This document shows, piece after piece, positions 1 through 33,855 of a stretch of 33,855 nucleotides of DNA. The notes below the pieces were generated by a model that worked only from the letters and a program-made list of their open reading frames with translations, was not told the origin of the DNA and did not search any database. Numbering within the stretch: the first letter of the stretch is position 1; each line of letters opens with the position of its first letter. Location of the stretch: contig QHZY01000045.1 of the NCBI GenBank assembly GCA_003224855.1, positions 1 through 33,855 on the forward strand. The letters run 5' to 3'. Made by a program: the position numbers and the translations under genes. This DNA comes from Acidobacteriota bacterium (lineage in GTDB: Bacteria > Acidobacteriota > Terriglobia > Terriglobales > Acidobacteriaceae).

Positions 1-139
1 CAGTGTTCGATGCATGGGACATTTGCGGTTGCTGAGAATCCATTTTTTGCGAGTCATACTTCGGCGCGTCCGATGACTGCGCGAAAGTCAAGCTCGAAAG
101 ATACAGAACAAAGACCGAGACAATGCCAACCGATCTCAT
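1..139 (-). CDS. Secreted small protein, 5' end only (cut by window edge)
   Basis: The minus strand has an ATG at 139-137 preceded by a good ribosome binding site (AAGGAG at 153-148, 8 nt away). The frame stays open to base 1, giving 46 visible residues. The first 20 residues form a clear Sec signal peptide: MRS, a hydrophobic core (VGIVSVFVLYLSSL), then TFA before Gln, with likely cleavage after residue 20. The mature part begins QSSDAPKYDSQ and is hydrophilic, rich in Ser, Gln and Met. I do not recognise the family. A TATAAC -10-like hexamer lies at 211-206 on the same strand, without a convincing -35. The gene is divergent from yceI. The rest lies outside the window, so length and function cannot be judged. 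Confidence 0.6.
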   Translation of the reverse strand, partial: MRSVGIVSVFVLYLSSLTFAQSSDAPKYDSQKMDSQQPQMSHASNT

Positions 140-440
140 ATTTTTTTCTCCTTAATTTGTTTTCCGGGCGAGATGAACGCGTGGGCACGACCATCTCTGC
201 ATACTGTTATACTTAACTACAACACTACATAAATGCAAGAGGTATCTATAGCAAGGGGGCTCGATCGGCTCCAAGTCACTGAGCTATAAGGAAATAAAGT
301 TTCGGTTGAGAAGAGGATCCATGAGAAAGGCAGGCCGTGCCAGTTGGTCCATCAGCAACCAGGTGTTGCGGCACAACATTCGTTGCAACGAATATCGTTA
401 TCACACATCTAATGAATTGCAAGCCAGAAAGGAAGAAATT
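140..440. other. Divergent intergenic region, partial secreted gene / yceI
   Basis: About 300 bases without a convincing gene. It holds the ribosome binding site and a possible -10 (TATAAC, 211-206) for the leftward secreted-protein gene, and a perfect palindrome at 378-393 just upstream of yceI. For yceI a TTGCAA (383-388) could act as -35 with TCTAAT (408-413) as -10, but the 19-bp spacer is long. A frame open from 306 runs into yceI, but that extension has no RBS and does not look like YceI family sequence, so I treat it as untranslated leader. Confidence 0.45.
378..393. promoter_or_regulatory. Perfect 16-bp palindrome, candidate operator of the yceI-pirin operon
   Basis: ATTCGTTGCAACGAAT is self-complementary over all 16 bases and sits 47 bp upstream of the yceI ATG, overlapping the best -35 candidate (TTGCAA). 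Size, symmetry and position are those of a dimeric winged-helix repressor site. MarR-family regulators commonly control YceI/pirin-type stress genes, so a MarR-type binder is a reasonable guess. No regulator gene is visible nearby. The palindrome is seen directly; the function is inferred. Confidence 0.5.
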
Positions 441-998
441 ATGAGCACCCTGGCGATACCGAAGACTGCAGTCAGCACCTGGAACCTGGATCCAGTCCAC
501 TCCGCGGCCGAGTTCAAGGTCAAGCACATGATGATCTCCAACGTGAAGGGCCAATTCTCCAAGGTCAGCGGAGTATTGAAGTATGACGAATCTGATTTGA
601 CGAGATCAAGCATCGAGGCATCGATTGATGTAACTTCGATCGAAACTCGCGACGGCCAGCGCGATGGACATCTGAAGAGCGAGGATTTTTTCCATGCCGA
701 GAAATTTCCGACGCTTTCGTTCAAGTCCACCAGCGTTAAGGTGCTGGGCGATGGAGAACTGGCGGTGGAAGGCGACCTCACCATTCGCGGGGTTACCCGC
801 AAGGTGGTGTTTGCCGTGGAAGGGCCAACGCCCGCGGCAAAAGACCCGTGGGGCAATTTGCGAATTGCAGTCTCGGCTTCGACCAAGATCAACCGCAAGG
901 ACTTCGGCCTGACCTGGAATGCGGCGCTCGAGACGGGCGGCATCCTGGTAGGAGACGAAGTCACCATCACGCTTGATGTAGAGTTCGTGAAAGCCTGA
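441..998 (+). CDS. YceI family protein
   Basis: 185 aa from the ATG at 441, chosen because AAAGGAAGA lies just upstream and because the family's N-terminal pattern (WNLDPVHSAAEFKVKHM, residues 14-30) starts soon after. YceI proteins are lipocalin-like beta-barrels that bind isoprenoid or other amphipathic lipids. The family signatures are visible: the Asp-Pro-x-His strand, SNVKGQF, the DxTSIETRDGQRDGHLKS segment and a C-terminal VGDEVTITLDVEF strand. No signal peptide is seen, so this copy should be cytoplasmic, unlike E. coli YceI. The pirin gene follows after 24 nt and is probably co-transcribed; the two are likely controlled by the palindrome at 378-393. Expression under acid, oxidative or quinone stress is typical of the family but not shown here. 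Confidence 0.93.
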   Translation: MSTLAIPKTAVSTWNLDPVHSAAEFKVKHMMISNVKGQFSKVSGVLKYDESDLTRSSIEASIDVTSIETRDGQRDGHLKSEDFFHAEKFPTLSFKSTSVKVLGDGELAVEGDLTIRGVTRKVVFAVEGPTPAAKDPWGNLRIAVSASTKINRKDFGLTWNAALETGGILVGDEVTITLDVEFVKA

Positions 999-1022
999 CA
1001 GATTCTCAAGGAAAGGATTTTT

Positions 1023-1928
1023 ATGTCACTCAGGCCAGTTAAACAGATTATTCAACCGAAGCCGACCATGGAAGGCGCGGGTGTGAAATTGCAACGCGCT
1101 TTCGGCTTCGGCAAGACCAAAGAGTTCGATCCGTTCTTGTTGCTGGACGATTTCCGCAACGATAATCCCAGCGATTACATCGCTGGATTTCCGTGGCATC
1201 CGCATCGCGGGATCGAGACCATTACGTATGTGCTCGCCGGGTCAGTTGAGCACGGCGACAGCCTCGGCAACAAGGGAAAGATGACCGCGGGCGATGTGCA
1301 ATGGATGACGGCGGGCAGCGGCATTCTGCACCAGGAGATGCCGAAAGGAGACAATAAAGGCCGGATGCACGGCTTTCAGTTATGGGCGAACCTGCCCTCG
1401 GCGCTGAAGATGACCGACCCGCGTTATCAGGACATTCCGTCGAGCGCGATCCCGGAGATCACCGATGACGACGGCACCAGTGTCCGCGTCATTTGCGGCG
1501 AGTTCTGGGGAAAGAGGGGACCCGTAGAAGGAGTTGCGGCAGACCCGAATTACCTTGATATCTCGGTTGCGCCGGGCCAGCGGAAGCGGCTCAAGGTGGA
1601 AACCACACGCAACGCCTTTGCCTACGTATTCGCTGGTTCAGGAAGTTTTCGTGACGCATCGGACCCGCGAGCAGTGCTCACCGAGCAGGCTGCAGATCCG
1701 AACGCTCCGGCGAAGTACGACGTGAGCAATCATTCGCTGGTATTGTTCGACCGGGGAGATGAGATCACGGTGCAAGCGGGAAATGAGGGTATCCGGTTCC
1801 TGCTGGTGTCGGGTAAACCGATTGAGGAGCCGGTGGCCTGGTATGGCCCAATCGTGATGAACACAAACGAGCAGCTGCGCCAGGCGATGGCAGAGCTGCA
1901 AACCGGAGACTTTATTAAACATAAGTAA
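1023..1928 (+). CDS. Pirin family protein
   Basis: 301 aa, ATG at 1023 with AAGGAAAGGA 6-8 nt upstream. Pirins are bicupin, Fe(II)-binding proteins; some have quercetin 2,3-dioxygenase activity and others act as redox sensors or protein partners. The N-terminal cupin carries the metal ligands in the usual pattern: FPWHPHRGIET (His59, His61), then SGILHQEMP (His103, Glu105). The signature VEHGDSLGNKG and the GDVQWMTAGSG turn are intact. The C-terminal cupin (about residues 170-285) is the degenerate half, as usual. There is no signal peptide, so it is cytoplasmic. Second gene of the yceI-pirin pair; a hairpin with a weak T-tract follows the stop. The exact substrate cannot be told from sequence. 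Confidence 0.94.
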   Translation: MSLRPVKQIIQPKPTMEGAGVKLQRAFGFGKTKEFDPFLLLDDFRNDNPSDYIAGFPWHPHRGIETITYVLAGSVEHGDSLGNKGKMTAGDVQWMTAGSGILHQEMPKGDNKGRMHGFQLWANLPSALKMTDPRYQDIPSSAIPEITDDDGTSVRVICGEFWGKRGPVEGVAADPNYLDISVAPGQRKRLKVETTRNAFAYVFAGSGSFRDASDPRAVLTEQAADPNAPAKYDVSNHSLVLFDRGDEITVQAGNEGIRFLLVSGKPIEEPVAWYGPIVMNTNEQLRQAMAELQTGDFIKHK

Positions 1929-1931
1929 AAG

Positions 1932-1992
1932 CTTGGCCCCTTGCGAACGTCAGGCTACTCCTCACTGGTGGTAGCCTGATTTCGTGGCCAAG
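1932..1992 (+). promoter_or_regulatory. Two-step inverted repeat over the polC start codon
   Basis: The inner arms TCAGGCTAC (1950-1958) and GTAGCCTGA (1971-1979) are a perfect 9-bp inverted repeat with a 12-nt loop. The outer arms CTTGGCC (1932-1938) and GGCCAAG (1986-1992) pair over another 7 bp, with CGAA/TTCG partly bridging them. It follows the pirin stop and may end that transcript, but it lacks a good T-run. The GTG start of the next gene (1984) lies in the 3' arm, so in RNA the structure would sequester it. Confidence 0.5.
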
Positions 1993-3294
1993 GAACCAGC
2001 CAGCCAAGTCCTTTCCATTGATGGGCACGAAGTCCGTGTCTCTAATCCTGACAAGCTGTATTTCTCGCAAGCCAAAATCACCAAGCTCGATCTGGTTCGA
2101 TACTATCTTTCCGTCGCTCCTGGCGCCCTGGCCGGGATTCGAGATCGTCCGATTGTTTTGAAGCGGTTTGTCAGTGGCGCTGAGGGCGAGGCGTTCTATC
2201 AGAAGCGCGCGCCGGAGCAGCGTCCCGGCTGGTTGCGAACGGTTACGTTGTCCTTCCCTTCCGGCCGAACAGCGGAAGAAATCGTTGTCGACGACGCGGC
2301 GGGACTCGCCTGGATTGTCAATCTCGGATGCATCGAGCTGCATCCGCATCCAGTGCGGTCCGCAGATATTGATCATCCCGACGAGTTAAGAATCGATCTC
2401 GACCCGATTCCGGGAGTGAGCTGGGACGACGTGCGGCAGGTAGCTATGGAAGTGAAGGCGCTTCTCGAGGAACTTGGCCTGCGCGGCTGGCCCAAGACCA
2501 GCGGTTCACGCGGGATGCACGTGAACGTACGCATCCAGCCGCGCTGGACGTTTACCGAAGTCCGACGCGCCGCGGTGGCATTGTCGCGTGCAGTCGAGCG
2601 GCGCGTGCCTGCTCTCGCCAGTTCGAAATGGTGGAAAGAGGAACGGCACGGAGTATTTCTCGATTACAACCAGAACGCGAAAGATCGCACCACATGCTCT
2701 GCTTATTCCGTTCGTCCGCTTCCAGACGCACGCGTTTCCGCGCCGCTTCAGTGGAGCGAAGTTCCGGATTGCAATGCTGCAGACTTCACCATGTTCACGG
2801 TTCCGGAGCGGTTCGCGAAAGCTGGTGACCCGCACGCGGAGATGGATTCCCATCCGGGATCGCTCGAGAAACTACTGGAACTGGCTGACAAAGACGAAGC
2901 TGCCGGTCTCGGAGATGCTCCCTGGCCTCCGCACTTTCGCAGGATGGAGAAGGAAGCGCCTCGGGTAGCGCCGTCGCGAGCGAAATCGGCTGCAAAAAAG
3001 CCTCGCGTGAAAATGCCGCTCATTGTGGTAGCGAATTCGCCCGACAAGGCAGCTGCTTTGGCAGGATTCGAGAGATGGAAAGCCAAGCACGCTCAAGTTT
3101 CCGATCTTCTGTCGATCGATGACGTACTGGTGGACTCGATGCGCGGCAGATCATCGACCTGGACACGCATTCGGGTGAATCTGCGGCACGTGCCTGAAGA
3201 GCTTCGACCGCCGCAGGAGACTCCCGATCCTGACGACGATCCGACGCGCGAATGGCGGGAGTGGAGCAGGAAAAAGCCGAAGAAGAAGGAATGA
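1984..3294 (+). CDS. Prim-PolC-like DNA repair polymerase (LigD polymerase-domain family)
   Basis: 436 aa, archaeo-eukaryotic primase superfamily. The family fills short gaps and adds (ribo)nucleotides during DNA repair. Visible: the N-terminal strand EVRVSNPDKLYF, the metal-binding DLDPIPG (Asp138, Asp140), SGSRGMHVNV (His179) and DYNQNAKDRTTCSAYSVR followed by VSAPLQWSEV. The DYNQNA variant and the C-terminal block (ALAGFERWKAKH, VDSMRGRSSTWTRIRVN, PDPDDDPTREWREW) resemble mycobacterial and streptomycete stand-alone PolC proteins more than fused LigD. It ends in a Lys-rich tail. The start is GTG at 1984, the only start codon that includes the conserved N-terminus; no clear RBS is seen and the codon lies in a hairpin. 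Convergent with the ligase, stop to stop 1 bp apart. Confidence 0.88.
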   Translation: MAKEPASQVLSIDGHEVRVSNPDKLYFSQAKITKLDLVRYYLSVAPGALAGIRDRPIVLKRFVSGAEGEAFYQKRAPEQRPGWLRTVTLSFPSGRTAEEIVVDDAAGLAWIVNLGCIELHPHPVRSADIDHPDELRIDLDPIPGVSWDDVRQVAMEVKALLEELGLRGWPKTSGSRGMHVNVRIQPRWTFTEVRRAAVALSRAVERRVPALASSKWWKEERHGVFLDYNQNAKDRTTCSAYSVRPLPDARVSAPLQWSEVPDCNAADFTMFTVPERFAKAGDPHAEMDSHPGSLEKLLELADKDEAAGLGDAPWPPHFRRMEKEAPRVAPSRAKSAAKKPRVKMPLIVVANSPDKAAALAGFERWKAKHAQVSDLLSIDDVLVDSMRGRSSTWTRIRVNLRHVPEELRPPQETPDPDDDPTREWREWSRKKPKKKE

Positions 3295-3295
3295 G

Positions 3296-4384
3296 TCAGC
3301 GGCCGTGAGGGAAGATTGCCGCGAGTTCCTGGGGCGGCACGACTTCCAGTTGCGCATACGTGCAATCGGCGGGCTTCTTGTCCGGCCGCCATCTGCGGAA
3401 ATGCGACATATGACGGAAGCGGTCGCCTTGCATGTGCTCGTAGGCAACTTCGACGACGAGTTCAGGACGTAACGGTTCCCACGACAAATCTTTACCCTGG
3501 CTCCATCGGCTTTGGCCGCCGGGCATGCGCTGAACGCCGGCAGCGGCTGCGGCATCTGCTTCCGCCCAGGACTTCCAGGGATGGTCGGCAAGCGCATTCT
3601 TTCGATACGGCTCGAGAAATTCGGCCAGTTCCGCGCGCTTCTTGGCGCTGAAGCTGGCGCACACCCCGACGTGCTGCAAGGCACCGGCATCATCATACAA
3701 GCCCAGAAGAAGCGAGCCGACCAGGGTCCGATCGCCCTTCTTGTACCATCGGAAGCCTGCGACCACGCAATCGCAGTCGCGTTCATGTTTAACCTTCAGC
3801 ATTACGCGCTTATTTGGTTCGTATGTTCCCGAAGGGTCCTTGGCGATTACGCCGTCGAGACCCGCTCCTTCGAATCGACTAAACCAATCAGCAGCAACAG
3901 CGCGGTCTCGCGTAGCCGGCGTTAGATGTAGGGGAGGAGGAGCGGACGCAAGAATACTTTCCAGTTCTTTTCGACGCGTTTGAAAGGGCTGTGAGCACAA
4001 GTCACGATTGTCAAGCGATAACAGATCGAAGAACACGAACGATGCCGGAATCTGAGCCGACAAAAGTTTCACTCGCGATGCTGCCGGATGCAGGCGTAGC
4101 TGCAGCGAGTCGAAATCGAGCTCGTCGTCTTTGACAATGACAATTTCTCCGTCCAGCACACAGCGCTGAGGCAAGTTCGACAACAGAGGCGGGTGTAACT
4201 CGGGGAAGTAGCGGTCGAGAGGCTTTTCGTCTCGGCTCTGGATCAGGATTTCGTCGCCATCGCGAAACACCAGGGCTCGGAAACCATCCCACTTGGGTTC
4301 GAAAACCCACTCTCCTTCGGCTGGCAATTCGCTTACACGCTTGGCAAGCATCGGCAGGACGGGCGGGTTCACGGGCAGGTCCAT
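3296..4384 (-). CDS. ligC: ATP-dependent DNA ligase, LigC-like
   Basis: 362 aa, ATG at 4384 with AAGGT directly upstream. It seals nicks using ATP. The adenylation domain shows motif I EPKWDGFRAL (nucleophile Lys31), CVLDGEIV (motif III region, about 76-82), FVFFDLL (117-122), GLDGVIAK (motif IV, 175-182) and LKVKH (motif V, 196-200). The OB-fold domain (about 205-350) ends in the RPELVVEVAYEHMQGDRFRH region. There is no polymerase or phosphoesterase domain, so this is a stand-alone ligase. The opening MDLPVNPPVLPMLAK and the overall length match mycobacterial LigC better than LigD. In mycobacteria LigC and Prim-PolC work together in excision repair, and the facing polymerase gene here suggests the same pairing. 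No Ku gene is in the window. Confidence 0.9.
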   Translation of the reverse strand: MDLPVNPPVLPMLAKRVSELPAEGEWVFEPKWDGFRALVFRDGDEILIQSRDEKPLDRYFPELHPPLLSNLPQRCVLDGEIVIVKDDELDFDSLQLRLHPAASRVKLLSAQIPASFVFFDLLSLDNRDLCSQPFQTRRKELESILASAPPPLHLTPATRDRAVAADWFSRFEGAGLDGVIAKDPSGTYEPNKRVMLKVKHERDCDCVVAGFRWYKKGDRTLVGSLLLGLYDDAGALQHVGVCASFSAKKRAELAEFLEPYRKNALADHPWKSWAEADAAAAAGVQRMPGGQSRWSQGKDLSWEPLRPELVVEVAYEHMQGDRFRHMSHFRRWRPDKKPADCTYAQLEVVPPQELAAIFPHGR

Positions 4385-4543
4385 ACCTTCATGGTAATAC
4401 CGCGAGGGGGCTGAAACAGAGCTGCCAGGCTTTTCTCATTCGCCTGAATTCACAATCCTCTGACCAGCCTCTCCTGCCATTTTTAAAGGCTTACAATTGG
4501 CAGGAAGCATGCGGTTTTAGCTTCAGAGATCAAGGAGTAAGTC

Positions 4544-6994
4544 ATGGGCGGCATCTTGGAAATGGAAGAGCAAGCTACATCACTCAGCGCATATGGAAAA
4601 GCGCGGTCGACGGTTAAAGGATCGCCGCTCGGCCCAGACGAACTGAGAAAAATAGATGCCTACTGGCGCGCATGCAAGTACCTTGCGCTCGGGATGATCT
4701 ATTTGCAGTCAAACCCACTTTTAAGGGAGCCGCTTAGGCCTGAGCACATCAAGAACCGGCTGCTCGGGCATTGGGGATCCAGTCCGGGCTTGGCCTTTAT
4801 TTACATTCATCTCAACCGGCTCATCAAAAAATTTGATCTCGACATGATTTTCCTGGCAGGACCAGGGCACGGCGCACCGGGTGTACTGGGGCCGACATAC
4901 CTCGAAGGAACTTACTCGGAGGTCTATCCGGAGAAGAGTGAAGATGAGCGCGGCTTGCGTGATTTCTTCAAACAATTTTCCTTCCCCGGCGGCGTCGGAA
5001 GCCACTGCACGCCGGAAACTCCCGGCTCCATCCATGAGGGCGGGGAACTTGGATACGTGCTTTCCCACGCTTGTGGAGCGGCCTTCGACAATCCTGACCT
5101 GATTGTGGGGGCGGTGGTCGGCGACGGCGAATCGGAGACCGGACCGCTCGCCACTTCCTGGCACATCAACAAGTTTCTGAACCCTATCCGCGACGGAGCA
5201 GTGCTCCCCATCCTGCATTTGAACGGATACAAAATCAACAATCCCACCCTGCTGGCACGCATCGAGCATGAGGAACTGGAAAGTCTGATGCGCGGTTATG
5301 GCTGGACCCCATACTTTGTCGAAGGCTCGGACCCGGAAAGCATGCACCAGGCGATGGGGGCGACCGTCGAGCAGTGCGTTCTGGAAATCCGCGCGCATCA
5401 AAATGAATGCCGCAGCAGTGGAGTTGCGAAGCGGGCTCGCTGGCCAATGATCGTGTTGCGGTCGCCCAAGGGGTGGGGTGCGCCTCGCAAACTCGGCGGG
5501 CATTATCTCGAAGGTTTTTGGCGTGCGCATCAAGTGCCTTTGACTGAGGTAAAGAAGGATCCCGAGCAGCTTCGCATCCTGGAGCACTGGATGCGCGAAC
5601 AGAAGCCAGAAGAATTGTTTGACCAGAATGGCAAGCTGATCGCTGAACTGAAAGCGCTTGCACCTGTCGGCAAGCGGCGCATGAGCGCTAACCCGCATGC
5701 CAATGGCGGAGTCGTAAGAAGAGCGCTGCGCCTTCCAGAATTCAGCGATTACGCAGTCGAGGTTCAGACCCCGGGAGCTGTGGAAGTGGAGAATGTTCCG
5801 CCGCTGGGAAAATTCCTTCGCGACATTCTGAAGCTGAACCCAAGAGATTTTCGGGTCTTCGGGCCTGACGAGACTACCTCCAACAAGCTGCAGGCGGTTT
5901 ACGAAGCGTCGAAGAAAATTTGGCTCGAAGAGTACTTCCCGGAAGATCAGGATGGCGGCGAACTGGCAACCGATGGCCGTGTAGTCGAGATGCTGAGCGA
6001 GCACACCATGGAAGGCATGCTCGAAGGCTATCTGCTCACCGGGCGAAACGGCTTCTTTTCCTCATATGAAGCCTTTGTTCACATCATTGATTCCATGTTC
6101 AATCAGCACGCCAAATGGCTTTCAATCTGCAATCACCTGTCATGGCGACAGAAGATCTCTTCACTCAACCTGCTCATTACGTCGACGGTTTGGCGGCAAG
6201 ACCATAACGGCTTCACTCACCAGGACCCCGGCTTTATTGACGTAGTGCTCAATAAAAGTGCAGAAGTCACGCGCATTTACCTGCCCCCAGATGCCAACTG
6301 CCTGCTCTCAGTGGCGGACCACTGCCTGCGAAGTGAGAATTACGTAAACGTAATTGTTTCGGACAAGCAGTTGCACCTGCAGTATCTGGACATGGACGCA
6401 GCTGTGGTGCACTGCACCAAGGGCATTGGTATCTGGGACTGGGCCAGCAATGACCAGGGCGTGGAGCCCGACGTGGTAATGGCGTGCGCAGGTGATATTC
6501 CGACCCAGGAAGCTCTGGCCGCCACCGCACTCCTGCGCCAGGAGTTTCCGGATATCAGGATTCGCTTCATCAACGTAGTGGACCTGTTCAAACTTGAACC
6601 CCGAAAGAACCATCCGCACGGATTGACAGATGCTGATTATGATTCACTGTTCACAACCGACCGGCCGATCATATTCAACTTCCACGGATATCCTTACCTG
6701 ATTCATCGCCTGGCGTACTCGCGCACCAACCAGCGCCTGCACGTGCGCGGCTACAAGGAGAAGGGGAACATCAACACTCCCATGGAACTGGCGATGAACA
6801 ATGAGATCGATCGCTTCAGCCTGGCCATTGACGCGATCGATCGAATCGAGCGGTTCCAGAAGATCGGCGCTCACGCCAAAGAGAAGTTCCGCAACAAGCA
6901 GATCGAGTGCCGGGCTTACGCCTACAAGAATGGCATTGACAGTCCGGACGTCACCGCCTGGCGCTGGCCGTACCCCACGACTGAGAAAATCTGA
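4544..6994 (+). CDS. xfp: Phosphoketolase (xylulose-5-P / fructose-6-P)
   Basis: 816 aa, thiamine-diphosphate enzyme that splits xylulose 5-phosphate (and often fructose 6-phosphate) with phosphate to acetyl phosphate plus glyceraldehyde 3-phosphate or erythrose 4-phosphate. Full length for the family. Visible: GHWG (His76), GPGHG (106-110), the signature SFPGGVGSH (146-154), [12 protein letters not shown], the ThDP/Mg motif [11 protein letters not shown] (from 193), [11 protein letters not shown], and in the pyrimidine-binding half [23 protein letters not shown] and [14 protein letters not shown]. The ATG at 4544 has AAGGAG 7 nt upstream; another ATG at 4562 is possible. A TACAAT -10-like hexamer lies at 4492-4497 without a good -35. 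No acetate kinase or phosphotransacetylase gene is adjacent in the window. Confidence 0.97.
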
Positions 6995-7068
6995 CGAAGC
7001 ACGAAAGGATTGCTGGACAAACCAGCCGCTCCACCTCTCATCCAACTGGCCTAAGGAGCAAGCAGCCC

Positions 7069-7305
7069 ATGGCAAAGTGCGAAGTATGCGGGAACGATTA
7101 CGACAAAAGCTTCAGTATCACTAAAAATGGCGAGCAGCACGTATTTGACAGTTTTGAGTGTGCGATTCACGCCTTAGCCCCCAAATGCGCGCACTGCGGG
7201 TGCAGCGTGATCGGGCACGGCGTAGAGGCTGCCGGCACAGTCTATTGCTGCGCGAATTGCGCTCGGCAGAGTGGCGTTACGGAAGTTGCCGATCGCGCAG
7301 CTTAA
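7069..7305 (+). CDS. Cys-rich metal-binding small protein (metallothionein-like)
   Basis: 78 aa, ATG at 7069 with AAGGAG 10 nt upstream. Nine cysteines (4, 7, 31, 40, 43, 45, 60, 61, 64) and four histidines (24, 34, 42, 50) make a dense metal-binding set: CEVC near the start, FECAIHALAPKCAHCGC in the middle and CCANC near the end. Spacing suggests two treble-clef or zinc-ribbon-like sites. Proteins of this type are often labelled prokaryotic metallothionein; zinc storage, delivery or a structural role are all possible. It follows the phosphoketolase by 74 nt and is closed by the terminator at 7316-7349, so it may be the last gene of that transcript or have its own promoter. Confidence 0.85.
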   Translation: MAKCEVCGNDYDKSFSITKNGEQHVFDSFECAIHALAPKCAHCGCSVIGHGVEAAGTVYCCANCARQSGVTEVADRAA

Positions 7306-7315
7306 ACTTTAACCG

Positions 7316-7349
7316 AGGGAAGCCACCGGGCACAGTGGCTTTCCCTTTT
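7316..7349 (+). terminator. Rho-independent terminator after the Cys-rich protein gene
   Basis: AGGGAAGCCAC (7316-7326) pairs with GTGGCTTTCCCT (7335-7346) with one bulged T and an 8-nt loop, and the 3' arm runs into TTTT (7346-7349). This is a typical intrinsic terminator for rightward transcription. On the minus strand it has no T-run, so it would not efficiently stop leftward transcripts from amtB. Confidence 0.75.
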
Positions 7350-7351
7350 AC

Positions 7352-8764
7352 TTAAGCAGTTGCTTCCCAGTAATAACCTTCTTCGCCATGTTGTGAGAGG
7401 TCGAGCCCCAGCACTTCGTGCTCTTCGGTGACCCGCAAGCCCACCACCAGATCGACGATCTTCAATGTAGCTAACGTGCCCACGATAGCTACCGCCCACG
7501 CTATGGAAATGCCCACCAGCTGATTCACTAGTTGATGGCCATTGCCTTCCAGCAGTCCGGAAGGCAGAACCTGACCATGCGGAGATTTGAAGATGGGATT
7601 GATCGCGCTGCTGGCAAACACACCGGTAAGCAGCGCCCCCAGAGTTCCGCCTGCGCCGTGTACTCCAAAAGCGTCGAGCGAGTCGTCATAACCGAGGCGC
7701 GTCTTTACGACCGTCACCATGTAATAGCAAAAGGCGCCAGTGATCAGCCCAATGATCATGCCGGCTTGCGGTCCGACAAAGCCTGCCGCCGGCGTTACTG
7801 CAACCAGCCCAGCGACTGCACCTGAGATCGCTCCCAGGGCAGAGGGCTTACCATTGCGCACCCATTCGGCTCCGGTCCAACCGACAACCGCAGCCGCAGC
7901 CGCCAGATGGGTTGCGATGAACGCGCTAGTGGCCAGAGTGCCGGAAGCAAGAGCGCTGCCGGCGTTGAACCCGAACCAGCCCACCCAGAGCATGCAGGCT
8001 CCCACCGAGCTCAGAACCATGCTGTGCGGCGTCATTGTGGTGTTCGGATATCCCAGACGCCGCCCCAGGTACAGCGCGCAAACCAGCGCCGATACGCCGG
8101 AGGTAATATGAACAACTGTACCGCCAGCGAAGTCGAGGGTAGGGAATCGCCCGCCCAGTGCGGCATTCAGAAATCCGCCCTTGCCCCACACCATGTGCGC
8201 CATTGGGTCATAGACCAGGATCGACCACAGCACCATGAACAACAGCATGGCGCTGAACTTCATTCTTTCGGCGAATGCGCCGGTGATAAGCGCCGGAGTG
8301 ATTATGGCGAACATCAGCTGAAAAATCATGAAAGTCTGTTGCGGAATGGTGGCCGCGTAGTCGGCATCGGGCTGCAGGCCGACGCCCCGCAGCAGCACAT
8401 AATGCAGTCCGCCGATGGCTCCATTTCCCGGCGAGAACGCCAGGCTGTAGCCGCAGATCACCCACAGCACGGTAATCAGGGCCATCATCGCGAAACTCTG
8501 CATCATGGTGGCCAGAACATTTTTCTTGCGCACCAGGCCACCGTAGAACAGAGCAAGCCCGGGACCGGTCATCATCAGCACCAGCGCAGTACTGGTGAGC
8601 ATCCACCCGTTGTCAGCGGAGCTGCGGGCATCCGCAACCTGCTGTTCGAGCTTCGCCAGGCGGCTGGCATCCTGGAAGCTTTGGGCGTGAACCATGACAG
8701 AACAAGCGATTGCGCAGAGCAGGCAGCAGAGCAGCAGCAATGTTTTTCGCATGGTGGCTCGCAT
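7352..8764 (-). CDS. amtB: Ammonium transporter, Amt family
   Basis: 470 aa from ATG 8764 (alternative ATG 8752; an upstream GTG at 8812 adds sequence with no RBS). Inner-membrane channel for ammonium/ammonia. An N-terminal signal peptide (MRKTLLLLCCLLCAIACSVMVHA, cleavage before QS) is followed by a short charged, probably helical stretch, then about 11 membrane spans. Amt landmarks: LALFYGGLVRKKN, GGTVVHITSG (first pore histidine), LWVGWFGFNAGSAL and DAFGVHGAGGTLGALL (second pore histidine). The C-terminal tail LGLDLSQHGEEGY is the usual PII-contacting tail. No glnK lies beside it. Divergent from the pseudouridine synthase gene, sharing a 106-bp intergenic region. Nitrogen control is expected from the family but no NtrC or sigma54 site was recognised. 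Confidence 0.95.
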   Translation of the reverse strand: MRATMRKTLLLLCCLLCAIACSVMVHAQSFQDASRLAKLEQQVADARSSADNGWMLTSTALVLMMTGPGLALFYGGLVRKKNVLATMMQSFAMMALITVLWVICGYSLAFSPGNGAIGGLHYVLLRGVGLQPDADYAATIPQQTFMIFQLMFAIITPALITGAFAERMKFSAMLLFMVLWSILVYDPMAHMVWGKGGFLNAALGGRFPTLDFAGGTVVHITSGVSALVCALYLGRRLGYPNTTMTPHSMVLSSVGACMLWVGWFGFNAGSALASGTLATSAFIATHLAAAAAVVGWTGAEWVRNGKPSALGAISGAVAGLVAVTPAAGFVGPQAGMIIGLITGAFCYYMVTVVKTRLGYDDSLDAFGVHGAGGTLGALLTGVFASSAINPIFKSPHGQVLPSGLLEGNGHQLVNQLVGISIAWAVAIVGTLATLKIVDLVVGLRVTEEHEVLGLDLSQHGEEGYYWEATA

Positions 8765-8870
8765 CAGTAAATTTAGGATCAGCAACACACGCCAATGTAC
8801 GTTCCCCGGCACGCGCGCGGAAATTCAAATTCTTTATCCGAAGCATCAGGAATTGTTATCGTGGGTTCGC

Positions 8871-9599
8871 ATGCAGATCAGGCGAACAGGATTGGCGCGA
8901 GCGCTTTCCAAGCTTGGTTACTGTTCCAGGTCTGCAGCGGTCCAAACAATCTCAGCGGGAAACGTAACCGTGAACGGGCGCATCGTTCGAGATCCGGAAA
9001 AAGCAGTGCGAATCGGACGGGACCGCATCGAGATCGACGGCCAGATGCTGGGTGCGGCGCCCAAAGTGTTCTTCATGTTGAACAAGCCGCGCGGCGTGGT
9101 GACAACTGCTTCGGATGAAAAACAGCGCAAAACAGTTTATGAGCTGCTGGCCAATGACGTTCCGTGGCTTGCGCCTGTCGGCAGGCTGGATATAGCAAGT
9201 GAAGGTTTGTTGCTGCTGACCAACGATTCAGAATGGGCGGCACGAATTACCGATCCGGCCAGCCACATTGAGAAGGTCTATCACCTTCAGGTGCGCGGAT
9301 TGGTGACCTCGCAGATGACGGATGCAATGCTCAAAGGAGTTCGCAGCGAAAGTGAAATTCTACGAGCTAAACGGGTGAGCATCGTGCGACAAGGAGAACG
9401 CAACACGTGGTTGGAAGTTGCTCTCGATGAAGGCAAAAACCGGCAGATCCGCAGAATGATGAAAGAGTTTGAGCTGGAAGTGTTACGACTGATCAGAATC
9501 AGCATCGGCCCGTTGACGCTGGGAGATTTGGCCAAAGGCTCTTCCCGCGCACTGACAGGAGCAGAAAAAGCTGCGCTGGACCGCGCATTCGTAGTGTGA
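8871..9599 (+). CDS. rRNA pseudouridine synthase, RsuA/RluB family
   Basis: 242 aa from ATG 8871; the longer open frame upstream (from 8694) runs antisense through the amtB 5' end and is not family sequence. An N-terminal S4 RNA-binding domain (LARALSKLGYCSRSAA, GNVTVNGRIV, about residues 8-60) precedes the catalytic domain. The catalytic Asp is in VGRLDIASEGLLLLTND (Asp107), and the family motif EGKNRQIRRMMKEF is intact. It isomerises a specific uridine of 16S or 23S rRNA; the exact site (RsuA, RluB or RluE type) cannot be decided from this sequence. The RBS is weak (AGGAA about 17 nt upstream). Confidence 0.93.
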   Translation: MQIRRTGLARALSKLGYCSRSAAVQTISAGNVTVNGRIVRDPEKAVRIGRDRIEIDGQMLGAAPKVFFMLNKPRGVVTTASDEKQRKTVYELLANDVPWLAPVGRLDIASEGLLLLTNDSEWAARITDPASHIEKVYHLQVRGLVTSQMTDAMLKGVRSESEILRAKRVSIVRQGERNTWLEVALDEGKNRQIRRMMKEFELEVLRLIRISIGPLTLGDLAKGSSRALTGAEKAALDRAFVV

Positions 9600-9607
9600 A
9601 ATTCCGA

Positions 9608-9985
9608 TCAATCGCGGGCTAGAGGGAAGCCCTTCTGCCTCCAGCCACGAATACCGCCGTCCATCGAGAGAACATTTCTGTAGCCCATTTTTTGCAGGTT
9701 GTCGGCCGCCAGCGCGGACCGGAAACCGCCCCCGCAGTAGAGAACCACAGGGGTCGCAGGATCGGGCACTCGGCTTTCGATATCGCGCTCGATTACACCC
9801 TTGCTGAGATGAATCGCTCCGGGCAGATGGTCCTTGGCGAATTCGCTTTCCTCGCGAACATCGATCAGAACGAACTTCTGGCCACGATCCATTCTTGCTT
9901 TGACTTCGTCCACGTTTGTTTCGCGAACGCGCTTCTTGGCATCGTCCACAATGTTGAGAAATCCTGGGGCATGTTGAGGGGGCAT
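9608..9985 (-). CDS. Rhodanese-like domain protein
   Basis: 125 aa, ATG 9985 with GGAG 6 nt upstream. A single rhodanese domain (about 22-120) carries FVLIDVREESEFAKDHLPGAIHL and an active-site loop YCGGGFRSALAA with nucleophile Cys84. Such proteins move sulfane sulfur (thiosulfate or persulfide) or act as sulfur carriers. No signal peptide, so cytoplasmic. The DxR and the catalytic Cys are intact, so it should be active. A plausible promoter is at 10081-10054 and a hairpin lies in its leader (10019-10039). Convergent with the pseudouridine synthase, stops 8 bp apart. Confidence 0.93.
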   Translation of the reverse strand: MPPQHAPGFLNIVDDAKKRVRETNVDEVKARMDRGQKFVLIDVREESEFAKDHLPGAIHLSKGVIERDIESRVPDPATPVVLYCGGGFRSALAADNLQKMGYRNVLSMDGGIRGWRQKGFPLARD

Positions 9986-10018
9986 GGTTTGCTCCGTCCC
10001 AAGGAACAGGTGCGTTCA

Positions 10019-10039
10019 GGGTTTGATAACAGCAAACCC
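10019..10039. promoter_or_regulatory. Hairpin in the rhodanese gene leader
   Basis: GGGTTTG (10019-10025) and CAAACCC (10033-10039) form a perfect 7-bp inverted repeat with a 7-nt loop. It lies between the predicted promoter (10081-10054) and the rhodanese ATG (9985), so it would be in the 5' UTR of that transcript. Possible roles are mRNA stability or a protein-binding site; there is no T-run that would make it a terminator. Confidence 0.35.
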
Positions 10040-10053
10040 CTCATTTTCGCTTT

Positions 10054-10081
10054 ATTCTAAACGTAAATTCAGAGTGGGCAA
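10054..10081 (-). promoter_or_regulatory. Putative sigma70-type promoter of the rhodanese gene
   Basis: On the minus strand TTGCCC (10081-10076) and TAGAAT (10059-10054) are separated by 16 bp. They match the TTGACA/TATAAT consensus at 4/6 and 5/6 positions. They lie about 70 bp upstream of the rhodanese ATG at 9985. Confidence 0.4.
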
Positions 10082-10084
10082 GCC

Positions 10085-10180
10085 ATGGGAACGGAAAGGG
10101 CGGTCACCGACGCCTGGCTGTTTTTTGAAAGTAAGTGGCAGTGCGTAGCCCGCCACTTCAGCCTTAAGCCGAATAACTAA
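10085..10180 (+). CDS. Possible 31-aa ORF, doubtful
   Basis: ATG 10085 to TAA 10180 encodes a 31-residue peptide (MGTERAVTDAWLFF, then a basic end SLKPNN). It overlaps the end of the convergent ABC transporter gene by 4 nt and has no clear RBS. The hairpin at 10133-10158 lies inside it. I do not recognise it, and chance is the simplest explanation. Confidence 0.15.
   Translation: MGTERAVTDAWLFFESKWQCVARHFSLKPNN
10133..10158. terminator. Hairpin downstream of the ABC transporter gene
   Basis: AAGTGGC (10133-10139) and GCCACTT (10152-10158) are perfect 7-bp arms with a 12-nt loop, 19 bp past the ABC transporter stop codon in the leftward direction. No T-run follows on the minus strand, so it is at best a weak or factor-assisted terminator, or an mRNA 3'-end stabiliser. 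Confidence 0.35.
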
Positions 10181-11937
10181 GTACCCGCAGCCAGTGACCA
10201 GAGTTGGGGCGCTCGCTTGTGAATGCGCATCAGCCTTCCCTGGTTCAGTTCAAGAATGACATCGCAATTCTTCAATGTTTCCACCCGGTGCGCGATCATA
10301 AACGTAGTGCGGTTCTCCATCAGGTGCTCGGTTGCATTCATGATGGCAGCTTCCGTGTGAACGTCGACCGAACTGGTGGGCTCGTCCAGAATAAGAATCG
10401 GGCTGTCGCGCAGAAAGGCGCGGGCCAGTGAAATACGCTGGCGTTCGCCGCCCGAGAGTCGGGTACCCCGCTCGCCCGCCGAAGTTTCGTAACCTTGCGG
10501 CAGCGCCGAGATGAAGTCATGGGCGCTGGCGGCCTGGGCAGAGGCTGTGATTTCTGCATCGGAGGCGTCGCGCTTACCGTAGGCGATGTTTTCCGCAATG
10601 CTGGCCGCGAACAGCACCGGCTCCTGCAGGACGACCGCGAACTGGCGGCGCAGGTCGGCAATGCGATATTCACGCAAGTCCACTCCATCCAGTAAAACCT
10701 GGCCTTCCGACGGATCGTAAAATCGCATCAGCAGATTCAGCAGGGTCGTTTTGCCGGCACCGGTCGTTCCTACTATGCCGACGCGCGAACCCGGCGTGAT
10801 TCGAAATGACAGGCCGTTGAGACCCGACCGTGCACCTTCGTACTGAAAGCTGACATCCTGGAATACAAATTCTCCTTTGGCCCGTACCAGCGGGATGGCT
10901 TTCGGGCTCTCGCTGATTTCCGGTTTTTGATCAAGAATCACGAATGCCCGCTCCAGGCTGGAGAACCATGCCTGCAGCTCAATTGTCTTGGTACTCAGTA
11001 ACTGCAGCGGTTGATAGATCTGTGCGACATATGCCATCACCACCAGCAATGACCCAACCGTCAGCGTGCCCGCCCGTACATGCTGGATACCGATATATAA
11101 GGTGGCCGCTGTGCCACCCGCGATGGTCAGCCCGGTCAGCACGTTAAAAAATGCCTGCCGCACAGCAAGATGCAGCTGACCGGAAATCCGATCATGCGAG
11201 CGCCGGATAAAACGCTCATGCTCACGTGTTTCCTGCCCGAAGGCCTTGATTACACGGATTGACCCGAGCACTTCCTGAATCACCGACATAGCCGAGCTAT
11301 CCAATGCACGCACTTCTAAAGACCGGCGCCGGACCAGGCGGCTGCAGACGGCCGACAGCAGAAGCAGGATCGGCGCAATCGCGATTGACACGCCAGCTAG
11401 TGATCGGTCGATTCGTCCGGTCACGTAAATCATCCCAGTCAGCGTGGTGATGGCGGTGAGCAGCGGGATCAAGCCCTGAACTACCACGTACTGAATGGCG
11501 GGCGCATCGTGCTGAATGCGATAGACGCAATCCGATGCGCCGTAACGATCATGAAACATCAGCGGAAGACGCTGAACATGGTTGAGTAGTTGCGCGCGGA
11601 AGTCCCACGCCAGTTTTTCGCCGGTGTAGGTTTGTAGCCACCAGCTTGCCAGTGCCTGAAGGTTTACCAGGACTGCAATGCTAAGGAGCAGAAATAGAGC
11701 CAAGCCGAGCAGGCCCAGCCGCCCTCCTGCATTCGAAAGCAAGTGCAATCCTGCAGGCAGGGATTGATGTCCAAGAACGCTATCGACGGCAATCTTCAAC
11801 GGCAGTGGATAAAGCAGGGTGAGCGGAAGCGAAAGTATGCTCAGGAAAAAAATCCCTGTCAGCTGTGGCCAGCATGCCCGTGACTGCGCCAGCACCCGCC
11901 ACAACAGCAACCCAGATTTTCGCGAAGAAGATTGCAC
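10177..11937 (-). CDS. ABC exporter, fused permease and ATPase (MsbA/multidrug type)
   Basis: 586 aa half-transporter that would work as a homodimer or with an unlinked partner, exporting a lipid, drug or peptide. Six membrane spans fall in residues 25-320, including segments near 25-50, 75-95, 155-175, 183-200 and 265-305. The nucleotide-binding domain has Walker A GTTGAGKT (390-397), Q-loop Gln438, signature LSGGE (494-498), Walker B ILILDEP (514-520, Glu519) and switch His550, all intact. The start is a GTG at 11937 without an obvious RBS, so the first residues are uncertain. It stands alone between convergent and tandem genes; no adaptor or outer-membrane channel gene is adjacent, and the substrate cannot be told. 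Confidence 0.93.
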   Translation of the reverse strand: MQSSSRKSGLLLWRVLAQSRACWPQLTGIFFLSILSLPLTLLYPLPLKIAVDSVLGHQSLPAGLHLLSNAGGRLGLLGLALFLLLSIAVLVNLQALASWWLQTYTGEKLAWDFRAQLLNHVQRLPLMFHDRYGASDCVYRIQHDAPAIQYVVVQGLIPLLTAITTLTGMIYVTGRIDRSLAGVSIAIAPILLLLSAVCSRLVRRRSLEVRALDSSAMSVIQEVLGSIRVIKAFGQETREHERFIRRSHDRISGQLHLAVRQAFFNVLTGLTIAGGTAATLYIGIQHVRAGTLTVGSLLVVMAYVAQIYQPLQLLSTKTIELQAWFSSLERAFVILDQKPEISESPKAIPLVRAKGEFVFQDVSFQYEGARSGLNGLSFRITPGSRVGIVGTTGAGKTTLLNLLMRFYDPSEGQVLLDGVDLREYRIADLRRQFAVVLQEPVLFAASIAENIAYGKRDASDAEITASAQAASAHDFISALPQGYETSAGERGTRLSGGERQRISLARAFLRDSPILILDEPTSSVDVHTEAAIMNATEHLMENRTTFMIAHRVETLKNCDVILELNQGRLMRIHKRAPQLWSLAAGT

Positions 11938-11985
11938 CGGAACGAAACCAAACTAATTTCGCTCACGATACGAGGAGTACTTACA

Positions 11986-12432
11986 TTAAGCAACGGGATT
12001 TTCGAAGCCCGCATTACCATCGGTGTCGGGCCCTGGTTCGGGGTCGCCGGCGGCGCTGGAAGGTTCCTCTTGCGATGCAGATGCGCTGCCAGCGGGAACC
12101 GAGCTCAGGAACTTTTGCAGGTCAGCTTCGAGTTTGCCGCGTTGTTGCTCGTCAAGCTCGGTGAACTCAAAAGGCTGCAGGCAGCCCTTGGTGGCCCACA
12201 TCGGAAATAGCATTACGGCTTTGCATCGCACTGTGCAATCGCCAACGTGAAACATCACCTCAGCTTTGATCCCTTCATCCAGCGGCTTTTCGAAACCGAG
12301 CAATCCTCCGGTGAATGAAAGCTGATGGACGCGGGAACGGATGTGTCGCCCATTCTCAAGTTTAACTAGCGCCAGCACCGTTCCGGCGAGTCTCACTCTG
12401 GGCGCACGACGAGCATCAGGTGTGGGTGTCAT
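11986..12432 (-). CDS. PilZ domain protein
   Basis: 148 aa, ATG 12432, RBS weak. A PilZ domain (c-di-GMP receptor fold) fills about residues 5-110. The RxxxR motif is present (Arg8-RAP-Arg12), but the second motif reads QLSFTGG, so the usual [D/N]xSxxG has Gln at its first position; binding of c-di-GMP may be altered. The last 35 residues are an acidic, Ser/Pro/Gly-rich tail that is probably disordered. It lies 48 bp downstream of the ABC exporter start in the same orientation and is divergent from a second PilZ gene at 12613, so the two may share a control region. Confidence 0.85.
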   Translation of the reverse strand: MTPTPDARRAPRVRLAGTVLALVKLENGRHIRSRVHQLSFTGGLLGFEKPLDEGIKAEVMFHVGDCTVRCKAVMLFPMWATKGCLQPFEFTELDEQQRGKLEADLQKFLSSVPAGSASASQEEPSSAAGDPEPGPDTDGNAGFENPVA

Positions 12433-12612
12433 CCGTCTGGTTATCTTTACATCAATGGGAGTACGGGGTGGAGATTACGAAAGAAACGCTCTCGGTGACC
12501 CTCGGCCGGGCAAAAACCAGCGCTACCAAACCGGAACACCGCGGCATTAGTAAGCATTAATCGTTACCCCGGTCACTTTACCCTTATCCAGCATCAGCCG
12601 TACCCTCATCGC

Positions 12613-13347
12613 ATGCCATTCAATGCACTGGTGATGTGCAAGGAGCAGGCTTGCCTTCCGATTCTGGAAGCGGCTCTGGAGCACCTGGAGATCACATTCC
12701 AGACCTGCACTTCGTCATCAGAAGCAGTGGAGTACATGTCTAAAGGACATTACTCTGCGCTGGTCATCGATTTCGATTTGTCCGGGGCTTTATCGGTGGC
12801 GCGCATGGCACGTCTCCGGCCCGCCCAGCGCCGTCCGGTGGTGTTTGCCATGATTGGGGCCCTGACCGCGATTTCGTCTACCTTTCAGGCGGGCGCAAAC
12901 TTTGTTTTATATAAGCCGCTCATCTTTGATCAGATCGTGCGTTCACTGCGCGCTGGACGCGGCTTTATGCGGCCGGATCGTCGTCACTCCCAGAGGCAGG
13001 CGCTGGAAACTCTGGTTTACCTTCAATTCGGCGTCGCGGCAATGCCCGCGGTTGTCACCGATCTGAACGAAACCGGGTTGGCGCTGCAGGCGCCCGAGCC
13101 ACTGCCACACCTTCACAACATTCCATTACGCTTTGTTTTGCCTGGAACCATGCAAATGATTGAGGGCGCAGGCGAAATGATCTGGGCTGACGATACTGGC
13201 AGGGCAGGAATTCTGTTCTCACGGCTGACACCGGCCTCCCGCAAGCAGCTCAAGCTCTGGCTGAATCGCCGCAACCGTAAATCCAAAACTGCGGTGCGGC
13301 CGGTTCGAGTTATGAAAACTCGTGCGGCATCCGCCTCCGCGCACTGA
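12613..13347 (+). CDS. Degenerate receiver (REC) domain fused to PilZ domain
   Basis: 244 aa. Residues 1-115 resemble a response-regulator receiver: SALVIDFDLSGA gives a phosphoacceptor candidate (Asp53), and FVLYKPL supplies the conserved Lys-Pro. The acidic pair that should end strand 1 is replaced (NALVMCKEQ), and the Thr/Ser of strand 4 is replaced by Ile in FAMIGAL, so it is probably a pseudo-receiver. Residues about 120-225 form a PilZ domain with RHSQR (RxxxR) and TDLNETG, where the usual Ser of DxSxxG is Asn. The C-terminus is strongly basic (LNRRNRKSKTAVRPVR). No histidine kinase lies nearby. ATG 12613 has no good RBS. Expected to tune surface, motility or transcription outputs, but no target is visible. 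Confidence 0.82.
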   Translation: MPFNALVMCKEQACLPILEAALEHLEITFQTCTSSSEAVEYMSKGHYSALVIDFDLSGALSVARMARLRPAQRRPVVFAMIGALTAISSTFQAGANFVLYKPLIFDQIVRSLRAGRGFMRPDRRHSQRQALETLVYLQFGVAAMPAVVTDLNETGLALQAPEPLPHLHNIPLRFVLPGTMQMIEGAGEMIWADDTGRAGILFSRLTPASRKQLKLWLNRRNRKSKTAVRPVRVMKTRAASASAH

Positions 13348-13389
13348 TTCGACTCCGCATCTGTTTTCCCCCTACACTTAATCTTGCGA

Positions 13390-14706
13390 ATGCCTTCACT
13401 TACATTCTTGTCTGCCGCATCGATGGCGGATGCAGTCCGTCGTAAAGAAATCTCCCCGGTCGAACTGGTCAAGGCACATTTAGAGCGGATCGAGGAGCTC
13501 AATCCGAAATTGAATGCCTATGTAGAGGTTTGCGGCGAAGCTGCTCTTGACGCGGCGAAACGGGCAGAAGATGTGATTGCGCATGGAAATTCTTTCGGGC
13601 CACTCCATGGAGTGCCGGTCAGCATCAAAGGCTCGATCGCTGTAGAAGGCATGTTGTGGGAGACAGGAACCAAATTGCGCCAGGGCATGCGGGCCTCGCA
13701 GGATGCGACGTTGGTTGCTCGTATGCGGAAAGCAGGCGCGATCATACTCGGAGTTACAAATACCGCCGAAATGTTGATGGCGTGGGAGACCGACAACATC
13801 CTCCATGGACGGACTGATAATCCCTGGGACCTCTCGCGAACCGCAGGTGGTTCAAGCGGAGGTGAAGCTGCCGCAATCGCGGCCGGAATGTCAGCCGGGG
13901 GCGTCGGCAGCGACGGTGGCGGGTCCATTCGTGTGCCTGCACATTTCAGCGGGATCTGTGGCCTGAAGCCAACGCCAGGGCGCGTGCCTGCGACGGGACA
14001 CTATCCCGAATCACTCGGCCCATTCGCGATGATCGGCGTTGTCGGCCCTATGGCGCGCACCGTCGGTGACCTGAAAATGCTGTTCGATACGATGCAGGGC
14101 CTCGATTATGGCGACACCTCGGCTGCGCCCGTGCCGGTTCAGTGGGCATCGAGAGATGATTTAAGAAAGCTGCGTATCGGATACTTCGAAGACGACGACC
14201 GCACCCCTGTCACTGCTGAGACTCGTGCTGCGGTGCGCATGGCGGCAGATGCTTTAAAAAAGTCTGGGTTCCAGGTCGAACATTTCCGCCCCGAAGGACT
14301 CGAGGAAGCACGCCAGCAGTGGTGGAAAGTGTTCGGCACGGTCGGCGGCATGCTGCTTGGTCCCATGACACGGGGACGCGAAAGTGAACTCAGTCCCGCG
14401 CTCAAGCAATACCTGCAATGGACCGCGCGCGAGCCGTGCCACAGTGGCGAGTCGTTGCTTGAAACCTGGTTGCAGCGCGACATTCTGCGGCAAAAAATAT
14501 TCCAGCAGATGAATGAATACCCGGTTTTGCTTTGCCCGGCAGCCGCCATCCCAGCTTTCAAACACGGCGAACGCAGCTGGAGCATCGAAGGTAAAACCGT
14601 GGAATATCTTGACGCCTGGAGCTATAGCGAATGGTTCAACCTGCTCGGCACACCCGCAGTGGTCGTTCCAATAATTCGATCGAATGAAGGCTTGATGAAA
14701 CCCTGA
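13390..14706 (+). CDS. Amidase signature family enzyme, C-terminus shortened
   Basis: 438 aa from ATG 13390 (a TTG two codons earlier is also open). It hydrolyses a C-N amide bond; the substrate is unknown. The Ser-cisSer-Lys triad is visible: Lys80 in GVPVSIKG, Ser155/156 in TAGGSSGGEAAAIAAG, and nucleophile Ser179 in GSDGGGSIRVPAHFSG. It lacks GatA context (no gatB or gatC), so a GatA role in tRNA amidation is unlikely. The reading stops soon after NLLGTPAVVVPIIRSNEGL, where family members normally continue about 35-45 residues (GVQVVGRP-like strand and final helix). That missing end is not seen in the other frames of the next 100 bases, so the gene may be a decaying or variant copy. Confidence 0.87.
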   Translation: MPSLTFLSAASMADAVRRKEISPVELVKAHLERIEELNPKLNAYVEVCGEAALDAAKRAEDVIAHGNSFGPLHGVPVSIKGSIAVEGMLWETGTKLRQGMRASQDATLVARMRKAGAIILGVTNTAEMLMAWETDNILHGRTDNPWDLSRTAGGSSGGEAAAIAAGMSAGGVGSDGGGSIRVPAHFSGICGLKPTPGRVPATGHYPESLGPFAMIGVVGPMARTVGDLKMLFDTMQGLDYGDTSAAPVPVQWASRDDLRKLRIGYFEDDDRTPVTAETRAAVRMAADALKKSGFQVEHFRPEGLEEARQQWWKVFGTVGGMLLGPMTRGRESELSPALKQYLQWTAREPCHSGESLLETWLQRDILRQKIFQQMNEYPVLLCPAAAIPAFKHGERSWSIEGKTVEYLDAWSYSEWFNLLGTPAVVVPIIRSNEGLMKP

Positions 14707-14810
14707 TTAATGACGCTAGTGTTTTTATACTATTCAGCTGAATTCTGTGATTACTTAGCCTGTTATCGCGATCTTCTGCTCCCGACGAGCAAGGCTCCGC
14801 ACCGCTTCAG

Positions 14811-17462
14811 ATGCCTAAGATCTTCTCGCGTTCCTTCGCCTATTCTCGCGTGCTTCCCGCGCTTCTGGGATTTTTGGCGGTCTCCGCGGTCTATCTTTAC
14901 AGCTTTCCGCAACCGAATGTTTTTTATGCCTTAATCGTTTTACTTCATGCACTTGCCGGTTTAATTGTCACAATACTTATCTTCATCTTCTTCGTGCGGC
15001 TGATGCGCGAGGCGACCTGGACCGCGCGCGCGGGATGGCTACTGCTGGCCTGTGGGGCGGGGATTGGGACCGCACTGATCAAGATGGGCACTTCGCGGCC
15101 GGAGTGGAACTGGCTCTACGCGCACATCTTGCTGTCACTGGCTGGCGCTGGTTTTCTGCTTTCTGACCGGCTTCGAACGCGGGGATGGCGAGGCGCCGGA
15201 GCAGGAACTGCTGTCGCACGCATAGCAGTCGTCTTACTTCTACTCGCTGGGTTGGGATACTCCGCTCATTACATTCGCGAGAATCGCTGGCTGGCGCGCA
15301 GCAAGATCCTGAATCCGCAGATGCCCCCGGCCACCATGGATTCTGAAGGCGATGGCCCGAACGGCGCTTTTTTCCCCAGTTCGGCGCAGATTTACGGCAG
15401 GAAGAATATCCCCAGCAAGTTCTTTATGGAGTCAGATTCCTGCCAACGCTGCCACCAGGACGTTTTTACCCAGTGGTCCAGTTCGGCCCACCACTTCTCG
15501 TCCTTCAACAATCAGTGGTACCGCAAGTCGATCGAGTACATGCAGGACACGATCGGCACAAAACCCCCCAAGTGGTGCGGTGGATGCCACGATCCAGCGG
15601 TCCTCTACAGCGGACTGATGGACACCCCGATCAAGCAGATTGTGCATCGCCCCGAGTCGCAGGCCGGCCTGGGCTGCATGATGTGTCACTCGATCGCGGA
15701 TGTGAAGAGCACTATGGGCCAGGGCGACTTCTATCTTGAATATCCCAGGCTTCACGAGTTAGCGGCGACCAAAAATTCTCTTGCGCGCGAACTGCACGAC
15801 TTTTTGATCAAGCTGAATCCAGAACCCCACCGCCGGGTGTTTCTGAAACCGTTCATGCGAACACAAACGGCTGAGTTCTGCTCCAGTTGCCATAAGGTTC
15901 ATCTGGATTTTCCGGTAAATCACTATCGCTGGTTCCGCGGCTTCAACGAATACGACAACTGGCAGGCGAGCGGAGTCTCCGGCCAGGGCGCGCGTTCCTT
16001 TTACTATCCAGCGAAACCGCAGCAGTGTGCCGACTGCCATATGCCGCTCACCAAGTCGGCTGATATGGGCAACATCAACGGATTGGTTCACTCACATCGT
16101 TTCCCAGCCGCGAACACGGCATTGCCGGTCGCCAATGAAGATCAGGAACAGCTGAAGATCACGGAAGATTTCCTGAAAAATAACAACCTGTCGGTCGATA
16201 TTTTTGCCCTCTCGCCGGCGCAGGCAGAGTTGAAGCCTTCCGGGCTGAAGCAGTCCGAGCTCTCTACGACATTCGCCGTCGGCGAGGAAGCGGAGACGAA
16301 AGTCACGCCCACCGCGCAAGGCGCCGTGGCTCCGGTAACTGCGCCGCTGAATCGCGTGAATGCAGCAGTACGGCGCGGCGACACGGTGCGGGTAGATGTT
16401 GTAGTGCGCACGAAAAAGGTCGGCCACTTCTTCCCCGGCGGCACCGTCGATGCTTACGACACCTGGCTGGAACTCAAAGGAACTGACGATAAAGGGCAGA
16501 CCATTTTCTGGAGCGGCATGGTCGAAGACGATGGCCGCGGTCCGGTGGAAAAAGGCGCACACTTCTATCGCTCATTGCAGGTTGATGCGCACGGAAACCG
16601 CATCAATAAACGCAATGCATGGGCCACACGCGCGGTCGTCTATGTCCACCTGATTCCTCCGGGCGCGGCGGATACGGTCCACTATCGTTTACATGTTCCC
16701 GAAAATGCCGGGGACAAGATCACGCTGCATGCGCGCCTGCTCTACCGGAAATTTTCCTGGTGGAACACCCAATTCTCATTCGCCGGGCTGCCTGATCCGG
16801 CCACGAAGGCGGAAGTCAATGCCGACTTTGACGACCGCAGTTTTGTCTTCAGCGCACCGTTGCAGGGAGTGTCGGCAAAACAAGAAAGAATCCCCGATCT
16901 GCCAGCAATCGCGCTCGGGGAAAACGAGGTAAGCCTTCCTGTCCTGGCAAAGACTGCCGCAGTTCCTTCTCCCAAGGTCGACCTTCAAAAAGACGACTGG
17001 CAGCGCTGGAATGATTACGGTATCGGCCTGTTTCTGCAGGGCGACTTGAAAGGCGCGCAGGCTGCATTTCAAAGAGTGACCGAAGCTGATCCAGGGAATC
17101 CGGATGGCTGGGTGAACATCGGACGGGCTGCCGTGCAGGAAGGCGACATGGATCGCGCGCGCATCGTGCTCGAGAAAGCTCTGTCGGTGAGTCCTGAACT
17201 GGCACGCGCTCATTTCTTCTATGCGAAGGTGCTGAGAGCCGACGGGAAGTATGACGAGGCGTCGGACCACCTAAGAAAAGTCGTCGCTCAGTATCCGCGC
17301 GACCGTGTGGCGCTCAACGACCTGGGGCGAATACTCTTTCTCAAGCGCAAGTATGCAGAAGCGGTAAAGCAGCTCCAGGCGGTCCTGGAGCTCACCCCGA
17401 ACCGCGTAGGGACACTACAGAAGTCGAATCAAAACAGGTTAGCGCTGGCCACGTCCAGATGA
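14811..17462 (+). CDS. Membrane-anchored pentaheme cytochrome c with TPR tail
   Basis: 883 aa. The N-terminus has about five membrane spans (near 15-31, 37-63, 74-91, 101-118, 134-152). Next come five CxxCH haem-binding motifs: CQRCH 211-215, CGGCH 256-260, CMMCH 289-293, CSSCH 357-361 and CADCH 406-410, in a cytochrome c554/NrfA-like surrounding (CQRCHQDVFTQWSSSAHH). Residues about 510-680 look like a beta-rich domain (KVGHFFPGGTVDAYDTWLEL). Residues about 724-870 hold roughly four TPR units. The haem part should face the periplasm, taking electrons from or passing them to a partner. Its stop overlaps the next start (ATGA, 17459-17462), indicating translational coupling. A TATACT -10-like hexamer is at 14726-14731; no good RBS precedes ATG 14811. 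The substrate is unknown. Confidence 0.9.
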   Translation: MPKIFSRSFAYSRVLPALLGFLAVSAVYLYSFPQPNVFYALIVLLHALAGLIVTILIFIFFVRLMREATWTARAGWLLLACGAGIGTALIKMGTSRPEWNWLYAHILLSLAGAGFLLSDRLRTRGWRGAGAGTAVARIAVVLLLLAGLGYSAHYIRENRWLARSKILNPQMPPATMDSEGDGPNGAFFPSSAQIYGRKNIPSKFFMESDSCQRCHQDVFTQWSSSAHHFSSFNNQWYRKSIEYMQDTIGTKPPKWCGGCHDPAVLYSGLMDTPIKQIVHRPESQAGLGCMMCHSIADVKSTMGQGDFYLEYPRLHELAATKNSLARELHDFLIKLNPEPHRRVFLKPFMRTQTAEFCSSCHKVHLDFPVNHYRWFRGFNEYDNWQASGVSGQGARSFYYPAKPQQCADCHMPLTKSADMGNINGLVHSHRFPAANTALPVANEDQEQLKITEDFLKNNNLSVDIFALSPAQAELKPSGLKQSELSTTFAVGEEAETKVTPTAQGAVAPVTAPLNRVNAAVRRGDTVRVDVVVRTKKVGHFFPGGTVDAYDTWLELKGTDDKGQTIFWSGMVEDDGRGPVEKGAHFYRSLQVDAHGNRINKRNAWATRAVVYVHLIPPGAADTVHYRLHVPENAGDKITLHARLLYRKFSWWNTQFSFAGLPDPATKAEVNADFDDRSFVFSAPLQGVSAKQERIPDLPAIALGENEVSLPVLAKTAAVPSPKVDLQKDDWQRWNDYGIGLFLQGDLKGAQAAFQRVTEADPGNPDGWVNIGRAAVQEGDMDRARIVLEKALSVSPELARAHFFYAKVLRADGKYDEASDHLRKVVAQYPRDRVALNDLGRILFLKRKYAEAVKQLQAVLELTPNRVGTLQKSNQNRLALATSR

Positions 17463-20400
17463 TGCCACTAAATCGAATTCTTTTATCCATGCTCCTGCTG
17501 GCCGTTCCTGCATTTGCTCAGCAGATCCAGTTTCGCGACATTACCGCGCAGGCGGGCATTCACTTCACCCATAATAACGGCGCGTTCGGCAAAAAATATC
17601 TTCCGGAGACCATGGGGCCGGGCTGTGCTTTCATTGACTACGACAACGACGGCTGGCAAGACGTCCTGATCATCAACGGGCAGAACTGGCCGGGGCATCC
17701 CGGCCCTGCAACTACGCCGAAGCTTTATCACAACAATCACAACGGGACTTTCACCGACGTTACTCAGAAGGCTGGTCTGGCCGTGTCTATGTTCGGGTTG
17801 GGAGTGGCCGTAGGTGACTACGATAACGACGGCTACGATGACATCTTTATCAGCGCGCTCGGCCAGAGCCGGCTTTTTCACAACAACGGGAATGGCACGT
17901 TCACAGACGCAACCAAGCCGGCAGGCCTTTGGGGGCCGAACGAGTTTTCAACCGGCGCAGCCTGGGTGGACTACGATCGCGACGGAAAGTTGGATCTGGT
18001 GGTTGCCATCTACGTTCAGTGGTCCATTAACAGCGATCTGTTCTGCACCCTCGACGGCACCAGGAAGTCTTACTGCACTCCAGAGTCTTACAAAGGCTCT
18101 TCCGCGCGACTCTGGCACAACCTTGGAGGCAAGTTCGAAGATGCTACCCAGAAAACGAAGTTCTATGAGCCCACTTCGAAGAGCCTGGGCCTGGCTGTGC
18201 TCGACTACAACGGCGACGGCTGGCCTGACATTCTTCTGGCGAACGACACGCAGCCAAACAAGCTATACCTGAATAAAGGCGACGGCACTTTCGAAGAACG
18301 CGCGATTTCCGCCGGCATAGCCTTCAGCGAAGACGGCGTCGCCCGCGCCGGCATGGGGGTCGATGCGGCTGATTATGACCGGTCCGGCAAGCCCAGCCTG
18401 ATCATCAGCAACTTTGCCAACCAGATGCTCTCGCTCTATCACAACGAGGGAAACGGACTGTTCGTGGACGAAGCTCCGCGCTCGGAGGTCGGCCGTGCAA
18501 CGCTCGTAACCCTTGGCTTTGGCTGCTTCTTTTTCGATTATGACAACGACAGTTGGCTCGACATACTGGTTGCGGACGGCCATATCGAGAACGAGATAGA
18601 AAAAGTGCAAAAGCGCGTCAGCTACGCCGAACCTCCACATCTGTTTCGCAATACCGGGGCGGGCAAATTCCAGGAAGTCACATCCAGCATGGGAGCGGCG
18701 TTCGCCTCGCCCAAAGTTGCACGCGGAGTTGCTTATGGCGACATAGATAACGACGGCTCGCTGGACGTTCTAATGACTACCAATGGCGGCCGCGTGTTCC
18801 TGTTTCACAACGAGGGCGTGAGCAATCACAGCATTCGTGTAAGGCTCAAGGGAGTTAAATCAAACCGCGATGGGATCGGCGCCGTAGTCCGCGTGCGCTC
18901 CGCCAAAGACCAGCAATGGCAGATGCTGCATAGCGGATCGAGTTATCTTTCGCAGAGCGAACTGGTTCTGACCTTCGGCCTCGGCTCTTTGCCTAAAGCA
19001 GATGGCATAGAAATTCAATGGCCAAGCGGCCAGATTGACAAGCTTTCGAACGTCAATGCGGGCCAGACAATAACCGTTGAGGAAGGGAAAGGAATTGCTG
19101 CGTCCACGAATTCTTCTACGTCCGACAAGTCAATGGAAGCCGCGCGCCTCAACAATCTCGGGGCGGCATACATGAACCAGCAGTTGTTCGAGAAGGGCCT
19201 CAAGAACTTTCAGGATGCCGCCGCTCTTGATCCGGAGCTGGAAATTGCGAAACTGAACCAGGGCATCGCACAGCTGAATCTCACGCGCATTGATCCTGCG
19301 AGGCAGTTGTTGGAAGAAGCTGTTAAACGGCGGCCTGAAGACCCCAATGCCTGGTTCAATCTCGGCCTGCTCTACAAGAACACCGACAACCCGCAAGGCG
19401 CGGTTGACGCTTTTGTGCGCGTCACCAGAATCGATCCTGAGGATGCCGATACCTGGTATTTTCTGGGCGCTTCCTACTCGCAGAGCAAGCAATATCCGCA
19501 GGCGATTGACGCCTTTCAGCACGCGCTCAAGCTGAATCCGCTGCACGCGTCTGCTGAATTCGGGATTTCGCGCGCCTATCAGCAGTCAGGCGAGGTCGCG
19601 ACGGCCCGCGAGCACTTGCAGAAATTCCAGCACATCACCCAGGCCAAGCTCGGTACACCCATCGGCCTCGCCTATGGGGATCAGGGCAAATATTCTTTGG
19701 TTGAAGAATCTGCCGTGGCGCTGATCAAGCCGCCAGCGCAGATTCCGGTCAAGTTTGTGGATGTGACTGCCAAAGCTGGGTTGAGCACCACGCCTGCGCA
19801 AGGTTCCACCAATGATCTTGCATCCGGGCTTGGCCCCGGTGCTTGCTTCCTCGACTACGACGCCGACGGAAAGTTTGACATCTTTCTGCCCGAGAGCGGC
19901 GCGCAAGAAGGGCTCGCTCTCTATCACAACCTCGGCAGCAGTAAATTCGAGGACGTCACCAAAAAAGCAGGCCTGGATACAGCTCTTCACGCCATCGGCT
20001 GCACTGTGGGGGACTACGACAACGACGGCTACACGGATCTAGCTGTCAGCCTCACTGAACGAATTCTGCTTCTACACAATCAGAAAAATGGAACCTTCAG
20101 TGATGTCACGGATGCAGCCGGGATCAAAGTTATCGGTCATCAGGGTGCTCTAGCATTTCTCGGGTTGACCTTTATCGACTATGACCACGATGGTGACCTG
20201 GATCTACTCGCTTCTCAATTCCCGGATACGGCAATAAGGCACGGCCGCCCGGCGCCGCCCCGGGCAGATTCTGCTCCAACTCCGCTGTTTTCTAGTTTCG
20301 TCTTTCGTAACAACGGGAACAGTACATTTACCGAAGTAGCAGCTTCGCTTGGGCTTCAAGGCAAGAATGAGTTTGCAGGCAGCACCGGGTCAGTGGGTAC

Positions 20401-22108
20401 CGATTACAACAACGATCGGGCAGTCGATATTGTTGCTTCGGATCACAAGCCTTTAATTTACGAAAACCCGCGCGAAGGCGAGTTTATTGGTCGCGAGCTT
20501 TGGGCGAGCGAAATTCCCGCGCCTGTGCTGGGCACCGCCGTTCTCGATTTCAACCACGACGGCTGGATGGACCTCGCCTTCACTCATGTCGGTGCGCCCG
20601 GCCTCACTCTGTGGCGCAACAACCACGCCAAGACCTTTGAGCGCGTTCCTCTCCCCGCCACCAACTGGGTCCGGGCCTTCGGTATCGCCGCCTTTGATTA
20701 CGATAACGACGGTTGGGTAGACCTGCTCGCCGCCGGAGAAACCAAGGACGGCAAAGGAGAAGTTCGCCTCTTCCGCAACCTCGGGCCGGACGGCTTCCAG
20801 GATGTCACCAGCAATGTCGGTCTCGACAAAATCACTTTCAAAAATCCTCGCGCGATCGCCACCGCTGACTACGATGGCGACGGCGCAACCGATCTTCTGA
20901 TCACTCAAAATCAAGGTCGCGCGATCCTTATCCGCAATGAAGGCGGGAACAAAAACAATTTCGTGCGCCTGAATTTCAAAGGCTTGGCCGATAACAAGAC
21001 TGCGATCGGGACCAAAGTCGAAGTGTTTGCCGGAGGCAATCGCCAGAAATTCGAAATCTATGGATCAAACGGATACCTCGGCCAGAACTCAACCGAAATC
21101 ATCGCCGGGCTGGGGCAGAATAAACAAGCCGACATCGTTCGCATGTTGTGGCCCTCCGGGGTGCTGCAGGATGAAATCGAAATCGCAGCCGGCAAGAGCC
21201 AGAGTTTCCTGGAAATGGACCGGCGCGGCAGCTCCTGTCCCACGCTATTTGCCTGGGATGGCGCTCACTACACGCTGGTCGGCGACATGCTCGGCGCGGG
21301 TGTGGTCGGACATTGGGTGGGACCAGGGCAGAAGAACATTTCGCGCCCGATTGAGTACATCAAGCTGGTTCGCGACACGCTCAAGCTGCGCAACGGCAAA
21401 CTCAGCTTCCGATTCATGGAGCCGCTGGAAGAAGCTGTCTACCTTGATCGCGTGAACCTGCTTGCCATCGATCATCCGGCTTCGCTGGAAGTATTCCCGA
21501 ACGAATATTTCGCCAGCAACCCGCCGTATCCGCCGTTCAAAGTTGTTTTCGCTCGCGACCCGCGCCCGCCCGCAGGGGCATGGGACGAGCACGGTCACAA
21601 CGTTCTGCCCGATCTGCTCGCGCACCGCTTTGTCGGCGACTTCGAGCTGACCTCATTCAGCGGGTTCGCCAAGCCGCACACACTCGAACTTGATCTGGGC
21701 GAGCCCTACCGCGGCGGCCCGCTCTGGCTGTTGATGCACGGTGAAATCGAGGGCACGCGCCGCATCCGCATCATCACTAACCTGCAAGTCTATTGGGACA
21801 ACATTCTCATCAGCAGGACCAAGCAGAATCAAAACGCCCGCCTTAGGCCACTAGCGCCGGCGCGGGCGGAGCTTCGCTTTCACGGTTTCCCGCTCAAGAT
21901 CGAAGGTACGCCACCGGGAAACGTGCAGTACGTGTATGAGCAGGCCAGTGCTACTGGCCCATACACGCGCCCGATCGGCGCATACACGCGCTATGGAGAC
22001 GTGCGCAGCCTGCTCGCCGCAACCGACGACCGCCTTGCCGTCTTTGGCTCCGGCGACGAAGTCGCGCTCGAATTCGATCCGTCCAATCTGCCGAACCTCC
22101 CGAAGTAG
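17459..22108 (+). CDS. Giant secreted duplicated FG-GAP/VCBS propeller, ASPIC/UnbV and TPR protein
   Basis: 1549 aa, signal peptide with cleavage after AFA (residue 20). Order: first propeller (about 25-450) with seven Asp-rich metal loops, from DYDNDGWQD at 60 to DIDNDGSLD; first ASPIC/UnbV domain (about 456-544, ending QWPSGQIDKL); TPR block (about 563-725, four to five units); second propeller (about 761-1160), again with seven loops (DYDADGKFD to DYDGDGATD); second ASPIC/UnbV (about 1166-1248, LWPSGVLQDE); then a conserved-looking C-terminal domain of unknown function (1259-1549, SCPTLFAWDG, DMLGAGVVGHWVGPG, SFRFMEPLEE). Such CRTAC1-like proteins are extracellular and calcium-binding; their biochemistry is mostly unknown. 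ATG 17459 overlaps the cytochrome stop; ATG 17462 is also possible. Likely partner of the cytochrome. Confidence 0.92.
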   Translation: MMPLNRILLSMLLLAVPAFAQQIQFRDITAQAGIHFTHNNGAFGKKYLPETMGPGCAFIDYDNDGWQDVLIINGQNWPGHPGPATTPKLYHNNHNGTFTDVTQKAGLAVSMFGLGVAVGDYDNDGYDDIFISALGQSRLFHNNGNGTFTDATKPAGLWGPNEFSTGAAWVDYDRDGKLDLVVAIYVQWSINSDLFCTLDGTRKSYCTPESYKGSSARLWHNLGGKFEDATQKTKFYEPTSKSLGLAVLDYNGDGWPDILLANDTQPNKLYLNKGDGTFEERAISAGIAFSEDGVARAGMGVDAADYDRSGKPSLIISNFANQMLSLYHNEGNGLFVDEAPRSEVGRATLVTLGFGCFFFDYDNDSWLDILVADGHIENEIEKVQKRVSYAEPPHLFRNTGAGKFQEVTSSMGAAFASPKVARGVAYGDIDNDGSLDVLMTTNGGRVFLFHNEGVSNHSIRVRLKGVKSNRDGIGAVVRVRSAKDQQWQMLHSGSSYLSQSELVLTFGLGSLPKADGIEIQWPSGQIDKLSNVNAGQTITVEEGKGIAASTNSSTSDKSMEAARLNNLGAAYMNQQLFEKGLKNFQDAAALDPELEIAKLNQGIAQLNLTRIDPARQLLEEAVKRRPEDPNAWFNLGLLYKNTDNPQGAVDAFVRVTRIDPEDADTWYFLGASYSQSKQYPQAIDAFQHALKLNPLHASAEFGISRAYQQSGEVATAREHLQKFQHITQAKLGTPIGLAYGDQGKYSLVEESAVALIKPPAQIPVKFVDVTAKAGLSTTPAQGSTNDLASGLGPGACFLDYDADGKFDIFLPESGAQEGLALYHNLGSSKFEDVTKKAGLDTALHAIGCTVGDYDNDGYTDLAVSLTERILLLHNQKNGTFSDVTDAAGIKVIGHQGALAFLGLTFIDYDHDGDLDLLASQFPDTAIRHGRPAPPRADSAPTPLFSSFVFRNNGNSTFTEVAASLGLQGKNEFAGSTGSVGTDYNNDRAVDIVASDHKPLIYENPREGEFIGRELWASEIPAPVLGTAVLDFNHDGWMDLAFTHVGAPGLTLWRNNHAKTFERVPLPATNWVRAFGIAAFDYDNDGWVDLLAAGETKDGKGEVRLFRNLGPDGFQDVTSNVGLDKITFKNPRAIATADYDGDGATDLLITQNQGRAILIRNEGGNKNNFVRLNFKGLADNKTAIGTKVEVFAGGNRQKFEIYGSNGYLGQNSTEIIAGLGQNKQADIVRMLWPSGVLQDEIEIAAGKSQSFLEMDRRGSSCPTLFAWDGAHYTLVGDMLGAGVVGHWVGPGQKNISRPIEYIKLVRDTLKLRNGKLSFRFMEPLEEAVYLDRVNLLAIDHPASLEVFPNEYFASNPPYPPFKVVFARDPRPPAGAWDEHGHNVLPDLLAHRFVGDFELTSFSGFAKPHTLELDLGEPYRGGPLWLLMHGEIEGTRRIRIITNLQVYWDNILISRTKQNQNARLRPLAPARAELRFHGFPLKIEGTPPGNVQYVYEQASATGPYTRPIGAYTRYGDVRSLLAATDDRLAVFGSGDEVALEFDPSNLPNLPK

Positions 22109-22197
22109 AAATCACCGAGTCCGGTTCACCATTATTCTTCGTAAATCGTTTTAACGTTGACATCACCGGCACCTGCATAATTCAATAACCGGCACAC

Positions 22198-23435
22198 ATG
22201 GAATCAACCACCGCTCCCCCGGGGACCCGGCTCCGACGCTCGCTTACACTTTGGGACCTCATTCTCTACGGCATCATCGTGATTCAGCCGGTGGCGCCGA
22301 TGTCGGTCTTCGGCGTGCTCAGCGATCGCGGCCACGGCCACGTTGTCACCACGCTGCTGATTGCCATGGTGGCCATGCTTTTCACCGCGTTCAGCTACGG
22401 CCGCATGGCGCGTGCATATCCCAGCGCAGGATCGGCTTTCACTTACGTCGGGCAGGAGATCAATCCCGCGCTGGGTTACGTAACCGGCTGGAGCATGGTG
22501 ATGGATTACATGCTCAATCCCATGATCTGCATCATCTGGTGCAGTCAGCAGGCGCATGTGTTCGCTCCGGGTGTTCCCTATACGATCTGGGCCATTGTTT
22601 TCGCGGCCATTTTCACTTTCCTGAACATCCAGGGAATCAAGACTTCGGCGCGGGTAAACACCCTGCTTGCCGCCGGCATGGGAGCGGTGGTGGCGGTTTT
22701 CTTGGTGGCCGCGGCGCGCTACGTGTTCGGGAATCCCCACCAGGGCGCAGCATTTTTCACGCGCCCGTTTTACGATCCGCAGATGTGGAACCTTAAAGCT
22801 GTTCTGGGCGCGACCTCAGTTGCAGTGCTCAGCTATATCGGATTCGACGGAATTTCCACACTTTCGGAGGAAGCGGAAAATCCGCGCCGCAATATCTTGC
22901 TGGCTACCGTACTGACCTGTTTCGTGATTGGAATCTTGTCTGCGGTGGAAGTCTATGCCGCGCAGCTCATCTGGCCTGCATCACAGCCGTTTCCTAATAT
23001 CGATACCGCTTTTACTTATGTCGCAGGGCGAGCCTGGGCGCCGTTGTTTGCGGTGGTCGGATTCACGCTGCTGGTGGCTAACTTCGGCTCCGGCATGGGA
23101 GCGCAACTCGGTGCAGCTCGCCTTCTTTATGGGATGGGACGCAGCAAGGCGCTGCCCCAATCCTTCTTCGGAGTTCTTGAACCCAAGCGCCGCGTGCCGC
23201 GGAACAACGTGATCTTTGTGGGAGTGATTGCGTTGGCCGGAGCATTCGTTTTGAGCTATGGTCTGGGAGCCGAGATGGCTTCAGCATCTGCTTCTTCCTT
23301 TGGAAAAATCTCAGCTGGAAAGCCTGGATCGTGGGCGGAATCTGGATGATCGTGGGCATCGCCTTCGGCGCTATCAAGACCCGCGGCTTCCGCGGCGACC
23401 TGGTTGACTTTGAACTTCCCGCGGAAGAAAGCTGA
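22198..23435 (+). pseudogene. APC-superfamily amino acid permease, broken by deletion and frameshift
   Basis: The reading frame from ATG 22198 encodes a good APC permease for 360 residues: TLWDLILYGIIVIQPVAPMSVFG, AYPSAGSAFTYVGQEINP, SYIGFDGISTLSEEAENPRRN, MGAQLGAARLLYGMGRSKALP, up to LSYGLGAEM at about 23277. It then changes to a low-complexity Ser/Ala tail and stops at 23349. The expected family end (GFSICFFLWKNLSWKAW, IWMIVGIAFGAIKTRGFRGDL) is present in another frame from 23277 to TGA 23433-23435. Together the parts make about 412 residues, some 45 short of typical, and what is missing is the span after GAEM. One internal deletion of non-triplet size explains both. Weak RBS; a TTGACA at 22157-22162 may be its -35. 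If translated, the 383-aa product lacks the last two or so membrane spans. Confidence 0.8.
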
Positions 23436-23480
23436 CCTGGTCAAATTCAATGGAGGCCGGGCGTCCCCGCTCGCCAGAAT

Positions 23481-26156
23481 CTACTGCACGTTCCACCCGC
23501 TCGCCTCAATCGCCGGCCTCGCCGTTCCTAATTCCGCCGCACCATAGATCGCTGTCAATTCCCTGGTCTCGCCCGGCAACAGCGACACGTAGTTGTCCTG
23601 CCACAGCACCGGCAAAATTTCTTCGCCTCCCTTGCCCCTGGTCGCTTTCAGGCGCACAAACAGCGCCACGGTTTTCGAAGGGTTGGTAAGCGTAACGTGG
23701 GTGATTTCCTCATCTCCCTTACGCTCAGAATGGTGCATCACGCCCAGCTTCACTTTGGGAAGCTGGCCCAGCGCGGTGTAGTCCGCATACGATGAAGTGG
23801 GTGTCGTGTACCAGTTCGACTTTTCCCAGTCCAGCGTCTCCGGCTTGGAAGATAGGAAGTAGAAATTTGATCCCACCAGCTTGCCTGTGCCATCTTCAAG
23901 CCGGAGTACCAGAAAGTAAGTTGAACTAAGCCCGTCGATCTCGGGCAGCGTCAGCACTTTCTGCGTACTGTCGGCGCCGGCATCGAGCTTCGCCTGCTGT
24001 GAATACTTCTCCGTCATATCGAGGTTCAGAACCTTTGCCGTCAGCTTCAATCCCTCGGCATCTTCGTATTGGCTGCTCACCACCCAGATCGAGTGATCGT
24101 CGTATCCATAAATGGGATGCAGCGCTTCCATGGCCTTTTTCGCACCGAAGTATCCGCCTCCTGGCCGCAGGTAGAAGTCATACAAATGCCAGATCATCGA
24201 AGGCCAGGCATTGTTCAGCATCCACTGGATCACACCAGTCGATTGATACTTGTTCCGGCTATATGCCTCGTACATTGCCCGCACACCTTCATAGGTCTGC
24301 AGTTGCGATTTCATGGCATAATCTTCGGCGCTTGTGGCCTGCCCGAAGCGCGCATTCAGCGCCTCGCTGAACACATGCAGGTCTTTGAAAGCCCCTCCGC
24401 CGGCATGATAGTTCCAGAACTCATCCATAGGCCAGAGGTGATCTTTCGGCAGCATCTCGCGAATGCTCTCGATTGGCGGCACTGCCGGCCCCATGCTGGT
24501 CTCGGTATTGAATCCATACGCGCCACCGCAGCCGCCCTGATTACACTGGTGCGCAGAATCCAGCGCGGTCTGGTCCTTTAACCAATAGCTGGGAGCCACA
24601 TACTCATATGGTCCCGTCATTTTTACGCCACTCTGCCCGGAGAATCCTGCCGGCTTTGCAGTCGCGGACGACACCACAGGGTTAGGCCACAGCAGGTCCT
24701 GCTCAACCTTCAGGTAAGTCTGTTCCACATCCGGAGGCGGCGGATTATCACTTCCGTTGAGCCACATCACCAGGCTGGGGTGGCTGCGCAGGCGATAGAT
24801 CTGGTCGCGCAATGATTGCTCGGCAATTTTGTAATCGGCGGTGCTCCATTTCGCCCAGTGCTCCCAATGATCACAGCAACACCAGCCTGCCATCATAAGA
24901 ATGCCGTGCTCATCCGCATAGTCGAACAGTTCCGGGGTCTCCAGCTTCCCTTCGAGGCGCACGGTGTTAAGCCCCATGTCCTGCACGTATCGCAGCTCGT
25001 CACGCATCCGCTGCGGATCTTCGCGCAGCATCATGTCGGGCGACCAGCCGCCACCGCGAATCATGATATTTTTTCCGTTGATCGAGAATAACCTTCGGTT
25101 TGCCGCCTGCAGTTCCGACTTGATCTGGCGGATGCCGAACTTTGTTTCTGCCCGGTCGGACACCTTACCCTCGACCGCAAATTCCATACGCAGGCTGTAC
25201 AATTCCGGCTTGCCCATCTGCCTGGGCCACCACAATCGCGGTTTATCAAAGTTCAGCTGCGAAAACTGCTCTGGCGTGAATGTAACGTCTTTGCTCTCAT
25301 TCGCCCCCAATTCAACATCCTGCGAGAATTCAACATTTTCGATCTGTCCCTTTACTGTTCCCTGCACCGGCTGCCCGGTTCCGTTTTTCACCTGCGCGGT
25401 CACCGTCAGTTGCGCTTTATCGTTCGCCGGCGAATCCACCTTCGAAACCACCGTCGGATACCGCAGTGCGACCGGTCCACTGGTGGTTATATCCACGCCG
25501 CGAAATAGTCCCATGTTCTTGTCGGGAGGCGTCGGATTCCAATCGACAAAGGTGATTGCCAGGTCGGTGTCGGTGGGTGAAAACACCTGCACTGCCAGTA
25601 CATTTGCCGCGCCAACCTTGGCCGCATCCGTGATGTTGAATTCGTAAGTCCGCCATGCGCCGGCGACGTCATTGGAATTTGCAATCTGTTTTCCGTTCAG
25701 CCAGATATTCGCCCGATAGTTGATTCCGTGAAAGTTCAGCCACAACGTCTTGCCGCGGTAAGCAGCGGGAATGACGAACTGCTTGCGGTACCACCACGGC
25801 ACCAGGTAAGGACTGTCCTGCTGCATGGGAATGTTTGAAAAATTTGAGCCGATCGGATAGGTAACTCCCGGCACAGAACGCAGATTCATCCCGAAATAAG
25901 GGTCCGGAAACACCTTGTGCTTAACCTGGGCCGCAAAAACCGTGGTCGGAACGCTTACCGTATACCAGCCCTTCGGCTGAAAACCCGGTGTAGCAAGCGC
26001 CTCACCCTTTGTTTCCACCTTGCAGGAAGATTGCAGCGCCCACCCGTCGCGCAGCGCCAGCCGGTTGTCGAGGATTGCATGGTTGGACCGGCTGCTTTGT
26101 GCAGTCAGCGACAGTGAAGCCAGAAATAAAACAAAAACAGCTCTGCATTGCCTCAT
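23481..26156 (-). CDS. Secreted GH2 exo-beta-D-glucosaminidase-like glycosidase
   Basis: 891 aa from ATG 26156, chosen for AAGGA just upstream and the signal peptide that follows (MRQCRAVFVLFLASLSLTA, cleavage before QSS). The frame is open further upstream to 26348 but that part is not family-like. Glycoside hydrolase family 2 layout: sugar-binding domain (about 30-225, WWYRKQF, WLNGKQIANSND), immunoglobulin-like domain (230-345), TIM barrel (350-700), C-terminal beta domains. The acid/base is Asp470 in WLNGSDNPPPPD, as in exo-glucosaminidase CsxA, instead of the Asn-Glu of beta-galactosidases and mannosidases. The nucleophile is Glu552 in GFNTETSMGP. Chitosan-oligomer or GlcN-containing glycans are therefore the likely substrate; a beta-mannosidase-like specificity is the alternative. 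Convergent with the broken permease. Confidence 0.88.
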   Translation of the reverse strand: MRQCRAVFVLFLASLSLTAQSSRSNHAILDNRLALRDGWALQSSCKVETKGEALATPGFQPKGWYTVSVPTTVFAAQVKHKVFPDPYFGMNLRSVPGVTYPIGSNFSNIPMQQDSPYLVPWWYRKQFVIPAAYRGKTLWLNFHGINYRANIWLNGKQIANSNDVAGAWRTYEFNITDAAKVGAANVLAVQVFSPTDTDLAITFVDWNPTPPDKNMGLFRGVDITTSGPVALRYPTVVSKVDSPANDKAQLTVTAQVKNGTGQPVQGTVKGQIENVEFSQDVELGANESKDVTFTPEQFSQLNFDKPRLWWPRQMGKPELYSLRMEFAVEGKVSDRAETKFGIRQIKSELQAANRRLFSINGKNIMIRGGGWSPDMMLREDPQRMRDELRYVQDMGLNTVRLEGKLETPELFDYADEHGILMMAGWCCCDHWEHWAKWSTADYKIAEQSLRDQIYRLRSHPSLVMWLNGSDNPPPPDVEQTYLKVEQDLLWPNPVVSSATAKPAGFSGQSGVKMTGPYEYVAPSYWLKDQTALDSAHQCNQGGCGGAYGFNTETSMGPAVPPIESIREMLPKDHLWPMDEFWNYHAGGGAFKDLHVFSEALNARFGQATSAEDYAMKSQLQTYEGVRAMYEAYSRNKYQSTGVIQWMLNNAWPSMIWHLYDFYLRPGGGYFGAKKAMEALHPIYGYDDHSIWVVSSQYEDAEGLKLTAKVLNLDMTEKYSQQAKLDAGADSTQKVLTLPEIDGLSSTYFLVLRLEDGTGKLVGSNFYFLSSKPETLDWEKSNWYTTPTSSYADYTALGQLPKVKLGVMHHSERKGDEEITHVTLTNPSKTVALFVRLKATRGKGGEEILPVLWQDNYVSLLPGETRELTAIYGAAELGTARPAIEASGWNVQ

Positions 26157-26208
26157 GAGCAGTCCTTGTGGTTCAACATCGAAATTTGCTGCGGGGCGGA
26201 GCAGATTC

Positions 26209-26237
26209 TTGATAACACGTTTATTAATACGTTTCAA
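26209..26237 (-). promoter_or_regulatory. Putative promoter of the GH2 gene
   Basis: On the minus strand TTGAAA (26237-26232) and TATCAA (26214-26209) are 17 bp apart, matching the consensus at 5/6 and 4/6 positions. The pair is about 55 bp upstream of the ATG at 26156. The spacer is AT-rich (ATTAATA) in an otherwise GC-rich surrounding. Confidence 0.4.
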
Positions 26238-26376
26238 TACTCGTAATCGGTGGGGCCAGGCCAAGCCCAGCGCTGATGCGGCATGCGCCAAGATGTGCCA
26301 AGCGGATTCATACAGTAAGTACCTGATTGTGAGAGGCTGACCCACCACCTAAATTTTCAACACGGAGGAGCGCCAA

Positions 26377-26511
26377 ATGCCCAGCGGGAAGCCAGATTTG
26401 GAGAGCAAGAGCGGCAAAATTGACCTGATCTGGGTCGGCTCGCTGATTCTGGTGCTTATTTCGATCATCGGCCTGGCCAACATCTTCTTGAGAACCTTCA
26501 CGCTCCGCTAG
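26377..26511 (+). CDS. 44-aa single-pass membrane protein
   Basis: ATG 26377 is preceded by a strong ribosome binding site (GGAGGAG about 8 nt upstream) and runs to TAG 26509-26511. The 44-residue product has a charged N-terminus (MPSGKPDLESKSGKIDL), one hydrophobic helix (about 16-38, IWVGSLILVLISIIGLANIF) and a short basic tail (RTFTLR). The layout suggests a small inner-membrane protein with the N-terminus probably outside and the basic end inside, although the N-terminal lysines leave orientation open. I do not recognise a family. It lies between the divergent GH2 gene and the SDR gene, 82 bp before the latter. Confidence 0.7.
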   Translation: MPSGKPDLESKSGKIDLIWVGSLILVLISIIGLANIFLRTFTLR

Positions 26512-26593
26512 TGTGTTCCAACAACGGTCACACTTCGCATCTTTTTCTCGCCTGTTGAATCTGAATTGAGATCACAACCTGAATGGAGCCCTC

Positions 26594-27283
26594 ATGAAAG
26601 GCAAGGTCGTGCTGGTAACCGGCGCGAATGGCGGATTAGGTGTGCATGTTACAACCGCCTTTCTGAATGCCGGTGCGACCGTGGTCGGGACCTCGCGCGC
26701 AATCCAGCAAACTGATTCGGGTCAGCCTAACTTCACCGGTATTCCCGCCGATATCTCAAGTCTTACGAGTGCGCGCAACCTGGTGGCTCAGGTGGTACAC
26801 AGTTTCGGCCGGCTTGATGTTCTGGCACACACTGTTGGCGGATTTGCCGGCGGACAAGCTCTCGCCGACACGGACGATGCCACCTGGAATCGCATGCTCG
26901 ATATGAATTTGCATTCCACATTCCATATTCTGCGCGCCACGCTCCCCATGCTGAAGAAAGCCCGCAGTGCCCGGATCATTGCCATTGGAAGCCGTGCGGC
27001 GGTCGATCCCGGTCCTAACGTTGCTGCCTATAGCGCTTCGAAGGCGGCCATGGTCTCGCTCATCCGCACCGTCGCGCTTGAGAACAAAGACGCCGGCCTC
27101 ACCGCAAACGTGATCCTCCCGGGAACCATCGACACGCCTGCCAATCGAGCGGCAATGCCCAAGGCCGATTACACTCAATGGGTGCAGCCGTCGAACATTG
27201 CGTCCCTGATGGTCTGGCTTGCCTCAGATCCAGCGCAAGATGTTAATGGGGCGGTGATACCGGTGTATGGAGCGGGTCTTTAA
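26594..27283 (+). CDS. Short-chain dehydrogenase/reductase (SDR)
   Basis: 229 aa, ATG 26594 with TGGAG 5 nt upstream. Classical SDR: cofactor-binding TGANGGLG (9-16), active-site Ser133 in IIAIGSR, and Tyr146-SAS-Lys150. The NNAG motif is replaced by HTVGG (79-83), a common variant. There is no Asp at the end of strand 2 (VVGTSRAIQQ, with Arg35), which leans towards NADP(H). The C-terminal ILPGTIDTPANR region is typical. The substrate cannot be predicted. Its stop is 9 bp from the stop of the convergent dnaJ gene, and no terminator is visible between them. Confidence 0.92.
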   Translation: MKGKVVLVTGANGGLGVHVTTAFLNAGATVVGTSRAIQQTDSGQPNFTGIPADISSLTSARNLVAQVVHSFGRLDVLAHTVGGFAGGQALADTDDATWNRMLDMNLHSTFHILRATLPMLKKARSARIIAIGSRAAVDPGPNVAAYSASKAAMVSLIRTVALENKDAGLTANVILPGTIDTPANRAAMPKADYTQWVQPSNIASLMVWLASDPAQDVNGAVIPVYGAGL

Positions 27284-27292
27284 TAAAGTTGG

Positions 27293-28525
27293 TCAAACGT
27301 TCTTCCATAAATCGGAGCGCGGATCTTCTGGATTCAGCTTTGCCAATTCTCTCAACAGTTCTTTGGTTTTCTCGTCGCGGGGCATCGGAACTGTAACTTT
27401 GATCTCGACGATCTCATCCCCGCGGTGACCTTCTCTGGTAGCTGACGGTACCCCCTTTTCCCGCAGGCGCAACTTCTGCCCGGACTGGGTGCCAGGCGGA
27501 ATCTTGAGCTGCGCGCGACCGTCAATGGTTGGAACTTCAACCTTAGCCCCCAGAGCAGCTTCTGTTGCCGTCACCGGAACGGTGATGTAGATGTCATCGC
27601 CCTCGCGGCGGAACACCGCATGCGGCTCGGTGCGAATGATCACATACAGATCGCCGGCTGAACCTCCATGCGGGCCCGCGTTTCCCTTGCCCGGTATGCG
27701 GATGCGCTGCCCGTCTCGCGTGCCCGCCTTGATGCGGACCTCCAGCGGTTCAGTGCGATCGACTGTGCCTTCTCCGTGACAGACCGGGCAAGTGGAAAGG
27801 TTCTTGCCGGTTCCGTGACAGCGTGGACACGGCACGTTGAACTTCATGCGCCCGCCGGTTTGCTCGATCGTACCCTTGCCCTTGCATTGCGGGCACACGC
27901 CCGGAGCTTCAATGTAGCCGTTCCCACGACAATTTGCACAGGTATCGCGCCGTGTAATGTTCAAGCGCATTACTCCGCCCCGGATTGCTGTCCAGAACGG
28001 TACGTTTACCTGATACTCGAGATCCGTTCCCGGCTCGGGCCCCTGCGCCGTTGCTCCGCCGCGTCCGCCAAAGATGCCGGAGAAAATATCGCGAAAGCCT
28101 CCGCCGCTGCCGCTCTGCCGCCGCCCGCTGCCTGTGGCCCCGCCACCCTCGAAGAGGTCGGAAAAATCGAATCCGCCGAAGTCGAAATTCGCGCCTTGCG
28201 CAGTTCCTCCGCCAGTGTGAGGCACGCCGCCGAAACCTCCAGCGCCGGTCGGCCCGCCGCGCGCATAGGCTTCTGCCGCAGCCGGATCGATATTGTCGGA
28301 ATAAAAGCCGAGCTGGTCGTAAATCTTGCGCTTTTTAGGATCGCTCAGGACGTCATTGGCTTCGGAGATGGCTTTGAACTTTTCTTCCGCGGTCTTGTCT
28401 CCGGGGTTGACGTCGGGATGGTACTTGCGGGCAAGCTTACGAAACGCCTTGCGGATGTCCTCGGCCGAGGCGGATTTTTTAACGCCCAGCGCTTCGTAAT
28501 AATCTTTTTTATGATTGGTCGCCAT
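27293..28525 (-). CDS. dnaJ: Chaperone DnaJ (type I Hsp40)
   Basis: 410 aa. Co-chaperone that delivers unfolded clients to DnaK and stimulates its ATPase. J domain (8-72) with HPD at 36-38; a long Gly/Phe-rich linker (about 85-165, including [14 protein letters not shown]); the zinc domain (196-254) with all four CxxCxGxG repeats ([32 protein letters not shown]); then the substrate-binding C-terminal domains. All motifs are intact. Last gene of the apparent dnaK-unknown-unknown-dnaJ cluster; 120 bp separate it from the preceding small gene. RBS weak (AGGA about 17 nt before the ATG at 28525). Confidence 0.96.
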
Positions 28526-28648
28526 TAAATGCTACTGAATCCTTTTTGTCCCTGAGCGAAGTTGCCGTTCGCGATGCAGACGGCAACACAGTACAAGAAC
28601 CGCTTGTAATCTCAAACCACCAGCGGCGAGTGGAAGTTCCTGCTCATA

Positions 28649-28822
28649 TCAGGATGACGGGTGTGTTTCAGCTTCCAAAATTCCTGGTGTTTCATACTTC
28701 ACCGCATCCACATACACCGGAATTCGGCGCACTCCGTCGTGCGTAGGCGCAAACACGTACCAGCGTTTTTCCTGTTCCACGAATGCTAAGAAATAATCCT
28801 GTTCTTTGATTTGAAACTGCAA
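28649..28822 (-). CDS. Conserved-looking small protein of unknown function
   Basis: 57 aa if it starts at TTG 28822, which has AAGGGG 8 nt upstream. An ATG at 28864 would add 14 residues, but those codons lie in a REP-like hairpin and have no RBS. The protein reads MQFQIKEQDYFLAFVEQEKRW then VFAPTHDGVRRIPVYVDAVKY: alternating hydrophobic and charged residues, a small beta-sheet protein without signal peptide or membrane span. Family not recognised. It sits between dnaK and dnaJ in the same direction, so it is probably transcribed with them. Confidence 0.6.
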   Translation of the reverse strand: MQFQIKEQDYFLAFVEQEKRWYVFAPTHDGVRRIPVYVDAVKYETPGILEAETHPSS

Positions 28823-28840
28823 TTCATTTACCCCTTTTTC

Positions 28841-28896
28841 CTCAGGGCCTGAAGGCCCATCCATTTATTGGTCACGGCACGGCTGAAGCCGTGCCC
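28841..28896. repeat. REP-like element, two hairpins with TGAA loops
   Basis: Two perfect palindromic hairpins lie 17 bp apart: GGGCC-TGAA-GGCCC (28845-28858) and GGCACGGC-TGAA-GCCGTGCC (28876-28895). Both have the same TGAA loop on the plus strand. This is the layout of REP/BIME-type extragenic repeats, and similar GGCACGGCTGAAGCCGTGCC units are, to my recollection, frequent in Acidobacteria genomes. It falls between two small genes in the dnaK-dnaJ cluster. Confidence 0.6.
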
Positions 28897-28938
28897 TGAT
28901 ACAGACATTTCGGCTCGCGATTTCTTTCCCGTCTATTT

Positions 28939-29304
28939 TTATCTCGCCTTGAGGCGCTGCACTCCGGCACGATTGAGAAATTCCGGTTCGATCCAGATCG
29001 TGTTCAAACCAAATTTCTTCCTCACAACCGGGCTCTTGCTTACTTCAAGTTCGACATATTCATAACGATCAAAACCGTACACTGTGAAAACGCGTCCCAA
29101 ACAGAAGCGAAACAGCTCCGCGGTCCTCATCTCCCGTCGTTCCGAATCCTTGAAGTCATACTCCGGATCCTTCAAATCCTCGGGGATCTCGATAATCCGA
29201 ACTCGATCCCCAACTTCGAGCTTTTCGCCTATGGCGCGAGGGGCTGCTCTTGCGAGCAGCCCCCCTTTTGCTCGTTTTGCGGCTTTCTTATTTCTTGTCT
29301 TCAA
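28939..29304 (-). CDS. Unknown protein, SH3-like KOW/translation-type beta fold guessed
   Basis: 121 aa as the open frame from TTG 29304, which would overlap the dnaK stop by 17 nt. The believable part starts about residue 29 ([18 protein letters not shown]) and continues [33 protein letters not shown] to [16 protein letters not shown]... GRVFTVYGF resembles small SH3-like beta barrels, but I recognise no family. The first 28 residues are basic and are encoded partly by a GC-rich hairpin (29240-29263), and no other ATG/GTG/TTG lies between, so the start is unsure. Same direction as dnaK and directly downstream; translational coupling is possible. Confidence 0.6.
29240..29263 (-). promoter_or_regulatory. 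Strong hairpin with GNRA (GCAA) loop just after dnaK
   Basis: A perfect 10-bp stem, GGGGCTGCTC/GAGCAGCCCC, whose loop on the minus-strand transcript is GCAA, a GNRA tetraloop. It starts 25 nt past the dnaK stop codon. No T-run follows on the minus strand, so it looks like an mRNA stabiliser or processing/attenuation structure rather than an intrinsic terminator. On the plus strand it is followed by CCTTTTG but no gene reads into it. Confidence 0.5.
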
Positions 29305-31207
29305 CGTCCACGTACTCGGCGTCGATCACGCCTTCATCTTTTTTCTGGCCCCCGCCGTTTGCCCCCGGCTCCGGACCTGCCGTCGGCCCAGCGCCCGGTG
29401 CAGGCTGCGCTGCCTTGTACATCTGCTCGGCCAGCTTGTGCGAAGCCTGCGTCAGAGTTTCGCGCGCGCGGTCCATCTGCGCCTTGTCGTTCGACTCCAG
29501 CGCCTTCTTGGCGTCCGCCAAAGCGTTTTCAACATCGCCGCGTTCGGCACCAGAGATCTTGTCACCCGACTCGCGCATCATCTTCTCGATCTGATAAACC
29601 ATGGTGTCCAGCTGGTTCTTCGAATCGATCGACTCGCGCTGCGCCTTATCTTCAGCCGCATGCGACTCCGCGTCCTTCGCCATGCTTTCGACTTCTTCCT
29701 TCGACAGACCCGAAGACGAGGTGATCGTGATCTTCTGGTCTTTGCCCGTGGCATTGTCCTTCGCGGTCACATTCAGAATGCCATTGGCATCGATGTCGAA
29801 CGTTACTTCGATTTGCGGCAAGCCACGCGGCGCCGGCGGAATGCCGGTCAGGTGGAACTTGCCAAGGGTCCGGTTCTGCGCAGCCATGGGACGTTCGCCC
29901 TGCAGCACGTGAACCTCAACCGAGGTCTGATTGTCAGCCGCAGTCGAAAACGTCTCCGACTTGCGGGTCGGAATCGTGGTGTTGCGCGGAATCATCGGTG
30001 TCGCTACGCCGCCCAGCGTTTCAATCGCCAGGGTCAGCGGAGTCACGTCGAGCAAAAGCAGGTCCTTGACTTCGCCTTTGAGCACGCCACCCTGAATGGC
30101 CGCCCCCACTGCGACGACTTCGTCCGGGTTCACGCCCTTGTGGCCTTCTTTTCCAAACAGCTCTTTCACCAGCTGCTGGATGCGCGGCATACGCGTCTGT
30201 CCGCCGACCAAAACCACTTCATTGATCTTGCTGGCATCCACGCCGGCGTCTTTCATGCACTGTTTGCATGGCCCAACCGACTTCTGAATGATGTCTTCCA
30301 CCATGCCTTCGAGCTTGGCCCGAGTCAGTTTCTTGACCAGGTGCTTCGGCCCGCCGGCATCAGCCGTGATGAAGGGCAGATTGATCTCTGTCTCCATCGT
30401 CGTCGAGAGCTCAATTTTGGCCCGCTCGGCTGCGTCACGCAGACGCTGCAGCGCCATCTCGTTGCCCTTGCCACGCAAGTCGAGGCCTTCATCTTTCTTG
30501 AACTCATCAATCAGCCAATCCACCAGCTTCTGGTCGATGTTGTCGCCGCCCAGGTGGGTGTCGCCATTGGTGGCTTTGACTTCAATCACGCCTTCGCCGA
30601 CTTCAAGAATCGAAATGTCGAACGTCCCACCGCCGAAGTCGTAAACCGCGATGGTCTCGTCTTTCTTCTTATCCAGACCGTAGGCCAGCGCAGCTGCCGT
30701 CGGCTCGTTGATGATTCGCTTTACATCAAGCCCGGCGATCTGCCCGGCATCTTTGGTCGCCTGCCGTTGGGCGTCATTGAAGTACGCCGGCACGGTGATA
30801 ACCGCTTCCGTGACCTTCTCGCCGAGGTAATCTTCTGCCGCCTTTTTCAACTTTTGAAGAATCATGGCGGAGATCTGCGGAGGCGTATATTCCTTGCCTT
30901 GCGCCAGCACCGCCACGTGGTCGCCGGATTTGATCACCTTGTAAGGAACCATTTTGATTTCTTCGCCAACTTCGTCATAGCGCCGTCCCATGAAGCGCTT
31001 GATCGAATAAACCGTATTCTCCGGGTTGGTTATCGCCTGGCGTTTGGCTACCTGCCCGACCAGCCGTTCGCCGGTTTTAGTAAAACCCACTACGGAGGGA
31101 GTGGTCCGTCCCCCTTCTTCGTTAGGAACGACCTTGGGCTCTCCACCTTCCATCACCGCCACGCAGGAATTGGTGGTGCCGAGATCGATTCCAATAATTT
31201 TAGCCAT
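29288..31207 (-). CDS. dnaK: Chaperone DnaK (Hsp70)
   Basis: 639 aa, ATG 31207 with AAAGGAG 7 nt upstream. ATP-driven chaperone that binds exposed hydrophobic peptides and cycles with DnaJ and GrpE. The ATPase domain (1-385) has [36 protein letters not shown] and [10 protein letters not shown]; the linker [12 protein letters not shown] is intact; then the beta substrate-binding domain and helical lid. The tail is Gly/Pro/Ala-rich and ends EYVDVEDKK, close to the usual EEVxD-like bacterial end. First gene of the cluster that ends with dnaJ; no grpE is present in the window. A good promoter with a HAIR-like repeat lies upstream, so heat-shock control by an HspR-type repressor is likely. Confidence 0.98.
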
Positions 31208-31270
31208 AATTGGCTCCTTTCACTTCTATAAGTGCTTTGTAATCAACGAATCGCTGTTGCGCTCAGAAAT

Positions 31271-31299
31271 ATTATGAGAGTTGAGTCAAACACTGTCAA
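31271..31299 (-). promoter_or_regulatory. dnaK promoter, sigma70 type
   Basis: On the minus strand a perfect TTGACA (31299-31294) is followed after 17 bp by CATAAT (31276-31271, 5/6 matches). It lies 64 bp upstream of the dnaK ATG. It is the best promoter in the window and is overlapped by the inverted repeat at 31280-31300. Confidence 0.7.
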
Positions 31300-31300
31300 G
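31280..31300. promoter_or_regulatory. HAIR-like inverted repeat (candidate HspR operator) at dnaK
   Basis: GTTGAGT-N7-TGTCAAG on the plus strand agrees with the HspR-binding HAIR consensus CTTGAGT-N7-ACTCAAG at 11 of 14 positions, with the exact 7-bp spacer. It covers the -35 and most of the spacer of the dnaK promoter, the right place for repression. The classic CIRCE element (HrcA site) is absent. No hspR gene is in the window. Confidence 0.5.
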
Positions 31301-31429
31301 TTTTAGATGCGGATAAGATGGGGTCGGATGCGGGGTTTTGAACGGTTTCGAAGGATCGACGTTAACCGGTCAAAGTCGCGCCTGATCCTGTCGACAAATC
31401 TTCAAGAAGAATGACCGAAGAGAATAGGA

Positions 31430-31453
31430 ATGGGCCGGATTGCTCCGGCCCAT
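31430..31453 (-). terminator. Hairpin terminator after the Rne/Rng gene
   Basis: ATGGGCCGG (31430-31438) and CCGGCCCAT (31445-31453) form a perfect 9-bp stem with a 6-nt loop, starting 15 bp past the stop codon of the leftward ribonuclease gene. The minus strand continues TCCTATTCTCTTC, only moderately T-rich, so termination may be partial. The region from here to the dnaK promoter (31301-31429) shows nothing else I recognise. Confidence 0.6.
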
Positions 31454-31467
31454 GATGGAATTCAGGG

Positions 31468-33855
31468 CTAGTTGATGTCGAACTGTTCCTGATGCAGCGC
31501 GGGATCGCTCTTTATGATCACCGTTTTCTTGGTCAATTCTTCCATTTCGTTGAGCGCGCGTCCATTGTTGGATTTCAGCGCCTTGGCGACCTCCGGATTT
31601 ACCCGCAGCATCACGTCAGGATGCTCGAGGTGCTTGGACAATTTGCGCATCTCCACATAAATCTCGTTGCAGATGGTGTTGACGGATTTTACGAAACCGG
31701 TAGCTGAGCAATACGGGCAGGGGGTGCCGATGGTGCGCTCAAGCGACTGCTTCACTCTTTTGCGAGTGATGGCAACCAGGCCGAAGTCGTTAAACTGCAA
31801 TACTTTCGAGGGAGCTCTGTCGCTGCGCAGGGCTTCTTCGAGCGCCTGCATCACTTTCTGGCGATTGCGGCGTTCGTCCATGTCAATAAAATCAATCACA
31901 ATAATGCCGCCCAGGTCGCGCAACCGAATCTGGCGGACGATCTCTTTGATCGCGTCCACGTTGGTCTTGACGATGGTGTCTTCCAGGCGCGCGGTCTTGC
32001 CTACGTATTTACCTGTGTTTACATCGATGGCGACCAAAGCTTCGGTCTGATTGATCACGATGTAGCCGCCGCTCTTTAGCCAGACTTTTGACTTCAGCGC
32101 TTTGTTGATTTCTTCCGTCAGGCCGAACTGCTCGAACAGCGGGGTTTCTTTGCTATAGAGCTTTACGCGTCTTACCAGTGCCGGCTGGAAACGGTTGGCG
32201 AAGCGCAAGATACGCTCGTATTCCTGCTCGGTGTCCACCCAGATGGCGGCAAAGTCTGAGGTTACCTGGTCACGCAGCACGCGCTCGACCACGTTCAGAT
32301 CGTGATAGATCAGCGCCGGCGGTTTCGAGTTATCGGCCCTGGAACGAATCTCGGTCCACAGACCTTTCAGGAAACGGATGTCGGCACGCAACTCGTCCTC
32401 GGAAGCATTCTGGGCCGCGGTGCGCACGATAAATCCGCCGTGCCCATTTTCGCGCTCGCTCAAGATGATGCGCTTCAAGCGCTGGCGCTCTTCGTCTGAA
32501 GCAATTTTGCGCGATACACCGGTGTGGTTCACGGTTGGCATATAAACCAGGAATCGGCCCGGCAAAGCGATGTGGCTGGTGATGCGCGCGCCTTTCTTGC
32601 CGATAGGTTCCTTCGCGATCTGTACCAGGATCTCCTGACCTTCCTTAAGAAGATCAGTGATCAGGGGCAGATTTTGAGGTTCATTTCGACGGAAGCGGCG
32701 TCCCCCCCCACGGCGTCCACGAGGGCCACCACGCCGGTCGTAGGAAGGGCGCGGAGCGCGCTGCGTGTAGCCAGCGGTCGAGGATGGGCCACGAACTTCC
32801 ACTCGGGCGTCTACCGTTCCATTGCCACGGGCTTCAGCCTCAATTGCAGCTTCTGCTTCTGCCTGCGCTTCCTCAAGCTCTGCTTCCTGCTCTGATACGT
32901 CCTCCACTTCTTCGGTTTGCGCCAGCTCGGCTTCTTCCGCAGCCACCGGGTCGGAAGAAAACGGAACGGTCTCGATGCTCACGGTCTCTGCCGACGCGGC
33001 CAGCTCGTGCGCGGGATGATAATCTCCGGCCGCGTGGGTCTCCTCTTCCAATTCTTCAAACGCCGCATCTTCTTCAAGCTCTTCGACGTAGTGGGCGAGG
33101 TCTGCTTCCTCCTCCTCGATTTCCTCTTCCTCGGTGATGCCGGCCGCGGCCTTCATCGGCGTGACTGCGAACAGATCAGAATCGTCCAGATGAATTTCGC
33201 CTGAGTCGTCGCTGGATGACTCTTCTTCTAACTCCTGGATCCTGTTCGATGACGGCTGGCTCTGGCGCATGAGATCACTGTGATCTGCGGTCTGGAACTC
33301 GCCATTACTCTTAGAGCCGGGCGTATCATCCTGGCCCTGGGCTAGCTGTGTTTCGGCAAAGGCGGGTTCGTCTTGAGGGAACGCTCGGGCGATGGATGCG
33401 GAGAGTGATTCGGCGGCAGGTGATGACGGGGCTGCAGCCTGTACAGGCTTCTTATATTTCGAGATCGACTCTCCCGGCAGTACGATCGGCTCATATCCCG
33501 CAGGCGGCCCGTAACTCGGGCGTTCAGCGCGCTGCGGCTCCTCTACCGGACGGGCAAACTTCGATTCCTGGAAGCGCTCACCACGCCGTCCGCGGCGCCG
33601 ACGACGGCTGCGCCAGTTGCCCCGGTCTCTGCTTTCAGCAGCTTCGCCATTCTGAGGATTCTCTGTGGCCTCGCTCTCATCGCTCTGTTCCGCAGGCGCA
33701 GCTGGTGAGGTGGTTACCGGCGGCTCTGCCTCCTGATATCTGGGTTCAGGGGAAGGCCGGCCGGTCGGGACTTCCTCCAGCTCATCCTGATCCTCCAGTT
33801 CCATGAAATCGGAAACGTAAAGGAAGGCGTCGCGCTCCAGGCCAATATCCACGAA
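31468..33855 (-). CDS. Rne/Rng family ribonuclease (RNase E/G), 5' end outside window
   Basis: About 795 residues visible; the frame is open through the right edge, reading FVDIGLERDAFLYVSDF, so the true start lies beyond base 33855 (the GTG at 33852 is internal to the S1 domain). Endoribonuclease for mRNA decay and rRNA processing. The second part of the S1 domain resumes at about 32670 (DLLKEGQEILVQIAKEP). Then come the RNase H-like and 5'-sensor regions, and the catalytic Asp residues in VAIDVNTG and IVIDFIDM. The zinc-link is CPYCSATG; the gene ends DPALHQEQFDIN, as in RNase G. Between the S1 halves lies a roughly 375-residue insert, very acidic (EEEEIEEEE) and then Arg/Gly-rich (RRGGPRGRRGGGRR). 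No degradosome scaffold follows the catalytic core. Confidence 0.92.
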   Translation of the reverse strand, partial: FVDIGLERDAFLYVSDFMELEDQDELEEVPTGRPSPEPRYQEAEPPVTTSPAAPAEQSDESEATENPQNGEAAESRDRGNWRSRRRRRGRRGERFQESKFARPVEEPQRAERPSYGPPAGYEPIVLPGESISKYKKPVQAAAPSSPAAESLSASIARAFPQDEPAFAETQLAQGQDDTPGSKSNGEFQTADHSDLMRQSQPSSNRIQELEEESSSDDSGEIHLDDSDLFAVTPMKAAAGITEEEEIEEEEADLAHYVEELEEDAAFEELEEETHAAGDYHPAHELAASAETVSIETVPFSSDPVAAEEAELAQTEEVEDVSEQEAELEEAQAEAEAAIEAEARGNGTVDARVEVRGPSSTAGYTQRAPRPSYDRRGGPRGRRGGGRRFRRNEPQNLPLITDLLKEGQEILVQIAKEPIGKKGARITSHIALPGRFLVYMPTVNHTGVSRKIASDEERQRLKRIILSERENGHGGFIVRTAAQNASEDELRADIRFLKGLWTEIRSRADNSKPPALIYHDLNVVERVLRDQVTSDFAAIWVDTEQEYERILRFANRFQPALVRRVKLYSKETPLFEQFGLTEEINKALKSKVWLKSGGYIVINQTEALVAIDVNTGKYVGKTARLEDTIVKTNVDAIKEIVRQIRLRDLGGIIVIDFIDMDERRNRQKVMQALEEALRSDRAPSKVLQFNDFGLVAITRKRVKQSLERTIGTPCPYCSATGFVKSVNTICNEIYVEMRKLSKHLEHPDVMLRVNPEVAKALKSNNGRALNEMEELTKKTVIIKSDPALHQEQFDIN

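Follow-up and report, generated by a model that had tools for sequence, protein, structure and literature searches.

The 33,855-nt window (the whole stretch of DNA that was analyzed), which comes from a soil member of the Acidobacteriota, carries dnaK and dnaJ on the − strand. dnaK, the proposed target of the regulation described here, lies at 29288..31207 and encodes 639 amino acids that score 1017 bits against the NCBIfam DnaK model (cut-off, 648). A Shine-Dalgarno-like AAGGAG was read from the sequence at 31214..31219 (− strand). dnaJ (27293..28525), recognized from the ORF list and profile matches, runs in the same direction and is probably in the same operon. Between the two, the ORF list places a 121-residue frame (28939..29304, − strand) that overlaps the end of dnaK and is possibly cotranscribed; it matched nothing in NCBIfam or Pfam. 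Directly upstream of dnaK, at 31468-33852 on the − strand, lies the gene for a protein of the RNase E/G family whose N terminus is extended by a long acidic stretch.

The dnaK upstream region contains, at positions 31280-31300 of the + strand, the sequence GTTGAGTCAAACACTGTCAAG. Read on the dnaK (−) strand from 31300 to 31280, this is CTTGACA-GTGTTTG-ACTCAAC, that is, two inverted 7-nt arms (left, 31294..31300; right, 31280..31286) held apart by a 7-nt spacer (GTGTTTG, 31287..31293). The HAIR consensus of Streptomyces, through which HspR controls dnaK, is CTTGAGT-N7-ACTCAAG, as given in PMC7464140 and PMC6102357. A sequence-only reading of this DNA had claimed a HAIR-like match at 11 of 14 positions with exact N7 spacing, overlapping a near-consensus promoter, and rescoring of the window confirmed both points. 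The promoter, TTGACA-N17-CATAAT (− strand, 31299..31271), agrees with the consensus at 11 of 12 positions. Its −35 box (TTGACA, 31299..31294) doubles as part of the left arm, which is close to CTTGAGT; the right arm, close to ACTCAAG, falls within the −35/−10 spacer and is followed on the − strand by TCT and then by the −10 box (CATAAT, 31271..31276), 17 nt from TTGACA. The interval 31271-31300 is therefore correct, as originally proposed, for the operator plus the −10 box. Two of the three departures from HAIR, C and A in the left arm, complete TTGACA, and the third, the final C of ACTCAAC, is also found in 8 of 56 relatives. Immediately 5' of the −35 box (window positions ~31301-31310, − strand) lies a CATCTAAA-like block (columns −10 to −2), which shows moderate conservation among the dnaK promoters of the family and recurs in the hrcA leader of the same genome (L001, near 2493).

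Within the window, the dnaK site is the sole HAIR match with three or fewer mismatches. Shuffled windows gave a mean of 0.95 such matches, with at least one in 59 of 100 shuffles; thus, the HAIR likeness of the site is not significant when taken alone. When the 400-nt stretch upstream of dnaK was subjected to mononucleotide shuffling, a score of 11 was reached in 1.1% of cases. Since an 11/14 match by itself is at chance level, the case for a dnaK operator rests on conservation.

Conservation was assessed in 60 genomes of the family, one per genus. A usable dnaK upstream region was available in 57 (G036, G037, and G042, with no usable dnaK start, were left out), and second dnaK copies were omitted from the alignment. 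TTGACA-N7-ACTCA, with 10 or 11 of its 11 positions matched and the spacing exact, precedes dnaK in 56 of the 57 genomes, so that both half-sites, whose conservation the sequence-only reading had named as a check, are kept. In the alignment, TTGAC is invariant (56/56), ACTCA is kept in 55 to 56 of 56 genomes per column, and the consensus of the relatives for the right arm is ACTCAAG. Within the −10 box, base 2 (A) and base 6 (T) are each shared by 54 of 56 aligned relatives, and columns past the −10 box or upstream of about −12 mostly hold less than 0.3 bits. The sole exception in the family, G013, has hspR and a dnaK upstream region without the site; the site is also missing at the dnaK paralogues of G011, G027, and G051. 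Among named relatives (Terriglobales or Acidobacteriaceae MAGs, including Candidatus Sulfotelmatobacter), all 38 dnaK starts recognized in 80 loci are preceded by the site with a score of 10 or 11 out of 11, in a set that overlaps the family set (some contigs are identical). The similarity to HAIR is weak alone, yet the site is kept in 56 of 57 genomes while most flanking positions vary, which makes the match convincing.

HspR proteins as a class bind HAIR and repress transcription, with DnaK as corepressor. The genome from which the window derives (G000; 3.74 Mb, 274 contigs, 92% complete) was searched for hspR, as had been suggested, and an hspR-like gene was found at G000:C211:25984-26382. 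It encodes a 133-residue MerR-type protein (PF13411, 72.7 bits; cut-off, 21.6) whose best NCBIfam model is HspR (NF047375); its score of 104.7 bits falls 0.3 bits short of the curated cut-off of 105, and the best non-HspR MerR-type model scores 55.9. When seven relatives were scanned with the HspR model, three scored above the cut-off, one printed exactly 105, and three fell below. The block HPQTLRLYER is invariant in 12 aligned HspR proteins, and a strong hspR match is present in 58 of the 60 family genomes. An hspR gene within the dnaK operon is the typical, but not a strictly defining, arrangement. Here, hspR is not in the dnaK operon (hspR is on contig C211 and dnaK on C254), and in many relatives it lies roughly 2 to 10 kb downstream of dnaK. 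Autoregulation of hspR through a HAIR of its own was considered and is unsupported: no HAIR of 10/14 or better was found upstream of hspR in this genome, and at 80 named loci HAIR scores reached at most 10/14 in the 300 nt before hspR, or in the shorter stretch available at some of them.

The association between site and regulator was examined across the phylum in 60 Acidobacteriota genomes with completeness of at least 90%. HspR was scored as present at an E value of 4.8e-29 or better, a cut-off picked after viewing the list, at the gap between this value and 1.2e-11; HspR was thereby found in 48 genomes and not found in 12. A site (at least 9/11, within 400 nt of dnaK) was present in 40 of the 48 genomes with HspR versus 1 of the 12 without it (Fisher, 2.3e-6). 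Counts collapsed by family, which stand in for a phylogeny-aware co-loss test, were 29/31 and 1/7, respectively, and with the window's family excluded, the site was found in 36/43 versus 0/11 genomes (Fisher, 3.3e-7). At both scales, then, the site is conserved at the dnaK promoter of relatives with HspR. Genomes with HspR that lack the dnaK site comprise all four genomes of family f21 and a few others. The phylum set includes G075, whose DnaK sequence is 59% identical and perhaps not the orthologue. An hspR match in another genome, G106, carries an in-frame TGA.

HAIR sites had also been predicted at lon, clpB, and hsp20. A scan of the window's genome that allowed up to two mismatches gave 8 distinct sites, about the number expected by chance (~12, by our own arithmetic), and a reversed-pattern control gave 23 per strand, more than the true pattern. 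The only perfect HAIR in the genome, for which ~0.014 would be expected by the same kind of arithmetic, precedes lon; it is symmetric, overlaps the lon ribosome-binding region, and is not positioned as a −35 box. In Streptomyces coelicolor, lon is reportedly an HspR target. The one-mismatch site was rejected as a target as it lies inside a long coding frame, and the two-mismatch sites L009, L012, and L013 were rejected as they revealed no chaperone target. Most relatives have two lon paralogues, and HAIR (12 to 14 of 14) was found upstream of lon-A in 18 of 36 cases and of lon-B in 0 of 34; the other half of the lon-A upstream regions score below 12 of 14. The second lon of the window's genome (G000:C85:3382-5458) is split over two frames, reflecting a frameshift, a pseudogene, or an assembly error. 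At hsp20, a TTGACA-N7-ACTCA-like promoter (at least 9/11) was found in 14 of the 16 loci with a located hsp20 (among 27 clpB loci), and the two misses (L050 and L053) are perhaps start-calling or locus-edge problems. The corresponding hsp20-clpB site of the window's genome is degenerate (ATTGACA-N7-GCTAAAG, 9/11; HAIR, 9/14). The prediction held at lon and, in relatives, at hsp20-clpB; in the genome for which it was made, the hsp20-clpB site is weak.

A regulator other than HspR, for example, a different MerR-type protein, might use the dnaK operator, but we regard this as improbable. The sequence and spacing of the site fit HAIR, its presence tracks HspR across the phylum, and HspR is also the protein suggested by the canonical HAIR of lon-A. 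Pulling the other way are the further MerR-type proteins encoded in the window's genome and one genome of the phylum, G008, listed as 100% complete, which retains the site at dnaK, along with a weak one at lon-A (10/14), and in which a genome search detected no HspR. Recent loss of HspR, an assembly gap, or another regulator are possible explanations for G008. G020 likewise keeps the dnaK site with no HspR found, in an assembly that is only 76% complete.

Less probable again, and in our view very unlikely, is that the region is only a strong sigma-70 promoter in which the TTGACA and TATAAT-like boxes are conserved for their own sake and the likeness to HAIR is due to chance. A match of 11/14 is indeed expected about once per window, and part of it is supplied by TTGACA itself. 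A promoter spacer, however, requires no fixed sequence, and here ACTCA within that spacer is nearly invariant in 56 genomes at a fixed N7. The spacing was controlled for in the 35 HspR genomes outside the family with an exact TTGACA, ACTCA being scored at 4/5 or better: it followed TTGACA at N7 in 27/35 and at N3 in 4/35, and at N4 to N6 or N8 to N11 in 0/35. Among genomes outside the family in which HspR was not found, four have an exact TTGACA no more than 250 nt from dnaK, and none of the four (0/4) has ACTCA at N7.

The gene hrcA, which had also been named as one to look for, is present in the window's genome, where it adjoins grpE and has a weak CIRCE-like site (13/18) upstream, at its own promoter. 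No CIRCE, TTAGCACTC-N9-GAGTGCTAA, was found near dnaK, in agreement with the earlier claim that none is present; the best match in the 400 nt upstream is 10/18. Across the phylum, 0 of 60 genomes have a CIRCE above 11/18 within 400 nt upstream of dnaK, whereas the same scorer found 14 to 18 of 18 at 16 of 19 groEL upstream regions in relatives. Control of dnaK by HrcA and CIRCE, as in Bacillus, is thus the least credible alternative and was rejected, even with hrcA present beside grpE. The groEL gene of the window's genome is truncated, leaving no promoter to read. A few groEL upstream regions in relatives also carry HAIR. The groESL leader of G007 (L305) holds a 17/18 CIRCE whose right arm has GAGTGCTAA in common with a perfect HAIR, CTTGAGTGCTAATCACTCAAG; the two may constitute a composite HspR/HrcA operator. 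HspR and HrcA probably divide the chaperone genes between them.

We put at roughly 0.87 the probability that 31280-31300 is a single HspR operator embedded in a housekeeping-type dnaK promoter, which HspR would repress by occupying it. As the sequence-only reading had proposed, HspR rather than HrcA is the regulator suggested for dnaK, on the strength of the hspR-like gene, the conserved half-sites, and a dnaK upstream region without CIRCE. HspR, encoded elsewhere in the genome, would bind both arms, cover the −35 box and the −35/−10 spacer, and exclude RNA polymerase from the promoter. Release of HspR by heat or by titration of DnaK is known from work on Streptomyces and Mycobacterium. By analogy, unfolded protein would titrate DnaK off HspR, or HspR itself would unfold, and the promoter would be freed. 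HspR would also control lon and, in relatives, hsp20-clpB, and HrcA with CIRCE would serve groESL and hrcA-grpE. Binding, repression, heat induction, and DnaK feedback at dnaK are what we infer from these comparisons. The left arm would be CTTGACA rather than CTTGAGT because TTGACA must also act as the −35 box. That the left-arm mismatches are the bases of TTGACA, and that the lon HAIR is symmetric, suggests that the dnaK operator balances recognition by the repressor against recognition by the sigma factor.

A broader picture for the phylum seems to us reasonably likely, with less assurance than the reading of the dnaK site itself. At dnaK, and within the family at hsp20-clpB, one operator arm would be the −35 hexamer (CTTGACA-N7-ACTCA), with HspR and sigma factor competing for the same bases, and lon would keep a symmetric HAIR. 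The half-site in the spacer would be lost along with HspR, control of the proteostasis genes would be split between HspR (dnaK, hsp20-clpB, and lon) and HrcA (groESL and hrcA-grpE), and in one genus HAIR and CIRCE would be interlocked at groESL. Acidobacteriota are abundant in soil, and these results offer a concrete, testable heat shock regulon for them as well as a dnaK operator motif of use in annotation. They also describe a natural experiment in which a repressor and its operator half-site are lost together and the −35 box can remain. A literature search limited to open-access papers turned up none that deals with control by HspR in Acidobacteriota; the known HspR circuit appears, from the genomic comparisons, to extend to this phylum with a small variant of the operator.

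Among known systems, the arrangement resembles that of Streptomyces in its MerR-type HspR, its 7-nt arms with an N7 spacer, and its proposed dnaK and lon targets (PMC7464140, PMC6102357); it differs in having one operator rather than three, a left arm of CTTGACA, an hspR unlinked to dnaK, and an acidobacterial host. In Helicobacter pylori, HspR and HrcA are likewise both present and a single HAIR-like motif overlaps the promoter, but HspR of that species targets the Pcbp, Pgro, and Phrc promoters, with a footprint that extends over 70 bp (PMC6102357). Both HAIR arms are required for HspR binding (PMC6102357; for Campylobacter jejuni, PMC7464140). C. jejuni shares the two-repressor arrangement of HspR and HrcA, but its groESL and hrcA-grpE-dnaK are under both repressors, whereas here dnaK is apparently under HspR only and groESL mainly under CIRCE (PMC7464140). 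Bifidobacterium has two copies of HAIR at dnaK in most strains and TTGAG in place of the TTGAC seen here, but it has the same division of sites, with HAIR at dnaK and clpB and CIRCE at groESL and hrcA, and the same A-rich stretch ahead of the left half-site (PMC9004370).
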